Shown: positions 1 to 64,000 of the stretch, piece after piece
Numbering within the stretch: the first letter of the stretch is position 1
Layout of the letters: every line of letters starts with the position of its first letter
NCBI RefSeq assembly: GCF_008016455.1
Contig: NZ_SAXU01000001.1
Location: 434,001-498,000, forward strand
From: Brachyspira aalborgi
Lineage (GTDB): Bacteria > Spirochaetota > Brachyspiria > Brachyspirales > Brachyspiraceae
Length of the DNA stretch: 64,000 nucleotides
Direction of reading: 5' to 3'
Position numbers and translations under genes: made by a program
Notes under the pieces: model-generated
Told to the model about the DNA's origin: nothing
What the model saw: only the letters and a program-made list of their open reading frames with translations
The model's database searches: none

Positions 1-409
1 AAGCGGAATCCTCATATTTAATTATCGTGTTGCTATAATCGTTATCGTTTGAAGCTATAGAAAATATACTTTGAGCGGACTCTATATCATCAACGGCTAA
101 CTTGTAAAGGTTTGAAGTTTTTTGATTAGTGTTGCCGCCTATTCCTTTAAATAAACTTAATTTTCTTTCGGCATCGATTTGACTATTTAAAAGATATCCG
201 TAAACTTTATATTTAGATATAAATCTCTGCGAATGTTCTTGACTCTTTTTAGCAAATTCTATACTCTGTTCATAATCTCCATTTTCATGCGCTTCTATCG
301 CCAATTCTCTATATCTTTGAGCTAATTTATAATCTTCTTCTATAGTGAGAGATTGTCCATAAGCCAAATATGATAAAGAAAAAATAAATAAAAATAATAG
401 TTTTTTCAT
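1..409 (-). CDS. Secreted helical-repeat (TPR-like) protein, 3' part missing
   Basis: The gene starts with ATG at 407-409 and runs off the left edge, so only the first ~136 residues are visible. Residues 1-19 form a signal peptide (MKKLLFLFIFSLSYLAYG) with a likely cleavage before Q20. The mature part is charged and helical, with TPR-like spacing (an ALA/YEL-type helix around EAHENGDYEQSIEFAKKSQE). It lies 42 nt downstream of another TPR-like envelope protein on the same strand and is probably co-transcribed with it. Inference: a periplasmic or outer-membrane-associated scaffold of unknown function; the missing C-terminus could carry a further domain. Confidence 0.65.
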   Translation of the reverse strand, partial: MKKLLFLFIFSLSYLAYGQSLTIEEDYKLAQRYRELAIEAHENGDYEQSIEFAKKSQEHSQRFISKYKVYGYLLNSQIDAERKLSLFKGIGGNTNQKTSNLYKLAVDDIESAQSIFSIASNDNDYSNTIIKYEDSA

Positions 410-451
410 TTTAATTACTCCAATTTATAAATTAAATTTAAAATCTAAAAA

Positions 452-1045
452 TTAATTATTATAATTATTAGTATAATATTTTTCTATTTCTTCCATCTCT
501 TTAATTTTTAATTCCGCTTCTTTTATGTTTTTTGAACTTTCGTCAAATATTCCTTTTGTGGAAAAATAAGCCTTATTATGCAATTTTTTAGCCTGCAAGA
601 AATAATTAACCGCTTCCTCATAATTATTTGTTCCAAAAGCTTCCACTCCGTTAATATAATATAATTCGGCAAGCTCGTAATTTTCCTTATCAATTTTATA
701 AGCCTTTATATCTTTTGAATATACTCTTTCTAAAGTAATTTCTTCTTTTAAAGTTTCGGCATATTTTGGAAGTCCTTCATTTAATACGGTTTGATAAGAA
801 TTAGACGCCGTAGTCAATAAGTTAGCAAGTTTTTTAGATTCTTTGCTATTATTATCGTCTATCAATATAACCGCTTCGGAAAAACTCGCTTCCGCTATAT
901 CGAACTGCTCTTTTGAATAATCTTGCAATTCATACTTAACCGCTTTTTCTCTCAAACTTGAAGCGTCTTTATACTCTTTTAATGGCATAGTTTCGCCGCA
1001 AGATATTACAAAAATCAAAATAAAAATTAATAATTTTAACTTCAT
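452..1045 (-). CDS. TPR-like lipoprotein
   Basis: This 197-residue protein has a short basic N-terminus, a hydrophobic stretch and a lipobox ending in VISC (Cys16), so it is predicted to be a lipoprotein anchored in an envelope membrane. The rest is alpha-helical with TPR-like units, for example around residues 125-160 (ELAEL..GVEAFGTNNYEEAVNYFLQAK). An SD-like AGGAG lies just upstream of the ATG. It is followed after 42 nt by the similar secreted protein at the left edge, suggesting a small envelope operon, and adk lies 86 nt upstream. I cannot assign a specific function; similar small helical lipoproteins are common in spirochaetes. Confidence 0.6.
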   Translation of the reverse strand: MKLKLLIFILIFVISCGETMPLKEYKDASSLREKAVKYELQDYSKEQFDIAEASFSEAVILIDDNNSKESKKLANLLTTASNSYQTVLNEGLPKYAETLKEEITLERVYSKDIKAYKIDKENYELAELYYINGVEAFGTNNYEEAVNYFLQAKKLHNKAYFSTKGIFDESSKNIKEAELKIKEMEEIEKYYTNNYNN

Positions 1046-1131
1046 AAATACTCCTATAGTATAATATTAAATGTTATATCAATGATTATAAAAGTCAATA
1101 GTTTATATTTAATTAATTTATAAATTATTGC

Positions 1132-1698
1132 TTATTTCATACTATCTAATTCTTTTTTTATTTTAGCGTAAACTTCTTCAGGAGTTCCAACGCTTTCTAT
1201 TTTTATTATTTTCGCCTTGTCTTTATCTCTGTAAAATTCTAAAACGGGCTTGCTCTGTTTTTCAAATACTTCAATTCTGTTTCTTATAGTCGCCTCGTTA
1301 TCGTCCGCTCTTCCTCTCTTTAATAATCTTTCTACAATAATATCTTCTGAAGCGTAAATATCTATAACCGCGTTTATTTTATGATTTAATTTATTCAATA
1401 TTATATCTAACTCTTCGGCTTGTTTCATAGTTCTCGGAAAACCGTCAAGCATAAAACCGTTTTTACAATCGTCTTTTTTTATTCTCTCTGCAAGCATATC
1501 TATAACCAAAATATCTGGCACTAATTCTCCCTTATCCATATGAGATTTTGCCATTTTTCCAAGTTCAGTTCCGTCTTCAATATTCTTTCTTAACATATCT
1601 CCCGTTGAAATATGAGCTATAGAATATTCCTTATGTATAAAAGCCGCTTGAGTTCCCTTGCCTACTCCAGGCGCTCCGATAAAAATAATATTAAACAT
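1132..1698 (-). CDS. adk: Adenylate kinase
   Basis: Adenylate kinase catalyses ATP + AMP = 2 ADP in the cytoplasm. The 188-residue product shows the P-loop GAPGVGKGT (residues 8-16), the AMP-binding STGDMLR (31-37) and DGFPRT (85-90) motifs, and the R-G-R / R-N-R arginines around 128-141. The LID is short ([12 protein letters not shown]) and lacks the four-Cys zinc site of long forms, which fits the ~190-residue short class. It starts at ATG with an SD (GGAGG) about 7 nt upstream and has its own near-consensus promoter. Identification is firm. Confidence 0.95.
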
Positions 1699-1730
1699 AT
1701 TATGCCTCCAAAAATATTTATTATATTAAT

Positions 1731-1759
1731 AGTATATTAAAATAAAATATATTTGTCAA
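1731..1759 (-). promoter_or_regulatory. Sigma-70-type promoter of adk
   Basis: On the minus strand TTGACA (1754-1759) and TATACT (1731-1736) are separated by exactly 17 bp, about 33 nt upstream of the adk ATG, with a GGAGG ribosome-binding site between. Confidence 0.75.
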
Positions 1760-1800
1760 ACATTAAACTAAATTTTTTTATCTATTATAAATTTTATAAA

Positions 1801-3390
1801 TTACCATCTATACGAATAAGTTAAATTTGCTCCTCCTAATCCCATATTAAAAGCCAATTTTTCAACGCTAAAATTATTTTCATTTATCCAAAGCATATAA
1901 TATATTCCCGTAGTTAAAGCAAAAGCGCTCGTTATAACCATACCCGCAATATAGAAATTATAAGCGGTTTTATAGCGACTCAAATCTATTGGCGGACTAT
2001 TTGGAGCATTTTTATATTTATCGTAATAATTAACCATAGTCGTATCTAAAATTTCTTCGGCAAAAATATAACTTCCTAAAGTAAATACTCCCGCCGCAAT
2101 CGTTAATCCTAAAAACACTTTTGTATTTCTTTCATAGTTTTTAAATATTCTATCAGCCAAAGTAGGAATTTTAATTTGTTTCATAGTAGGCTTTAAAAAT
2201 AAAGAATTAGTGCTATCAACAGTAAAAACTCCATAATAATCCATATAATTTGAATTTGTTATTTTTATTGAATAAGTGCCAAATCCAAAATTTCTATCTA
2301 TAATTGGAGAAGGGCTTTCTCTTATTCCGTTAATAACTACGGCGCTTTTTTCTTCTCCTGGAATTTCTATTTGAACTCTTGCAATATTAGTCATTCTGCT
2401 TAATGAAAAATTTAATTCTATATCTTCGCTTGGTTTTTCAAATGATAGCATCGTATCAATGGTTTCATACATATCTTTTTTTATAGTAAATCTATGGCTA
2501 TTTGTAGTTAAAGCTGGAATATATAAAGTATCTCCGCTAACTCCCATTAAAATATTATCTATATAAATAAAAGAATTTTCAGGTTCTACATCGATTGATA
2601 TTACTCCCGTTTTATCTAAATGACTTATTCTATTTGCAATATCCAAAGCGTATAATGGAATTTGCTCGTCTATTACCGCTTCCGAAAGTTCGACTTTATA
2701 AGAATTAATTTTTCTTTCTTTTATATAAGCGACATAAGTAGTAATTATAATATTTGGTCTTTTATATTCTACAGTTCCAAAAATAGATATATCCGAGTCT
2801 CTTGTAAAAACATAATCTTTAATATCTTTTCCAAAATATTCATAATAATTATATCCCGTATCGATTTTTTGCAAAAAGTCATTTGTATTTTTAACTATTA
2901 CATTACTTCCCTTGTATTCTATAATAATTTCATCGTCATTTAAGAAAAAATATTTGCTTTCAGGTCCGACATATTTTACATTACTGCGAACTCCTCCCCA
3001 ATTCGTATAATAAGTATATTCGTAATTTGTCGCTATAGTTTCGTTGCTTCCTTCTTTTGCAGAATAAATTATATTTGTAAATTGAAATACTTTATAATCG
3101 TAAGCTCTTTCAAAATTTACGGGAGTTAAATTTAAATTCGTTTCCGTTTGAAGTTTTAAAGTTTTATTATAATCAAGTTGATTTGCAATAGCATCGGCAA
3201 CCGTAAAAGTTAAATAATTATAATTTGTATTTGCGCTTAAATTACTATAAATGTAAATGTCTATTTTTACTCTGTCTGAAGCCGTATAATAAGGACGAAC
3301 TTCTTCCATAGAAATCGGTTTTCCGCCAAAAGAATGCAAAAAACTATATGATATAAATGCAAACGCAATGACAAAATATTTAATATGCAT
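1801..3390 (-). CDS. PEGA-domain envelope protein
   Basis: This 529-residue protein begins with a signal peptide (about 1-22, ending SFLHSFGG). Residues ~40-255 resemble a periplasmic domain that appears to bind or sense something unknown. Residues ~262-330 look like a PEGA domain (GVISIDVEPENSFIYIDN), a beta-rich module often found on extracytoplasmic faces of bacterial envelope proteins; a second weaker beta unit follows to ~395. Near the C-terminus are two hydrophobic segments (about 425-446 and 473-498), then a short tail ending in aromatic residues (YSYRW), so it may be membrane-anchored. No enzyme motif is visible; the function is unknown. Confidence 0.6.
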   Translation of the reverse strand: MHIKYFVIAFAFISYSFLHSFGGKPISMEEVRPYYTASDRVKIDIYIYSNLSANTNYNYLTFTVADAIANQLDYNKTLKLQTETNLNLTPVNFERAYDYKVFQFTNIIYSAKEGSNETIATNYEYTYYTNWGGVRSNVKYVGPESKYFFLNDDEIIIEYKGSNVIVKNTNDFLQKIDTGYNYYEYFGKDIKDYVFTRDSDISIFGTVEYKRPNIIITTYVAYIKERKINSYKVELSEAVIDEQIPLYALDIANRISHLDKTGVISIDVEPENSFIYIDNILMGVSGDTLYIPALTTNSHRFTIKKDMYETIDTMLSFEKPSEDIELNFSLSRMTNIARVQIEIPGEEKSAVVINGIRESPSPIIDRNFGFGTYSIKITNSNYMDYYGVFTVDSTNSLFLKPTMKQIKIPTLADRIFKNYERNTKVFLGLTIAAGVFTLGSYIFAEEILDTTMVNYYDKYKNAPNSPPIDLSRYKTAYNFYIAGMVITSAFALTTGIYYMLWINENNFSVEKLAFNMGLGGANLTYSYRW

Positions 3391-3417
3391 AATTATTTCT
3401 TCATTATTAATAAAGTA

Positions 3418-3446
3418 ATTTTATATTAAAAAATATCTTTTATCAA
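3418..3446 (-). promoter_or_regulatory. Putative promoter of the PEGA-domain gene
   Basis: TTGATA (3441-3446) and TAAAAT (3418-3423) on the minus strand, 17 bp apart and ~28 nt before the ATG. In such AT-rich DNA this is plausible rather than certain. Confidence 0.45.
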
Positions 3447-3511
3447 TATATTATATATAATAACAGAGTTTTAAAGATATAATAAAATATAAGTTAATTT
3501 AAATATCGATA

Positions 3512-4372
3512 TTATTTATAACTATAATAGCATTTTTGACAAACTTCGGGAACGGTTTTATTTTTAACGGAATTTGCCAAATCGCTTCTTAATTTTTTTC
3601 TTAAAGATTTATATTCCGTTTGATTCCAAATTTCTAATATTGATTTTTCCATTATATTTCCCATTTTGCTTTTTCTAAAATAATCATTACAACAAATAAG
3701 TATATTTCCGTCTTTATCTATAACTGGGTTTCTTGTGCTATCGCAATATTTAAAAGGTTTCAATGTCTTAACTTCAATCGCTCCCGCTCTCGTGCTGAGA
3801 TTTTCTAGATTTAAAGTTTGTATATGAAATGACGCTCCGATTTCTTTTTGTATCTCGGATAATTTTGCAAATAATTTTTCGGGATTTTTATCATGTATAG
3901 TTATTATAAATTGGTCTAATCCCGCTTCTTTATATTTTTTAGTATTTTCAATATTCAAAAAATCTCCGTTGCTATGCATCATAATTGTAGCTTTCGGAAC
4001 TTTATCATGCGTATATTTTATAAAAGTTATTAATCTTTCGTCTAAAGTCGGCTCGTTAAAAAAATTAAAATTAATCCAACCGCTAAAATTCAATTTTGAA
4101 ATATCGTCTATAGCTTTATAAATTATTTTTTCATCGGCATATAATTTTGGCGTTTCATAATGGCAATTTGGACAATAATGACATTTTCTATTGCAATAGG
4201 TTGAAGTTTCTATACTAATTCCCGTTAAAAAATTATAATCTCCGTATTTTAACAAATTTGATAATTTAGCATAAAGCGAATAAATTTTTTCTATAAAATA
4301 TAATTGTTCCGCCGACATATTTGGCAATAATTTTTTAGCCGTATTTCTTAAAAATAATTTAATTTTTTTCAT
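3512..4372 (-). CDS. Radical SAM / SPASM-domain protein
   Basis: This 286-residue protein has the radical SAM cluster motif C60-N-R-K-C64-H-Y-C67 (CxxxCxxC), which binds a [4Fe-4S] cluster that cleaves S-adenosylmethionine. The C-terminal ~80 residues form a SPASM-type region: a Cys before DSTRNP, then GNILICCND, the GN(I)-x-EIW signature and a terminal CQKC pair, expected to bind auxiliary Fe-S clusters. Such enzymes modify peptides, sugars or cofactors; the substrate is not evident and no precursor-peptide gene is adjacent. The upstream spacer holds a pentanucleotide microsatellite and a terminator-like hairpin that could control its expression. Confidence 0.75.
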   Translation of the reverse strand: MKKIKLFLRNTAKKLLPNMSAEQLYFIEKIYSLYAKLSNLLKYGDYNFLTGISIETSTYCNRKCHYCPNCHYETPKLYADEKIIYKAIDDISKLNFSGWINFNFFNEPTLDERLITFIKYTHDKVPKATIMMHSNGDFLNIENTKKYKEAGLDQFIITIHDKNPEKLFAKLSEIQKEIGASFHIQTLNLENLSTRAGAIEVKTLKPFKYCDSTRNPVIDKDGNILICCNDYFRKSKMGNIMEKSILEIWNQTEYKSLRKKLRSDLANSVKNKTVPEVCQKCYYSYK

Positions 4373-4468
4373 AATATAACCTCGTCAAATATGGCTCTGA
4401 TTAACCATAGAATATAAAATTGTATTTTTCTATTTGAAAATAATTCTTTAATTTTGCAATGAAAAAAT

Positions 4469-4493
4469 CGCCGAAAAAATTTATAATGCGGCG
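4469..4493 (-). terminator. Terminator-like hairpin upstream of the radical SAM gene
   Basis: CGCCG (4469-4473) and CGGCG (4489-4493) form a perfect 5-bp GC stem with a 15-nt loop. On the minus strand the stem is followed by ATTTTTT. It lies between the AGTGT repeat and the radical SAM start, so it may act as an attenuator, or it may end a transcript coming from the repeat side. Confidence 0.4.
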
Positions 4494-4495
4494 TT

Positions 4496-4568
4496 AGTGT
4501 AGTGTAGTGTAGTGTAGTGTAGTGTAGTGTAGTGTAGTGTAGTGTAGTGTAGTGTAGTGTAGTGTAGT
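4496..4568. repeat. Pentanucleotide microsatellite (AGTGT)14.6
   Basis: Fourteen perfect copies of AGTGT (4496-4565) plus a partial AGT. It sits in the 349-bp spacer between the divergent radical SAM gene and deoD, outside any coding frame. The rest of that spacer (4373-4468 and 4569-4721) is plain AT-rich DNA apart from the adjoining hairpin. Confidence 0.97.
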
Positions 4569-4721
4569 TGCAAACTAAACATATAAAATTCCTACCTTAT
4601 TTTTAATAATTAAATTATACAATATTTTTAAAAATATGTCAAGCATAAAATATACAAATTATTTTTATTTAATATATAATAATTAAATATTAAATTTTTT
4701 ATTATTTTAGGAGAGAGAATT

Positions 4722-5420
4722 ATGTCAACGGCGCATATAGAGGCAAATAAAGGCGATATAGCGGAAACTATACTTTTACCTGGCGACCCTTTGAGGGCAA
4801 AATTTATAGCGGAAAATTTTTTAGAAAATGTTATTCAATATAATTCCGTAAGAAATATGTTCGGTTATACGGGAAATTATAAAGGAAAAAAAGTGTCGGT
4901 TCAAGGCACGGGAATGGGAATGCCTTCCTGCGCGATATATTCTTACGAACTTATACATTTTTTTGGATGCAAAAATCTTATAAGAATAGGAACGGCGGGA
5001 GCTTTATTAGACAAATTAAAAATTGGAGATTTGGTTATAGGAATGGGAGCTTGCACAGATTCAAATTTTGCAAGTCAATACGAATTAGACGGAACTTTTG
5101 CGCCAATAGCAAGTTATGAATTATTAAAAAAAGCGGTAGACAAAGCGGAAAGCATGAAAATAAATTATCATGTGGGAAATATATTGTCTTCCGATGTATT
5201 TTACGGAGCGAATAATTCCACGATTGAATGGGCAAAAATGGGAGTGCTTGCCGTAGAAATGGAAGCCGCCGCATTATATATGAACGCCGCTTATGGAAAA
5301 GCTAACGCTCTTTGTATATTGACAATTTCGGATTCTTTAATTACAAAAGAAGCGACAACGCCCAAACAGAGAGAAAAAACTTTTACTAATATGATGGAAG
5401 TGGCTTTATCGTTAGTTTAA
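4722..5420 (+). CDS. deoD: Purine-nucleoside phosphorylase, DeoD type
   Basis: The enzyme phosphorolyses purine (deoxy)nucleosides to free base and (deoxy)ribose-1-phosphate for salvage. The 232-residue product matches the hexameric DeoD family length (~235). It carries the early LLPGDPLRAKFIAE phosphate-binding segment, RIGTAGAL, the AVEMEAAALY substrate-binding motif near residue 180, and ISDS. It starts at ATG 4722 after a strong GGAGAGAG site. It is the only gene between a divergent radical SAM gene and a convergent transporter operon, so it is probably monocistronic, with a terminator just after the stop. Identification is firm. Confidence 0.93.
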   Translation: MSTAHIEANKGDIAETILLPGDPLRAKFIAENFLENVIQYNSVRNMFGYTGNYKGKKVSVQGTGMGMPSCAIYSYELIHFFGCKNLIRIGTAGALLDKLKIGDLVIGMGACTDSNFASQYELDGTFAPIASYELLKKAVDKAESMKINYHVGNILSSDVFYGANNSTIEWAKMGVLAVEMEAAALYMNAAYGKANALCILTISDSLITKEATTPKQREKTFTNMMEVALSLV

Positions 5421-5427
5421 CATTAAT

Positions 5428-5461
5428 AAATCCTATAACTTATTAAAAAGCTATAGGATTT
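5428..5461. terminator. Bidirectional rho-independent terminator
   Basis: AAATCCTATA (5428-5437) pairs perfectly with TATAGGATTT (5452-5461), a 10-bp stem with a 14-nt loop. It lies between the stops of deoD (+) and the convergent transporter operon (-), with T/A runs on both sides. Confidence 0.7.
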
Positions 5462-5478
5462 TATTAAAACAAAATATT

Positions 5479-6408
5479 TTAATTTATAAATAAATCATTA
5501 ATATCAACCTCGTTTTCTATCATTTTATTCTCTCTCATAAATGATTCGGTTTTTCTTATTGAAGTTATATCTTTATCAGTTATATCTATATTAAAATCAT
5601 ACATAAGATACATTTCTTTTACGGCTTCTTCCGTTAATCCCGTTTCTCTTGCCGATATAGAAATTATCTCATCATAATTATTATTCATATAATCTAAAAC
5701 TTCTATCTCGGCATTAATAAATGTATCAACTAACTCTTTATTATTATTGTAGAATTTTTCGCTTGTAGCCACAACAACTACTGGTTCTATAAGGCTCTCT
5801 CCCGTAGTAACTATGTTATATCCTTCTTTCGCCGTATTATAAGCAGAAGGTCCCGCCAATAGCGCCATGTCTACAGAACCGCTTGATAATGCAGCATAAG
5901 ATTCTGGAATTCCCATAGATATAAATTGAATATCCGATTCTTTCAACCCCAAAGAATTCAAATAAGCGGCTAAAAGCTCATGTAGTATAGTTCCTTTAGG
6001 ACCAGCAACTTTCTTTCCTATAATATCTTTAGAGCCTTTTATAATATTTTTAGAAAATATAACAAAAGATTTAGGTGACCTGCTATAAGTATTTATTATT
6101 TTTATATCCGCTCCATTTGCTTTTGCAAGTATAACGGAAGTAGAGCCGACAGCATATAAAAATTGTATATCGCCAGATGCCAGCGCTTGCGTCTGGTCTG
6201 GTCCAGTAGTTAATTCGGAATATACTACGGGAAGATTATATTTGCTAAAAGCGTTGCTAAATATAAATTTATCTCTTTCTACCATAGAAGGCACATTTAA
6301 AGGTGATTTAACATAAGTTAATGCTATTTGTTTAACTGAAAAATCAGACTTATTTTTACAGCTCAAAACTAATATGATACATAATAGTAATTTTAAAATA
6401 TTTTTCAT
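5479..6408 (-). CDS. ABC importer substrate-binding lipoprotein, NitT/TauT/SsuA-like
   Basis: This 309-residue protein has a lipoprotein signal peptide with lipobox VLSC, followed by a type-II periplasmic binding fold of the nitrate/sulfonate/taurine/thiamine-precursor kind: GPDQTQALASGDIQF near residue 70, VAGPKGTILHELL near 135 and SGSVDMALLAGP near 180. It should capture a small organic or anionic ligand and deliver it to the permease encoded upstream. It is the last gene of a four-gene minus-strand operon, 18 nt after the ATPase gene. The ligand cannot be told from sequence. The family is heterogeneous, so names such as SsuA or TauA would be over-precise. Confidence 0.8.
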   Translation of the reverse strand: MKNILKLLLCIILVLSCKNKSDFSVKQIALTYVKSPLNVPSMVERDKFIFSNAFSKYNLPVVYSELTTGPDQTQALASGDIQFLYAVGSTSVILAKANGADIKIINTYSRSPKSFVIFSKNIIKGSKDIIGKKVAGPKGTILHELLAAYLNSLGLKESDIQFISMGIPESYAALSSGSVDMALLAGPSAYNTAKEGYNIVTTGESLIEPVVVVATSEKFYNNNKELVDTFINAEIEVLDYMNNNYDEIISISARETGLTEEAVKEMYLMYDFNIDITDKDITSIRKTESFMRENKMIENEVDINDLFIN

Positions 6409-6426
6409 TTTTTGCTCCTTAAAAAG

Positions 6427-7140
6427 TTAATTTTTAATCGAATTTAAAATATCCTTTTTTAATTCTATAAAAAAAGGTGATAGTATATTTCTATCATAGT
6501 TTTCATGATTTAAGTCATATTCTTTTTTTATTTTACCTCCTTCAAATATAATTATTTTCTTTCCTAAAATTAAAGATTCGTCAATACTATGAGTGACAAA
6601 TATTATAGATTTTTTACTATTCATACAAATATTTATAGTCTCATTTTGCAAAGTCTCCCTAGTAAAGTAATCTAAAGATGCAAAAGGCTCGTCCATCAAT
6701 ATTATATCGCTATCGTTAGCCAAAGCTCTTGCAATAGCTACTCTTTGCATCATTCCAAGCGAAAGCTGATAAGGATAAGCCTTATCAAAACCGTTCAATC
6801 CAATCATATTTATAAGATTATATATTTTATCTTTACATTCTTTTTTCTCCGATTTATTCATTCCAAAAGTTATATTTGAAAACACATTAAGCCAAGGCAT
6901 TAATCTATGTTCTTGAAAAACTATAGATATTTTAGCGTTATCTTCGATTATTATTTTACCGCTATCTTGAATCTCTAATTGAGCTAATAATCTCAAAAAT
7001 GTAGTTTTACCACATCCGCTCTTTCCAAGTATTACGGTTATACCTTCGGGAAAGGATTCAAAATTTATATTTTGTATCACTTTTATTTTTTTATTGTTAA
7101 CAAAAAATGATTTGGAAATATTTTCCGTTCTAATTATCAA
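6427..7140 (-). CDS. ABC importer ATP-binding protein, SsuB/TauB-like
   Basis: This 237-residue ATPase energises the importer. It has Walker A GKSGCGKTT (around residue 40), Q-loop FQEHRLMPW, a signature LSLGMMQRVAIARAL (LSLGM instead of the usual LSGGM), Walker B IILMDEPFASLD and the switch His in VTHSIDE. FQEHRLMPWLNV is typical of the nitrate/sulfonate/taurine branch. The apparent start is TTG at 7140, preceded by GGAG at proper spacing inside the end of the permease gene, so the two genes overlap by 11 nt and are probably translationally coupled. Confidence 0.85.
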   Translation of the reverse strand: MIIRTENISKSFFVNNKKIKVIQNINFESFPEGITVILGKSGCGKTTFLRLLAQLEIQDSGKIIIEDNAKISIVFQEHRLMPWLNVFSNITFGMNKSEKKECKDKIYNLINMIGLNGFDKAYPYQLSLGMMQRVAIARALANDSDIILMDEPFASLDYFTRETLQNETINICMNSKKSIIFVTHSIDESLILGKKIIIFEGGKIKKEYDLNHENYDRNILSPFFIELKKDILNSIKN

Positions 7141-7891
7141 TATTAACTCCTTCAGTATTATAGAAAGTAAATTTTCTTATAAAATAATAAAAAATTCTAT
7201 CTAATAAATAACCTAAAATACCTATTGTAATTATTCCAACTATAACTTTATCCGACCTTGATAATTGTTGGGCATCAAGTATCATATAACCTAATCCGCT
7301 TGAAGCCGCTATCATTTCAGCTCCTATAATAGCCCTAAAACTATAACCAAGTCCTATTTTCATTCCCGCTAATATTTCAGGTAATGCACTCGGTAAAATT
7401 ATACAAAAAAATATTTTAAACTTTGAGAAATTAAGAGAATATCCAACTTCTAAAAGTTTTTTATCAACCGAAAATATACCTTGTCTTATATTAATAAGTA
7501 TTGGAAAAAATGAAGCAAGAACAATAATTATAATTTTAGATTTTTCGCCTATGCCAAACCATAATATTAATATTGCTATTAAACTTATAGGCGGTATATT
7601 TCTCATAAATTCTATTATATTCTTAAAATATATAAATATTTGGGGTTTTGTCCCAAGTATCATTCCAAATACAAAAGCTAAAATAAACGCTATAGAAAAT
7701 CCAGTTAAAACTCTTAAAAGGCTTACATAAATATTTTTTATTAAATTGCCGTTAATAGTTTCTATATAGAATGTTTTTAATACTTTTTGAGGGGATGGAA
7801 GAACATATTCACTCCATATATTAGATTTGCTCGCTATAAACCAGAGTATTATAATTATAATTAATATCATATTTGATTTTATAAATTTCAT
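7130..7891 (-). CDS. ABC importer permease, SsuC/TauC-like
   Basis: This 253-residue inner-membrane protein has about six transmembrane helices and the EAA-type cytoplasmic loop near residues 150-180 (GYSLNFSKFKIFFCIILPSA), which contacts the ATPase. The PPISLIAILILWFGIGEKSKI segment is characteristic of nitrate/sulfonate/taurine-type permeases (BPD_transp_1). The gene overlaps the upstream hydrogenase-domain-like gene by 4 nt (ATGA) and the downstream ATPase gene by 11 nt, so the four proteins are almost certainly made together. Confidence 0.85.
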   Translation of the reverse strand: MKFIKSNMILIIIIILWFIASKSNIWSEYVLPSPQKVLKTFYIETINGNLIKNIYVSLLRVLTGFSIAFILAFVFGMILGTKPQIFIYFKNIIEFMRNIPPISLIAILILWFGIGEKSKIIIIVLASFFPILINIRQGIFSVDKKLLEVGYSLNFSKFKIFFCIILPSALPEILAGMKIGLGYSFRAIIGAEMIAASSGLGYMILDAQQLSRSDKVIVGIITIGILGYLLDRIFYYFIRKFTFYNTEGVNIDN

Positions 7892-8502
7892 TTTTTATCT
7901 ATACCGTCTCCGTTATGGCAACCGTTATCGCAGTAAAGAGCCTCTAAAATTTTACTGTTCATGTATAATTTATTTTTAAAGACTTTCAATATATTATCCT
8001 CTCCTGTGACAGAATAAACCTTTTCAAATCCTTTAAAAAATCCAAGAGGAATGGGACTCGAATTTAGTTTTCTTTTTTTATTTTCATCCAATATTATATT
8101 ATTTTCTTTTACAAATTCTATCCAAGTTTTAAAAATTAATCCTTCTATATTTAATGAATTTCCAAAATTGGATAAAGCAACACAAGGTGTTATTATAATT
8201 ATATTATTTTCAATTTGAGCCTTTAATTCTATAGCAGTTTCTATTAAAATAGGATTAATATTAGCATATTCATAGCTATTATCATTATTATCTATATATT
8301 CATAAATTTTAGGGCATCTTGAATCAATTATACATTTATCAGAATTTAAATATTTTTTTCTATACTTATTTTTAACTATATCGGAACAGTTTTTATTAGG
8401 CAATACTATCTCAAAACCGTTTTTTGATAGAATATATTTTAAATATTCTATATCGTATTGAACCATTATAACAGGATTAACCCAAACATAATTCTTATTC
8501 AT
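7888..8502 (-). CDS. Small protein resembling the [FeFe]-hydrogenase H-cluster domain
   Basis: This 204-residue protein has no signal peptide. It has the motif order of the large-subunit C-terminal domain of [FeFe] hydrogenases: DSRCPKIYEYI (Cys63, as in TSCCP), ITPCVA (Cys107, as in VMPC), a V-T-G-x-x-N-I-L-K-V-F stretch (165-175), and EALYC-DNGC-HNGDG (Cys191 and Cys195, as in EVMACxGGCxxGGG). Thus all four [4Fe-4S] ligand positions seem kept, while the catalytic Cys before CP is Arg62, the Met of MPC is Thr105 and the Lys of PCxxK is Leu110. Inference: it binds an Fe-S cluster but is not a hydrogenase. It is the first gene of the ABC importer operon, so it may sense, handle or process the imported ligand. 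Confidence 0.55.
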   Translation of the reverse strand: MNKNYVWVNPVIMVQYDIEYLKYILSKNGFEIVLPNKNCSDIVKNKYRKKYLNSDKCIIDSRCPKIYEYIDNNDNSYEYANINPILIETAIELKAQIENNIIIITPCVALSNFGNSLNIEGLIFKTWIEFVKENNIILDENKKRKLNSSPIPLGFFKGFEKVYSVTGEDNILKVFKNKLYMNSKILEALYCDNGCHNGDGIDKK

Positions 8503-8530
8503 AAAATAACCTTAAAAAAATTGTTAGATA

Positions 8531-8559
8531 AATATAACATATATAAAAAAATTTGTCAA
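8531..8559 (-). promoter_or_regulatory. Promoter of the hydrogenase-domain/ABC importer operon
   Basis: TTGACA (8554-8559) and TATATT (8531-8536), spacer exactly 17 bp, on the minus strand. The predicted start is near 8524, giving a leader of about 22 nt that includes AAGG before the ATG at 8502. Confidence 0.7.
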
Positions 8560-8638
8560 TATAACATTAATGATCTACGCTTAATTTTAAACTCTAACCT
8601 TCCGATAATAAACCATAGATTTTATAAGGTTATAGTTT

Positions 8639-9118
8639 ATGTATTGTAAGATTAGGGTTAAAGCGGGAATTTTTTACGGAATAATATTAATTGGAATAAT
8701 ATTTACCGTGTTTATATTTGTTTTTAGCCCTAAAGGTTTTGGAAATCTCGATTCAAAAAAAGAACTTTTAAAAATAAGAAAAGAAAAAATAGCGGAATTA
8801 AATAGAGAAAAAATACAAATTACAAGCAATATTGAAAGATTAAAAACCGACAGAGAATATATAATTTCTTATGCAAAAACTTTCGGATATTTAGACGGCT
8901 CAAAAAATGAAAAAATCATTAAAATTATAAAAGACGAAGAGGTTAAAGATTTGTCGCCCGCTCCAATTCAAAAATATTCTTCAGATAAAGAAATAGATAT
9001 AAATATTAAAAGAATAATTATTTTATCTCTCGTGATTTTTATTCTATTATTTATTATATATTTTAATAGGCAAAAATATTCTTCTTCAAATCAAAATCAA
9101 AATATAAATAACGGTTAA
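8639..9118 (+). CDS. DivIC/FtsB-like septum formation protein
   Basis: This 159-residue protein has the FtsB/DivIC layout: a short cytoplasmic N-terminus, a transmembrane helix (about 11-30), a coiled coil rich in K/E/I (about 38-75), and the conserved REYIISYAKTFGYLDGSKNE segment (about 72-91) that follows the coil in this family. It has a second hydrophobic helix near the C-terminus (about 125-142) and a polar N/Q/S tail, which is unusual for FtsB. Family members link early and late divisome proteins at the septum. It lies alone between divergent and convergent neighbours, with a weak AAGG site before ATG 8639. Confidence 0.6.
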   Translation: MYCKIRVKAGIFYGIILIGIIFTVFIFVFSPKGFGNLDSKKELLKIRKEKIAELNREKIQITSNIERLKTDREYIISYAKTFGYLDGSKNEKIIKIIKDEEVKDLSPAPIQKYSSDKEIDINIKRIIILSLVIFILLFIIYFNRQKYSSSNQNQNINNG

Positions 9119-9721
9119 TTATCTCATTAAAGGATAACTTAAAGAAAACATAAATCCCGCGTCTTTATTTATCGGCTCGTAATACGGAACAAAATTAAAA
9201 CTCATTCCCTCTTTTTTCTTTCCAAAAATTCTCTGATAACTGTCATAAGCTACAGCAGCGCCAAAAATTACTCCAGCTGTTACTTCAAATATTGTAGCCG
9301 AAATCCATAAAGATTTATATCTCGCTCGTCCTGTAGTCGAAGGCTGAACGAAAGTATTTTCTAAAGCGTCCAAACCGAATACTAAAAAAGAAGCGTAAGT
9401 ATATGATAAAAAACTTGATAATATAAAAGTAACTTCCGTATATCTAAAAGGATGCGATTTATAAGGAGGCTCGAATATTATCGAAGAGCTAGTAACTCCT
9501 CTTTGATTTATAATATTAGTTCCTTGCATTTGAAAAAACGAATTTATATTATTTGTGTCTGTTGAATATTTTGAAGCCAATTCTTGCTCATCTTCAATAA
9601 TAGGCGACTTTATAGCTTCATTAGTTCCAAATTCTTTCGCCGTATCCGCAAAATAAAAATCCGAAAAAGCAAATCTATTTATTATCAAAAATATTATTAT
9701 TATAAAACTGTAAAATCTCAT
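9119..9721 (-). CDS. Secreted/membrane protein of unknown function
   Basis: This 200-residue protein starts with a signal-peptide-like hydrophobic stretch (about 1-20, ending AFSD). It has a polar linker (about 25-85), two hydrophobic stretches (about 100-125 and 137-160) and a C-terminus ending SLSYPLMR. It begins one base after the stop of the CsgG-like/beta-barrel gene and is surely co-transcribed with it, suggesting a role in the same envelope complex. I recognise no family. Its stop is directly adjacent to the stop of the convergent FtsB-like gene. Confidence 0.55.
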   Translation of the reverse strand: MRFYSFIIIIFLIINRFAFSDFYFADTAKEFGTNEAIKSPIIEDEQELASKYSTDTNNINSFFQMQGTNIINQRGVTSSSIIFEPPYKSHPFRYTEVTFILSSFLSYTYASFLVFGLDALENTFVQPSTTGRARYKSLWISATIFEVTAGVIFGAAVAYDSYQRIFGKKKEGMSFNFVPYYEPINKDAGFMFSLSYPLMR

Positions 9722-9722
9722 A

Positions 9723-11192
9723 TTATAAAAGTCCGTATATTCCTATCATAAATTCAAATCCCATTAAACTAACCGTTCTTATTTTTTCGGGCAATTCAAA
9801 ACTGTTTCCGTCATAATAAGTTCCTAAATTAATAGGATTAGTATAAAGTCTATAACCAAATCCAAAATTAAATCCTAAAGTGTCTTTTATATTATATTGT
9901 ATAATAGCCAAAGCTCCAATACCAAACATAATATCTCTTGAATTTATTTTAGAGCCATTCGGTATAGAAGTATTAGCGTCTATATAATAATCGCCTCCGC
10001 TTATATTTCCTATATCTGTAAATGTTATTCCTATTCCTAAATAAGGCACGAATACAAATTTAACGACTTCCTGATAAATATTAACATTAATATCAAAATT
10101 AAATCTCATATCAATTCCGTAGCTCGATTTGAAAAAGTCGCCAAATAATAATCCAAAACTTAAATTTGGAGAAAATAAATTATTATCGTATCCGACTTTA
10201 AAATGAATTCCCAAAGCGAAATCGTTTTTATTTAAATTAATATTTAATTGTCCTTTATTAGTAAAACCGTTATAAGTTTTTTGAAAAGACTTTATTTTAT
10301 ACTCCGCATAATTTATATTTAAACCGACTATAAAATTTCCTATATGAGTTTCTTTCGCTATATCTCCAGCTTTAATATTTTTTCCTCTCGATATTTTCGC
10401 TATAGAATAATCTCTTCCCAATTCTTTTATTCTTAAAGTTCCTTTTTCTTTATATTGTCCTTCTATAATATTTCCAGATGGTAAAATTGTATCTTCCGAT
10501 TTTGAATAAACTTTAAATCTTGTATTTTTATTTATTCCATGTTCGCTTCCTGCAAATAAAATAGCGTTTCCGTCTTTCATATCCGATATTTTTAGAATAA
10601 CCTTAAAAATATTTCTCATTTTGCTTTCAACTTGAATAGCCAAATCATTGCAAGCGGAATCTAAAGCGGCTTCTCTCAACGCCATAGAAGGATACTTTGT
10701 TATCGTATAATAAGTTGAGCCAGATATTTTTGAAGAATATAATATTTTAGTAGTTTCGACATCGACTATTTGCAAAATTAAATCGACATTAGCGTAAATA
10801 TTTCCGCTTCCTAATTCTATATCGTAATCAAAAGTTACATTTGCCGAAGTTATTTTTCCCGTTATCGCTTTGCTATAGCCGTAAATTTTTCCGACTTCTA
10901 TAACCTCTTCTTCCGTAATTCCCGTTAATTGAAGTTCCATTTCTTTTAAGTATTTATCTAAATTAGCTCTATCGACAATATTAAATCTGTTCATTCTCGT
11001 TAATGAATTTTCAATAAGTTTAGTAACTTTTTTACTTAAATCTTTTCTGTATTCTGTTGAGACATCTTCAATTTCAAAAACGGCAATATTTTCTTTAACA
11101 TATCTATCCGTTATTTCTTTTTCTTTATTGATACTTTGAGAAAATAAGCAAGTATAAATTGTTATAAAAAATAAAAAAATCGTCTTTTTCAT
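9723..11192 (-). CDS. CsgG-like protein with C-terminal outer-membrane beta-barrel
   Basis: This 489-residue protein has a signal peptide (1-18, cleavage after FS). Residues ~30-200 resemble the CsgG/curli-assembly fold (ENIAVFEIEDVSTEYRKDLS, then RFNIVDRANLDKYLKEME and YGYSKAITGKITSA). A small beta domain follows (~200-285) with the GSEHGINKNTRFKVY element seen in CsgG/FlgT-like proteins. Residues ~290-489 are alternating glycine/aromatic strands typical of an 8- to 10-stranded outer-membrane barrel, ending near LMGFEFMIGIYGLL. Known CsgG proteins form outer-membrane secretion pores; the added barrel is unusual. It sits upstream of a small membrane protein. The precise role is unknown. Confidence 0.65.
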   Translation of the reverse strand: MKKTIFLFFITIYTCLFSQSINKEKEITDRYVKENIAVFEIEDVSTEYRKDLSKKVTKLIENSLTRMNRFNIVDRANLDKYLKEMELQLTGITEEEVIEVGKIYGYSKAITGKITSANVTFDYDIELGSGNIYANVDLILQIVDVETTKILYSSKISGSTYYTITKYPSMALREAALDSACNDLAIQVESKMRNIFKVILKISDMKDGNAILFAGSEHGINKNTRFKVYSKSEDTILPSGNIIEGQYKEKGTLRIKELGRDYSIAKISRGKNIKAGDIAKETHIGNFIVGLNINYAEYKIKSFQKTYNGFTNKGQLNINLNKNDFALGIHFKVGYDNNLFSPNLSFGLLFGDFFKSSYGIDMRFNFDINVNIYQEVVKFVFVPYLGIGITFTDIGNISGGDYYIDANTSIPNGSKINSRDIMFGIGALAIIQYNIKDTLGFNFGFGYRLYTNPINLGTYYDGNSFELPEKIRTVSLMGFEFMIGIYGLL

Positions 11193-11356
11193 TTATGCTG
11201 TTATAATTAAATACATATTTTTATATAATATTATATCATTAGTAAAAAAAGTCAAATGTAAAATGCTATGGAATAAAGTAATTTTCTTAAATTAATGTTA
11301 TTTATATGTTTATTTAATTATAAAAAATAGTTTCAATGATGACCAAAATAAAAAAA

Positions 11357-11483
11357 TGTCATTGCAAGCCGAAGGTATGTTAATCCAAAATTAATAAAAT
11401 TCTATTTTAAAATTTAACTTTATTAATAGTATATTGCTTCGTTCGTTAACCAACGGCGAGCTTTAGTATCACTCTCAATGACA
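11357..11483. repeat. Degenerate MITE-like inverted-repeat element
   Basis: TGTCATTG (11357-11364) and CAATGACA (11476-11483) are perfect 8-bp terminal inverted repeats. Inside them AGCCGAAGG and CAACGGCGAGCT, plus GTTAATCC and GTTAACC-type pieces, look like decayed arms. The GTCATTGC-AAGC opening recalls small palindromic repeats with GTCATTGCGAG ends known from many bacteria. Only one copy is in this window. Confidence 0.35.
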
Positions 11484-11795
11484 ATAAAATTAAAAAAATA
11501 AAGAATATATATAAATGAAATTAATAAATTCAGAATTAGACTAAAAACAGCATTTTTATAAAGTATAAAATCTAAATAAAATTTTATATTCAGATACAAG
11601 TGAGTAAAACTCACGTTGCTTAATTTAATAAAATCTAAATAAAGAAAATATAAACCATAACCATTGGACTTAAAATTCAGAGTGTTAATGTTTTCGCTGA
11701 AAGCGTGCTTTAGTCTTGTTTCTTTTTTTTTGTTATAAAAAATATCTTGCCTATTTCTTATTTTAACTCTATAAAAAATTATAAATTATTCCTTA

Positions 11796-11824
11796 TTGCT
11801 TTTTAATAAGAATCCTTATATAAT
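11796..11824 (+). promoter_or_regulatory. Promoter of the permease pair, predicted leaderless start
   Basis: TTGCTT (11796-11801), 17-bp spacer, TATAAT (11819-11824). The ATG follows only 8 nt after the -10 box and there is no Shine-Dalgarno, so transcription should begin at or next to the start codon. Confidence 0.5.
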
Positions 11825-11832
11825 AAATTATT

Positions 11833-12873
11833 ATGTTTACTTATTTTGTAATTAAAAGAATATTGAAAGGTATTATAATGTTTATAATACTTATGTTTAT
11901 GTCTTCGGCAATATTTAATACCGTAAGCGAAAAAACTTTAAAAGCGCAAATAGAAGAAAATATTAACGCCGAAGTTAGAGGTTTGGTTAATATGCGAACG
12001 GAAGATATAGACAATTTTATTAAAGAAAGAAGAAGCTATTATTACGATATTTATTGGCTTAACAGAAGCAAAGGCGAGAGAATATTTTTAAGAGCGATTA
12101 ATACTATAACTTTTCAATTTGGAAAATCAAGCATTATGATGGATTCAAACGGAGACAGAAGCGTCATAAAAATAATAGGCGAAGCTTTGCCTCGCTCTAT
12201 AATATTATTTACAACTGCTGCTATAATTCAAATAATTATCGGTTTAGCTATAGGTTTGATAAAGGCAAGAAAAGCGGGAAACATATTCGATAGAACGACA
12301 AGCATTTTTACTATGATAGTTTACGGCATGCCTACTTGGTGGCTTTCAATGATTCTTATAATGATATTCGTTTATAAATTAAATCTCTTTCCTTCGGGCG
12401 GAGTTCATTCCGTGCCTACTCCCGATGGAATAATGTATTTTTTAGATATGTTATGGCATATGTCGCTTCCTTTAATAACATTGGTTTTAATAGGTTTTTG
12501 GGGAATTTCATTTGTAGTTAGAAATATAGTTTTAAATACTTTGCAAGAAGATTATATAATGGCTGCAAGAGCGAGAGGATTAACCGAAAAATCAATTCTA
12601 TTCGGGCATACTTTAAGAAGCGCAGCGCCTCCGATAGTGACGATTACTCTGCTTGGACTTCTTGGCTCAATAGCGGGTTCAATAATATTTGAAGGCATTT
12701 TTTCTTGGACAGGATTAGGCAATTTATATTGGATAGCCGTTCAACAAAATGATATTCCCGTTTTAATGGGAAATTTAGCTATAACTACGGCATTATATCA
12801 ATTAGGACTCGTTATACTTGATATTTCTTATGGATTTTTGGACCCAAGAATAAAAGTCGGAGGAAAATTATAA
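11833..12873 (+). CDS. Oligopeptide/dipeptide-type ABC permease (DppB/OppB/YejB-like)
   Basis: This 346-residue inner-membrane permease begins MFTYFVIKRILKG, a typical DppB start with the first helix at about 10-28. An extracytoplasmic loop (about 30-110) follows, then five helices. The cytoplasmic coupling motif is at about 240-260 (EDYIMAARARGLTEKSILFGH). The C-terminus DPRIKVGGKL is classic for this family. The next gene starts directly after the stop (TAAATG), giving an obligate permease pair. No ATPase or binding protein is in the window, so these must be encoded elsewhere. Family level is sure; substrate (peptide, nickel or sugar) is not. Confidence 0.85.
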   Translation: MFTYFVIKRILKGIIMFIILMFMSSAIFNTVSEKTLKAQIEENINAEVRGLVNMRTEDIDNFIKERRSYYYDIYWLNRSKGERIFLRAINTITFQFGKSSIMMDSNGDRSVIKIIGEALPRSIILFTTAAIIQIIIGLAIGLIKARKAGNIFDRTTSIFTMIVYGMPTWWLSMILIMIFVYKLNLFPSGGVHSVPTPDGIMYFLDMLWHMSLPLITLVLIGFWGISFVVRNIVLNTLQEDYIMAARARGLTEKSILFGHTLRSAAPPIVTITLLGLLGSIAGSIIFEGIFSWTGLGNLYWIAVQQNDIPVLMGNLAITTALYQLGLVILDISYGFLDPRIKVGGKL

Positions 12874-14283
12874 ATGGAAAATAAAAAACTAAATCCGCAA
12901 AAACAAAATCTTATAATAGATTTTTTCAATGAATTCAAAAAAGATAAAACGGGAATGATAGGATTATCGATTCTTATTATTTCGATTTTAATATCTTTAT
13001 TTGAGCCTTTAATTTTAACTTATAAAGAAGCGCCGAAACGATGGCGAGATATTAATTATTGGCAGGATAACCCGACTTCCGCTCCTCCGATTTGGATTAA
13101 TTTTTTTCAAAAAGAAAAAGCTTCTATTACTGCAAATATTGAGGCTATAAGTTTTGAAACAAATTATATAGACAATCAATTAAATTATAAAATTTTATTT
13201 GAATACGATTATAATTTTGACAAACCGCCTGTAGATTTAATTTTTCATTTGAATATTAAAGGAAACACGGGATTAATTTGGAAAGTTATTCGCCCTGACG
13301 AAGAGAGTATAATTCTTTATGACGGTTTATATAACGCTTACGGAAATTTAAGAATATCGGCTTTTAACGATTCAAAAAATAGAATATTTAGATTTTATAG
13401 AGAATCTGTGCCAAAATTTTTAGCGAGACAATTAGACGCTATAACCACAAACCCAATGACAATATTATTTAATACAAAAAAAAACGATATGGCTGAAAAT
13501 TTTTTATCGTTAAAAGGAATTTATAAATTTGAAATAATGGGAAAAATTTCGGATTCCAACTCCGAAGTCGATAATCCTTATATGGTTTTAGTCGGTTCAA
13601 TGTCGGGTTTAATGGGAACTGATAACATGAAAAGAGATATTTTTTCTGGACTTATATCTGGTTTGAAATGGGCTTTATTTATAGGAATAGCTACAAGTTT
13701 TATAGCGGTAATAATTGGCGTTATGTATGGAATAATTTCTGCATATTTAGGAGGTTTCGTTGACGGATTTATGCAATTTATTTATCAAATATTTATAGGA
13801 ATTCCCGTTTTGCCCGTTATGATAGTAATGAGCGCAATATTCAAACCGAGCATTTGGACAATGATTGCTATGATGATATTATTTTCTTGGACGGGTTCGG
13901 TTATGACTGTTCGCTCTATGGCTATGCAATTAAAAGAAGAAACTTATATTGAAGCTGCAAGAACTATTGGAGCTGGACATTTTAGAATAATATTTAATCA
14001 TTTAACTCCACTACTCCTTCCGTTTTCTTTTGCGTCTATGGCTTTAGCCGTTCCTTCTGCAATAGTTTACGAATCTTCTTTATCGCTTCTTGGTTTTGGA
14101 GATGCGACAATAGTCACTTGGGGACAAATTTTACATGACGCGATGAAAGGTTCGGCGGTTCTTTCTGGACTTTGGTGGTGGATAATTCCGCCTGGAATTT
14201 TAATTGCAGTTTTGGGAATGTCTTTTGCATTTTTAGGATTTGCATTAGATAAAATTCTTCATCCAAAATTAAGAAATAGATAA
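12874..14283 (+). CDS. Oligopeptide-type ABC permease (DppC/YejE-like) with large periplasmic insert
   Basis: This 469-residue protein is ~150-170 residues longer than ordinary DppC (~300). After a first helix (about 30-52) comes a ~170-residue extracytoplasmic, beta-rich insertion (about 53-245). Then the family's GTDNMKRDIFSGLISGLKWAL appears (usually GTDxLGRDxxSRxxxG) and five helices follow, with the coupling loop EETYIEAARTIGAGHFRIIFNH near 360 and the end FALDKILHPKLRNR. It forms the permease dimer with the preceding gene. A strong terminator-like hairpin lies 53 nt after the stop. The insert may bind substrate or the binding protein; that is inference. Confidence 0.82.
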   Translation: MENKKLNPQKQNLIIDFFNEFKKDKTGMIGLSILIISILISLFEPLILTYKEAPKRWRDINYWQDNPTSAPPIWINFFQKEKASITANIEAISFETNYIDNQLNYKILFEYDYNFDKPPVDLIFHLNIKGNTGLIWKVIRPDEESIILYDGLYNAYGNLRISAFNDSKNRIFRFYRESVPKFLARQLDAITTNPMTILFNTKKNDMAENFLSLKGIYKFEIMGKISDSNSEVDNPYMVLVGSMSGLMGTDNMKRDIFSGLISGLKWALFIGIATSFIAVIIGVMYGIISAYLGGFVDGFMQFIYQIFIGIPVLPVMIVMSAIFKPSIWTMIAMMILFSWTGSVMTVRSMAMQLKEETYIEAARTIGAGHFRIIFNHLTPLLLPFSFASMALAVPSAIVYESSLSLLGFGDATIVTWGQILHDAMKGSAVLSGLWWWIIPPGILIAVLGMSFAFLGFALDKILHPKLRNR

Positions 14284-14335
14284 AATTAATTATTGATTAA
14301 AACATTTTATTAAAAATAATTTCATTTAAAAAATT

Positions 14336-14366
14336 AAAGGGAAATGCATAATTTACATTCCCCTTT
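14336..14366. terminator. Bidirectional terminator
   Basis: AAAGGGAAATG (14336-14346) pairs with CATTCCCCTTT (14356-14366) with one mismatch and a 9-nt loop, followed by TTTTT-like runs. It lies between the convergent permease pair and the 14407 lipoprotein gene. Confidence 0.65.
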
Positions 14367-14406
14367 TTAATCGTAATTTGACTTATTTAATAAATGTTTT
14401 ATTGCT

Positions 14407-15000
14407 TTAGTTTGTAGGTTTGTATTCAGTTTCTAGGTTTATAGAATATAAAGAATAAGTAATATCTACGCCTATATTATTATACTTTACCACTAAATAA
14501 CCGTCTCTACTAAATGTCGCTACCGCTCTATTTTTATTAGGAGTTACCGTATTCTCATAGACAACATTTCTAATGCCTTCTAACTCGTAAGTAGGAGCTT
14601 TATTATATCTAGGGTCTACATAGAATTTAATATTTTCATTTCCAGCTATATTTCCTTCGTCGTCTTTAAGAGTATATTTTATATAAGTTTCCGTTCCTTC
14701 AGCTGATTCATATTCGTCTACTATTTCCGCCCAGAAATAATAAAATTTTGTATAATCGCTATCGTAAAAATAAGGACCAGATTTAAATACATAGCCTTTA
14801 AACTGTTTTAACATTTCGCCATCCGTAAAAGGCATTACATCGCCAGGTTTTGGCGTTTCTACTCCTGGCACTTTTTCTACTTCAACAGTAAAACTTGGTT
14901 CGGTAGCTTTCTTTTTACAAGCTATAGCAATTAAGCAAACTACGATTATTACCGCTATTATTGATAAAAACGGATATTTGAGTTTTAAATTTTTAAACAT
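14407..15000 (-). CDS. Lipoprotein of unknown function
   Basis: I chose the ATG at 14998-15000 (197 residues) because GAGGAG lies at proper spacing; a GTG six bases earlier lies within that ribosome-binding site. The N-terminus is basic, then hydrophobic (about 12-27), ending in a lipobox IAIAC with lysines after the Cys, so an envelope lipoprotein. The mature part is beta-rich and acidic, with an N-terminal Pro/Thr/Glu linker (EVEKVPGVETPKPGDVMPF). I recognise no family. The promoter and leader hold overlapping inverted repeats. It is monocistronic and convergent with the permease pair. Confidence 0.6.
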   Translation of the reverse strand: MFKNLKLKYPFLSIIAVIIVVCLIAIACKKKATEPSFTVEVEKVPGVETPKPGDVMPFTDGEMLKQFKGYVFKSGPYFYDSDYTKFYYFWAEIVDEYESAEGTETYIKYTLKDDEGNIAGNENIKFYVDPRYNKAPTYELEGIRNVVYENTVTPNKNRAVATFSRDGYLVVKYNNIGVDITYSLYSINLETEYKPTN

Positions 15001-15011
15001 AATCACTCCTC

Positions 15012-15083
15012 GTTAATAGTATTATCTATTAACATTATTATATTTTATGTTAATAATATAGTTAAATTATTCTAAAAAGTCAA
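15012..15083 (-). promoter_or_regulatory. Promoter and overlapping inverted repeats before the lipoprotein gene
   Basis: On the minus strand TTGACT (15078-15083) and TATATT (15055-15060) are 17 bp apart. Two perfect inverted repeats share a middle arm: ATGTTAATA (15047-15055) with TATTAACAT (15027-15035), and CTATTAAC (15026-15033) with GTTAATAG (15012-15019). The second stem abuts the GAGGAG ribosome-binding site. They could be an operator or alternative RNA hairpins. Confidence 0.5.
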
Positions 15084-15148
15084 GTAAAAAAATAAAAAAA
15101 TTTTAAAAATTTGGATTATAAATAATATATAAAAATCGTAATAAATAC

Positions 15149-15177
15149 TTGTTTTTTATACATATACGAAATATAAT
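15149..15177 (+). promoter_or_regulatory. Promoter of guaB
   Basis: TTGTTT (15149-15154), 17-bp spacer, consensus TATAAT (15172-15177); the AAAGGA site and ATG at 15206 follow. Confidence 0.65.
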
Positions 15178-15205
15178 AAAACATTATACTTTGAAAGGAT
15201 ATTTT

Positions 15206-16321
15206 ATGAAGATAAGAGGGGCTTTAACTTTTGACGATGTTTTATTAGTGCCGAAAGAATCGGATATTTTGCCGAAAGATGTAAATTTAGAAAGAAAATT
15301 AACTAAAAAAATAACTTTAAAAATTCCTTTAATAAGTTCGCCAATGGATACGATAACAGAACATAAAATGGCAATAGCTATGGCATTATGCGGAGGGCTT
15401 GGAGTCGTTCACAAAAACATGCCTTTGGAGATGCAAGCTAAAGAAGTTGAATCGGTAAAAAATTTTAACGAAATAGAAAATAAAAATTTATCAAGCGTAG
15501 ATAAAAACGGAAAATTATTGGTTGCTGCGGCAATAGGAATTTCAGAAGATAGATATAAAAGAATAGAAAAAATTATTGAAGCTGGAGTAGATATAATAGT
15601 TATTGACACGGCGCATGGACATTCTCAAAATGTTTTGAAAGCTATAAAAGAAATAAAAAAATTATATTCCGACATAGATGTAATTGCTGGAAATATTGCG
15701 ACTTCTGAAGGAGCTAAAGCTTTAATTGACGCTGGAGTTGACGCTATAAAAATAGGAATTGGAGCTGGTTCAATATGCACGACAAGAATAATAGCTGGAA
15801 TCGGAGTTCCGCAACTTACGGCAATATTAGACGCTTCTCAAATCGCTAAAAAAAATAATGTCGGTTCTATAGCTGACGGCGGAATAAAATATTCTGGAGA
15901 TATAGTTAAAGCTTTCGCAGTCGGAGCGGATGCGATTATGGCGGGCGGATTATTTTCTTCAACTTATGAAGCGCCTGGAGATGTAATAATTATAGACGGA
16001 AAAAAATATAAACCATATAGAGGAATGGGTTCGGTTGGAGCTATGATTCAAGGAAGCAAAGACAGATATTTTCAAAGCGAAGTTATTAATAAATCGAAAT
16101 TCGTTCCCGAAGGAATTGAAGGCGTGACGGAATATAAAGGACATGTAGCCGATGTAATTTATCAAATTATTGGAGGAGTTCGAGCGGGAATGGGTTATGT
16201 TGGCGCTAAAAATATAGAAGAACTTCAAGAAAAAGCGGAGTTTGTAAAAATAACAAATCAAGGTTTAGCGGAAAGTCATGTGCATGATGTGAAGATAACT
16301 TCTAAAGCGCCTAATTATTAG
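15206..16321 (+). CDS. guaB: IMP dehydrogenase lacking the CBS domains
   Basis: IMP dehydrogenase oxidises IMP to XMP, the first committed step of GMP synthesis. The ATG at 15206 (after GAAAGGAT) is preferred over upstream codons because the -10 box lies within that extension. The 371-residue product has the (beta/alpha)8 barrel: FDDVLLVP, the catalytic loop IGIGAGSICTTR with Cys191, DGGI..SGD, the RGMGSVGAM phosphate site, KDRYFQ and the PEGIEG flap. Usual enzymes have ~490 residues with a tandem CBS insert after about residue 90; here only a short linker is present, as in some spirochaetes. GMP reductase is the alternative, but KDRYFQ and the flap favour IMPDH. Confidence 0.85.
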   Translation: MKIRGALTFDDVLLVPKESDILPKDVNLERKLTKKITLKIPLISSPMDTITEHKMAIAMALCGGLGVVHKNMPLEMQAKEVESVKNFNEIENKNLSSVDKNGKLLVAAAIGISEDRYKRIEKIIEAGVDIIVIDTAHGHSQNVLKAIKEIKKLYSDIDVIAGNIATSEGAKALIDAGVDAIKIGIGAGSICTTRIIAGIGVPQLTAILDASQIAKKNNVGSIADGGIKYSGDIVKAFAVGADAIMAGGLFSSTYEAPGDVIIIDGKKYKPYRGMGSVGAMIQGSKDRYFQSEVINKSKFVPEGIEGVTEYKGHVADVIYQIIGGVRAGMGYVGAKNIEELQEKAEFVKITNQGLAESHVHDVKITSKAPNY

Positions 16322-16324
16322 AAT

Positions 16325-16543
16325 TTATTTTATATATTTTTCTAAAAATTTCTGAATATTGAATTCTTTTATAAATTCTTCTGTTCTTATATAAGGTTGT
16401 CCGCCTCTCCATATTTCTTTGTAACTTTGAAAAACTAACTTATGATTAAATGGCGAGTTTTCCAAACTATTTTTATTTTTATCTCTATATTCGTCAACGC
16501 ATATTTTAAAATTTTTATTACCATTTATTTTTGTAAAAGTCAA
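16325..16543 (-). pseudogene. Possible gene remnant, 72-codon frame without ATG
   Basis: A minus-strand open frame of 72 codons begins at TTG (16541-16543), has no in-frame ATG near its start and no clear ribosome-binding site. The product ends in a plausible protein-like stretch (EIWRGGQPYIRTEEFIKEF). It lies 3 nt from the guaB stop in convergent orientation. It may be a decayed gene or a chance frame; I recognise no family. Confidence 0.2.
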
Positions 16544-16795
16544 GTGTTTTATTTAAAAATCCATAAAAAATATTAAAATTTATTAAATTTTCATATTATA
16601 TAGCATCATTTTATAATAATTTTTAATCTTTTTTTCTAAAAAAATTTTAAAAAAATTTGCGATAAACTATTGATTTAAATCAAACATTATGTTAGAATAA
16701 GCTAACAATAACAAAGAAAATATTGAATTTGCAAACTATTTTGTATATTAAAATTATACAATATATTTTATAACCTTCATTTAATTAAACTGTTT

Positions 16796-16820
16796 AAGGC
16801 GCTCTCAAAAAGGGCGTCTT
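16796..16820 (-). terminator. Weak terminator after the PP2C gene
   Basis: AAGGCGCTC (16796-16804) pairs with GGGCGTCTT (16812-16820) through nine pairs including two G-T, with a 7-nt loop, directly after the stop of the minus-strand phosphatase gene. The trailing T-run is weak. The rest of the 16544-16795 spacer is featureless AT-rich DNA. Confidence 0.4.
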
Positions 16821-16821
16821 A

Positions 16822-17901
16822 TCATTTAAGCTTAAATAAAAACATAGAGCAATCATCGTCTGGGCTTCTGTAGGAAAGATATTCGTAAAAATCGTTTTTT
16901 ATAATTGTCATTAAAGCGTCAGCATCGAGATTTTTATTTGTCGAAATAATTTTTTTAAGTTTATTAATTCCGTAAATATCGTATTTGTTTTTTGATTGCG
17001 AAGCTTCTATTATTCCATCAGTGAAAAATAAAAATATATCGCCGTTATTTAATTCTATAATATCCTCTTCGTAAAATGCATTTTTGAAAAGTCCTACTAT
17101 AGTTCCGCCTTTAGAATATTCTATAATCTCTTTATCTTTTATTAAAAGTAAAGGAGTATGAGAAGCGTTTGAATAATTAATTTTTTTACTCTCAAAATCT
17201 ATATCGGCAATTATCATTGTCAAATAAAAATCCGCTGGTAAAGTGTCGACTAAATAATTATTAATTTCAAATAATAAAGAACTGACAGAATTAAAAGAAT
17301 TAGATAAATTTCTAAAAGTGGTTTTAAGCATTGAAGTGACTATTGCAGCCTCAACTCCATGCCCGCTTACATCCGACATAATAAATAAAATTCTATTTTC
17401 ATTAATATAAACATAATCAAAAAAATCTCCGCCTATAATTTCAAAAGGTTCGTAAAAGCATGCCGAAGAGATAAATTTATTTTTCAAAATCTTTTTATTT
17501 ATCATTGCCTCTTGAATTTTTCTCGCTCTTTTCATGTCTTTTTTATAATTTTTATTTAAAGAATAAATTACATCAAATCTGCCAAGTATATAAGTATTTT
17601 TTTCTTTTAATTCTAAAATAGCTTTTTGATAATCTTTTAATATAGAATAATTTAAAGATATATGATTTAATTTTTCTTTATTTTCTTTTATTTTTTTATA
17701 AGAATTTTTAGAATAAATTTTAACGCTATATTTATAAAAAATAAAAAACGGAATTATAAAAAGTAAAAATAATGTTAATAAAGTTATAAAAATTTTCTTA
17801 TTAGTATAACTAACTATTGAAAATATCATTAATAAAATAAATAGCGCAAAGAATACTATTGAGATAAATTTTAATATTGCCGAAATTTTTTCCGCTTTCA
17901 T
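16822..17901 (-). CDS. Membrane-anchored PP2C-type (SpoIIE/RsbU-like) serine phosphatase
   Basis: This 359-residue protein has two N-terminal transmembrane helices (about 10-30 and 36-58), a basic helical linker with coiled-coil character (about 65-130) and a C-terminal SpoIIE-type phosphatase domain (about 140-359). Metal-binding motifs are visible: GGDFFDY, MSDVSGHGVEAA, FFTDGIIEA and DDDCSMF. Family members dephosphorylate anti-sigma-factor antagonists or similar STAS-domain partners, often in response to an input domain. The membrane helices suggest envelope or stress input; no partner gene is adjacent. It is monocistronic with its own promoter. Confidence 0.82.
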   Translation of the reverse strand: MKAEKISAILKFISIVFFALFILLMIFSIVSYTNKKIFITLLTLFLLFIIPFFIFYKYSVKIYSKNSYKKIKENKEKLNHISLNYSILKDYQKAILELKEKNTYILGRFDVIYSLNKNYKKDMKRARKIQEAMINKKILKNKFISSACFYEPFEIIGGDFFDYVYINENRILFIMSDVSGHGVEAAIVTSMLKTTFRNLSNSFNSVSSLLFEINNYLVDTLPADFYLTMIIADIDFESKKINYSNASHTPLLLIKDKEIIEYSKGGTIVGLFKNAFYEEDIIELNNGDIFLFFTDGIIEASQSKNKYDIYGINKLKKIISTNKNLDADALMTIIKNDFYEYLSYRSPDDDCSMFLFKLK

Positions 17902-17923
17902 TATAAATATTGCCTATTTTAAA

Positions 17924-17952
17924 ATTATAGCAAAAAGTTATATTTATGTAAA
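17924..17952 (-). promoter_or_regulatory. Promoter of the PP2C phosphatase gene
   Basis: TTTACA (17947-17952) and TATAAT (17924-17929) on the minus strand, 17-bp spacer. Confidence 0.6.
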
Positions 17953-17966
17953 TATTTTATTTCCTA

Positions 17967-17994
17967 TTGATATAATAAATTTTTAATATATAAT
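17967..17994 (+). promoter_or_regulatory. Promoter of birA, predicted leaderless start
   Basis: TTGATA (17967-17972), 16-bp spacer, TATAAT (17989-17994). The birA ATG (18001) is 7 nt after the -10 box and no Shine-Dalgarno is present. Confidence 0.55.
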
Positions 17995-18000
17995 AAAATC

Positions 18001-18780
18001 ATGGAAGTTAACATATTACAAAATAATTGGACTGATAACTTAAAAACAAAAATATACGGCAGAAACTTAAAACTGTTTGAAATTATTGAAAGCACAAATA
18101 AAAAAATGATTGAAGATTTAAATAACAATTTTAACTTGCAAGAAGGCGCGGTTTATATAGCCTTAAAACAGACTTCAGGAAAAGGAAGTTATGGAAATTC
18201 TTGGGCTTCTAATAATAATTTAGGATTATGGTTAAGCGTTTTGTTATATTCTCCGTTTAATAAAGAAGTTTTAACTTTTTTGCCATGCATAGCTTTAACA
18301 AAATTATTAAGAGAAAATTATAATATTAAAGCTCATATAAAATGGCCCAACGATGTTCTTGTCGGAGATAAAAAAATATCGGGAACTCTAATTCAAATTA
18401 TAAATATAAATAATAAAAATGCATGCATTATGGGAACGGGAATTAATTTATATCATAATAAAAATGATTTTTCTTCTGATATAATAAATAAAGCGACTTC
18501 GTTATTTTTAGAAACGGGAATAAAAATTAAATTAGAAGAATTTTATAAAGAATTTATTTATTATTTTGAAGAAATTTATTTAGGCGAAAAAAAATTAATC
18601 GAACTTTTTAGAGAAAATAACGAAATGATAGGAAAAAAAATAAAAGCAAAAAAAGACGGAAAAGAAATCGAGGCTTTTGTAAAAGATATAACCAAAGAAG
18701 GATATTTAAAAGTTGAAGTAAATAATATTGAGGAAACTTGGATATCGAGAGCTTCGCTTGATATAGATACTTTTTATTAA
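18001..18780 (+). CDS. birA: Biotin--[acetyl-CoA-carboxylase] ligase
   Basis: The enzyme activates biotin with ATP and attaches it to the carboxyl-carrier lysine of biotin-dependent carboxylases. This 259-residue protein begins directly with the catalytic domain and lacks the N-terminal DNA-binding winged helix of bifunctional BirA, so it should not be a repressor. Motifs: ALKQTSGKGSYGNSW (the biotinyl-AMP loop, a variant of GRGRxGxxW), KWPNDVLVGDKKISGTLIQ and MGTGINLYHN; a C-terminal SH3-like domain follows (about 210-259). A two-gene tail of small unknown proteins follows on the same strand. The start appears leaderless. Confidence 0.87.
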   Translation: MEVNILQNNWTDNLKTKIYGRNLKLFEIIESTNKKMIEDLNNNFNLQEGAVYIALKQTSGKGSYGNSWASNNNLGLWLSVLLYSPFNKEVLTFLPCIALTKLLRENYNIKAHIKWPNDVLVGDKKISGTLIQIININNKNACIMGTGINLYHNKNDFSSDIINKATSLFLETGIKIKLEEFYKEFIYYFEEIYLGEKKLIELFRENNEMIGKKIKAKKDGKEIEAFVKDITKEGYLKVEVNNIEETWISRASLDIDTFY

Positions 18781-18803
18781 AAAAATAAAATTAGGAAAAA
18801 ATT

Positions 18804-19037
18804 ATGAGAAAACCGATACCTTATAAAAAACCTGAAGAGAAAAAACCGATAGATAAAAAGAAAATTCTTTTATTTATAATATTTGAAATTATTATAATAA
18901 TACTTTCTATTGTTATTACCGCTATAATTCCTCTCTTAATATCTTTTATATCTCCTTATATAAGCGCGGGAATAAGCGGAATAATATTAATAGTATTTAC
19001 GATATTTATATCTAAAGAATTTCTTTTTAAAAAATAA
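18804..19037 (+). CDS. Small two-helix membrane protein
   Basis: This 77-residue protein begins with a basic, proline-containing cytoplasmic tail (about 1-21, many Lys), followed by two hydrophobic helices (about 22-45 and 50-70) and a terminal KEFLFKK. AGGA precedes the ATG at good spacing, 23 nt after the birA stop, so it may be co-transcribed with birA. No family is recognised and no function is proposed. Confidence 0.55.
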   Translation: MRKPIPYKKPEEKKPIDKKKILLFIIFEIIIIILSIVITAIIPLLISFISPYISAGISGIILIVFTIFISKEFLFKK

Positions 19038-19103
19038 TAATTGATATTTAAATTAAATATGTTATATTTACTATTAAATATTTTAATTTTAAGGAGCAAT
19101 AAT

Positions 19104-19424
19104 ATGTTTGACAATAATATTCACTATATAATGAAAGAATTGGATTCTATATACAATGTCGTGGTTGAAAATTTGGGAAAAGAATTATTAAACAAAGAAA
19201 TTAAACATTTGGAATACGAGCCTAAAATGGACAGAATAAATATTAACAATTTTATATTTATTAGATTAATAGTTCAAAATGAAGACGACCATAAAGAAAT
19301 ATTTTACGATATATATGTTCTTGACGAAAACGGAAACGATACGGAGCATTCTATGATTAATGTTCAAAGACCTTTTAAGAGATTAGTCGATAAATTAGAT
19401 TATTTAATCAAATTAGATTATTGA
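19104..19424 (+). CDS. Small hypothetical cytoplasmic protein
   Basis: I start the gene at ATG 19104, which follows a perfect AAGGAG site; the open frame extends further upstream without such a site. The 106-residue product is acidic, has no signal peptide or membrane helix, and looks like a single alpha/beta domain (FIFIRLIVQNEDDHKEIFYDIYVLD near the middle). I recognise no family. A strong terminator lies 30 nt after its stop, closing the birA transcription unit. Confidence 0.6.
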   Translation: MFDNNIHYIMKELDSIYNVVVENLGKELLNKEIKHLEYEPKMDRININNFIFIRLIVQNEDDHKEIFYDIYVLDENGNDTEHSMINVQRPFKRLVDKLDYLIKLDY

Positions 19425-19454
19425 TTATAAATTTTATATTTTATTCGCTTTTAA

Positions 19455-19487
19455 AACGATAATTTTATTAATCGTTGTTTTTTTTTT
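19455..19487 (+). terminator. Rho-independent terminator
   Basis: AACGAT (19455-19460) and ATCGTT (19471-19476) form a 6-bp stem with a 10-nt loop, followed by G and a run of ten T (19478-19487). Confidence 0.75.
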
Positions 19488-19530
19488 CTTATAAATTTAA
19501 AATATAATAAAAAAATTATAAGGATTTTTA

Positions 19531-19944
19531 ATGTATTTAATTTACGCTTTAATATCTTCAATATTCGCTTCTCTAACGGCAATATTTATAAAATTAGGTT
19601 TGTCTAATATCAATTCAAATTTTGCTACGGCTATAAGAACTATAATAATTTTGATTATCTCTTGGATTATAGTTTTTTATACAAATTCTTTTGAAAATAT
19701 AAAATCGATTAATTCAAAAAATTTAATATTTCTAATTATTTCGGGCATTACTACAGGATTGTCTTGGATATTTTATTTTAAAGCTATTCAAATTGGCGAA
19801 GTTTCAAAAGTTGCCGTTATAGATAAACTTTCAATAGCTCTCACAATTATTCTTGCTTTTATATTCTTAAAAGAAACTATAACCTTAAAAACGATTATAG
19901 GAATTATTTTTATTATAGCGGGAACTTTAATGATTAGTTTATGA
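19531..19944 (+). CDS. Half-size EamA/DMT-superfamily transporter
   Basis: This 137-residue protein has about five transmembrane helices and one EamA unit (YALISSIFASLTAIFIKLGL at the start; FYFKAIQIGEVSKVAVIDKLS; AFIFLKETITLKTIIGIIFIIAGT). Most DMT-family exporters have two EamA repeats (~290 residues); single-repeat forms act as dimers in the SMR/half-DMT group. The substrate is unknown. The SD AAGGA precedes ATG 19531. Its last 6 nt overlap the end of the convergent miaA gene. Confidence 0.8.
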   Translation: MYLIYALISSIFASLTAIFIKLGLSNINSNFATAIRTIIILIISWIIVFYTNSFENIKSINSKNLIFLIISGITTGLSWIFYFKAIQIGEVSKVAVIDKLSIALTIILAFIFLKETITLKTIIGIIFIIAGTLMISL

Positions 19945-20868
19945 TTTATAAAAATCTTTTATCTCTTTTGCTACTTTTTCTATATCTTCGGGTTTTATTC
20001 TTTTATGCTCTTCTCTTCTAAACCAAGTTAATTGTCTTTTAGCAAAATTTCGAGTGCGTTTTTTTATAATCTCTTTAAGCTCTTCAAAACTCATAGAATT
20101 ATTAACTAAATAATCGTAGCATTCTTTATAGCCAATCGCCTGCATAGAAGTGCAATTTATATTTACATTCATTTTTATTATTGATTTAACCTCTTCAAGA
20201 AGCCCATTATCAAACATTAAATCGACTCTTTTATTAATATTATTATAAAGCGTATCTCTTTCAATATCCATTATATAACTTAAATAATCCAAATCGATTA
20301 TTTTTTTTCTTTCTTTTTTTAACTCCGAAAATTTTCTTCCCGTATTATAAAAAACTTCTAAAGCTCTTATTACTCTTCTTGAATTATATCTATCTATAAT
20401 TTCTGCAGATTCTTTATCGACTTTTAAAAGCTCTAAATATAAAGATTCTAATCCTTCGTTTTCTATTCTTTGATAAAGTTCTTTTCTGATTTTAATTGAA
20501 TTTTCTTTATTGTCGTTTGTTTCGTCAAATATTCCGTATTTTATAGAATCGATATAAAAACCCGTTCCGCCGACTCCAAAAATCGGGGCTTTATCAATAT
20601 CAATATTTTCAATAACATTTTTAAATATTTCAAGATAATCTTTAATATTGAAATTAAAAGAAGGCTCTACAATATCTATCATTTTATAATTATATTTTTT
20701 TATCTCTTCGTAAGAAGGTTTTGCCGAACCTATATCCATATATTTATAAACCTGCATAGAATCTATAGATATTATAACGCCGTTGTTAAAATAATTGTCT
20801 ATGAGTTTATGGACGAAATCGCTTTTACCAGACGCTGTAGCTCCCGATATAAAAACAATTTTTTTCAC
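19939..20868 (-). CDS. miaA: tRNA dimethylallyltransferase
   Basis: MiaA adds a dimethylallyl group from DMAPP to A37 of tRNAs reading UNN codons. The 309-residue product has the P-loop GATASGKSD (about 9-17), ISIDSMQVYKYMDIGSAKPS, the DIVEP substrate segment, GGTGFYI and the C-terminal RTRNFAKRQLTWFRRE tRNA-binding motif. Length is normal (~310). The start codon is GTG with no obvious ribosome-binding site, 22 nt after rpoZ in the gmk-rpoZ-miaA operon, so translation may be coupled. Identification is firm. Confidence 0.95.
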   Translation of the reverse strand: MKKIVFISGATASGKSDFVHKLIDNYFNNGVIISIDSMQVYKYMDIGSAKPSYEEIKKYNYKMIDIVEPSFNFNIKDYLEIFKNVIENIDIDKAPIFGVGGTGFYIDSIKYGIFDETNDNKENSIKIRKELYQRIENEGLESLYLELLKVDKESAEIIDRYNSRRVIRALEVFYNTGRKFSELKKERKKIIDLDYLSYIMDIERDTLYNNINKRVDLMFDNGLLEEVKSIIKMNVNINCTSMQAIGYKECYDYLVNNSMSFEELKEIIKKRTRNFAKRQLTWFRREEHKRIKPEDIEKVAKEIKDFYKS

Positions 20869-20890
20869 TTTAATTTAATTTTTAATAAAA

Positions 20891-21301
20891 TTATTCTTTT
20901 TCGTCTTCTTGGTTGTTTTCTTGATTTTTAGTTCTTCTTCGTCTTCTTCTTGGCGTCTCTTCTTCCTCATCGTCATCATCGTATATAACCGCTGAAGTTT
21001 CTTCAATTTCTTCTTCTTTTTTAGTCTCTTCAATCGCATAAGCTTCGGCATCGTATTCGCTTTTTGAACTCTTAAAAGGAGCGTCCGCATCTACAGACAT
21101 TTTAGTATCGTCTTCGTATTCGTATTTTATATTTCCGTCAAGTATATTTTTAATAACGGTTTGTATATATTTTCCTTTTCTGTATTTAGTTTCGTTTCTT
21201 AATAAATTACCGCCAGATTTTGCCAACTCTATCATAGCTCGGCTAAGTTCGTAGCGATTTCCTTTATATTCTATAAGTTTTTTTAAAGGTATTATGCTCA
21301 T
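20891..21301 (-). CDS. rpoZ: RNA polymerase omega subunit with acidic/arginine-rich tail
   Basis: Omega helps RNA polymerase assembly. I start at ATG 21301 (136 residues), which has GGAG in place; another ATG four codons earlier overlaps that site. Residues 1-65 match omega: MSIIPLKKLIEYKGNRYELSR-type start and the GKYIQTVIKNILDG helix, though some core positions are weak. The C-terminal ~60 residues are low-complexity: a long E/D stretch and a run of six arginines (PRRRRRRTK). The position directly after gmk is typical for rpoZ. The tail is unusual for omega. Confidence 0.65.
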   Translation of the reverse strand: MSIIPLKKLIEYKGNRYELSRAMIELAKSGGNLLRNETKYRKGKYIQTVIKNILDGNIKYEYEDDTKMSVDADAPFKSSKSEYDAEAYAIEETKKEEEIEETSAVIYDDDDEEEETPRRRRRRTKNQENNQEDEKE

Positions 21302-21316
21302 TTTTAACTCCATAAA

Positions 21317-21868
21317 TTATTTTTTTGAATTAACGGCTTTTTCAAGCTCTTTATAAGCTTTTTCTATTTCATCGTTTTTTATTACAAAATCGAAATTATC
21401 TTTATATTCTAATTCTCTTTTAGCATTCCAAATTCTTATTTTTATGCTCGCTTCATCTTCCGTCTTTCTGCCTTCAAGTCTATTTTTCAAGTCCTCTATT
21501 GAAAGCGGGTCTATAAATATATATTTTGCTTTTATTCCGCTATTTTTAAGAAATAAAGCTCCTTGAATATCTATATCAAGTATTAAAACGGATTTTTTAT
21601 CATTCGCTTTATCAATTTCTTCAAAAGATGTTCCATAATAATGCTCATGAACATTTGCCCATTCTAAAAATTTTCCTTCGTTTATCATTTCTTCAAACTT
21701 TTCTTTATCTATAAAATAATAATCTTTTCCTTCAATCTCTCCGCTTCTCTTTTCCCTCGTGGTATGCGAAACGGCGAAGAGAACTTCAGGATGGTTCGAT
21801 ATATATTTCTTTATTAAAGTAGTTTTACCAGCCGCCGAAGGTCCCGTAATAACAATAATCTTACCCAT
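21317..21868 (-). CDS. gmk: Guanylate kinase
   Basis: Guanylate kinase phosphorylates GMP to GDP with ATP. I start at ATG 21866-21868 (183 residues; MGKIIVITGPSAAGKTTL), whose P-loop is at residues 9-16; a TTG eight codons earlier has no support. Other motifs: SHTTREKRSGEIEGKDYYF (GMP binding), the YGTS motif and LDIDIQGA. The usual length is ~190-205. It begins the gmk-rpoZ-miaA transcription unit with its own promoter about 75-100 nt upstream. Identification is firm. Confidence 0.95.
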   Translation of the reverse strand: MGKIIVITGPSAAGKTTLIKKYISNHPEVLFAVSHTTREKRSGEIEGKDYYFIDKEKFEEMINEGKFLEWANVHEHYYGTSFEEIDKANDKKSVLILDIDIQGALFLKNSGIKAKYIFIDPLSIEDLKNRLEGRKTEDEASIKIRIWNAKRELEYKDNFDFVIKNDEIEKAYKELEKAVNSKK

Positions 21869-21938
21869 AAGATATCCAGTTAAAATATACAAATATGCCT
21901 AAACATATATTAAACATATATTATAGAGAATTGCAATA

Positions 21939-21966
21939 ATTATACTATAATATAAAAAAAAATCAA
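21939..21966 (-). promoter_or_regulatory. Promoter of gmk-rpoZ-miaA
   Basis: TTGATT (21961-21966) and TATAAT (21939-21944) on the minus strand with a 16-bp spacer. Confidence 0.5.
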
Positions 21967-22002
21967 GCGTTATTTTATTATTTTTTTTACGCTATCAATT
22001 TC

Positions 22003-22024
22003 AAAAAACCCCGCTAATGCGGGG
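22003..22024 (-). terminator. Terminator of tRNA-Asn
   Basis: GCGGGG and CCCCGC form a perfect 6-bp GC stem (22019-22024 with 22009-22014) with a 4-nt loop, followed on the minus strand by six T (22003-22008). Confidence 0.9.
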
Positions 22025-22034
22025 CTTGTCTATG

Positions 22035-22107
22035 CTCCGAGAACAGGGCTCGAACCTGCGACCCGGTGATTAACAGTCACCTGCTCTACCGACTGAGCTA
22101 TCTCGGA
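22035..22107 (-). tRNA. tRNA-Asn (anticodon GTT)
   Basis: A 73-nt cloverleaf on the minus strand: acceptor TCCGAGA pairing with TCTCGGA plus discriminator G, D-arm GCTCAGTCGGTAGAGC, anticodon stem GGTGA/TCACC with loop CTGTTAA (anticodon GTT at 22072-22074), and T-loop GGTTCGAGCC. CCA is not encoded. It has a consensus promoter upstream and a strong terminator downstream. Confidence 0.97.
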
Positions 22108-22140
22108 ATGTTTTTAATTAATTATTTAATTATTGAATTT

Positions 22141-22168
22141 ATTATAACATATTAAAAAAAAATGTCAA
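22141..22168 (-). promoter_or_regulatory. Consensus promoter of tRNA-Asn
   Basis: TTGACA (22163-22168) and TATAAT (22141-22146), both perfect, 16-bp spacer with a TG before the -10 box. The predicted start is about 27 nt before the tRNA. Confidence 0.85.
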
Positions 22169-22177
22169 CACCTTATT

Positions 22178-23956
22178 TTATAAAAATTTAGCTATTAAAA
22201 GCGTTATATCGTCAAATTGCGGAGCGTCCGCTCTAAAATAAACGGTTTCTTCCACTATATCGTTTAATAATTCTTTTGAACTGTCGTATTCGTTTTTAAG
22301 AATATCTTTTAATTTGCTCTCCCCAAACTCTTCGTTATCTTTATTAAAAGTTTCGGTAACTCCGTCCGTAAACATAATTATTTTATCCGCTTTTGAATAC
22401 GATATTTTTTTATTTTTATAAGAAGCATTCTCTACAAATCCCAAAGGCTTTCCTGGAATATACATTTCAGTTAAATATTCGGGCTTATTCATTGCCGACT
22501 TTTTAATAAAATATTGCGGAATATGTCCAGCATTTGAATAAGTAATACTTTTATTTTTTGTATCTACTATAGCCAAAAAGCATGTAACGAACATACCTTT
22601 TTTTGAATCGTAAAATATATGTTTATTTGTCTGTTCTAATATTTTAGCGGGATTATCAATTTGAGAAGAATAAACTCTTAAAACGCTTCTCGTCATAACC
22701 ATAAAGAAACCAGCTTTTAATCCTTTGCCCGAAACATCCGCTATAATCAAAGCGTATTTTCCGTCTTTAAGTTTTATATAATCGTAAAAATCGCCTCCAA
22801 CCGTTTTGCTTGGAATACTTACGGCTGCGACATCAAATAATTTTTTATTTGGAAATTCAGTAGGAAGTATGCTCTTTTGAAGTTCTTCTGTATAATTAAT
22901 TTCTTCGGTTAGAGATTGTTTTATTTTTGATTCTTCCGATAAAAAGACATGCATATAATTTTCAGAAATCTGTTGAGCGAGCATTTCAAGAAGCATTAAA
23001 TTGCTTAAATTAAAAGCTTTATTTACGCTTCTTTCGGTTGCGCATAAAAAACCTATTATATCGTCTTCTTTTCCCATTATAGGCGATGCGATAAAACTAT
23101 CTCTAGTATATCTTAAAGATTTATTCGGTTTAAATCTATAATCTCTCGAAACATTTACAGAATAAACGGGCTTCCCCGTTTTTAATATCTCTCCCAAAAC
23201 ATTGTCTTCGGTGGTTATTACTCCGTATTTTAAAACCTCTTCGTCTATTCCTATTCCCGCTCTAAATCTAAACATTCCTTTTTCGTCTTTCAAAATTATA
23301 GAAACTCTATGAGCCTCAAAAGCCTCGCAAACTATACTTATATTATTATTTAAAATATCGTCTATTGTTTCGCATTTATTTATTGAAACTGACATTTCAT
23401 ATAAAGCGCCGACTTCATAAGCTCTCGACTGTCCTTTATCGTAAGTCATTTTATTTATAAGCGCTAAAGAAACTATATTTGAAAACATAGACATTATAAT
23501 AGTGTCGGTTTCTATAAATTTTCCTTCTTTTTTATTTATTAAAAATAAAGCGCCGATATTTCTTTTTCTCGCTTTAAGAGGAACAAATAATATATTTTTT
23601 AAATCTTCGCCCAAAATCTCTTTTATCGGAATAAACGCTGAATCGTCCTGCGGATTATTTGAATATAAAGACGAAGAAGTCGTATAAGCTCTAACCGATA
23701 AAGGTTTTTCTCCATCTATTATTGAGCCAAAAAATTTGCTTCCCAAAGGTCCTATAGACATTTCATAATTTAAATTAAATAATTCCTGGTCTATCAAATA
23801 CAATAAAATCGTATCGGTAAGCATTATGTTTTTTATTTCGGATATTATATTTACTAAAGTCTCTTCATAATCGCCGATATTATTCATTTTTTTGATTATA
23901 TCGGAAAATATTTCAAGTTGTTTTTCAGGTTCATTAACTATTTCGTATATATCCAC
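22178..23956 (-). CDS. GAF-GAF-PP2C (RsbU/SpoIIE-like) phosphatase
   Basis: This 592-residue cytoplasmic protein has two predicted GAF domains (about 20-165 and 185-335), a short helical linker with EELQKSILP, and a C-terminal SpoIIE-type phosphatase domain (about 370-592). Its metal motifs are GGDFYDYIKLKDG, IADVSGKGLKAGFFM, FTDGVTE and FDDITLL. The start codon is GTG with GGGG upstream. Such proteins act on STAS-domain anti-sigma antagonists when the GAF domains bind small ligands; the ligand is unknown. No partner gene adjoins it. A tRNA-Asn gene follows with its own promoter. Confidence 0.85.
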   Translation of the reverse strand: MDIYEIVNEPEKQLEIFSDIIKKMNNIGDYEETLVNIISEIKNIMLTDTILLYLIDQELFNLNYEMSIGPLGSKFFGSIIDGEKPLSVRAYTTSSSLYSNNPQDDSAFIPIKEILGEDLKNILFVPLKARKRNIGALFLINKKEGKFIETDTIIMSMFSNIVSLALINKMTYDKGQSRAYEVGALYEMSVSINKCETIDDILNNNISIVCEAFEAHRVSIILKDEKGMFRFRAGIGIDEEVLKYGVITTEDNVLGEILKTGKPVYSVNVSRDYRFKPNKSLRYTRDSFIASPIMGKEDDIIGFLCATERSVNKAFNLSNLMLLEMLAQQISENYMHVFLSEESKIKQSLTEEINYTEELQKSILPTEFPNKKLFDVAAVSIPSKTVGGDFYDYIKLKDGKYALIIADVSGKGLKAGFFMVMTRSVLRVYSSQIDNPAKILEQTNKHIFYDSKKGMFVTCFLAIVDTKNKSITYSNAGHIPQYFIKKSAMNKPEYLTEMYIPGKPLGFVENASYKNKKISYSKADKIIMFTDGVTETFNKDNEEFGESKLKDILKNEYDSSKELLNDIVEETVYFRADAPQFDDITLLIAKFL

Positions 23957-24060
23957 AAAAACCCCTACGATTTAAACATAAATCAAGCATATTATAAATT
24001 ATTATATCATAGCATATTTTATAGTCAATATTAATATACTTTTTAATATAATTAAATTTC

Positions 24061-24921
24061 TTATAAACTCAACATTAAAGCTAGCCAATCGTTTTTTCGC
24101 TTTCTATCAATAATTTTTAATTTTTTCTCTCTTAAAACATTATTCATTGAAGATTCTTTTTCAAACAAAATTCCCGATAATATTAAATAAGAATTTTCTT
24201 TTAACAATCTTTTCAAGTCTGCAATAATTTCAATTAAAATATCAGTTTCTATATTTGCAACTACTAAATCAAATTTTAAATTCATATTATTCAAATCTTT
24301 CGCGTTTCCTAAAATAACATTATTTAAATTTATATCGTTATATTTCGCGTTATCCAAAGAACAATGAACGGCATCGCTATCAATATCGACAGAAGTTATA
24401 TTTCTCGCTCCAAGTTTATAACTAAATAAAGATAATATTCCGCTTCCGCAACCAATATCTGCAATGCTCTTTAATTTAATATCATTATTTAATGAATATT
24501 GATTAATCATTTCTAAAGCTAAATATGTAGTTTCATGCGTTCCGCTTCCAAAAGCGTATTGTTTTGCTATATAAATAACGGGTTCTTTCAAGTCTTTATA
24601 ATAATCTCTCAAATTTGGAACTATAGTTATATCGCCTATTTTAAAAGGCTTTAAATAATCCATATAAGAAGTTAAATATTTTTCAGAATCAAGCTCTTTT
24701 ATTTCATAATTATAATTAATATCTAATTTATCTTTTATAATCTTAAAATTATTTTCAAGTTTTTCTTTTGTTTCATTATATATATTTATTATCGCATAAT
24801 TTTCTTTTGCTGGATATTCCACATTATAACCTAATATATCCAAAAAACCGTTTTCAATAATCGCTTCAAATATATCTTCAAATCCAATTTCCACTTTAAA
24901 AGAAATAGAATATAATTTCAT
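24061..24921 (-). CDS. prmA: Ribosomal protein L11 methyltransferase-like
   Basis: PrmA methylates ribosomal protein L11 using S-adenosylmethionine. The 286-residue product has an N-terminal alpha/beta substrate-recognition half and a Rossmann methyltransferase half starting near residue 130, with motif I SIADIGCGSGILSLFSYKLGA, motif II TSVDIDSDA, and the family's FGSGTHETTYLALEM before motif I and NIETD in motif IV. It follows the DUF4954 gene by 20 nt on the same strand. The name rests on the family pattern FGSGTHxTT. Confidence 0.85.
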   Translation of the reverse strand: MKLYSISFKVEIGFEDIFEAIIENGFLDILGYNVEYPAKENYAIINIYNETKEKLENNFKIIKDKLDINYNYEIKELDSEKYLTSYMDYLKPFKIGDITIVPNLRDYYKDLKEPVIYIAKQYAFGSGTHETTYLALEMINQYSLNNDIKLKSIADIGCGSGILSLFSYKLGARNITSVDIDSDAVHCSLDNAKYNDINLNNVILGNAKDLNNMNLKFDLVVANIETDILIEIIADLKRLLKENSYLILSGILFEKESSMNNVLREKKLKIIDRKRKNDWLALMLSL

Positions 24922-24941
24922 TAAAAATCCTTTTATTATAT

Positions 24942-26927
24942 TTATAACAAATCTATTATTTTATTAATATCGTTTATTTTTGAGTTCATATCTTTTTTAT
25001 ACTGAATTACAAAAGAGTTGTCTTCGACAGTTCCTCTTATAGCTTTAAAATCTTCTTCCATAAAATTTTTATCGTCTATTCCGCAGCTAACCATTTTTGA
25101 AATGTCGTATTCTTTTTCGGCATCTCTATATAAAATATCGTAAGAAGTTTTTAAAAGCGAAATATATTCTTTTAATATTTTTATTATTATTTCTTTATTA
25201 ATATTTTTTATAGAATATCTTTTTTTAATTATATCGATAACCCAAGATTTTTCATCAGAATAATAATTATCGTATAAACTCTTAAAAGCATTTAAAATTG
25301 ATTCTATATTATTTATCTTTTCGTTTTCAATATCTTTAATAATATTATCTAATCTTTCTTTTGCGCAAATAAGCCCGCCAACGTCAACCCAATCGCTATA
25401 TACTTTTTCGGATTTTAAACTTTCAATTATATCGTTTATATTTTTGCAATCTTTTATATAAGAAAGCAATTTATTTCGTAAATACAAATCTATAGCAATA
25501 GAATATCTTTGAGAATATTTATTTAACGAAGCGCCTTTTATTATCATATTCTTATAAACAATAAAATCTCCTTTTTTATTATTTTCGTCTTTATTCTTTA
25601 TAATGTCTTTTAATATTTTCTCGGCGTTAATCATTTTTGAAACTGTATAAGGACTAAACACTTCAAATATAATTAAATCTTTTTTATCGCCCGTTCTTCT
25701 ATCTCTTTCAATCCATTTATTTTCGTCTCTTGCAAGCCCTACGCCAAAAAGATTTAAAGCGGGAATTAATCTCGTTTGATGATAGCCATGTTCCGTTATA
25801 TAAGAAAAAGGAAAATTTGAAGAATCTATATTATCGTAATGAGCGCCTATAACCGTTGAAAAAGCTCCGATTCTAGATGGCCAAAGAATATAAGAATTGC
25901 TTCCCGTTTTGCATCCTCGCTCCATAAAACCATGATGATAAGGTCCAAGTTTATACATATGATTGCTTTGATTCGTTCCGCTTCCCGCGTTAAAAAAAGA
26001 AAAATGACTCGCTATGAGTAAAGTCGCTTTATGATGAGTGACGGTATAAGGTCCAGCAAATATTGAAAACATCTCTCCATGCTCGCCTTCGCAATTTGCA
26101 AATAATAAAGAATCTTCGCATGAAAATTGTCTTCCCAATTTCACTCCCTCTCCGATAAACGCTTTTTTTATAACAGTTCCATCAACTATATGAGCGCCTT
26201 TCAAAACTATGCAATCTTTTAATATTACCGAAGTTCCTATATATGAAGGAGATTCTTTTGCGCTTATTATTGTAGCATTATTTATTTCGTCAGTATTTTC
26301 TATTGTGGTATAAGGGTCGATAAGCGCGTTTTTTATCAATCTTGCATTTATTATTTTAGCATGTTTTTTTATAGTTCCGAATTCTCTAAGTTTTGAAGAA
26401 GCATAATCGTCTATGATTTTATTTATTTTTTTACGCATAACAAAATTATGTCTATACATAGCGACTATATAAGCTATATGAGAATTAAGCCTATTAAATA
26501 TTTTAACGCTTCTTCCGTTTCCTTCCATAATTGGCGAAGTTTCGACTCCATTTCCAAAACTGCTTTTACCTTCCATGTATATAGAACCCGCATTTTCAAT
26601 TATAACTCCGTTTTCTATTTCGTAATTTGCTATAAATCGTCCGACATTATTTATATATACATCTCCATTTATAATCACATCAATTAAAACCGCTCGCGTA
26701 ATCGAAGCTATAACTTTAACTTTATTATGATAATTAACCGTTTCGTTAAGCTCTTTTATTTTTATTTTTCCATGAAACGAAACATCCTTTATTCTGTTTA
26801 AGTCTACATTTTTTATAAGTATTTTATCCCAAGATTGAGAGATACATCCCTGACTTTTCAAAAATTCAATTTCTTTTTTTTTTAATTTTCTAAAATCTTT
26901 ATCTTCTTTTACAAACTTATAAGTCAT
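24942..26927 (-). CDS. DUF4954-family protein with hexapeptide-repeat fold
   Basis: I start at ATG 26927 (661 residues) after GGGAG; a TTG five codons earlier is unsupported. Residues ~40-300 show hexapeptide-type left-handed beta-helix repeats, as in sugar-nucleotide acyl- and nucleotidyltransferases (NATIISA, SYIGTSVILKDC, VLKGAHIVDGTVIKKAFIGEG). A His-rich conserved block follows around 300-400 (FSFFNAGSGTNQSNHMYKLGP, then HHGFMERGCK). The C-terminal ~250 residues are helical. DUF4954 is a family I associate with spirochaetes and Bacteroidetes; its biochemical role is unknown. It precedes prmA in a two-gene operon. Confidence 0.7.
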   Translation of the reverse strand: MTYKFVKEDKDFRKLKKKEIEFLKSQGCISQSWDKILIKNVDLNRIKDVSFHGKIKIKELNETVNYHNKVKVIASITRAVLIDVIINGDVYINNVGRFIANYEIENGVIIENAGSIYMEGKSSFGNGVETSPIMEGNGRSVKIFNRLNSHIAYIVAMYRHNFVMRKKINKIIDDYASSKLREFGTIKKHAKIINARLIKNALIDPYTTIENTDEINNATIISAKESPSYIGTSVILKDCIVLKGAHIVDGTVIKKAFIGEGVKLGRQFSCEDSLLFANCEGEHGEMFSIFAGPYTVTHHKATLLIASHFSFFNAGSGTNQSNHMYKLGPYHHGFMERGCKTGSNSYILWPSRIGAFSTVIGAHYDNIDSSNFPFSYITEHGYHQTRLIPALNLFGVGLARDENKWIERDRRTGDKKDLIIFEVFSPYTVSKMINAEKILKDIIKNKDENNKKGDFIVYKNMIIKGASLNKYSQRYSIAIDLYLRNKLLSYIKDCKNINDIIESLKSEKVYSDWVDVGGLICAKERLDNIIKDIENEKINNIESILNAFKSLYDNYYSDEKSWVIDIIKKRYSIKNINKEIIIKILKEYISLLKTSYDILYRDAEKEYDISKMVSCGIDDKNFMEEDFKAIRGTVEDNSFVIQYKKDMNSKINDINKIIDLL

Positions 26928-27024
26928 GTAAAAATCTCCCAAATAATTGTTAATAAATATAATTTAATAAAACTTAAAACAATTTTACAAATTTAAATAA
27001 TTATATTTTTTATTCAAAATATTA

Positions 27025-28230
27025 TTATTCAAAAATACTCTTATATTCGTCTTTCAAATAAGGCATTATTTCGTCTATTGAAAATAAAACTTTGCTATCG
27101 CCCGTAGCATAAGGAGCGATTTCGTATATTCCCCAAGTAAATGTCAAACCTTTTGAAGTTATATAAAAATTATTTTCTTGTAATGAAAGTCCGTCCAAAT
27201 TAAAATAGCTTTCCTCGTCCGCATTTGATAAAAGTTTTTCTTTGACTTTATTTATTAAATCCAAATTGTTTACATCAATTAAAATATCTTCTATTTTTAA
27301 TCTTTCGCCGTTTGATAAAGAATAAACTTTATAAATTTTTCCGTGAACTCCATGCGCTCCGCCCGTATATTCGTAAAAATATTCATTTATAGAAGCTATT
27401 TTTTCGCTTAAATAATCTATTCCGTATTCGGATATTGAATAGTAATTATATCCATATTCGCCTTCGCCAGGCCGCCAATCGTTATAAAACGGAAGCATAT
27501 TATTGCTTAAAATATTTTTTATATCGGACAATTTATTTATATCCAATTTTGCGTTCGTTATTTCGGAATTTATATCCAAATTGATTTTATCTATTATTGC
27601 CGATTTACTATCGTTATTAAATAAAAATATTGAGGAATAATATTCAAAAGTTTTTATATCTTCTTCGGATGCATTTGTTGTAGAGATATTTGTGTATGTA
27701 TATCGGACAATTTTTGCGTCAGAAAGAGGAGATTTTGAGTTTACAAAATTAACTTCTCTATTGTATATTTTTCCGCTAAATCCCGAATCGGATAAATTGC
27801 CTTCAATATAGTCGGCGCTTATATATCCTTCGTTAATTTCCGTATCAAATATAAATGCATTAATAGATTGATTTTCGTAAAATACATAATCTACAAAGAC
27901 GCTTTTAGAATTTTCTTCCAATATTACATTTAAATATAAATATTCTCCGTTTTCGCTTGTCAAATATCGCATATCGAATACTTGCAATTTTTCGTTTTCG
28001 CTTAATTGAATATTTTCTTTTTTAGTTCCTGAATTTTCATTTATTTCTAATCTTTCGTTTTCGCTTAATTGAATATTTTCTTTTTTAGTTCCTGAATTTT
28101 CATTTATTTCTAATCTTTCGTTTTCGCTTAATTGAATATTTTCTTTTTTAGTTCCTGAATTTTCATTTGAGCATGAAATAATTATTGAAATAGTCATTAA
28201 AATTATCATTTTGAAAATTATCTTTTTCAT
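27025..28230 (-). CDS. DUF3298/RsiV-like lipoprotein with N-terminal tandem repeats
   Basis: This 401-residue lipoprotein has a signal peptide ending in a lipobox (SIIISC, Cys20). Residues ~22-85 are 2.8 copies of a 21-residue unit (NENSGTKKENIQLSENERLEI), an unstructured polar stalk. The remainder (about 90-401) is a globular domain with YTGGAHGVHG near residue 290 and a C-terminal TWGIYEIAPYATG, matching DUF3298-type extracytoplasmic domains also found in RsiV anti-sigma factors (lysozyme-binding). No cytoplasmic domain is present. Function is unknown; lysozyme or glycan interaction is a guess. It is divergent from the nuclease gene, with its own promoter. Confidence 0.65.
   Translation of the reverse strand: MKKIIFKMIILMTISIIISCSNENSGTKKENIQLSENERLEINENSGTKKENIQLSENERLEINENSGTKKENIQLSENEKLQVFDMRYLTSENGEYLYLNVILEENSKSVFVDYVFYENQSINAFIFDTEINEGYISADYIEGNLSDSGFSGKIYNREVNFVNSKSPLSDAKIVRYTYTNISTTNASEEDIKTFEYYSSIFLFNNDSKSAIIDKINLDINSEITNAKLDINKLSDIKNILSNNMLPFYNDWRPGEGEYGYNYYSISEYGIDYLSEKIASINEYFYEYTGGAHGVHGKIYKVYSLSNGERLKIEDILIDVNNLDLINKVKEKLLSNADEESYFNLDGLSLQENNFYITSKGLTFTWGIYEIAPYATGDSKVLFSIDEIMPYLKDEYKSIFE
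27991..28168. repeat. 63-bp in-frame tandem repeat, 2.8 copies
   Basis: Three copies begin at 27991, 28054 and 28117 (period 63 bp). They appear identical base for base, and the third breaks off at about 28168. The period equals 21 codons, so copy-number change keeps the lipoprotein frame open. Confidence 0.95.
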
Positions 28231-28266
28231 TTTTTATCCTCGTTTTAATTTTTTTAATTATTATAC

Positions 28267-28295
28267 AATATAATATATATAATAGATTTTGTCAA
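28267..28295 (-). promoter_or_regulatory. Promoter of the tandem-repeat lipoprotein gene
   Basis: TTGACA (28290-28295), 17-bp spacer, TATATT (28267-28272) on the minus strand. Confidence 0.65.
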
Positions 28296-28339
28296 TTTTA
28301 AAAAAATCATTTAATAGAAATAATTATATAATTCTATAC

Positions 28340-28367
28340 TTGACAATATATATAATATGAATATAAT
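28340..28367 (+). promoter_or_regulatory. Consensus promoter of the nuclease/TPR operon
   Basis: TTGACA (28340-28345), 16-bp spacer, TATAAT (28362-28367). The GTG start at 28397 has AGGAC upstream. Confidence 0.75.
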
Positions 28368-28396
28368 TTATAAATATTATTTATTAGGACTTAATA

Positions 28397-29026
28397 GTGA
28401 TTGAAGCAAAAGTTCACAGTTTGGCTATTACAGATAAAGGTTTTGTCGTTATGCTTAAACCTATAAACTCCGAAAGAGTTATACCTATATTTATAGATTA
28501 TTTGCAAGCGCAGTCTATGGCAACGGCATTGTTTAATTATAAAATGGGAAGACCTCTAACGCATGACCTTATAAACAGCATATTTCAAAAGTGCAATATT
28601 CGGCTTGTAAATATTATTATAGATAATGTTCATTTGGATACTTATTATTCAAAACTTGTGATAGAACATAATGGAAAAAATGAATTTGTTGACGCTAGAC
28701 CATCGGATGCAATAGCGCTCGCTTTGAGATTTCAAGTTTCAATTTTTGTAGAAGAGCATGTTATAGAAAAAGCGGGAATGATAATTGAAGATAACGGCTC
28801 AAAAGAATTGGAAATGAAAAGCGGAATTCCTTATAATTATCAAGTGTTTGATAAAGAAGCTAATTCCGAAAATAAGAGAAGAGATATTAAATTAAATAAT
28901 GAAAATGGCGTTAAAACAAAAGAAGAGATACAAAAATTATTGGAGCAGGCGGTAAAAGAAGAGAGATACGAAGACGCCGCAAAATATAGAGATGAGCTTA
29001 ATAATCTTAATAATTTAGAAAATTAA
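28397..29026 (+). CDS. Bifunctional-nuclease (DUF151) family protein with C-terminal UVR motif
   Basis: This 209-residue protein starts at GTG with AGGAC in place. Residues ~1-130 match the BFN/DUF151 domain (VIPIFIDYLQAQSMATAL, RPLTHDLI, ARPSDAIALALRFQ and VFVEEHV-type elements). Characterised members are nucleases with DNase and RNase activity. After a charged linker, residues ~175-207 form a UvrB/UvrC-type helical hairpin (LLEQAVKEERYEDAAKYRDEL), a known protein-interaction motif of excision repair. The combination occurs in other bacteria. It is followed after 14 nt by a secreted TPR protein, so both are in one operon. Confidence 0.8.
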   Translation: MIEAKVHSLAITDKGFVVMLKPINSERVIPIFIDYLQAQSMATALFNYKMGRPLTHDLINSIFQKCNIRLVNIIIDNVHLDTYYSKLVIEHNGKNEFVDARPSDAIALALRFQVSIFVEEHVIEKAGMIIEDNGSKELEMKSGIPYNYQVFDKEANSENKRRDIKLNNENGVKTKEEIQKLLEQAVKEERYEDAAKYRDELNNLNNLEN

Positions 29027-29040
29027 AAAATAGAGGATAG

Positions 29041-30210
29041 ATGAAAAAATATTTTAAAATTATTTTACTTTTATTAATAATTTCTTCAATAATATACGGC
29101 AAACCTTCCGATAAAATAAAATTTAATTCAAACGAAGTGACAAAATTGGAATATGATTTTTTTACTAAAATCGACAAAGGAATAACAAACGATATAGAAT
29201 TGCATTATGACGGATTTATAATCGCTTCGGGAATAACGGATGAAACCGAGTTTAAATTATACAGAGAAAAATTAAACGAAATAAGAAATCTTGCAAAAAT
29301 CGAGCTTACTCAATATATAAACGAAGGAGCTTATGAGTTTGGCAAAAGATTATTATCATGGATTTACGAAAAAGGAATATTAAAAAAATATTTTGAAACG
29401 GCTACTTTATTTCAAGATATGATATATAAAGGCGAATATAATTGTCTAACTTCAAGCATATTATATTCTCTTCTTTATACGGAATTCGGCTATAAAGTTA
29501 AAGGAATTTTAACTTCAAACCATGCATTTTGCGTAGTTTATACGGAAAGAGGAAATATAGATGTCGAAACTACCGTAGCAAAAGGATTTGACCCTGGAAC
29601 TAAAGAAATAAGAAATACGGGCGCATCGACAATAATAACTTTTGTGCCAAGACAAAATTATAATAACAGAAACGAAGTGGATATTTTAACTTTAATAGCG
29701 ACTTTATATCCTAATTCTATATCTTTAAGAAAAATAGAAAGAGATTTAGAAAAACAACTTACTATGGCAAAGAAAGCCTATTATTTATCGCCAAACACTA
29801 AAATCTATAAAGATAATTTGGTAAACGCTTTTAATAGAGCGGCTTTAGATTGCATAAAAAAAACTCAATATGACGAAGCCTATCAATATTTGGGCGAAGC
29901 TTTAATTTTTGATAATTCTAGCGCTATGACTAAAAATAATATAATTCATTATTATAACGCTATAGGCACGGCTTATTTAAGAAAAAAAGATTTTCCAAAC
30001 GCAATACAAATTTATAAAAAAGGATTAATGGATATAGGAGAAAATGCAAATGTTTTAGAAAAAAATCTTAAAGTTTCTTATTATAATTATGCCGTTAGCG
30101 AATATAATTCAAGAAGATATAATAACGCTTATACGATATCGGAAGAAGCTTTAAAATTATTTCCAAACGATAGAGATTTTATAAGACTTCAAACTTCAAT
30201 TCCAAAATGA
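29041..30210 (+). CDS. Secreted transglutaminase-like / TPR protein
   Basis: This 389-residue protein has a signal peptide (about 1-20, ending SIIYG). Residues ~130-200 resemble a transglutaminase-like (papain-fold) domain: GEYNCLTSSILYSLLYTEFGY with a candidate catalytic Cys, SNHAFCVVY with a His, and GNIDVETTVAKG with an Asp. TPR-like helical repeats follow from ~235 to the end (NVLEKNLKVSYYNYAVSEYNS and neighbours). Such proteins are periplasmic; a peptidase or protein-binding role is possible but unproven. It is the second gene of the nuclease operon and converges on the PfkB gene. Confidence 0.65.
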   Translation: MKKYFKIILLLLIISSIIYGKPSDKIKFNSNEVTKLEYDFFTKIDKGITNDIELHYDGFIIASGITDETEFKLYREKLNEIRNLAKIELTQYINEGAYEFGKRLLSWIYEKGILKKYFETATLFQDMIYKGEYNCLTSSILYSLLYTEFGYKVKGILTSNHAFCVVYTERGNIDVETTVAKGFDPGTKEIRNTGASTIITFVPRQNYNNRNEVDILTLIATLYPNSISLRKIERDLEKQLTMAKKAYYLSPNTKIYKDNLVNAFNRAALDCIKKTQYDEAYQYLGEALIFDNSSAMTKNNIIHYYNAIGTAYLRKKDFPNAIQIYKKGLMDIGENANVLEKNLKVSYYNYAVSEYNSRRYNNAYTISEEALKLFPNDRDFIRLQTSIPK

Positions 30211-30226
30211 AAATATAAATTAAAAA

Positions 30227-31132
30227 TTATTCTATATTAAATTTTTCTTTTATGGCTTTTATATTATATTTTGCAGTTCCGCCTTTAACTTGAATCATCT
30301 CTTCCGAAACCGCAGAAGCAAAATCCAAAACTTTTTTAATATCGAGTTTTTTTAATATCGCATAGCTTAAAGCGGCGCAAAAAGAATCTCCCGCTCCAAC
30401 CGTATCGACAACTTTAATTTTATTTGAAGGTTTAAAAATATATTGATTATTATAAAACGAAGACGCTCCCGATTTTCCTAAAGTTAAAAATATATAATCT
30501 ATATTAAAATCTTTATTCAAATTTTTTAATAATATTTCATTATCGTTTTGCAAATTAGGATAAAATAAACTCTTTATAATAGCCAATTCGTCATCGTTAA
30601 TTTTTAATATATTTATAAACTCTAAAGCTTCTTTTATTTTTTCTTTTGTATAATAATTTTTTCTAAAAGTGACATCGCATACTTTATATTTTGAATCTAT
30701 ATTTTTAAATATATTTTTTAAAGTGTTATAAGATTTTTCGCTTCTGCATGAAAGAATATTAAAATAAAATAAATCGTATTTTTCTTTTAAGGCTTTTTCA
30801 ATATCAGAATTAAATTCAATATTATCCCAAGCTACATTTTCATGAATTATATAATCGGGAATTTTATTTTCATTCATAAATACCGTAGCTTTTCCCGTTT
30901 CATAATTATCAAGAACTTGCATTAAAGAAGAATCTATATTTTCATTTTCAATAAATTTAAATGCGTCTTTTGAAAAATTGTCTTTTCCCAATGCGGTTAT
31001 AAATTTCAAATTATCGTTTTTAGAAATTAGCCTTGATAATTGAACGGAATAATTAAAAGGCGCTCCGCCAATAACCGCGACATCGTCATAAATATCGTAT
31101 AAAATTTCTCCAAAAACAAGTATATTATTCAT
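30227..31132 (-). CDS. PfkB-family sugar kinase, fructokinase-like
   Basis: This 301-residue carbohydrate kinase has the early GGAPFNYSVQLSRL segment, a Gly-rich sugar-binding region (NFSKDAFKFIENENIDSSL), and the PfkB signature 2 VDTVGAGDSFCAALSYAI near residue 245, with the catalytic Asp in GAGD. It phosphorylates a sugar with ATP; the exact sugar (fructose, ribose or another) is not fixed by sequence. Typical PfkB length is ~300. GGAG precedes the ATG. It is 17 nt downstream of the ftsI-type gene, and the two may be co-transcribed. Confidence 0.82.
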   Translation of the reverse strand: MNNILVFGEILYDIYDDVAVIGGAPFNYSVQLSRLISKNDNLKFITALGKDNFSKDAFKFIENENIDSSLMQVLDNYETGKATVFMNENKIPDYIIHENVAWDNIEFNSDIEKALKEKYDLFYFNILSCRSEKSYNTLKNIFKNIDSKYKVCDVTFRKNYYTKEKIKEALEFINILKINDDELAIIKSLFYPNLQNDNEILLKNLNKDFNIDYIFLTLGKSGASSFYNNQYIFKPSNKIKVVDTVGAGDSFCAALSYAILKKLDIKKVLDFASAVSEEMIQVKGGTAKYNIKAIKEKFNIE

Positions 31133-31149
31133 TGTATCTCCTTTTTATT

Positions 31150-33039
31150 TTATTCTACTCTTTTAGGCGCTTCAAGTATCAATCTTATTATGGAATCGTT
31201 AGTTATAACACTTCCAGCTTGCGGCGAAAATTCCGAAACATATCCCTCGCCTTGTATAATTATTTTAGCGTTATTATTTGTCACAATATATGATATATCT
31301 TTTAAAGCGTCTCTCAAAGATAATTTTGTTAAATCGGGCATAATATTAGAAACGCTTTCGTTTATAATAGGAATTAAAGATAAAAATTCATTCGTATTTA
31401 TAGTATGCACTTCGCCATCAACGAGTCCAAGATATGGAATTATTTGATTTGCAACTTGGGCGAAAAGAGGAGTCGCTACCCTACCCGCCGCTCTCGCTCC
31501 GTTTCCTTGCGGGTCTTCAAGCAAAACTAATATTGAAACTTTAGGATTTTCTAAAGGAAATCCGCCGACAAAAATTGATTGATAATATTTTTCAGGTTTA
31601 TTCTCTGAACCGCCTCTAAAAACTTCTGTTATTGCAGTTCCCGTTTTTCCAACGACATCGATATTAAGCAAATTTGCCCTATGTCCCGTAGAGCCAGATT
31701 CTACGCCCTTTCTTAAAAGAACTCTTGCTACTTGCGAATATTGAGCCTCTATTATTCTTTCTCTTTTTAATCCGTTGGTTAACCTTATTTTTTCAACTCC
31801 GTTGTATATAGAATCTACAACATGCATAGGAACTTTATAACCGCCGTTTAATAAAGGCAAATAAGCCGAAGCAATTTGCATTGGAGTTACGCTTAAATCG
31901 TATCCTATAGCCAAATATCCTCTTGAAAATCTATGCCATTTATTTAATTCATGGTAAATTCCGCTCCATTCGTTTTTATAAGGTCCGACTTGCGTTTTCT
32001 CTCCAAAACCAAACTTCCTTAAATAATCGTAAAAAAATTTTCTGTCTATTCTTTCGGCTATTGTGACTATCGCTACATTGCAACTATATTTTAATATATC
32101 GTCAAATGCTATATTTCCATGCGGATAATCGCAGTGAATCCTCGTTTGCGGACTATAATCGTAATAACCTCTGCAATAAAATCTTTCATCTCTATTAACG
32201 ACTCCCTGCTCCATTGCTGCAATTTCTGCAAATATTTTCATCGTTGAGCCTGGATAAATTGTGCTCATTATACTTCTATCTAGTCTTTCGCTATTAACAT
32301 AAATAAAAGGATTATTCGGGTCGAAAGAAGGATAAGAATAATTCGCTATTATAGAACCGTTTTCAACATCCGAAACTATAATAGTAGCGGACTGCGGCGA
32401 TTTTTCGGCAACTGTTTTTAAAACTTCATTTCTAACTATAGTTTGAATATCTCTGTCTAAAGTCAATATTAAATCTTTAGGATTATCGTTTTCTGCAGAA
32501 AGTATATTTTCATAACTCGCTTCTAATCCTGCATAACCTTCCGTTTCGGTTTTATTCATATAACCTATTACATGAGCGAAAATATCGTTATAAGGATAGA
32601 ATCTTTTATAGCTTTCTATTCCGTAAATGCTTCTTATTCCATATTCGTTTTTTACTTCTCGCATTTTATTATAAGAATCTAAAGATAAATTTTGAATTAA
32701 TTTTATAGTTCTTCTTTTAGTTTTAAGATATTCGTTAAATTTTTCTCTCGTTATTCCTATAATTCCAAATATTTTATCGTATCCTTCGTTAATATCTTTT
32801 TCGGCTTTTCCGTCTAATTTTACCGATTGAGTATCGATATATATAGTATATGCGGGAATATTAATAGTTAAAGGTTGCATTTTAGAATCGTATATTATTC
32901 CTCTTGGTTTATTTGAAATCTCTAAAGTGTCTACCGATTTTGCATTTATTACGGTTAGATTAATTAGCTTAATAAAAATCGCAATGGTGGCGACAAAAAA
33001 AACTATTATAAAAATCTTTATTAATTGAATATCCTTCAT
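31150..33039 (-). CDS. Penicillin-binding transpeptidase, FtsI/PBP2-like
   Basis: This enzyme cross-links peptidoglycan in division or elongation. The 629-residue protein has an N-terminal TM helix (about 5-28), a dimerisation domain with RGIIYDSKMQPL (46-57), and a transpeptidase domain with the catalytic S265-T-M-K268, S319-C-N321 and K465-T-G-T468 motifs. The C-terminal PASTA-like module (~560-629, DISYIVTNN...GSVITNDSIIRLILE) supports FtsI/SpoVD-like rather than PBP1. It starts ATG 33039 only 13 nt after the tRNA-Cys gene, with no SD visible. PBP2 is an alternative name. Confidence 0.85.
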   Translation of the reverse strand: MKDIQLIKIFIIVFFVATIAIFIKLINLTVINAKSVDTLEISNKPRGIIYDSKMQPLTINIPAYTIYIDTQSVKLDGKAEKDINEGYDKIFGIIGITREKFNEYLKTKRRTIKLIQNLSLDSYNKMREVKNEYGIRSIYGIESYKRFYPYNDIFAHVIGYMNKTETEGYAGLEASYENILSAENDNPKDLILTLDRDIQTIVRNEVLKTVAEKSPQSATIIVSDVENGSIIANYSYPSFDPNNPFIYVNSERLDRSIMSTIYPGSTMKIFAEIAAMEQGVVNRDERFYCRGYYDYSPQTRIHCDYPHGNIAFDDILKYSCNVAIVTIAERIDRKFFYDYLRKFGFGEKTQVGPYKNEWSGIYHELNKWHRFSRGYLAIGYDLSVTPMQIASAYLPLLNGGYKVPMHVVDSIYNGVEKIRLTNGLKRERIIEAQYSQVARVLLRKGVESGSTGHRANLLNIDVVGKTGTAITEVFRGGSENKPEKYYQSIFVGGFPLENPKVSILVLLEDPQGNGARAAGRVATPLFAQVANQIIPYLGLVDGEVHTINTNEFLSLIPIINESVSNIMPDLTKLSLRDALKDISYIVTNNNAKIIIQGEGYVSEFSPQAGSVITNDSIIRLILEAPKRVE

Positions 33040-33052
33040 AATTGAAAAAATG

Positions 33053-33124
33053 AGGCGGCGAACGGATTTGAACCGATGAATAGGAGTTTTGCAGACTCCC
33101 GCCTTACCACTTGGCTACACCGCC
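33053..33124 (-). tRNA. tRNA-Cys (anticodon GCA)
   Basis: A 72-nt cloverleaf on the minus strand: acceptor GGCGGTG pairing with CGCCGCC with one G-T pair, anticodon stem GGAGT/ACTCC with loop CTGCAAA (anticodon GCA at 33090-33092), and the T-arm GGTTCAAATCC. The discriminator is T (U73), the known CysRS identity base. CCA is not encoded. The penicillin-binding-protein gene begins 13 nt downstream. Confidence 0.97.
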
Positions 33125-33146
33125 TTATACTTTTTATATAGTTAAT

Positions 33147-33173
33147 ATTATATTAAAACGATTAAAAAGTCAA
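33147..33173 (-). promoter_or_regulatory. Putative promoter of tRNA-Cys (and possibly ftsI-type gene)
   Basis: TTGACT (33168-33173) and TATAAT (33147-33152) on the minus strand, 15-bp spacer. The spacing is one base short of the usual minimum. It lies 23 nt upstream of the tRNA. The rest of the spacer to 33408 is AT-rich and shows no clear gene. Confidence 0.45.
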
Positions 33174-33408
33174 TAGATAATAATTTATAAAAAACGGCTA
33201 TTAGACTTTTATCATAAAGCAATCAAATTTGATTATTTTATATAATACTTATTATATTTTCAATATTTATTGGCATTATTTTAATAGTTAAATTATCAAA
33301 TATTATTTAATAAGTTCTTTCTATAAAGAATTTGATTATAGAGGAATGCGATTAATTTATAGCAATAGACAATATTTAACTTTTAAAGAATATAAAATTA
33401 AATAAATA

Positions 33409-34614
33409 TTATCTCAAAACTTCGCTCAAAATTCTAATCGCTTTTTCCAAATCTTTTTTAGAAATATTAAGAGGCGGAAGCAATCTTATTTTATTTTTTG
33501 CCGTTAGCGGAATTATTCCTTTTGAAATGCATTTTTCGACAATCTCTCTTGCATTTAATCCTTCTTTAAGCTCAATTCCAAGCATTAACCCAATTCCGTC
33601 AACGCTTTTTACATTATCTAATTTTTTTAGATTATCTTTTATATATTTTCCTTTTTTAGTAATTTCTTTAAGAAAATTTTTATCTAAAGTTTTAAGAATT
33701 TCCAAAGCTCCCGAGCAAATTACGGGATTAGCGCCAAAAGTCGAAGCATGGTCGCCAGCCGTAAAAGTGTCGGAACATTTTTTATTCATGAGCATAGCTC
33801 CGATTGGAAGTCCGCCTCCCAAACCTTTTGCCAAAGTTATTATATCCGCTTTTAAATTATAATGCTCCGAGCATAAAAATTTTCCCGTTCTACCGATTCC
33901 AGTTTGAACTTCGTCTATTATAATTAAAATATCGTTTTTATCGCAATATTCTCTAATGGCTTTAACATATTCTTTATTTAAAGGAATTACTCCGCCTTCT
34001 CCTTGAATAAGCTCCATTATTATCGCGCAGGAATTATTTTTTAATTTTGAAATCGTGTCTTTCAAATTATTTGCTTCAGCGAATAAAAATCCTTCCAAAA
34101 AAGGAAAAAAGAAATTATGAAATACATCTTGTCCAGTCGCCGAAATTGTAGCCATAGTTCTTCCATGAAAAGAATTTTTTAAAGAAACTATATTATATCT
34201 TTTAGCGTTTTTTCCATATTTTATAAAAGAATATTTTCTTGCGCATTTTATAGCCGATTCGTTTGCCTCCGCTCCAGAATTTGCAAAAAATACTTTATCG
34301 AATTTCGTTATAGAGCATAATTTTTCGGCAAGTTCTATATAAGGCTTATTGTAGTATAAATTTGAAGTATGTTGCAATTTATTTAATTGATTATTTATAG
34401 CCTTTATCCAATTTTTATTATTATAACCTAAACTATTTACTCCTATTCCGCTTCCCAAATCAATATATTCTTTTCCGTCAGAATCTTTTAATTTAGAACC
34501 GTTTCCCGATTCAAGTAATAAATCAAATCTTGCATAAGTATTCGCCACATATTTTTTACTTTTTTTTATATATTTTTTTTTAATATTATTTTTTTTATCG
34601 CTTTTATTTTTCAT
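33409..34614 (-). CDS. argD: Acetylornithine aminotransferase
   Basis: ArgD transfers an amino group from glutamate to N-acetylglutamate semialdehyde, giving N-acetylornithine. The 401-residue PLP-dependent class-III protein shows VFFANSGAEANESAIKCAR, FHGRTMATISATGQ, LIIIDEVQTGIGRTG and a PLP-lysine in ITLAKGLGGGLPIGA, then GDHASTFGANPVICS. The N-terminus carries a ~20-residue Lys/Asn-rich extension. It is the last gene of the arg cluster, 27 nt after argB. Other class-III transaminases look similar; the operon settles the assignment. Confidence 0.95.
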   Translation of the reverse strand: MKNKSDKKNNIKKKYIKKSKKYVANTYARFDLLLESGNGSKLKDSDGKEYIDLGSGIGVNSLGYNNKNWIKAINNQLNKLQHTSNLYYNKPYIELAEKLCSITKFDKVFFANSGAEANESAIKCARKYSFIKYGKNAKRYNIVSLKNSFHGRTMATISATGQDVFHNFFFPFLEGFLFAEANNLKDTISKLKNNSCAIIMELIQGEGGVIPLNKEYVKAIREYCDKNDILIIIDEVQTGIGRTGKFLCSEHYNLKADIITLAKGLGGGLPIGAMLMNKKCSDTFTAGDHASTFGANPVICSGALEILKTLDKNFLKEITKKGKYIKDNLKKLDNVKSVDGIGLMLGIELKEGLNAREIVEKCISKGIIPLTAKNKIRLLPPLNISKKDLEKAIRILSEVLR

Positions 34615-34641
34615 TTTAATTATCCTTTTTAAAATTAAAAT

Positions 34642-35529
34642 TTATTCTTTATAAAACATAGTCCCAATTCCTTCGTCAGTAAACATTTCTATCAAAATAG
34701 AATGAGGAACTCTGCCGTCAATAATAAAAACTTTATTTACTCCGTTTTTTACAGCGTTTATGCAATGCTGAACTTTAGGAATCATTCCTCCAGAAATATT
34801 TCCGCTGTCGATTAATTTGTCTATGCTGTTAACTTCGATTTTGCTTATTAAAGTTGATTCGTCTTCTTTATCTTTCAAAAGTCCCGCGGTATCCGTCATA
34901 AATATAAGAGTTTCTGCATTAACTTTTTCCGCTATTTTTGCAGCAGCCGTGTCGGCGTTTATATTATAAATATTTCCTAAACTATCGCATCCTACTGTCG
35001 CAATTATAGGTATATATTTATTATTTATAATTGTTTCAATTAAATTTGTATCAATATCGTCTATCTCTCCGACAAATCCCAAGTCTTCTTTTTTATGTTT
35101 GCTTACTTTAAACATATAATCGTCTATTCCGCAAATTCCGATTGATTTTCCTCCGCAATTTTGAAGAAGCGAAACCAAATCTTTATTTACTTTTCCCGCA
35201 AGAACCATTTTTACTATTTCGGCGGTTTCTTTATCGGTATATCTTAAACCGTTTATAAATTTCGATTCCTTTCCTATTTTTTTTAACATTTCGGTTATAT
35301 CTTTTCCTCCGCCATGAACTACTATAACTTTAATTCCCAAAGTGGAAAGCAAAGCTACATTATGCATAACGCTTTTTTTAAGTTCGGGATTTTCCATAAC
35401 GCTTCCGCCGTATTTTACTACAACCGTTTTATCTTTATACTTTTGAATATAGGGCAATGCATGATTTAAAATAAAAGCCTTGTCTTTATTTTTTATTTCA
35501 ATATTTTCTATGCTATCAATATTATTCAT
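34642..35529 (-). CDS. argB: Acetylglutamate kinase
   Basis: ArgB phosphorylates N-acetylglutamate, the second step of arginine synthesis. The 295-residue product has KTVVVKYGGSVM (substrate/ATP binding, about 34-45), VVHGGGKDITEML, NGLRYTD, NINADTAAAKIAEKV and SGGMIPKVQHCINAV, all diagnostic of the amino-acid-kinase fold NAGK. The NGLRYTD segment and the N-terminal helix suggest the arginine-inhibitable type, but that is inference. It lies 25 nt after argJ and 27 nt before argD. Confidence 0.95.
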   Translation of the reverse strand: MNNIDSIENIEIKNKDKAFILNHALPYIQKYKDKTVVVKYGGSVMENPELKKSVMHNVALLSTLGIKVIVVHGGGKDITEMLKKIGKESKFINGLRYTDKETAEIVKMVLAGKVNKDLVSLLQNCGGKSIGICGIDDYMFKVSKHKKEDLGFVGEIDDIDTNLIETIINNKYIPIIATVGCDSLGNIYNINADTAAAKIAEKVNAETLIFMTDTAGLLKDKEDESTLISKIEVNSIDKLIDSGNISGGMIPKVQHCINAVKNGVNKVFIIDGRVPHSILIEMFTDEGIGTMFYKE

Positions 35530-35554
35530 TTTTATTTAATCCTCATAATAATTT

Positions 35555-36826
35555 TTAACTTCTATAAGAGCCGTTTATTTTAACATAATCGTAAGTTAAA
35601 TCGCATCCCCAAGCTAAAGCTTTTTTATTTCCAGAATTCATATTTATTGTTATTTTAATCTCGTCTTTTTTAAGTATTTTCAAAGCTTTATTCTCGTCAA
35701 ATTTTAAACCGTATCCGTTTTTAAATACATCCATATCTCCAAATTTTGAAGAAACATTTATCGACACTTTATTAATATCGAATTTGCAATTCGTATAACC
35801 TATCGCGCAAGCTATTCTTCCCCAATTCATATCGCAACCGAAAATAGCGGATTTTAATAAATTTGAAGATATAACCGATTTTGAAATTTTTCTTGCAATT
35901 TCAATATCTTTAGAGTTTATAACTTCGCATTCAATCAATTTTGTAGCGCCTTCTCCGTCTTTCGCTATCGCTTTAGATAAATAAGTATTAACCATATTTA
36001 AAGCCTTGCAAAATATTTTATAATTATCGTTTTCTTTATCTATGATTTTATTTTTAGCTTCTCCGTTCGATAAAACTACAATCATATCGTTTGTTGAAGT
36101 ATCTCCATCAACGCTAATCATATTATAAGTATTTTTAACATCTTCTCTCAAAGCTTTTTGAAGTAATTTTTGACTTATATTCGCATCTGTCGTTATAAAA
36201 GCAAGCAAAGTAGCCATATTCGGATTTATCATTCCGCTTCCTTTTGCAATTCCTCCGATTTTAATTTCTTTTCCGTCTATCTCAAAAGAAAAAGATATTT
36301 CTTTAATAAAAGTGTCGGTTGTCATTATCGCGTTTGCCGTATTTTTTGATGCTTCTTTAGAATTTTTAGCGTTATCAATTAAAGGTTTAATGTTTTTTAA
36401 AATCGGTTCTATAGGCAGAGGAACTCCGATTACTCCCGTTGAAGCGACAGCGACATCTTTTTTATCTATATTCAAATATTTAGCCACGCTTTCGCACATT
36501 GCTTTTGCTTTTTCAATTCCGTCTTTATTGCAAGTATTTGCATTTCCCGAATTGCATATAATCGCTTTTGCTTTTCCATTTTTTAAGTTCTCTTTGCTTA
36601 CTATAATATTAGCTCCGCAAACTTTATTTTGAGTATAAACTGCAGCGGCAGCGCATAAACTCTCGCTATAAATAATTGCTAAATCTTTAGAAGTTTTTTT
36701 CTTTTTAATCCCAGAGTAAATTCCGTTTGCAAAAAATCCTTTAGCTGCGCATACTCCTCCTTTAATTTCTTTTATATTATTCATATTATTATTTTTTTTC
36801 TTATTATCATTTTTTTCGTTTTTCAT
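35555..36826 (-). CDS. argJ: Ornithine acetyltransferase / amino-acid N-acetyltransferase
   Basis: ArgJ recycles the acetyl group from N-acetylornithine to glutamate, and in bifunctional forms also uses acetyl-CoA. The 423-residue precursor has the self-cleavage site near residue 206 (AKGSGMINPNMATLLAF, cleaving before the nucleophile Thr), and CNSGNANTCN, ASTGVIGVPLP, SVDGDTSTNDM and CDMNWGRIACAIGY. It starts at ATG 36826 after AAGGAT; the first ~20 residues are Lys/Asn-rich. Presence of argJ removes the need for argE; whether it is mono- or bifunctional is not decided. Confidence 0.95.
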   Translation of the reverse strand: MKNEKNDNKKKNNNMNNIKEIKGGVCAAKGFFANGIYSGIKKKKTSKDLAIIYSESLCAAAAVYTQNKVCGANIIVSKENLKNGKAKAIICNSGNANTCNKDGIEKAKAMCESVAKYLNIDKKDVAVASTGVIGVPLPIEPILKNIKPLIDNAKNSKEASKNTANAIMTTDTFIKEISFSFEIDGKEIKIGGIAKGSGMINPNMATLLAFITTDANISQKLLQKALREDVKNTYNMISVDGDTSTNDMIVVLSNGEAKNKIIDKENDNYKIFCKALNMVNTYLSKAIAKDGEGATKLIECEVINSKDIEIARKISKSVISSNLLKSAIFGCDMNWGRIACAIGYTNCKFDINKVSINVSSKFGDMDVFKNGYGLKFDENKALKILKKDEIKITINMNSGNKKALAWGCDLTYDYVKINGSYRS

Positions 36827-36883
36827 TTTATTATCCTTTTTTATTTTTTAAAATTTTATTTAATTAATATTATAAATCAAAAA

Positions 36884-37939
36884 TTAGAAAGCGGGCGGAA
36901 TCATATTTAATCCCGCATCCTCTTCAAAACCCAAAGCTATATTCATATTTTGTATAGCCTGTCCCGCGGCTCCTTTAATCATATTGTCTATTGCCGAAAC
37001 TATTATTAATTTATTCGTCCTTTCGTCAATATGAATAGAAATATCGCAATAATTAGAATATTTTACATTTTTTAAATTTGCAATATTTCCAATATTTAAA
37101 ACTCTTATAAATTTTGAATCCTTATAAAAATCTTTATATAAATTATAAATATTTTCCAAAGAATTTTTATTTTTCAATTTTGTATATATCGTTGATAAAA
37201 TTCCTCTGTTAATCGGAAGTAAATGAGGAACGAAAGTAATTTTGATTTCCTCTCCGTATATATTCGATAAAGTCTGCTCAATTTCGGGAGTATGTCTATG
37301 TTCCGCGATTTTATAAGGAGCGAAAGATTCATTGCATTCCGTAAAATGAGTATTTAAAGTTAATTCTCGTCCCGCTCCCGTTGCGCCCGATTTTGAATCG
37401 ATTATTATATCTTCTTTTTCAATTATTTTATTTATTAAAGCGGGCGATAAAGCCAAAGCTATTGAAGTAGGATAACATCCTGGATTTCCAATTATTTTAG
37501 CTTTTTTCAAAGATTTTTTATTATAAAATTTATCATATTTAATTATTTCGGGAATAGAATAAATCGCTTCTTTATGAATCTCTTTATATTTATAATCTTT
37601 TTTATACCATTTTTTATAATCTTCTTCGTTTGAAAGTCTGAAATCCGCTCCCAAATCTATAAACAATATATTTTTTTCAAAACATTTTTTTGCAATCTCT
37701 TCGCTTAAACCCGAAGGTAAAGACGCAAATATAACATCCGAATCTTCAAAAATATTATTTTCGTCAATTAATACTTTATCGCAATATTTATTTAAGTTAT
37801 TGTATATTTTATCAATAGTTTCGCCGACAAAACTTTTTGAAGAAATATTTTTTAATTCTACTTTTGGATGAGAGAGTAAAAGTCTTACCAATTCCGCTCC
37901 CGCATATCCCGTAGCTCCTATTATAGACACTTTTATCAT
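36884..37939 (-). CDS. argC: N-acetyl-gamma-glutamyl-phosphate reductase
   Basis: ArgC reduces N-acetylglutamyl phosphate with NADPH. The 351-residue product has the N-terminal nucleotide-binding IIGATGYAGAELVRLLLSHP, the active-site Cys in GNPGCYPTS (about 153-161), DSKSGATGAGR, EHRHTPEIEQ and the C-terminal DNMIKGAAGQAIQNMN. It is the first gene of argCJBD, 57 nt before argJ, with GGAG in front of ATG. argG, argH and argF are not in the window. An ARG-box-like site lies 130 nt upstream. Identification is firm. Confidence 0.95.
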   Translation of the reverse strand: MIKVSIIGATGYAGAELVRLLLSHPKVELKNISSKSFVGETIDKIYNNLNKYCDKVLIDENNIFEDSDVIFASLPSGLSEEIAKKCFEKNILFIDLGADFRLSNEEDYKKWYKKDYKYKEIHKEAIYSIPEIIKYDKFYNKKSLKKAKIIGNPGCYPTSIALALSPALINKIIEKEDIIIDSKSGATGAGRELTLNTHFTECNESFAPYKIAEHRHTPEIEQTLSNIYGEEIKITFVPHLLPINRGILSTIYTKLKNKNSLENIYNLYKDFYKDSKFIRVLNIGNIANLKNVKYSNYCDISIHIDERTNKLIIVSAIDNMIKGAAGQAIQNMNIALGFEEDAGLNMIPPAF

Positions 37940-38068
37940 TTTAAAACTCCAATTAATAACAAAATTTTTAGTCTTTATTTTAATAGATTAATTTTTTGAA
38001 AAATTTAAATGCGGACGATTAACGCCTGAAAGAATCTGCAGATAAGAATATATAATGCAATATTTTTT

Positions 38069-38086
38069 TATAATTCGTATTCATAA
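38069..38086. promoter_or_regulatory. ARG-box-like site upstream of argC
   Basis: An 18-bp sequence reading TTATGAATACGAATTATA on the minus strand resembles the ArgR/AhrC operator (TNTGAATWWWWATTCANW), mainly in its left half. It lies about 130 bp upstream of the argC start. A single imperfect site; no arginine repressor gene is in the window. Confidence 0.3.
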
Positions 38087-38161
38087 TAATTGCCTTAAAT
38101 TAATTTGAATTTATGATAATATATTTTTTAAAAATGTCAATACTAATTTAATATTTATTAA

Positions 38162-38190
38162 TTGAAATTTTTACTTAAAAATTCTATTAT
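38162..38190 (+). promoter_or_regulatory. Putative promoter of the flavodoxin gene
   Basis: TTGAAA (38162-38167), 17-bp spacer, TATTAT (38185-38190), about 38 nt before the ATG at 38229. Confidence 0.4.
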
Positions 38191-38228
38191 ATTAATATAA
38201 AATCATTTTATACAAAAAAGGAAAAATT

Positions 38229-38777
38229 ATGCCAAATAATATTGCCGTAGTATATAAAAGCAAATATGGAGCTACAAGAACTTACGCAAAATGGATAGCC
38301 GACAAACTTCATGCCGATATTTTTGAAGCGGATAATATTTCGTTTCAAAGTTTAAATAATTATCAAGTAATAATATTTGCAGGCTCTCTATACGCAAGCA
38401 AATTAACAGTTTATAAAAGTTTTAAGAGATTATATAAAAAATTAATTAAAAATAAAAAAATCTATTGCGTTATAGTAGGAATCGGAAATCCCGAACATAA
38501 AGAATTATACGAATATGCTATAAATAAAAATTTTAAAAGTAAAGAAAAAGAAAATATAACTTTTTATTTTTTAAGAGGAGCGATTGATTTTACAAAATTA
38601 AAAATTCATCATGCATTAATGATGCTTATGAATAGAAAAATTTTAGCTACAAAAAATATACAAACCGAAGACGATAAAATATTTTTAGAAAATTACGGCA
38701 AAAAATTAGATTATTTAAGCAAGAATTCCATAAACGATATAGTTTCGGATATTAAAAATTATCTTAAAGAATTATAA
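38229..38777 (+). CDS. Flavodoxin-domain (HemG-like) protein
   Basis: This 182-residue protein has the flavodoxin fold: FMN phosphate loop VVYKSKYGATRTYAKW (about 7-22), the second loop IIFAGSLYASKL and the third segment VGIGNPEHKE. The pattern is the HemG/protoporphyrinogen-oxidase-type flavodoxin domain, but such proteins often act as general electron carriers, and no haem-synthesis gene adjoins. A basic C-terminal region (about 120-150) could contact a membrane or partner. It is convergent with ompA, with stops 8 nt apart. Confidence 0.75.
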   Translation: MPNNIAVVYKSKYGATRTYAKWIADKLHADIFEADNISFQSLNNYQVIIFAGSLYASKLTVYKSFKRLYKKLIKNKKIYCVIVGIGNPEHKELYEYAINKNFKSKEKENITFYFLRGAIDFTKLKIHHALMMLMNRKILATKNIQTEDDKIFLENYGKKLDYLSKNSINDIVSDIKNYLKEL

Positions 38778-38785
38778 TAAAAAAA

Positions 38786-40003
38786 TTATCTTAATTTAAT
38801 TATAATATCGACTCTTCTGTTTTTTCTTCTGCCTTCCGCCGTATCGTTCGGGGCGATTGGCTCTTTATCTCCAAATCCGCTATAAGATAATTTATCATGA
38901 TTTAGATTAGGCAAAATATAATCCGCTACGGTTTTAGCTCTTCTTTCGGATAGAGTTTTATTATAATCTTCTCTTCCCGTATTGTCCGTATGTCCTTGAA
39001 CTATTATCTCTCTGTCGGGATAATTTTTTTTAATGGCGTTTATAATATTGTCAATAGTTTCTTTAGATTCGCTTTTTAAATTATAAGAATCCGTATCAAA
39101 TAAAATTTCGCCAAGCCTTAAAACTAAACCTTCGGGGACTGTATCGACTATAATATTATCGCCCAAATCGTCTTCAAGTTTTTTTCGCTCTTTATCCTCT
39201 TCTTCTTTTGAAATAGAATCGTAAATTTTATAAACGCTTACAATATTCATTTTATATTGCAAACTTGAATAAGATAATTCTTTTCCGTATCCAAAAAGTA
39301 TTTGATATCTTTCGCTTTGAGAGATTGGAATATTTTTTTCCATATCCCATAAAAATGTCCCGTAATTAAATCCGTAAATTCTCTGCGGATAGCCTTGTCT
39401 TGAAAGTCCCGCTTGAAGCAAATCTTTATCCGTCATAATATGATATTGAATAATAGCGTTTTTCTTTCCTTCCTCGTTAGTTTCGATATTAGCAAAAAGA
39501 TAATCGGAAGATAAAGCCATAGTTAAATTTGGAGCGTTATTTACTTTTATAATTTCAATCGCTTCCGCATTCCAAGATTCCGTTAAATTAATTTCTCTTT
39601 CGGGAAATGTCGGAATATGTCTAACATTCGGCATAAAATGAACTTTAGGAACTTCAAATCTTCCGTTTGAGCAAATTATAAAATCGCTTTGATATTCTTC
39701 ATCCAAATGAAAAACTTTATCGCCTTTAAGCATTCTGAAAATTTTAAATAAACCGCTTACTCTATAACCGCCTTTTGGTGCGATTGCTATAACCGTTAAA
39801 TCGACAATATTTCTTTCTTTATAGACTCTTTTTAAAATTCCATTTTCATAATATTCTACATCCGCGGTTTTTACCGATTCTATTCTTTTTCCCGTTTGCA
39901 AATTCCAATAAAATTTATGCGAAACCTCCGAAAAAAGAATATTAACAAAAAAGATATTAAAAATAATAATTTCAAATATTAAAACAAATAATTTTTTAAT
40001 CAT
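38786..40003 (-). CDS. OmpA-family cell-envelope protein
   Basis: This 405-residue protein has a signal peptide (about 1-26, ending ILFSE). A ~270-residue unique region (about 27-290) follows, and a C-terminal OmpA domain (about 295-405) with FDTDSYNLKSESKETID, VQGHTDNTGREDYNKTLSERRAKTVADY and GFGDKEPIAPNDTAEGRRKNRRVDI. The peptidoglycan-binding Asp and Arg are in place. The ATG overlaps the stop of the chemotaxis receptor gene by 4 nt (ATGA), so the two are translationally coupled. It probably anchors the outer membrane to the cell wall. Confidence 0.82.
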   Translation of the reverse strand: MIKKLFVLIFEIIIFNIFFVNILFSEVSHKFYWNLQTGKRIESVKTADVEYYENGILKRVYKERNIVDLTVIAIAPKGGYRVSGLFKIFRMLKGDKVFHLDEEYQSDFIICSNGRFEVPKVHFMPNVRHIPTFPEREINLTESWNAEAIEIIKVNNAPNLTMALSSDYLFANIETNEEGKKNAIIQYHIMTDKDLLQAGLSRQGYPQRIYGFNYGTFLWDMEKNIPISQSERYQILFGYGKELSYSSLQYKMNIVSVYKIYDSISKEEEDKERKKLEDDLGDNIIVDTVPEGLVLRLGEILFDTDSYNLKSESKETIDNIINAIKKNYPDREIIVQGHTDNTGREDYNKTLSERRAKTVADYILPNLNHDKLSYSGFGDKEPIAPNDTAEGRRKNRRVDIIIKLR

Positions 40004-42828
40004 AATTGATTTATTTCTTTTTCTTCTCTTTTCTTTTTGTCTTTTTTAGCTTTTTCTTTTTTTGCTCTTTTTTCCAATTTAATTCTGATTTTATCGACAA
40101 GACTTCGTTTTTTAATTTCCGTTCTTAATTCTTCTTCTGTTTTTTCTGTTTTGAAAGATATAACCAATTTATATAATTGCAAGAAAATATATTGCAATTC
40201 TTTAATTTTTTTATCCATACTTTCCATACTGTCGACTGTAGTATTTGATAATTCGGCTACATTTTCAATAGAACCAAGCAAAACTTTAACATCGTTTTCC
40301 GTATTATTAACAACATTAACTACATCTTCGGCTAATTTATCTACTCCCGCAATATTCTGACTTACCATTGAACTCATTTGCATCTGCCTAACTGATAGCT
40401 CTTGCACCGCTTCGGTTATGATATTTAAGTTTGAAACATTATTTAATATATCTTTTCTTCCGACATCAAGCTCTTCATTTGCCATAGAAATTGAAGATAT
40501 AACATCGCTAAGCATTACCGAACTTTCAAGAATTTTATCGCTTGAAGCGGCGCTTTTTGAAACCAAAGCTACGGTTTGCTCTATCGCTTGAATCGTCTCT
40601 TCGATTAAATCGTTAATTACTGTAGAATTATTCGCCGTATCTTCTGCAAGTTTTCTTATTTTTTCGGCAACAACCGTAAAACCTCGTCCATAATCTCCCG
40701 CATGAGCCGCCTCGATTGCCGCATTCATTGCCAAAAGGTTTGTTTGCTCTGAAATATTATGAATAACTTGAGTAATATTCGTTATTTGTTTTGAATAATC
40801 TTTAATTCCTTGAATAGAATCTGCAACCGATTCTGATATATTTCCTCCGTCTCTCGCTTCCGCATCAAGAATCTTTGAATAAGTATTTGCTCTAGTCGAA
40901 CCTTGACTCACCGTAACAATATTTGCCATCATTTGCTGAACCGATACGCTCGTTCTATTAACCGCATCCGATTGAGATTTCATTTTTTCGCTAATTTCGT
41001 TTATATTATCTAAAAGCTGTCTTATAGTTTCGTTTACGGCGTTTATTCTCGTTCTTTGCATAAAACTCACTCTCGAAGCGCTCGCTGAAGATTCTGCAAT
41101 TTTATTTGAATTAATAAGTTCCTCTTTAAACTCTTTATTTAAAGTTTCAAAATCGCTAACTCCAATATTTATTGAAGAGCGAATATTTTGAATATTTCCC
41201 GTCAAAACATAAGTATTTTCTTTAATGTTTGTAATAATGCTTTGAATTTTATCTAAAAATCTATTGAAAGAATGAATCAAATCTCCCGTTTCATCGATAT
41301 TAATAACAGGAAGCCGAATAGTTAAATCGCCCGCTCCTTCGCTTAAAGCATCCGATACTTTTCTTGCAGATACTATACTTTTTCTAAATACAAGAATAAG
41401 CGTTATAACTATTGCTAAAAAGAAAATAACTCCCAAATATATCGTAATTGAAGCCGTAAGAATAGTTCTTCTGAAAGTCATATTTTGCTTATATGGAATT
41501 ATATTCTCCCAAGCGCCCATTATATAAAGATTGTCGAATAATAAATATTTAACTATATTTAAATTATAATTTTTATCTAAAATTACTTTTGAGTTTAAAA
41601 TATTATTCAAATAACTATCATTAATTTCGTTTTTTAAATCCGAAGAAGTTCTTGGATTATTTAATATGCTTTGAAATTCTCCTAATAAATTTATTCTATT
41701 ATAAGTTATAACTTCATAATCTTTATCGACTACAAAAATATTAATATTCATATATTCTTCAAATAATCTTGTATAAGCAGATTCTCTAACTTCTACGGCG
41801 ACATAACCTATTCTATTTCCGTTATAAGTTATTGGAGTGTAAATATAAAAATATATAGAATCTTTAACTAAATCTATAAAAAGTTCTTTTCCTTCCAAAT
41901 CTGCAGGCGGAATATTCAACGAAGCGTTTGTTGTAGCCACAAAATTAAAATCGTTATTTTGACTTAAAAATATATTCAAATTTCCTAAAGCCGTATTTTC
42001 ATTTTCAAAATTAATTCCGCTTCTTCTAATATCGTCAAAAACTACATAAAAAGCGTTTACATCATTATAACCTCCAAATCTACTTCTTAAATAATCCGTC
42101 AAACGAGAACTATATTCGTTATAATTATATCCAAATCTTGGAAGATATCCCAAATAAAAAGATAAATTTTCCGACAATTTTACATATTCGTTAATCGCAT
42201 CATAAATTTTTGAAGATGCATCGCTTACATATTCTCTATCTACAATATCATTATATTGTCCGTAATATTCAAAAGCGTTTCTATAATGAAGTCCGTTTAC
42301 TACGGCAATAACTCCGATAGCGGCGGTTAATAAAGGCGGCGCTATTATATAAGCCATTGAAAGATGGAATTCTTTTCTTCCTGTCGCTTTATATAAAGGC
42401 AAACTCCATAAAATAAAAAATAAAGCGGATATAGAAGCGCCAAAATTCATAAATAAAATTACTACTACAAATCGTATATTCATTACTTCAAATATAGTCA
42501 TTGTGCCGTTATATATATACACTGGATAAGTTACTAAAGCTACTCCAATAAAAGCGATTAAAGTTTTTAATATATATCTAAATCCTAACTTTATGAATTT
42601 TCCTCTTTCAACTTTAAGGCAATCGAAAAATATGCTTATCATTATTCCAACAGTAATAAGCATAATAAAGAAATACGAAAATTTTCTTATAGGAGTAAAT
42701 TGTCTATAAAGATAATTCAACATAAAAGAATAAGTCGATACGGTAATGATACCATTTACTAAAAAAGAAATAGGCAAAAGAACTTTTAACCTTTTCAGTA
42801 AAATATTTTCACTTTCTTGAAATATCAT
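40000..42828 (-). CDS. Methyl-accepting chemotaxis protein with polytopic N-terminus
   Basis: This 942-residue receptor begins with about five or six transmembrane helices (about 15-190). An extracytoplasmic sensor region (about 190-450, dCACHE-like: VVFDDIRRSG..., FVVDKDYEVITYNR) follows, then a further TM helix (about 455-478), HAMP (about 480-530) and a long signalling domain whose hairpin tip reads EQTNLLAMNAAIEAAHAGDYGRGFTVVAEKI... (about 700-735). The C-terminus is a Lys/Glu-rich tail of ~40 residues. Most receptors have only two TM helices before HAMP, so the polytopic N-terminus is unusual. It is followed by an overlapping ompA gene. Confidence 0.85.
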   Translation of the reverse strand: MIFQESENILLKRLKVLLPISFLVNGIITVSTYSFMLNYLYRQFTPIRKFSYFFIMLITVGIMISIFFDCLKVERGKFIKLGFRYILKTLIAFIGVALVTYPVYIYNGTMTIFEVMNIRFVVVILFMNFGASISALFFILWSLPLYKATGRKEFHLSMAYIIAPPLLTAAIGVIAVVNGLHYRNAFEYYGQYNDIVDREYVSDASSKIYDAINEYVKLSENLSFYLGYLPRFGYNYNEYSSRLTDYLRSRFGGYNDVNAFYVVFDDIRRSGINFENENTALGNLNIFLSQNNDFNFVATTNASLNIPPADLEGKELFIDLVKDSIYFYIYTPITYNGNRIGYVAVEVRESAYTRLFEEYMNINIFVVDKDYEVITYNRINLLGEFQSILNNPRTSSDLKNEINDSYLNNILNSKVILDKNYNLNIVKYLLFDNLYIMGAWENIIPYKQNMTFRRTILTASITIYLGVIFFLAIVITLILVFRKSIVSARKVSDALSEGAGDLTIRLPVINIDETGDLIHSFNRFLDKIQSIITNIKENTYVLTGNIQNIRSSINIGVSDFETLNKEFKEELINSNKIAESSASASRVSFMQRTRINAVNETIRQLLDNINEISEKMKSQSDAVNRTSVSVQQMMANIVTVSQGSTRANTYSKILDAEARDGGNISESVADSIQGIKDYSKQITNITQVIHNISEQTNLLAMNAAIEAAHAGDYGRGFTVVAEKIRKLAEDTANNSTVINDLIEETIQAIEQTVALVSKSAASSDKILESSVMLSDVISSISMANEELDVGRKDILNNVSNLNIITEAVQELSVRQMQMSSMVSQNIAGVDKLAEDVVNVVNNTENDVKVLLGSIENVAELSNTTVDSMESMDKKIKELQYIFLQLYKLVISFKTEKTEEELRTEIKKRSLVDKIRIKLEKRAKKEKAKKDKKKREEKEINQL

Positions 42829-42917
42829 ATTTTAGCCCTATAAAAATTTATTATCTTTAATCTCTATCTTTTCTATTATCGGTATAAAATAATATTTTTT
42901 TTAATTTTATATTTAAT

Positions 42918-44351
<1,434 letters not shown>

Positions 44352-44402
44352 TTAAAATCAATATTCAAAAATTTATTATTATATTTTATATTTATTAAAA
44401 AC

Positions 44403-45281
44403 TTATTCAAGAGTTTTTACCATATCTTTATGTATTTTTTTATTGCTCGCTATATACTGTTTTTTTGAAAAAATATCATATTCTTTCATATTTATATTTG
44501 TTATAAGTCCGCCAGCTCTTTTTAATATAACTGTAGAAGCGCAAATATCCCAAGCCGAAAGTCCAAATTCAAAAAATCCATCGGCGGCTCCTTCTGCAAC
44601 CATGCATATATCTAAAGCTGCAGAACCGTCTCTTCTTACGCATAAACTCTTTTTTACCATATTTGCAAAATCTATCATTCTATCATTTAAAAAATTATCG
44701 TTAGTAGCCGTATCGTAATAAAATCCCGTAATAATAAGAGATTCTATTAATTTATTAGTTGCGCTAACATTAATAACTTTTCCGTTTTTATAAGCTTTCG
44801 ATTTTGCATGCGCTTTATAAATAGTATTCGTTAAAGGCGCGTAAACAACTCCCAAAATTGGATAACCTTTATAAGCCAAACCTATTGAAACGCAATAAAA
44901 AGGATAGCCATGAATAAAATTACTCGTTCCGTCTATAGGGTCGACTATCCAAGAAAAATCTTTATCTTCAAAATTATTTGATTCCTCGCCTAAAAATGCG
45001 AATTTAGGATATTTTTTTAATAAATATTTTTTAATAGTTTCCTCGTTTTTTAAATCGATTTCGGTAAATAAATCCGTCTTTCCTTTTTTAGAAACTTTTC
45101 TTGGAGCGCCAAAATATTTTAAAGAATATTTGCCCGCTTTTATTGCGATATATTCCGCGTCTTTTAAGCATTTATTTAATTTAGATTTTGAAAATTTTTT
45201 AATCTCGTTTTCTATTAATCTATATTTTTTATCGTTTTCGTCTTTAGTTTTGCTCTTTTTATTAAAATTAAATATGCTCAT
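44403..45281 (-). CDS. Inositol monophosphatase family protein
   Basis: This 292-residue Mg-dependent phosphatase shows the family motifs FLGEESN, WIVDPIDGTSNFIHGYPFYCVSIG (about 115-138) and WDICASTVILKRAGG (about 246-260), with the metal-binding Asp and Glu residues intact. The family includes inositol-1-phosphatase (SuhB), histidinol-phosphatase and fructose bisphosphatase-like members; I would not choose between them. An N-terminal ~45-residue Lys-rich extension precedes the core. The gene lies 26 nt after mlaD and 63 nt before atpD. Confidence 0.8.
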   Translation of the reverse strand: MSIFNFNKKSKTKDENDKKYRLIENEIKKFSKSKLNKCLKDAEYIAIKAGKYSLKYFGAPRKVSKKGKTDLFTEIDLKNEETIKKYLLKKYPKFAFLGEESNNFEDKDFSWIVDPIDGTSNFIHGYPFYCVSIGLAYKGYPILGVVYAPLTNTIYKAHAKSKAYKNGKVINVSATNKLIESLIITGFYYDTATNDNFLNDRMIDFANMVKKSLCVRRDGSAALDICMVAEGAADGFFEFGLSAWDICASTVILKRAGGLITNINMKEYDIFSKKQYIASNKKIHKDMVKTLE

Positions 45282-45307
45282 AATAAATACTCCGTTAAAA
45301 TTAAAAT

Positions 45308-46090
45308 TTATTTATTTGTTTGAGTTTCCCTAAATAATAAAACGGAAGGATTATCTCTAACCTTTTCGCTAAATATTTTTAAATTAGAAATTATTTGAGA
45401 AACATTAGTTTGTAAATTCGTATCTTTCATTAAACTGCCAACTATTCCTTTTCCGCTTTCAACATCTCGAATTATAAAAGACAAATCTTTACTTATAACG
45501 CTTATATTTGCAATACTTTCATTAACATTTGAAATTATTTCGCCAATCTCAGATTCATTGGTATTTATTAATTTTGTTATAAGCTCGATTGTAGACGACA
45601 TATTTGTTATTATGCTTGTAAATTCTTCAAAATTAAGGTCTTTACCTATATCGCCAATAGAACCTAAAGCACTTTCTAAACTAAAAGGCTCTACTCCTTT
45701 AACTACGCTTTCGGGAGGCAAACTTTTAAGTCCTTCGGTAGTTATTGTAGGCGGAGTTGCCATTATATATTTTTCGCCTAATCCCAAACCAACAGTTTGT
45801 ATTGTAAATCTTGTTCCTTCGGGCAAAACGACATTTCTATCGGTTATGAATAGAGTCACCCTTATAGTTCCGTCTTTATTAATAGATATATCTTCGATAA
45901 ATCCTATATTTATTCCGCCGCCTCTATATGAAACTTTACCATTTACAAGCAAATCGCCTATAAATACATAATCTACATATATTCTATAACCGTTTCCTTT
46001 TAATTTTAAATTTCCTAATATGCTTATAGAAATTAAAAATAACGCTATAGTCAATATAAAGAATATTCCTAATTTTATTTTTTTTCTCAT
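45308..46090 (-). CDS. mlaD: MlaD-like MCE-domain lipid transport protein
   Basis: This 260-residue protein has an N-terminal transmembrane helix (about 7-27) and an MCE domain (about 35-115: YVFIGDLLVNGKVSYRGGGINIG, then a VxLxI strand region), as in MlaD of the phospholipid-transport system at the periplasmic face of the inner membrane. A helical C-terminal part (about 150-260) probably forms a coiled or oligomeric tunnel. It sits 31 nt after the matching ATPase gene mlaF. Other MCE systems (YrbD, Mce) are alternatives. Confidence 0.75.
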   Translation of the reverse strand: MRKKIKLGIFFILTIALFLISISILGNLKLKGNGYRIYVDYVFIGDLLVNGKVSYRGGGINIGFIEDISINKDGTIRVTLFITDRNVVLPEGTRFTIQTVGLGLGEKYIMATPPTITTEGLKSLPPESVVKGVEPFSLESALGSIGDIGKDLNFEEFTSIITNMSSTIELITKLINTNESEIGEIISNVNESIANISVISKDLSFIIRDVESGKGIVGSLMKDTNLQTNVSQIISNLKIFSEKVRDNPSVLLFRETQTNK

Positions 46091-46121
46091 AATTTTATCT
46101 TACCTTCCTCAATTTAATCAT

Positions 46122-46904
46122 TTAATCCGCATCCGCAGGTTTTATAGTTTCTATATCCTCGCCTTTTTTAGCAATACTACTCATAAAGAAAAATTTCAAA
46201 TGAGGCTCTTCAATTTCATGCAAACGCTCTGGAGCGCCTCCTTCAATAATTTTACCATTATGAAGCATTACGACTCTATCAGCCATTCTAAAAACGCTAG
46301 TCATATCATGAGTAATAACTATACTCGTAACATTAAGTAAATTTTGCATCTTTATTATCAAATCGTCTATTATTCTAGACATAATCGGGTCTAATCCCGT
46401 TGTCGGCTCGTCATAAAGTAAAATCTCTGGGTCCATAGCAATCGCTCTTGCCAAACCGACTCTCTTTTTCATACCGCCAGAAAGTTCGGATGGCATTTTT
46501 TTTTCTATATTTGGCATTCCAACCATATCCAAAACTTCCGCAACTTTTATTTTTATTCTATCTTCGGGCATATCTTTTTTTATTCTTCGGAGTCCAAAAC
46601 TTACATTTTCGTAAACATTTAAAGAATCGAAAAGCGCCGCTCCTTGAAAAACCATAGCGAATTTTTTACGAACTTCCGTTAATTCGTTATCCGAAATTTT
46701 ATTAATATCTTGTCCTTCAACGATTATAGTTCCAGAATCTGGCTGCAATAATCCAATCAAATGTTTTATAAGAACGCTTTTACCACAGCCCGAATTTCCT
46801 ATAATAGATAAAGTTTCTCCTCTATTAACTATAAGATTAACTCCGCTCAATACAATTTGAGAGCCAAAACTTTTATATACTTCTTTCATTTCTATAATAT
46901 TCAT
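46122..46904 (-). CDS. mlaF: MlaF-like ABC ATPase
   Basis: This 260-residue ATP-binding protein has Walker [15 protein letters not shown] (around residue 38), the Q-loop [21 protein letters not shown], the signature [15 protein letters not shown], Walker [15 protein letters not shown] and the switch HDM in [10 protein letters not shown]. These match MlaF/YrbF. In the Mla pathway it drives MlaD-E-dependent phospholipid transport between the membranes. A permease gene (mlaE) is not seen beside it, so it is probably elsewhere. Confidence 0.82.
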
Positions 46905-46924
46905 TAATAAAAACCTTATAAACT

Positions 46925-47935
46925 CTAAACGGTAATTCTCAAAAATTTAATTTCATTATCCGCTTTAATTCTATAATTTCCCATGCATGCGGGAATAAGA
47001 ACGGTTTTACCCGCTTTTAATTTTATATTATTATCTTTTATATCCGATTCTATAAATCCGTCTCCTTCTATATCAATAAAAATTTCAAAAGTTTTAGAAT
47101 TTGTTTGCGAAGAGAATTTATTTTTAATAAAATATTCTTCCGCCGTAAAATATTTATTTGAAAATATTTCGTTAATTTCTAAATCTTTATTTTTAAATTT
47201 ATTTCTTTTTTCAGATTTTAATTGATAAGCGTCTATATTTTCTATAACATTAAAAGCGTCTTCAATATGCAATTCTCTCGCTTTTCCGTCTTTATCGATT
47301 CTTTTCCAATCGTATAATCTATAAGTAATATCGCTTGAAGTTTGTATTTCTGCTATCATTGTATCCCCCAAGATTGCATGAACGCATCCGTTTGGAATAT
47401 AATAAGCATCTCCTTTTTTAACTTCAAAATAATTAAATAAACTTTCTATATTATTTATATTATTGTCAATCGCTTTTTTAAGAATATTTTTATCTATTCC
47501 TTCTCTTAAACCTAATAAAATTTTAGCGTTATTTTTCGCTTCTACAATATACCACATTTCATTTTTGCCATGTTTTTTATGTTTTTTGTAGGCATATTCT
47601 TCATCGGGATGAACTTGTATAGAGAGTTTATCTTTTGCGTCTATAAATTTTATTAATAACGGAAAATATTTTTCTTTTTTTGCCGATATCAATTGCAAAG
47701 CTTCAATGCAATTAGAACCTAAAAATTCTTCTTTGTATCTTTCTACTAAAAATGATAAAGTTTTTCCTTTAAACTCTCCGTTTAGGATTATGCTTTTTTC
47801 CTCGTTTAAGTCGGATATTTCCCAACTTTCGCCTATATTTTTATCGCTTTCAAAAGGTTTTGAATATAAAGATGCAAGCAAACTTCCGCCCCAAACGGTT
47901 TCTTTAGCTATTTCAGATAATTCTAATATATACAT
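46925..47935 (-). CDS. manA: Mannose-6-phosphate isomerase, class I
   Basis: ManA interconverts mannose-6-phosphate and fructose-6-phosphate using zinc. I start at ATG 47933-47935 (336 residues); a TTG 12 codons earlier lies within the promoter. Motifs: the Zn-binding QVHPDEEYA (His-x-x-Glu), EMWYIVEA, and [21 protein letters not shown] (His). The C-terminal RMLC-type barrel ends at IKFLRITV. It precedes mlaF by 20 nt. The start seems leaderless. Identification is firm. Confidence 0.9.
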
Positions 47936-47942
47936 AAATAAT

Positions 47943-47971
47943 ATTATATAAGAAAAAATTAAATAATTCAA
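47943..47971 (-). promoter_or_regulatory. Promoter of manA, predicted leaderless start
   Basis: TTGAAT (47966-47971), 17-bp spacer, TATAAT (47943-47948) on the minus strand; the ATG follows 7 nt after the -10 box with no Shine-Dalgarno. Confidence 0.55.
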
Positions 47972-48016
47972 TAATATATATTATAAAAATATCTTATGCA
48001 ATATTATGTTTATTTA

Positions 48017-48045
48017 TTGATATTTATTATATTTTAATGTATAAT
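48017..48045 (+). promoter_or_regulatory. Promoter of gltX
   Basis: TTGATA (48017-48022), 17-bp spacer, TATAAT (48040-48045), about 51 nt before the ATG. Confidence 0.65.
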
Positions 48046-48096
48046 ATCTTTATTCAAAATAAAATTAACAAATAATTTAATTTTTAAGGAAAATTT

Positions 48097-49542
48097 ATGT
48101 CCGATATTAGAGTCAGATTCGCTCCGTCACCAACGGGTTTTTTACATATAGGAAATGCAAGAACCGCATTATTTAATTGGCTTTATGCAAAGTCGGTTAA
48201 TGGAAAATTAATATTGAGAATAGAAGATACCGACCAGGAGAGAAGCACAAAAGAAGCGGTTGATATGGCAATAAAATCTTTAAAATGGCTTGGAGTCGAT
48301 TGGGATGAAGGACCAGAAGTTAATGGAAATTATGGACCTTATTTTCAATCGGAAAGATTAGATATATACAAAAAATATACAGAAAAACTTATGGAAGAAG
48401 GAAAGGCTTATTATTGTTTTTGCTCTTCGGAAGAATTAGAAAAAAAATCAAACATGCAAAAAACTTTAAATCAGCCAATAATTTACGATGGAAAATGTAA
48501 AGATATTCCTTTAGAAGAAGCTAAAAAAAGAGTCGCAAACGGAGAGGCGGCAAAAATAAGATTCAGAGTTCCTAAAAACGAAGAAATTATTTTTGAAGAT
48601 TTCGTTAGAGGAACGGTAAAAACTAATAGCGATGAAATTGGCGATATTATAATCGTTAGAGAAAACGGTTTTCCAACTTATAATTATGCCGTAGTTATAG
48701 ACGATATGCTAATGAAAATAACTCATATTATAAGAGGGGAAGACCATATTTCAAATACTCCAAAACAGATTTTAATTTATAAAGCGTTAGGAAGCGAACC
48801 TCCGAAATTTGCTCATACTTCTTCGATACTTGGAGACGACAGAAAAAAATTATCGAAAAGACATGGCGCCGCTACTCTTATGGAATATAAAGAAGAAGGA
48901 TTTTTGCCTCAAGCTATGCGAAATTTTTTAGCTCTGCTCGGTTGGACGCATCCCGAAGCTATAGAAACTATGAACGATAAAGAAATGATAAAAGCTTTTA
49001 CTCTATCTCGTTTTTCAAAAAGTCCCGCGATATTCGATACGGCTAAATTAAGACATTTAAACGCTTGGCATATAAAAAATATCGATTTAGAGGAAGCGGT
49101 TGAATTATTTATTCCATATTTAATAAAAGGCGGATTCTTAAAAGAAAATTACACGGAAAGCGAAAAAAATTGGGCTAAAAAACTTGTTTCGGTAATAAGG
49201 CATAATTGCGTAGTTTTATCGGATATAAATAAATATGTTCCCGTATTTTTTGAAAACGATTTTGAATTGGATAACGAAATGAAAGAAATTGTAAATAAAG
49301 AAGAAAGTAAAAATTTGCTTAAATTTATAAAAAGCAATATAGAAAATGCAAATGAAATAACAGACGAATATATGAAAAATTTAATAAAATCGGCTCAAAA
49401 AGAAACGGGTTTAAAAGGACCAAATTTATATCATCCTATTCGATATGTTTTAACGGGAAGCAAAGCTGGAACGGAGCTTTCGCATATTTGCGAGCTTTTG
49501 GGTAAAGATAATATTTTATATAGATTATCCAAATATATTTAA
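48097..49542 (+). CDS. gltX: Glutamyl-tRNA synthetase
   Basis: GltX charges tRNA-Glu with glutamate. The 481-residue class-I synthetase has the HIGH-type motif SPTGFLHIGNARTALFNW (about 8-25), the EDTDQERS segment, and the KMSKS-type KKLSKRHGA (about 247-255), followed by the anticodon-binding helical region (about 320-480). Length is usual. AAGGA precedes ATG. The following response regulator starts 12 nt after the stop. No glutamine amidotransferase gatCAB genes are in the window, so discriminating status is unknown. Confidence 0.95.
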   Translation: MSDIRVRFAPSPTGFLHIGNARTALFNWLYAKSVNGKLILRIEDTDQERSTKEAVDMAIKSLKWLGVDWDEGPEVNGNYGPYFQSERLDIYKKYTEKLMEEGKAYYCFCSSEELEKKSNMQKTLNQPIIYDGKCKDIPLEEAKKRVANGEAAKIRFRVPKNEEIIFEDFVRGTVKTNSDEIGDIIIVRENGFPTYNYAVVIDDMLMKITHIIRGEDHISNTPKQILIYKALGSEPPKFAHTSSILGDDRKKLSKRHGAATLMEYKEEGFLPQAMRNFLALLGWTHPEAIETMNDKEMIKAFTLSRFSKSPAIFDTAKLRHLNAWHIKNIDLEEAVELFIPYLIKGGFLKENYTESEKNWAKKLVSVIRHNCVVLSDINKYVPVFFENDFELDNEMKEIVNKEESKNLLKFIKSNIENANEITDEYMKNLIKSAQKETGLKGPNLYHPIRYVLTGSKAGTELSHICELLGKDNILYRLSKYI

Positions 49543-49554
49543 CAAGGGAAAAAT

Positions 49555-49947
49555 ATGATAAACGGAAAACCTTTAATATTAGCTGTAGACGATGAAGAAA
49601 ATATTAGAAATCTTATAACTTATACATTTGAAGAGCATAATCTCGAAGTAATGACGGCTGAAAACGGAAAAGCGGCTATAACTATATTGGAAAATAATCC
49701 TATAGATGTAATTATAACCGATTTACTTATGCCGACAATGACGGGACTCGCTTTAATAAGAGAAATGAAAAAGAGAAAAAGCTCGATTCCGATTATTATA
49801 ATCACAGCTTACGGAAATACGGAAATGGTAAAAGAGATAATAGCCGAAGGCGTTTTTAGACTTATAGAAAAACCTCTCGATTTTGACATATTAGTTCCTA
49901 TAGTTCAAGATGCGATAGAAAATAAAAAGAAAAATTCTAAAAAGTAA
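49555..49947 (+). CDS. Single-domain response regulator
   Basis: This 130-residue protein is a lone receiver domain of CheY type: LAVDDEENIRNLI at the N-terminus (acidic pocket), the phospho-acceptor Asp in VIITDLLMPTMTGL (about 56), the switch Thr in IIITAYG and the Lys in LIEKPLDFD. No output domain is present, so it acts by protein-protein interaction. AAGGG precedes ATG, 12 nt after gltX; a terminator follows. No histidine kinase is adjacent. Confidence 0.88.
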   Translation: MINGKPLILAVDDEENIRNLITYTFEEHNLEVMTAENGKAAITILENNPIDVIITDLLMPTMTGLALIREMKKRKSSIPIIIITAYGNTEMVKEIIAEGVFRLIEKPLDFDILVPIVQDAIENKKKNSKK

Positions 49948-49978
49948 AAGCCCAATGCTTTAAAAACATTAGGCTTTT
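49946..49978. terminator. Bidirectional rho-independent terminator
   Basis: AAAAGCCCAATG (49946-49957) pairs with CATTAGGCTTTT (49967-49978): 11 of 12 pairs and one C-A mismatch, 9-nt loop, with A/T runs at both sides. It lies between the response regulator (+) and the convergent gltD-like gene (-). Confidence 0.8.
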
Positions 49979-50008
49979 AGGAAATTAAAATATTGATGTA
50001 AAAAAGAA

Positions 50009-51409
50009 TCATTTTGCAGATAAATATTTGTCTATTCCGTAAGCGGCTCTTTTTCCGTCTCCAATAGCAAGTATAACAGTAGCAGCACCTCTTGCAGCGT
50101 CTCCTCCTGCAAATACTCCATCCATTGATGTTGCGCCCGTTTCTTCGTCTATAACATAAGTTCCTTTTTTGCTTATTTTAAGCTCGGGAACTTTTCTTGC
50201 AATTAAAGGATTAGGCGTAGTTCCTATAGCTATAATAACGGCGTCAACTTCTATATCTTCAATTTTTCCTTCAACTGCTATTGGTTTTCTTCTTCCGTCT
50301 TCGTCAGGTTCGCCTAATTCCATAACTTGAGTTCTTATAGCGACAACATTATCGTTTTCATCTCCTACAACTTCCAAAGGCGCTCTTAAAAATCTAAACT
50401 CTACGCCTTCTTCTATAGCATGATGAATTTCTTCTAATCTTGCAGGAAGCTCTTTTTCCGTTCTTCTATAAACTATATAAACTTTTTCAGCTCCAAGTCT
50501 AACCGCGGTTCTGCATGCATCCATAGCGACATTACCGCCTCCCAAAACCGCTACTTTTTTATGTCTTATAACGGGCGTGTCGACTTCTGGGAATTTGTAA
50601 GCGCCCATTAAATTGACTCTCGTCAAATATTCGTTTGCAGAATAAACTCCGCATAAATGTTCGCCTGGAACATTCAAAAATAAAGGAAGTCCCGCTCCCG
50701 TTCCTAAAAATACGGCGTCATATTCTTTTCTTAATTCTCCAAAATCTATAGATATTCCCGCAACTTCGTTTATTTTAAATTTAACTCCGTCTCTTTTAAG
50801 ATTTTCAACTTCATGCGCCACCAATTCTTTAGGTAAACGAAATTCTGGAATTCCATACATTAAAACTCCGCCGATTGTATGAAGCGCCTCTAAAACTGTG
50901 ACATCATAACCTAATTTAATTAAATCTCCCGCGCATGCCAAACCCGCAGGACCCGCTCCAATAACGCAAACTTTTTTTCCGTTTTGTTCGACTTTTAAAT
51001 CTTCATGTTCCGAATTTTTTCTTTCGTAATCGGCTACAAACATTTCTAATTTTCCAATAGCTACAGGCTCGAATTTTTTACCGACAACGCATCTCTCTTC
51101 GCATTGAGTTTCTTGAGGACAAACTCTTCCGCATGCGGCTGGCAAAGCGTTAGTTTCTTTAATCTTTTTAGCCGCTTCTAAAAATTTTCCGTCAGCGACT
51201 AATCCTATAAATTCGGGAATTTTTACTTTCGCTGGGCAACCTTCCATACAATGCGGAACTTTGCAATCTAAACATCTTAAAGCTTCTTTTAAAGCCTGTT
51301 CTTCGGTATAACCTAAAGGAACTTCTTTAAAATCCATTCTGCGTTCTTCGGCGCTTCTTGTAGGCATATCCTGTCTTGGTATTTCGCCTAATTTTGACCT
51401 TGGGGGCAT
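50009..51409 (-). CDS. GltD/NfnB-like NADPH-dependent oxidoreductase subunit
   Basis: This 466-residue protein has two N-terminal Cys clusters (CLDCKVPHCMEGC at 46-58, and ACGRVCPQETQCEERC) for [4Fe-4S] binding. FAD- and NADPH-binding Rossmann folds follow: VCVIGAGPAGLACAGDLIKLGYDVTVLE, then VAVLGGGNVAMDACRTAVRLGA, and the C-terminal GVFAGGDAARGAATVILAIGDGKRAA. It matches the glutamate synthase small subunit (GltD/GltA homotetrameric type) and also NfnB of electron-bifurcating transhydrogenase. No gltB large subunit or nfnA is adjacent, so I leave the function open. Confidence 0.8.
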   Translation of the reverse strand: MPPRSKLGEIPRQDMPTRSAEERRMDFKEVPLGYTEEQALKEALRCLDCKVPHCMEGCPAKVKIPEFIGLVADGKFLEAAKKIKETNALPAACGRVCPQETQCEERCVVGKKFEPVAIGKLEMFVADYERKNSEHEDLKVEQNGKKVCVIGAGPAGLACAGDLIKLGYDVTVLEALHTIGGVLMYGIPEFRLPKELVAHEVENLKRDGVKFKINEVAGISIDFGELRKEYDAVFLGTGAGLPLFLNVPGEHLCGVYSANEYLTRVNLMGAYKFPEVDTPVIRHKKVAVLGGGNVAMDACRTAVRLGAEKVYIVYRRTEKELPARLEEIHHAIEEGVEFRFLRAPLEVVGDENDNVVAIRTQVMELGEPDEDGRRKPIAVEGKIEDIEVDAVIIAIGTTPNPLIARKVPELKISKKGTYVIDEETGATSMDGVFAGGDAARGAATVILAIGDGKRAAYGIDKYLSAK

Positions 51410-51454
51410 ATATTTTTCTCCTAAAATTTGGATATTTTTAATAATTATTTAAAT

Positions 51455-51482
51455 ATTATACTACATAATTAAATATAGTCAA
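51455..51482 (-). promoter_or_regulatory. Promoter of the gltD-like gene
   Basis: TTGACT (51477-51482), 16-bp spacer, TATAAT (51455-51460) on the minus strand. A second TTGACT lies 7 bp further upstream. Confidence 0.6.
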
Positions 51483-51530
51483 TAGTCAATATATAAAATA
51501 TTAATTAGTATTTATTAAAATAAAATCTAA

Positions 51531-52019
51531 TTAATCATTTAATTTATATTTATACCAATAAGAATTTCCAACATGCTTTTGCATAACTTTTTTTATTCCG
51601 CTTAAATCAAATGTGGCTATTGGTTCAAAGTTTTTCATTAATTTTGCGGATTTGCCATTATAAAGCATTTTTGTTAATACGCTAGCTCTATTGGATGGCA
51701 CATTTATACCATAGCATCCCATATCGTCAGATTTAAAATCGTCAGAATGAAAAGTGCTATTAATATCATTGCCTTCATTATCGGTTATAACTAAAATTAA
51801 ATTGTCCCCTTTTTGTATATCTCCATGAAAAATCGCTATTACAGAGTATCCAAGAGAATCTACATTAACGCCTATTAATATATAAGCCCCACTATCTCCC
51901 AAATCATAAGTTGTAAAAGTAGTTAAAGGTTCTCCATTTTTAGTGTATGCAGTGCCAACTTCCCATTTAGCAAAAAGCATTGCCGAAAACATTAAAAATA
52001 AAAATATAATTTTCTTCAT
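51531..52019 (-). CDS. Secreted hypothetical protein
   Basis: This 162-residue protein has a signal peptide (1-17, cleavage after LFA), so it is exported. The mature part is a single beta-rich domain (YILIGVNVDSLGYSVIAIFHGDI) with one Cys (GCYGINVP) and no known motif. AGGAG precedes ATG. Its perfect promoter suggests strong expression. I recognise no family. It is alone between gltD-like and another small secreted protein of the same orientation. Confidence 0.6.
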   Translation of the reverse strand: MKKIIFLFLMFSAMLFAKWEVGTAYTKNGEPLTTFTTYDLGDSGAYILIGVNVDSLGYSVIAIFHGDIQKGDNLILVITDNEGNDINSTFHSDDFKSDDMGCYGINVPSNRASVLTKMLYNGKSAKLMKNFEPIATFDLSGIKKVMQKHVGNSYWYKYKLND

Positions 52020-52049
52020 AAAAACTCCTAATTGTTAAATTATAAATTA

Positions 52050-52078
52050 ATTATAATAGATATATATAAATTTGTCAA
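52050..52078 (-). promoter_or_regulatory. Consensus promoter of the 51531 gene
   Basis: TTGACA (52073-52078) and TATAAT (52050-52055), 17-bp spacer, both hexamers perfect, on the minus strand. Confidence 0.8.
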
Positions 52079-52100
52079 TTTAATAAATAAGATTTTTTAT

Positions 52101-52643
52101 TTATTTATTTTTTATTTCTTCAAAAGCATTTTTAAATTTTTTAGAAAAATCTGATTTTACTTCTATATTTTTAAATCCCGCGCTATTTTCAATTCTTATT
52201 GCAACTAAATTTCCTATATTATCAACTCTCGCATTTGCATTTATAGTATATGTATCAAAAGAATCTGCATCATACAAAAGCCATTTATATGTGCTTAACA
52301 TTTCGCCTTTATCAATCTTTGACATTTCGCTTGTATAATTAAGATTTATAAAACTATTATCACTAAATTTTAAAATTATTTTATTTCCTTTTGAAATAGT
52401 AAAAGCTGCGCTACTTACATATAAAGCGTCTAAAATTACATTGTCAGTATTTACCAATTTACTAAATCTTAATTTAATTGTCGTATCCCAACCCGTTATT
52501 GTCATATAATCGGTTTCATAATGTTGCGTTCCGTAAAAACTATCGTTAACAGTTTTAACTTTTACGGCGCAGGATATTAATAATAAAATTGGCGACAATA
52601 AAAATAATTTCTTTAATTCTTTTAATTTTAATAATTTTTTCAT
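52101..52643 (-). CDS. Lipoprotein of unknown function
   Basis: I start at ATG 52641-52643 (180 residues, MKKLLKLKELKKLF), which has AGGA at good spacing; the frame is open 16 codons further upstream but without support. The N-terminus is Lys/Leu-rich, then hydrophobic, with a lipobox LLISC. The mature part is beta-rich (ITGWDTTIKLRFSKLVNTDN) with a helical C-terminus; no motif is recognised. It has its own promoter, back to back with a + strand promoter. Confidence 0.6.
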   Translation of the reverse strand: MKKLLKLKELKKLFLLSPILLLISCAVKVKTVNDSFYGTQHYETDYMTITGWDTTIKLRFSKLVNTDNVILDALYVSSAAFTISKGNKIILKFSDNSFINLNYTSEMSKIDKGEMLSTYKWLLYDADSFDTYTINANARVDNIGNLVAIRIENSAGFKNIEVKSDFSKKFKNAFEEIKNK

Positions 52644-52671
52644 AAAATAAATTCCTAATTGATTTTTTATA

Positions 52672-52699
52672 ATTATATAGATTATTAGCAATTTTTCAA
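52672..52699 (-). promoter_or_regulatory. Promoter of the 52101 lipoprotein gene
   Basis: TTGAAA (52694-52699), 16-bp spacer, TATAAT (52672-52677) on the minus strand. Confidence 0.55.
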
Positions 52700-52710
52700 G
52701 TATTAAAGTG

Positions 52711-52738
52711 TTGACATTAATTAATTATAATATACAAT
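52711..52738 (+). promoter_or_regulatory. Promoter-like pair preceding an isolated hairpin
   Basis: TTGACA (52711-52716), 16-bp spacer, TACAAT (52733-52738). Predicted start near 52745; no coding region follows until murJ, which has its own promoter. Confidence 0.45.
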
Positions 52739-52769
52739 ATTAACACAGTATTTAAATTATCATAATTAA

Positions 52770-52800
52770 GAAGAGTAGTCTATTTGCTTGGCTACTCTTC
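52770..52800 (+). ncRNA. Candidate small RNA hairpin or leader element
   Basis: GAAGAGTAG (52770-52778) pairs perfectly with CTACTCTTC (52792-52800); two inner pairs (T-G, C-G) extend it to 11 bp with a 9-nt loop. It is followed by GAATTTTAAATATTT. It lies between a promoter-like pair and the murJ promoter, and could be the terminator of a ~60-nt RNA. Confidence 0.35.
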
Positions 52801-52850
52801 GAATTTTAAATATTTATTATCAATAAAAACTCAAACGATTAATTATAATA

Positions 52851-52879
52851 TTAACATAAATTTATTTTTTATATATAAT
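52851..52879 (+). promoter_or_regulatory. Promoter of murJ
   Basis: TTAACA (52851-52856), 17-bp spacer, TATAAT (52874-52879), 25 nt before the ATG with an AGAGA site between. Confidence 0.65.
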
Positions 52880-52904
52880 ATCATAAATTATTTTAGAGAT
52901 TCTT

Positions 52905-54512
52905 ATGTTGGAAAATTCAAATAATACAAAAATTAAAGAAAAAATTACAAAGTCGTCTTTGAAAATGTCTATAGTAACTGCAATTAGTAGAATATTCGGA
53001 CTTGTTAGAGACCAAATACAGGCGGCTTTACTTGGAACAACTTTTATTGCGGACGCTTTTGCAATAGGTTTTATTCTTCCTAATTTATTAAGAAGATTAT
53101 TCGCTGAAGGAAATATGGTTGCAAGTTTTATTCCCGTATTTACCGAACTTGAAAAAGAAAAAGGAATCGAAGAATCAAAAAAATTTTTTAGAGCAATTTT
53201 TACGCTTTTAACTTTAATATTAATTCTAATCGTTTTAATAGGGATAATAATCTCTCCTCTACTCGTTAAATTTTTATATAAATCGGCAGATAAAGAAGCT
53301 TTGGATTTGGCTACAAATTTGTCAAGAATAATGTTTCCTTATCTTTTGTTTATATCGTTAGCGGCTTTGATGCAAGGAATTTTAAATATAAGAGGATATT
53401 ATTCTATTTCGGCTGCAAGTCCGATTATTTTAAATACTATTATAATAACTACAGCTTTAATTTTTTATTTCTTTTTTCCAAATGTTTTTGAAAATATGTC
53501 TTATGTTTTTGCAATAGCGGTTTTAATCGGCGGATTCGTTCAATTTATTTATCAAATGCCTTTTGTTAAAAAATTCGGATTTACTTTTAAGCCAAGTTTT
53601 AATTTTAAAGATATTTATGTAATAAAAATGATAAAACTATTTGCGCCTGGAATTTTTGGAGCGAGCGTTTATCAAATTAATTTGCTTGTTTCAACGGCTT
53701 TTGCGGGAGCGATTGGAGAAGGCAGAGTTTCGGCGGTTACTTTTGCAAACAGAATTCATGAATTCGTTTTGGGAGTTTTTGCCGTAAGTATAGCGACTGT
53801 TATGCTTCCGACTTTAAGCAAATTGATAGCCGAAGATAAAAAAGAAGAGGCAAAAGACACTTTAGGCTATTCTTTAAGATTAGTCGCTTTAATAACTATT
53901 CCCGCTACTTTCGGATTTATTATTTTAGGAAGAGAAATTGTAGCCTCAATTTTTCAATACGGAGCTTTTTCTTCAAATTCAACTTTTTTAGTTTCAAGCG
54001 CTTTAAAATATTTATCTATATCTTTATTTTTTGTGGCAAGTTATAGAATAGTTGTTCAATCGTTTTACGCTATGAAAGACATGAAAACTCCCGTATATAC
54101 GGCTTTTTTTTCATTTGTAATAAACGCTTTAAGCAATTATTTATGCGTTTATATTTTCAAATTCGATATAATCGGAATTTCAATTTCAAGCGTTTCTGCA
54201 AATATAATTTCTTTTTGCATATTATATATTTTATTAATGAAAAAAATTAAAACGAAATCCATAATCAATAAAAAAATCGATATTTTCAAAACTTTTTTAT
54301 CAAGTTTATTAATGGGAATGTTTGTTTTTTCTCTAAAATATTATTTTTTATCCGTTCCGCAATTTTCAAAAGCTTTTTTTGTATTAAAAGTTTTTATAAT
54401 AATTTTTGCAGGAATAATTTTTTACTGCTTAATAAATATAATTTTAAAAAACAATGATTTTTTATCTTTCATTAATATTTTTAGAAAAAAGATTATTAAA
54501 AGAAAATCATAA
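52905..54512 (+). CDS. murJ: Lipid II flippase MurJ (MviN)
   Basis: MurJ flips the peptidoglycan precursor lipid II across the inner membrane. The 535-residue polytopic protein has ~14 hydrophobic helices and family motifs: SIVTAISRIFGLVRDQIQAALLGTTFIADAFAIGFILPNLLRRLFAEGNM at the start (about 23-72), with the conserved R-x-x-GLVRD and PNLLRRLFAEG charged residues, and a C-terminal basic tail. It overlaps the end of the convergent trpA by 6 nt. The length (~510-540) is normal. Identification is firm. Confidence 0.93.
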   Translation: MLENSNNTKIKEKITKSSLKMSIVTAISRIFGLVRDQIQAALLGTTFIADAFAIGFILPNLLRRLFAEGNMVASFIPVFTELEKEKGIEESKKFFRAIFTLLTLILILIVLIGIIISPLLVKFLYKSADKEALDLATNLSRIMFPYLLFISLAALMQGILNIRGYYSISAASPIILNTIIITTALIFYFFFPNVFENMSYVFAIAVLIGGFVQFIYQMPFVKKFGFTFKPSFNFKDIYVIKMIKLFAPGIFGASVYQINLLVSTAFAGAIGEGRVSAVTFANRIHEFVLGVFAVSIATVMLPTLSKLIAEDKKEEAKDTLGYSLRLVALITIPATFGFIILGREIVASIFQYGAFSSNSTFLVSSALKYLSISLFFVASYRIVVQSFYAMKDMKTPVYTAFFSFVINALSNYLCVYIFKFDIIGISISSVSANIISFCILYILLMKKIKTKSIINKKIDIFKTFLSSLLMGMFVFSLKYYFLSVPQFSKAFFVLKVFIIIFAGIIFYCLINIILKNNDFLSFINIFRKKIIKRKS

Positions 54513-55277
54513 TATAGCGTTTTTCATTTCTTTAACATATTTTCCAACATAACTTGGCGAATCTTCTCCGTATTCTTCGCATAATTTTACTATTGCGCTT
54601 CCGACTATCACTCCGTCCGCATATTCGCTCATTTCTTTTGCCCGCTCTGGAGTCGATATTCCGAAACCTACGGCGACAGGAATATCATTAACCGATTTTA
54701 CAAGATTAACCATTTTTTCTATATTCGTGTTTATATTTTCTCTTATTCCCGTCACGCCTAAAGAAGAAACGCAATATATAAATCCGTTAGAATCTTTTGC
54801 TATTGCCGATATTCTCTCTTCGGATGTAGGCGCTATTAAAGATATAAAATCAATATCATACTTTTTAAATATCGAGTCGAATTCTTTTTTTTCTTCGTAA
54901 GGAACATCGGGAAGTATAATTCCGTCAATTTTTAATTTTTTAGATTTTTCTGCAAATCTTTCTATTCCATACGAAAACACTATATTTGCATAAGTCATAA
55001 AAACCATTGGAATATCGGTATTTTTTCTAACCAACTCTAACATAGAAAATATTTTATCCGTTGTAGTTCCATTTTTTAAGGCTCTGCTATTTGCCGATTG
55101 TATAATAGAACCTTCGGCTACAGGGTCGGAAAAAGGAATTCCAAGTTCTATTAAATTAGCTCCATTTTTCTCCATTTCGTATATAGTTTTTTCGGTTATA
55201 TCCAAAGAAATTTGTCCGCAAGTTATAAAAGGAATAAAAGCCTTTCCTTTTGAAAATGCATTTTTTATATTACTCAT
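54507..55277 (-). CDS. trpA: Tryptophan synthase alpha chain
   Basis: TrpA cleaves indole-3-glycerol phosphate to indole and glyceraldehyde-3-phosphate. The 256-residue (beta/alpha)8 protein has FIPFITCG (start), the catalytic Glu in [36 protein letters not shown], the APTS loop and VGFGISTPE. It is the last gene of the trp operon, overlapping trpB by 8 nt; its end overlaps the convergent murJ by 6 nt, so no terminator lies between. Identification is firm. Confidence 0.95.
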
Positions 55278-56454
55278 TGATTATCTCCCCATTATATTTT
55301 GCTATCGATACGCAGTCTTTATCTCCCCTACCCGATAAATTTACTACTATTATTTTATCTTTATTCATTTTTGGCGCTTCTTTAATGGCATAGGATAAAG
55401 CATGGGCGCTTTCTATCGCGGGTATTATTCCTTCCATACGCGATAAATATTCAAAAGATTTAACCGCTTCATCGTCCGTTATCGGAATATATTTTACTCT
55501 TCCAATATCATGCAAATATGCATGTTCGGGACCTATTCCAGGATAATCGAGTCCCGCCGATATGGAATAAACGGGAGCTATCTGTCCATATTCATCCTGA
55601 CAAAAATAAGACTTCATTCCATGAAATATTCCTAATTTTCCCGTAGATATTGTAGCCGCCGTTTCAAAAGTATGAACTCCTCTTCCCGCCGCCTCGCATC
55701 CTACAAGCTCAACCGATTTATCTTCTATAAAATGATAAAAAGAACCTATCGCGTTAGAACCTCCGCCTACGCATGCCACAATCATATCTGGAAGTCTTTT
55801 TTCAATATTATAAATTTGCTCTTTAATCTCTTTTGAAATAATAGCTTGAAAATCCCGCACTATTGTAGGAAAAGGATGAGGTCCCATTACCGAACCAATC
55901 ACATAATGAGTGTCGTCTATTCTTTTAGTCCATTCTCGCATAGTTTCCGATACGGCGTCTTTTAAAGTTGCCGTCCCGCTTTCCACAGAATTAACTTTAG
56001 CTCCCAAAAGTTTCATTTTATAGACATTTAAAGCCTGTCTTTCGGTATCTTCTTTTCCCATAAATATTTCGCATTCCATATCCATAAGCGCCGCTATAGT
56101 CGCCGTTGCCACTCCATGCTGTCCCGCTCCCGTTTCGGCTATAACTCTTTTTTTCCCAATTTTTTTAGCGAGTAAAACCTGCCCTAAAACATTATTTATT
56201 TTATGCGCGCCAGTATGATTCAAATCTTCTCTCTTCAAATATATTTTTGCTCCTTTCAAATCTTCAGTAATTCTTTTTGCAAAATAAAGCATAGAAGGAC
56301 GATTCGCATAATTTTTAAATAAATCGTTTAATTCTTCGTTAAAATCTTTATCGTCTTTATAGAAATTATAAGCTTTTTCAAGTTCTATAATCGCATTCAT
56401 AAGAGTTTCGGGAATATATGTTCCGCCATGAACTCCAAAATGTCCTTTATTCAT
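55270..56454 (-). CDS. trpB: Tryptophan synthase beta chain
   Basis: TrpB condenses indole with serine, using PLP. The 394-residue product has [16 protein letters not shown], the PLP-lysine in [15 protein letters not shown] (about 79-93), [10 protein letters not shown], the [14 protein letters not shown] phosphate loop and SGRGDKD near the end. Type-1 TrpB. It overlaps trpF by 4 nt and trpA by 8 nt, suggesting coupled translation. Identification is firm. Confidence 0.96.
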
Positions 56455-57092
56455 ATTCTCTCCTCTTTATAATTTTTCGTAATATTTATAATATATTTCA
56501 TTTTATCAAAATCTTTTATTCCGTCCGTTTCAAGTCCGCCCGACAAATCTACGCAGTAAGGATTAAATTTTAAAGCTTCGTTAATATTTTCTTTATTCAA
56601 TCCTCCAGCCAAAAAATACTTTTCATTAAAAATATTTTTGAAATTTTTATTTAACTTAAAAGCCTTTTTCAAATAATTCCAATTAAAAGTTTTTCCAACT
56701 TCGCATTTAAAATTATCTAAAAGTATAAAATCGGAAAATATATTAACGCTTTCTAATATAGAATTTTCATTTTCAACCGTCACGGATTTTATTATTTTAG
56801 AATTAGTTTTTATTTTTAGATTATCTATAAAATCATTATCTTCGCTTCCATGCAATTGAATAATATCTATAATTTTATCTTTAATCAAATTTAATATAAA
56901 ATCAAAATTATCGTTTACGAATACTCCAACGGCTTTTATTTCTTTGTCGAGTTTATTTTTTAAATTGCAGGCTTCTTCAAATTTGACTTTTCTTCTGCTT
57001 TCGGCGAAAACAAATCCTATATAATTTGGTTTCAATTTATTTGCATAATTTATATCTTCTTCTCTAAATAATCCGCAGGTTTTTATTTTCAT
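56451..57092 (-). CDS. trpF: Phosphoribosylanthranilate isomerase
   Basis: TrpF converts N-(5'-phosphoribosyl)anthranilate to CdRP. The 213-residue (beta/alpha)8 protein begins [13 protein letters not shown] (catalytic Cys-Gly), shows [30 protein letters not shown] (catalytic Asp) and the phosphate motifs FLAGGLN and VDLSGGLET. Its ATG shares one base with the trpC stop and its end overlaps trpB by 4 nt. Identification is firm. Confidence 0.93.
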
Positions 57093-57892
57093 TAATCTAT
57101 TATTCCTCTTAATTTTTTTATTTCTTTTTCTTTATCTTTTTTAATCATAAGCGTCTCGCCTATAAGAACGGCGTTAGTTTTATTTGCTTCAAGAATTTTT
57201 ATATCGTTTCTATTTTTTATTCCGCTTTCGGAAACAAAAATTATATTATTTGGAATCAATTTTCTTAAACGAACGCTATTATTAATATCGACTTCAAAAG
57301 TTTTTAAATTTCTATTATTTACTCCTATTATTCTTGGATTTAAATTTAATATTTTTTCAAGCTCTTCCTCGTTATGAATTTCAAAAAGAGAAGATAAACC
57401 CAAACTATTTGCAATTTCAAAATAATCTTTTAATTTATATTTATCCAAAACGGCGGCAATAAGCAAAATAGCATCCGCTTTTATATTTTTGCTTTTATAT
57501 ATCATATATTCGTCTATTATAAAATCTTTGCGAAGTATTGGAATATTTACCGTTTCTTTAATCTCTTCTAAATATTTATCGCTTCCCATAAAATAATGAG
57601 GTTCGGTTAAACAAGAAATCGCATCGGCTTTTGCTTTTTGATAATCTTTCGCTATTTCAATATAATCAAATTCTTCTGTTATTATTCCTTTTGAAGGAGA
57701 GGCTTTTTTAATTTCGCAAATAAAATTAATTTTCTCTTTTTTGCCAATCGCTTTTTCAAAATTAAAATAATTTTCTTTTTCTACGCTTTTTATACTTTCG
57801 GCAATTTTCCTAACTTCGATTAAAGAGATTTTTTGTTTTTCTTTTCCTATACGCTCTTTTGTAGTTTCGCATATTTTATCAAGAATATTCAT
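57092..57892 (-). CDS. trpC: Indole-3-glycerol phosphate synthase
   Basis: TrpC closes the indole ring from CdRP. I start at ATG 57890-57892 (266 residues; MNILDKIC), as an earlier TTG three codons upstream has poor spacing. Motifs: FICEIKKASPSKGII (catalytic Glu and Lys), ISCLTEPHYFMGS, PILRKDFIIDEYMIY, IGVNNRNLKTFEVD and FVSESGIKN. Free-standing, not fused to TrpF. It follows trpD by 33 nt and overlaps trpF by 1 nt. Identification is firm. Confidence 0.94.
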   Translation of the reverse strand: MNILDKICETTKERIGKEKQKISLIEVRKIAESIKSVEKENYFNFEKAIGKKEKINFICEIKKASPSKGIITEEFDYIEIAKDYQKAKADAISCLTEPHYFMGSDKYLEEIKETVNIPILRKDFIIDEYMIYKSKNIKADAILLIAAVLDKYKLKDYFEIANSLGLSSLFEIHNEEELEKILNLNPRIIGVNNRNLKTFEVDINNSVRLRKLIPNNIIFVSESGIKNRNDIKILEANKTNAVLIGETLMIKKDKEKEIKKLRGIID

Positions 57893-57925
57893 TATCGACA
57901 AACCTATATAATTTTAATTATAATA

Positions 57926-58939
57926 TTAACTATTACTTTCTTTTATAAAATCTTCCAATTTTTCAAAAGCCTTTTTTTCGTCTATTAGATTTTCAGCCAT
58001 TTGGATGCCTTCTTTTATATTTTTAACTTTTTTAGCGATATAAAATCCAGCTCCAGCGTTCATACAAACGGCTTTTCTTTTAGCTCCATTATCTTTGAGA
58101 TTAAAAATATTTCTTATAATTTCCGCATTTTCTTTTACGCTTCCGCCTTCAAGTTCTTTTTTATCGCAAAAATCGTATCCAAAATCTTTAGGCGATATCG
58201 TATAAGATTTTAAATTTTCTTTATCTAAAATTTCGCATACTTTAGTTTCAGACGACATTGATATTTCGTCTATTTTATCCGTTCCGTAAACTACCATTCC
58301 TCTTTTAACTCCCAAATTCTGCATAACTTTTGCAAGAGGTTCGATTAATGATTCGTCATAAACTCCCATAAGTTCTATATTAGCTCCAGCTGGATTTGAT
58401 AAAGGTCCTAATATATTAAAAACCGTTCTTATTCCAAGTTCTTTTCTAACGGGAGCGACATATTTCATAGCTATATGATAATTTTGAGCGAATAAAAAAC
58501 ATATATTTATTTTTGAAAGAATTTCGCGACTCTTTTCGGGTGAAATATTTATACTAATTCCCAATTCTTCCAAAACATCCGCAGCGCCGCATTTTGAAGA
58601 CGCCGCTCTATTTCCATGTTTTGCAACCGCAACTCCTCCCGCAGCTATAACTATTGCAGACGCCGTAGAAATATTAAAAGAGTTAGAATTGTCTCCGCCA
58701 GTGCCGACTATTTCAAGAACTTCCATATTATGCAAAAGTTTTATGCAATTCTCTCTCATTCCCGCAGCCGAACCCGTTATTTCCTCAATAGTTTCGCCTT
58801 TCATTGAAAGCGCAGTTAAATACGAAGACATTTGAACGACTGTAGCTTTTCCAGACATTATCTCATTCATTACCTCTTTGGCTTCCTCGTAATTTAAATT
58901 TTCTTTTTTAGATAATTTTAAAATTGCTTCTTTAATCAT
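57926..58939 (-). CDS. trpD: Anthranilate phosphoribosyltransferase
   Basis: TrpD adds phosphoribose from PRPP to anthranilate. The 337-residue product has the diagnostic GTGGDNSNSFNISTASAIV (PRPP/anthranilate binding, about 80-98), KHGNRAASSKCGAADVLEELG, RKELGIRTVFNILGPLSNPA and the metal-binding SSETKVCEI region. The ATG overlaps the trpG stop by 4 nt. Length is usual. Identification is firm. Confidence 0.95.
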   Translation of the reverse strand: MIKEAILKLSKKENLNYEEAKEVMNEIMSGKATVVQMSSYLTALSMKGETIEEITGSAAGMRENCIKLLHNMEVLEIVGTGGDNSNSFNISTASAIVIAAGGVAVAKHGNRAASSKCGAADVLEELGISINISPEKSREILSKINICFLFAQNYHIAMKYVAPVRKELGIRTVFNILGPLSNPAGANIELMGVYDESLIEPLAKVMQNLGVKRGMVVYGTDKIDEISMSSETKVCEILDKENLKSYTISPKDFGYDFCDKKELEGGSVKENAEIIRNIFNLKDNGAKRKAVCMNAGAGFYIAKKVKNIKEGIQMAENLIDEKKAFEKLEDFIKESNS

Positions 58940-59544
58940 ATTATAACCTCGTATAAATTTTTTATAATATTAAATCCGTCTTTAGTCATAACCGATTCGG
59001 GATGAAATTGCACTCCGTATATCGGATATTCTTTATGCTCTATAGACATTATTTCTTTATCTTCTATTGAAAAAGAAGTTACTTTTAAACAATCGGGCAT
59101 GCTCTCTCTGACGGCTGACAGAGAATGATACCTTGCAACCTCGATTTGTTTAGGAAGATTTTTAAATAAAATAGAATTATTAGAAAGTTCAATAATCGAA
59201 GTTTTTCCATGCATCAACTTTTTTGCATAACTAACTTCCGCTCCGAAAGATTTGCATATTGCCTGATGTCCCAAACAAACTCCAAATATTATGGGATTTA
59301 TTTTACTTTTATTATCTTTATCAATATAGAAATATTTTATAATATCTATGCATATTCCCGCATCTTCGGGTTTTCCAGGTCCGGGCGATATTATTATAAT
59401 ATTTGGATTTAACTTTTCTATTTCTTTAAAATCTTCCGTTTTATATTCATCATTTCTTACAACCTTTATATTTTTATCAAATTGTCCTATAAGTTGATAA
59501 AGATTATAAGAAAAACTATCGTAATTGTCTATTAATAAAGTCAT
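58936..59544 (-). CDS. trpG: Anthranilate synthase component II (glutamine amidotransferase)
   Basis: TrpG supplies ammonia from glutamine to TrpE. The 202-residue class-I amidotransferase starts LLIDNYDSFSYNLYQ, has ISPGPGKPEDAG, the catalytic Cys in GVCLGHQAI and the His in YGVQFHPESV. It overlaps trpE and trpD by 4 nt each. The same subunit could serve 4-amino-4-deoxychorismate synthase (PabA), but the operon position favours TrpG, perhaps shared. Identification is firm. Confidence 0.94.
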   Translation of the reverse strand: MTLLIDNYDSFSYNLYQLIGQFDKNIKVVRNDEYKTEDFKEIEKLNPNIIIISPGPGKPEDAGICIDIIKYFYIDKDNKSKINPIIFGVCLGHQAICKSFGAEVSYAKKLMHGKTSIIELSNNSILFKNLPKQIEVARYHSLSAVRESMPDCLKVTSFSIEDKEIMSIEHKEYPIYGVQFHPESVMTKDGFNIIKNLYEVII

Positions 59545-61007
59545 AATTCCATCTCCGCCATTTTAGCAGCTTTTAATACCGCAGCCGCTTTATTTATGCA
59601 TTCTATATATTCCTTTTCGCCTACGCTGTCGTAAACTATTCCCGCTCCCGCTCTTATGCATATTTCGTCTTCTTTTTTATATATTAATCTTATTCCTATA
59701 CAAGTGTCCATATTGCCCGAAAAATCAATATAACCGATAGCGCCTCCGTAAATTCCTCTGCATATTCCTTCAAGTTCGTTTATTATCTCGCAAGCTCTTA
59801 TTTTTGGAGCGCCCGATAAAGTTCCCGCTGGAAGTATAGAATCCAAAACATCCAAAGCGTCTTTATCGTCTCTTATGATTCCCGATACTGTAGAAGCTAT
59901 ATGCATTATATGAGAATATTTTTCTACAAATTTATATTTTTCTACATTTACGCTTCCTATTTTGCTTATTTTTCCAATATCGTTTCTTCCCAAATCGACA
60001 AGCATATTATGTTCTGCAAGCTCTTTTTTATCAGTTAAAAGCTCTTTTTCCAATTTTAAATCTTCTTCTAAAGTTTTTCCTCTCGGACGACTTCCCGCCA
60101 AAGGATAAGTATGCAATTTATCGTTTTCAAGTTTAACCAAAGTTTCGGGAGAAGAACCCGCTATTTCTATATCGCCCATAGAAAAATAAAACATATAAGG
60201 AGACGGATTAATTGTTCGCAATACTCTATAAACATCAAATAAATTCCCTTCGGCTTTAGCGTATATCGGATTTGAAAGAACGACTTGAAAAATATCGCCT
60301 TCGTAAATATATTTTTTAGCCTTTTCTACCATATCGCAATATTTTTCTTTTGAAAAACTATGTTTCGCTTCCGATTTAAAACTAAACTTTTCAAAACTAT
60401 TTTTATATTTTTTGCTTTCTGTTTTAAGAAGTTTTTCTATAGAGTCCAATTTTTCTAAAGCTTTATCGTATTGAAAATCCAACTTTGAAATTTCTATTCC
60501 AGTGATTAATATTATTTTCTGTTTAAAATTATCGAAAATTATAACATCGTTAAAAAGAAACAAATTCAAATCGTAAAATTTATTATCGTATTCTTCAAAA
60601 TCGAGTTTTTTTTCGTTGTATCTTATATAATCGTAAGAAAAATATCCTGCAAGTCCGCCCGTAAAAGTAGGCATATCGTCAATTTTTGGCGTTTTATATT
60701 CTTTCAAAATTTTTCTTATTATGTCTTTAGGATTTCCTTTAATAGTTTTTAGTCCGTTTTTGTCTTTTATATTTACATTCCATTTGCTTGCGTTTATTTC
60801 TAGTATAGGCTCATAACATAAAAAAGTATATCTTCCCCAAACCTTTCTATCTTCCACGCTCTCCAAAAGAAATGCATTAACGCTTTTAGATTTTAAAATA
60901 CGCATAGCTTCTATAGGCGTAATAAAATCGGAATAAATTTCTTTGCAAATAGGAACTCGTTTATAATCGTTTAAATTTTTTATTTTCTTTATATTTTCAA
61001 TATTCAT
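59541..61007 (-). CDS. trpE: Anthranilate synthase component I
   Basis: TrpE makes anthranilate from chorismate. The 488-residue product has the N-terminal feedback-binding region (SVNAFLLESVEDRKVWGRYTFL, the tryptophan-binding LLES motif), GGLAGYFSYDYIRY, the chorismate-binding SPETLVKLE..., RPRGKT, and GTLSGAPKIRACEII and RAGAGIVYDS. The LLES motif suggests feedback inhibition by tryptophan. It is the first gene of trpEGDCFBA, has no visible ribosome-binding site and a ~40-nt leader. Identification is firm. Confidence 0.95.
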   Translation of the reverse strand: MNIENIKKIKNLNDYKRVPICKEIYSDFITPIEAMRILKSKSVNAFLLESVEDRKVWGRYTFLCYEPILEINASKWNVNIKDKNGLKTIKGNPKDIIRKILKEYKTPKIDDMPTFTGGLAGYFSYDYIRYNEKKLDFEEYDNKFYDLNLFLFNDVIIFDNFKQKIILITGIEISKLDFQYDKALEKLDSIEKLLKTESKKYKNSFEKFSFKSEAKHSFSKEKYCDMVEKAKKYIYEGDIFQVVLSNPIYAKAEGNLFDVYRVLRTINPSPYMFYFSMGDIEIAGSSPETLVKLENDKLHTYPLAGSRPRGKTLEEDLKLEKELLTDKKELAEHNMLVDLGRNDIGKISKIGSVNVEKYKFVEKYSHIMHIASTVSGIIRDDKDALDVLDSILPAGTLSGAPKIRACEIINELEGICRGIYGGAIGYIDFSGNMDTCIGIRLIYKKEDEICIRAGAGIVYDSVGEKEYIECINKAAAVLKAAKMAEMEL

Positions 61008-61052
61008 AATTTATAACTTATAATAATAAAATTTAGCTTAAAATACTTAAAT

Positions 61053-61081
61053 ATTATAATACTATTAGTAGTAATTGTCAA
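61053..61081 (-). promoter_or_regulatory. Consensus promoter of the trp operon, with operator-like palindrome
   Basis: TTGACA (61076-61081) and TATAAT (61053-61058), both perfect, 17-bp spacer, on the minus strand. The spacer contains the palindrome TACTATTAGTA (61060-61070), a candidate repressor site. The leader (about 61008-61046) shows no attenuator hairpin and no leader peptide with Trp codons. Confidence 0.75.
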
Positions 61082-61180
61082 GCGTTTATTTTTAAATTTT
61101 AAATAATAAATTTAATTTAAATTTATATATTATAAATCAATATAAAAAATAAATATTATATTAAATTAAATAAAGAATAA

Positions 61181-62308
61181 TCACCAAATGCTTTTATTAG
61201 GTTTTCTCAATTCTGGCTCGTCATTGCTTGGAATAACTTTTTTTAATTCGCTATATAATCTCTTCTCTTCTGAAGACAATTTTTTATTAACATCGATATT
61301 AACTATCACAAGCAAATCGCCTCTAACTCCTCTATTTAAGTTTGTAGCTCCGCCGCCTTTTAATTTGAAAACCTGTCCGCTATTCGTTCCCGCTGGAATT
61401 TTTATTTTTACTTTTTTCTTATCCAAAGTTTCTATAAGTATATCTGCTCCTAAAGTCGCTTGAACTATATTAATTCCTACTTCGGTTATCAAATCAATTC
61501 CATCTCTTATAAAATATTTATGAGGCAAAACATTAATATACAAATATAAATCGCCTGGAATTCCGCCCGCAATCGCTTCGCCTTCCTTTGAAACTCTAAG
61601 TTGAGTATTATCGTCTATGCCTTTTGGAATATTAACCGAAATAGTTTTAGGTTTTTTAATCGTTCCAGCTCCTCTGCAATTTTTACAAGGTGTTGTCACT
61701 ATCGAACCGCTTCCATGACATCTACTGCAAGTTCTTCTAACGCTAAAAAATCCTTGCGAACTTCTTATCTCTCCGCTTCCTCCACAAGTCGGGCAAGTTG
61801 TGGTTTTTGTTCCTGGCTCAGCTCCGCTTCCATGACAAACATCGCAAATATCGTTTTTGTCAAGTTTAATTTCCATTTTCTTGCCAAATACCGCATCTTC
61901 CAAAGAAAGATTAATATCGTATCTTATATCGTTTCCTCTTCTCTGCCTTGTAGAACTTCTGCTTCCAAATCCGCCTCCAAAAAAAGAACTAAATATATCG
62001 TCTAAATCGCCAAATCCTCCGCCGCCAAACATTGAAGAAAAATCAAAACCGCCTCTTCCGTAAGCGTCCGCAAAATCGCTATGAACTCCTTGAAATCCGA
62101 ATTTATCGTATTGAGAGCGTTTTTTTTCGTCCGATAATATTTCGTAAGCTTCCGTAGCTTCTTTAAATTTTTCTTCCGCTTCTTTATTTCCAGGGTTTCT
62201 GTCAGGATGATATTGCATAGCCAATTTTCTGTAGGCTTTCTTTATCTCATCCACATTGGCAGTTTTTGAAACTCCCAAAACCTCGTAGTAATCTCTTTTA
62301 TCAGCCAT
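61181..62308 (-). CDS. dnaJ: Chaperone DnaJ
   Basis: DnaJ stimulates the ATPase of DnaK and delivers unfolded protein. The 375-residue type-I Hsp40 has the J domain with YHPDRNPG (about 33-40), a G/F-rich region (about 75-120), four CxxCxGxG-type zinc repeats ([32 protein letters not shown]) and the C-terminal substrate domains. AAGGA precedes ATG. dnaK lies 1 kb upstream on the same strand, separated by a DUF1275 gene. No CIRCE element is seen in front. Identification is firm. Confidence 0.95.
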
Positions 62309-62386
62309 TTATAAATATCCTTTTTAACTTAAATTAAATAAAAATATAATTATACTTTAAATATTCCAAAAAATCTTTTAAAAATT

Positions 62387-63151
62387 TCAAACCTCTTCAA
62401 AAAACATAAAACTATTTACAAACATTAAAACTCCCGCAGCAATCCAAACCGATTTAGTTCCAAATTTATTGGTAAATAAAGAACCTAAATAAGCGCCTAA
62501 AGTAAAAGACAAAATAATAGTCAAATAAATAAATCCATTTTTTACGCTTTTAATATGTTCTTCTTTTTTATTTTTATTTTTTCTAAATAAATAATCAAAT
62601 AAATGCTCCGAAGCAGAACGCAAATTTCCCGTGCACATAGTCGAAACATAGGAAAGCCCTTCTACTTTATTAAAAGTTGTCATATGAACCGCGGATATAA
62701 AAGAAACGGAACTAACCATTAAAGCGTTTGGGAAACTTCTTGAAAACATTCCAACCATAAAAAGTATAATCGTATTGATTAATAAAATAATATAACCCCA
62801 TTCTATTATATGCTTTTCGTTTGTAATTTTTTTTATAAATTGAGCGAACCAAATTCCGCATATAAAAGACAATATTGGAAACAGACAATTTATAGCGTCA
62901 TAAAATTTGCCTTTCGCTAAATTCATTGCAAGAAATATTATATTTCCCGTTTGAGCGTATGCAAAAATTCCGTCTTTCGTTATATAAGTATAAGCGTCCA
63001 CATAACCGCAAACCATAGAAAGCATTGAGGCTATATATATAGTTTCCAAAGTATGAATTTCTTTCTTCTTTTTTAGAAAAGATAAAATATTTTTTTTCGA
63101 TTTACTTTTTTTTGAAATATTCTTTTTTAATAATTTATTAATCAAAATCAA
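62387..63151 (-). CDS. DUF1275 (YoaK-like) membrane protein
   Basis: This 254-residue protein has about six transmembrane helices and the DUF1275 motifs GYVDAYTYI (about 49-57), AQTGNIIFLA (about 66-75) and MCTGNLRSASEHLF near residue 178. The first ~35 residues are strongly basic. The start codon seems to be TTG after AAAGG; no ATG is close. The biochemical role of the family is unknown. It sits between dnaK and dnaJ, 78 nt before dnaJ and 108 nt after the dnaK stop, an unusual insertion in this pair. Confidence 0.75.
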   Translation of the reverse strand: MILINKLLKKNISKKSKSKKNILSFLKKKKEIHTLETIYIASMLSMVCGYVDAYTYITKDGIFAYAQTGNIIFLAMNLAKGKFYDAINCLFPILSFICGIWFAQFIKKITNEKHIIEWGYIILLINTIILFMVGMFSRSFPNALMVSSVSFISAVHMTTFNKVEGLSYVSTMCTGNLRSASEHLFDYLFRKNKNKKEEHIKSVKNGFIYLTIILSFTLGAYLGSLFTNKFGTKSVWIAAGVLMFVNSFMFFEEV

Positions 63152-63205
63152 AACCTTTATAATTGATTTGTATAATTATATATCAAAGAACAATATAATC
63201 AAATA

Positions 63206-63239
63206 GGCGGCTAAAATTATTTATTATTTTTTAACCGCC
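63206..63239 (-). terminator. Terminator of dnaK
   Basis: GGCGGTTAAAA pairs with TTTTAGCCGCC (63229-63239 with 63206-63216 on the minus strand), 11 pairs with one T-G, 12-nt loop, 20 nt after the dnaK stop. It separates dnaK from the DUF1275 gene. The trailing T-run is weak. Confidence 0.7.
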
Positions 63240-63259
63240 AAATGCTTTATATTCAACTT

Positions 63260-64000
63260 TTACTTTTTATCATTATCGTCAACAACCTCGTAATCGGCGT
63301 CTACAACGGATTCGTCTTTTCTTCCCGTATCTTCCGTAGTTTCATTTGCCTGACTTTGTTGTTCGGTTTGTCCTCCCGCTTGCTGTCCTTGTTTATAAAG
63401 AGTTTCTGACGCTTTACTCCAAGAAGCCTGAAGTTCATCCGTAGACTTTTTAATATTATCCGTATTATTTGATTCTATTGCCGATTTTAAAGCCGACACT
63501 TTAGATTCAATTTCGGATTTATCCGAAGGCTGTAATTTATCTCCCGATTCTTTTAATAATTTTTCCGTTTGATAAATCATATGGTCCGCGTTATTTTTAG
63601 CTTCAACTTCTTCTTTTTTCTTTTTATCCTCTTCTGCATGTTTTTCTGCGTCTTGCACCATTCTGTTAATTTCTTCTTCACTCAATCCGCTTGAAGATTC
63701 TATTCTTATTTTCTGCTCTTTTCCCGTTCCCAAATCTTTAGCCGATACATGCACTATTCCGTTAGCGTCAATATCAAAAGAGACATCTATTTGAGGAACT
63801 CCTCTCGGCGCTGGCGGTATTCCAACCAAATCAAATCTGCCAAGCTCTCTATTATCGTTTGCCATTTTTCTTTCGCCTTGTAAAACTCTTATAGTTACCG
63901 AAGGCTGATTATCCGCCGCTGTTGAAAATACCTGATTCTTATGCGTAGGAATTGTTGTATTTCTATTTATTAAAACAGTCATTACGCTTCCTTCCGTTTC
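63260..64000 (-). CDS. dnaK: Chaperone DnaK, C-terminal part
   Basis: Only the last ~246 residues are in the window; the gene runs off the right edge (the frame stays open to 64000). Visible are the substrate-binding beta-domain ([62 protein letters not shown]) and the helical lid, then a Gln/Glu/Thr-rich linker and the typical acidic end [15 protein letters not shown]. DnaK is the ATP-dependent Hsp70 that works with DnaJ (encoded downstream) and GrpE. Identification is firm. Confidence 0.95.

Follow-up and report, generated by a model that had tools for sequence, protein, structure and literature searches.

A compact hydrogenase-like H-domain protein encoded with an SsuA/TauT-type ABC importer in spirochaetes

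Results

A four-gene operon on the minus strand

The window is a 64,000-nucleotide stretch of a Brachyspira aalborgi contig (NZ_SAXU01000001.1, positions 434,001 to 498,000). Between positions 8502 and 5479, its minus strand encodes a 204-residue protein, a permease, an ATPase and a binding lipoprotein, in that order (Table 1). Spacings between the four genes are -4, -11 and +18 nucleotides, and the permease ATG overlaps the stop codon of the first gene. An earlier note on this DNA described four closely packed genes behind one near-consensus promoter, and the open reading frames agree with it in order and strand. The promoter-like site, which matches the consensus at 11 of 12 positions, is the best in the region and lies just 5' of the first start codon; a terminator-like hairpin closes the operon. 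Sites with at least nine matches are equally common in shuffled sequence, so only the strength and position of this site count. A divergent DivIC-like gene borders the operon on one side and a convergent phosphorylase gene on the other. A radical SAM/SPASM protein is encoded nearby on the same strand (window positions 3512-4372).

Table 1. Features of the operon, in window coordinates.
Feature	Position	Strand	Details
Compact H-domain protein gene, 204 aa	7888..8502	-	predicted [4Fe-4S] ligands Cys63, Cys107, Cys191, Cys195; Arg62 at catalytic Cys position
ABC importer permease gene, NitT/TauT/Ssu type, BPD_transp_1, 253 aa	7130..7891	-	PF00528 E 5e-27
ABC importer ATPase gene, 237 aa, TTG start	6427..7140	-	PF00005 E 6e-28
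Substrate-binding lipoprotein gene, NMT1/SsuA family, 309 aa, lipobox LVLSC	5479..6408	-	PF09084 E 2e-17
Promoter-like site TTGACA-N17-TATATT, extended -10 TG	8531..8559	-	11/12 consensus matches
Terminator-like hairpin closing operon	5428..5461	-	14 pairs

By their Pfam matches (PF09084, PF00528 and PF00005), the three transporter proteins are members of the NitT/TauT/Ssu superfamily. The best solved relatives of the binding protein are aliphatic sulfonate- and taurine-binding proteins. We considered assignment to SsuABC and rejected it, as curated equivalog and subfamily scores fall below their cut-offs: TIGR01728 gives the binding protein 135 bits (cut-off 163.5), and scores against taurine models fall far short of their cut-offs.

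The first protein resembles the H-domain of [FeFe]-hydrogenases

The earlier note proposed that the 204-residue protein is related to [FeFe]-hydrogenase large subunits and suggested a search with the H-domain profile. By itself, the window protein falls short in that search (Pfam accession PF02906, 18.0 bits, E 0.0023, gathering cut-off 22.1, best stretch residues 161-198). Two homologues pass, at 23.0 and 25.7 bits, and another scores 13.8 bits. A model of monomeric group B hydrogenases (TIGR04105) matches residues 3-110 of the window protein (E 4e-4). The PF02906 match and the TIGR04105 match lie in opposite halves, both of the window protein and of the H-domain.

Profile-profile comparison spans both halves. 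We aligned a nine-member family profile with 15 spirochaete hydrogenase and hydrogenase-like sequences using hhalign and obtained a full-length, colinear match (199 columns, probability 96.8, E 2.4e-10) in which Cys63, Cys107, Cys191 and Cys195 fall on the four [4Fe-4S] ligands, the role that had been proposed for them. An 11-member profile repeats the match (E 5e-10), and a control with two other operon families gives a probability of 0.4. Of 20 PDB matches to the family profile, the 18 best are hydrogenases, at weak significance (E 0.05-0.17). The joint alignment of family and hydrogenase sequences (n=20) has only ten invariant columns, and the four cysteines are among them. The window protein begins at the H-domain, and the N-terminal ferredoxin domains are missing, as had been claimed. 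These alignments indicate that the first operon protein is a compact, minimal [FeFe]-hydrogenase H-domain.

Structure prediction, also suggested in the earlier note, recovers the fold with hydrogenase sequences in the alignment and does not recover it without them. The first AlphaFold2 model, built from nine family sequences, has a pLDDT of 86 (under 50 for residues 194-204), and its 50 closest PDB matches include no hydrogenase. The second model, from an alignment that includes hydrogenase rows, reaches pLDDT 91; when it was compared with the whole PDB, [FeFe]-hydrogenases took the first nine places (TM 0.55-0.65, probability 0.99-1.00). This second test depends on the hypothesis because the hydrogenase rows guided the model. 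In our reading, strands and helices of the first model can be matched in order, one after another, to the aligned hydrogenase segments.

The H-domain gene accompanies the importer in 11 spirochaete genomes

We identified the H-domain family in 11 genomes in a survey that covered Spirochaetota well. Two belong to the genus of the window, in which 25 further genomes yielded one carrier besides the genome of the window, and nine belong to the treponeme family. Scans of 84,980 genomes with single-sequence and two-sequence searches returned carrier G010 only; they say little about other phyla, since the second scan used patterns taken from the N-terminus. Plasmid and viral collections yielded no relative of the H-domain protein.

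The link to an SsuA/TauT-type importer is constant. The permease gene directly follows the H-domain gene and is itself followed by the ATPase gene in 11/11 carriers, with a 4-nucleotide overlap between the first two genes in most. Ten carriers have the binding-protein gene next, and in the remaining one the contig stops shortly after the ATPase gene.

Homologues extend down to 37% identity with the window protein. Thirteen alignment columns ever hold cysteine across the 11 homologues, and exactly four, at Cys63, Cys107, Cys191 and Cys195, are invariant, which argues that the four-cysteine pattern is not due to chance. Positions lining the di-iron cavity of hydrogenases are invariant in eight of ten cases versus a background of 17% (hypergeometric p 1e-5), for positions that were selected from prior hydrogenase knowledge and with a mapping at Pro84/Ile85 that may be off by one. 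Pairwise dN/dS between treponeme carriers is 0.09-0.21, and the family is under purifying selection.

Catalytic residues and maturases are missing

Lys358 (C. pasteurianum CpI numbering, used throughout) is important in [FeFe]-hydrogenase. Cys299, the catalytic cysteine that transfers protons, is important as well, along with Met353 and Met497 (PMC11376134). Alignment with hydrogenases places Arg62 at Cys299, Thr105 at Met353 and Leu110 at Lys358, in line with the loss of catalytic residues that had been noticed from the window alone. Arg62 and Leu110 are invariant in 11/11 homologues, and Thr105 is replaced by Ser in one.

The di-iron unit of the H-cluster is built by HydF and HydG. We found both above cut-off in one of nine carriers tested, the genome of the window (G000), which also encodes two other hydrogenases. 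Neither was found above cut-off in G010 and seven treponeme-family carriers, and G010 encodes no PF02906 protein other than its H-domain family member. A complete H-cluster is therefore impossible by the known route in eight of the nine carriers tested. Judged from these residues and gene contents, the family protein is not a hydrogenase and is predicted to be unable to carry an H-cluster in most carriers.

We also detected other PF02906 proteins in this survey. Group B-type proteins of about 500 residues with a catalytic cysteine pair and lysine occur in several treponeme-family genomes (L073-L076, L078 and L079), L071 and L081 fall under the same observation, and G339 encodes two group A enzymes. 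HydF and HydG were not found above cut-off in the treponeme-family genomes with group B-type hydrogenases or in G339. Either the maturases of those treponeme-family genomes are very divergent or their group B- and A-type proteins are not H2 enzymes. A gene cluster of a distant spirochaete (L058:1085-5596) encodes two H-domain proteins, one of which resembles sensory hydrogenases.

The importer persists without the H-domain gene

Six other genomes of the genus contain an orthologous importer (binding protein 72-73% identical) that lacks the H-domain gene. In a tree of importer proteins, lineages that bear the H-domain gene enclose five of these six, which makes a single loss of the gene probable. 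The importer thus does not need the H-domain protein. This pattern implies that the H-domain protein is an accessory to the importer, and a downstream handler or regulator is more likely than a structural part of the transporter.

A fifth gene, encoding about 180 residues, follows the binding-protein gene in three treponemes and lies on a separate contig in a fourth. Short remnants of it are present near the binding-protein gene in L121 (G355:C1:2363572-2363664) and L122 (G331:C1:273684-273773), showing gene decay in two close genomes. Plasmid pECOED of E. coli ED1a encodes a related importer (L113:4927-8404, binding protein 34% identical) flanked by two copies of the fifth-protein family, and a relative of the fifth protein follows an Azospirillum importer with a 28% identical binding protein. 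A profile match (E 1.2e-16) links the fifth proteins, and the family has no Pfam match. A label of FmdE was discarded, as it came from one weak match (E 0.018) that relatives do not repeat. The fifth protein belongs to the importer type, Proteobacteria included. The H-domain protein is absent from the pECOED and Azospirillum loci and, as far as seen, is therefore a spirochaete addition.

Ferredoxin or flavodoxin genes lie near the operon in three treponemes, but as neighbours they are not conserved. Two-cluster ferredoxin genes are found at L106:2927-3160 and L107:1823-3010, and L107 also encodes a C_GCAxxG_C_C redox protein.

Discussion

These observations suggest that some gut spirochaetes have put an old hydrogenase scaffold to new use, either in handling or in sensing a molecule that the importer brings in. 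Our main reading, to which we give a probability of about 0.4, is that the product of the first gene is a minimal H-domain in the cytosol and that it binds an imported anion in its pocket and reduces or cleaves it. The protein would hold one [4Fe-4S] cluster on the four conserved cysteines, have no di-iron site and make no H2. Its former di-iron cavity, refitted with invariant, family-specific residues, would place an arginine beside the cluster. Made in step with the SsuA/TauT-type importer, it could accept the anionic solute after uptake, or a derived product, at a site adjoining the cluster, where ferredoxin or flavodoxin of the cell might then supply the electrons for reduction or cleavage. 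The H-domain protein would in this way add cytosolic processing to the importer as an accessory. With four cysteine ligands and no open iron site, electron transfer or sensing fits as well as substrate chemistry. The bolder proposal that this bacterial H-domain has become a [4Fe-4S] enzyme with a new reduction or cleavage reaction, its cavity binding the imported organic anion, strikes us as unlikely. If true, the hydrogenase fold would have gained another catalytic role besides its first.

The protein could instead be a sensor or gate. Its H-domain would read the redox state or the level of ligand in the cytosol and regulate either the importer, through contact with its ATPase or its permease, or the expression of the importer. 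The position of the gene at the head of the operon, its translational coupling to the permease and the independence of the importer in relatives fit this idea, and H-domain proteins with a sensory role are known (HydS, groups C and D; PMC10407848, PMC13104023). However, in the 204 residues profile searches detect neither a DNA-binding, PAS or kinase domain nor any other output domain, sensory hydrogenases have a full H-cluster plus extra domains, and the conservation of the pocket points to a small-molecule site. We regard regulation as possible, if somewhat improbable; sequence cannot separate it from handling of the solute.

A role as a cofactor or metal carrier is doubtful. The importer would bring in a chelated metal or the precursor of a cofactor, for which the H-domain protein would serve as cytosolic acceptor, or that protein would act as an Fe-S carrier, as is thought for Nar1. 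Nar1 offers a precedent, since its H-domain has the same ligand site, lacks a di-iron unit and may hold another cluster in its cavity (PMC12621388), but the window protein lacks both the N-terminal ferredoxin-like site and the C-terminal targeting tryptophan of Nar1. Moreover, the binding protein resembles sulfonate and taurine binders rather than metal-chelate binders.

Since PF09084 also covers NMT1/THI5-like proteins, the binding protein might take up a pyrimidine precursor, with the Fe-S protein assisting thiamine synthesis. Genome G311 encodes thiS, thiF, thiG and a thiH-like gene after the operon. However, this linkage was seen in G311 alone, where the TPP riboswitch sits after the operon and before thiS, and scans of the window and of eight carrier loci found no TPP riboswitch 5' of the operon, which makes thiamine-precursor import very improbable. 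A true minimal hydrogenase or a decaying, functionless pseudogene is scarcely credible: the maturases and two other hydrogenases in the genome of the window would allow the former, but the catalytic Cys, Met and Lys are replaced (with Arg and Leu fixed in every homologue), most carriers tested lack the maturases and the gene is under purifying selection.

The proposed handling of an imported anion by a minimal H-domain has a concrete route to its substrate, because direct assays can be run on the binding protein. Known members of the H-domain fold comprise H2 enzymes, putative H2 sensors and the eukaryotic Fe-S assembly factor Nar1. A literature search for an H-domain protein in an importer operon found nothing relevant, in agreement with the earlier note, which knew of no described system of this make-up. 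A bacterial H-domain of about 200 residues, linked to an importer and present in maturase-free genomes, would provide a minimal scaffold, made by nature, for the [4Fe-4S] half of the H-cluster, and ways of re-using the di-iron cavity could be tested on it.

Comparison with known systems

The operon shares a permease, an ATPase and an NMT1/SsuA-type binding protein with the SsuABC, TauABC and NitT systems. It differs from them in having no adjoining sulfonate monooxygenase, a sub-cut-off match to the SsuA subfamily model and an H-domain gene in first place. Among curated models, those of the Sec-assisted organometallic (SAO) importer SaoPAX are the best for the permease (SaoP, 168 bits) and ATPase (SaoA, 172 bits). 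Cut-offs of 295 and 360 bits lie far above these scores, and SaoX gives 38 bits (cut-off 300), so we rejected membership in the SAO system as well. The Sao proteins described in PMC13188914 include no H-domain protein.

The first protein most resembles the H-domain of [FeFe]-hydrogenases (PF02906), especially the monomeric group B enzymes, in its colinear fold order, its full-length profile match, its four [4Fe-4S] ligands and the ExxxCxxGCxxG motif around the last two cysteines. Unlike these enzymes, the family lacks ferredoxin clusters and the catalytic Cys, Met and Lys, most of its carriers lack the maturases, and its members (about 200 residues) are shorter than the H-domains with which they align.

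By analogy, the best reading is a putative [4Fe-4S] pocket protein that is like eukaryotic Nar1 (IOP1, CIAO3) in lacking the di-iron site. Nar1 has no di-iron unit because the maturases are absent, and our argument from maturase absence is the same. Compared by description, both proteins keep the H-domain [4Fe-4S] site where maturases are lacking (PMC12621388). The window protein differs in having neither the N-terminal cluster domain nor the C-terminal tryptophan: its N-terminus already belongs to the H-domain, and its last residues are GDGIDKK. It is also bacterial, has a single cluster site and is encoded in an operon with an importer.
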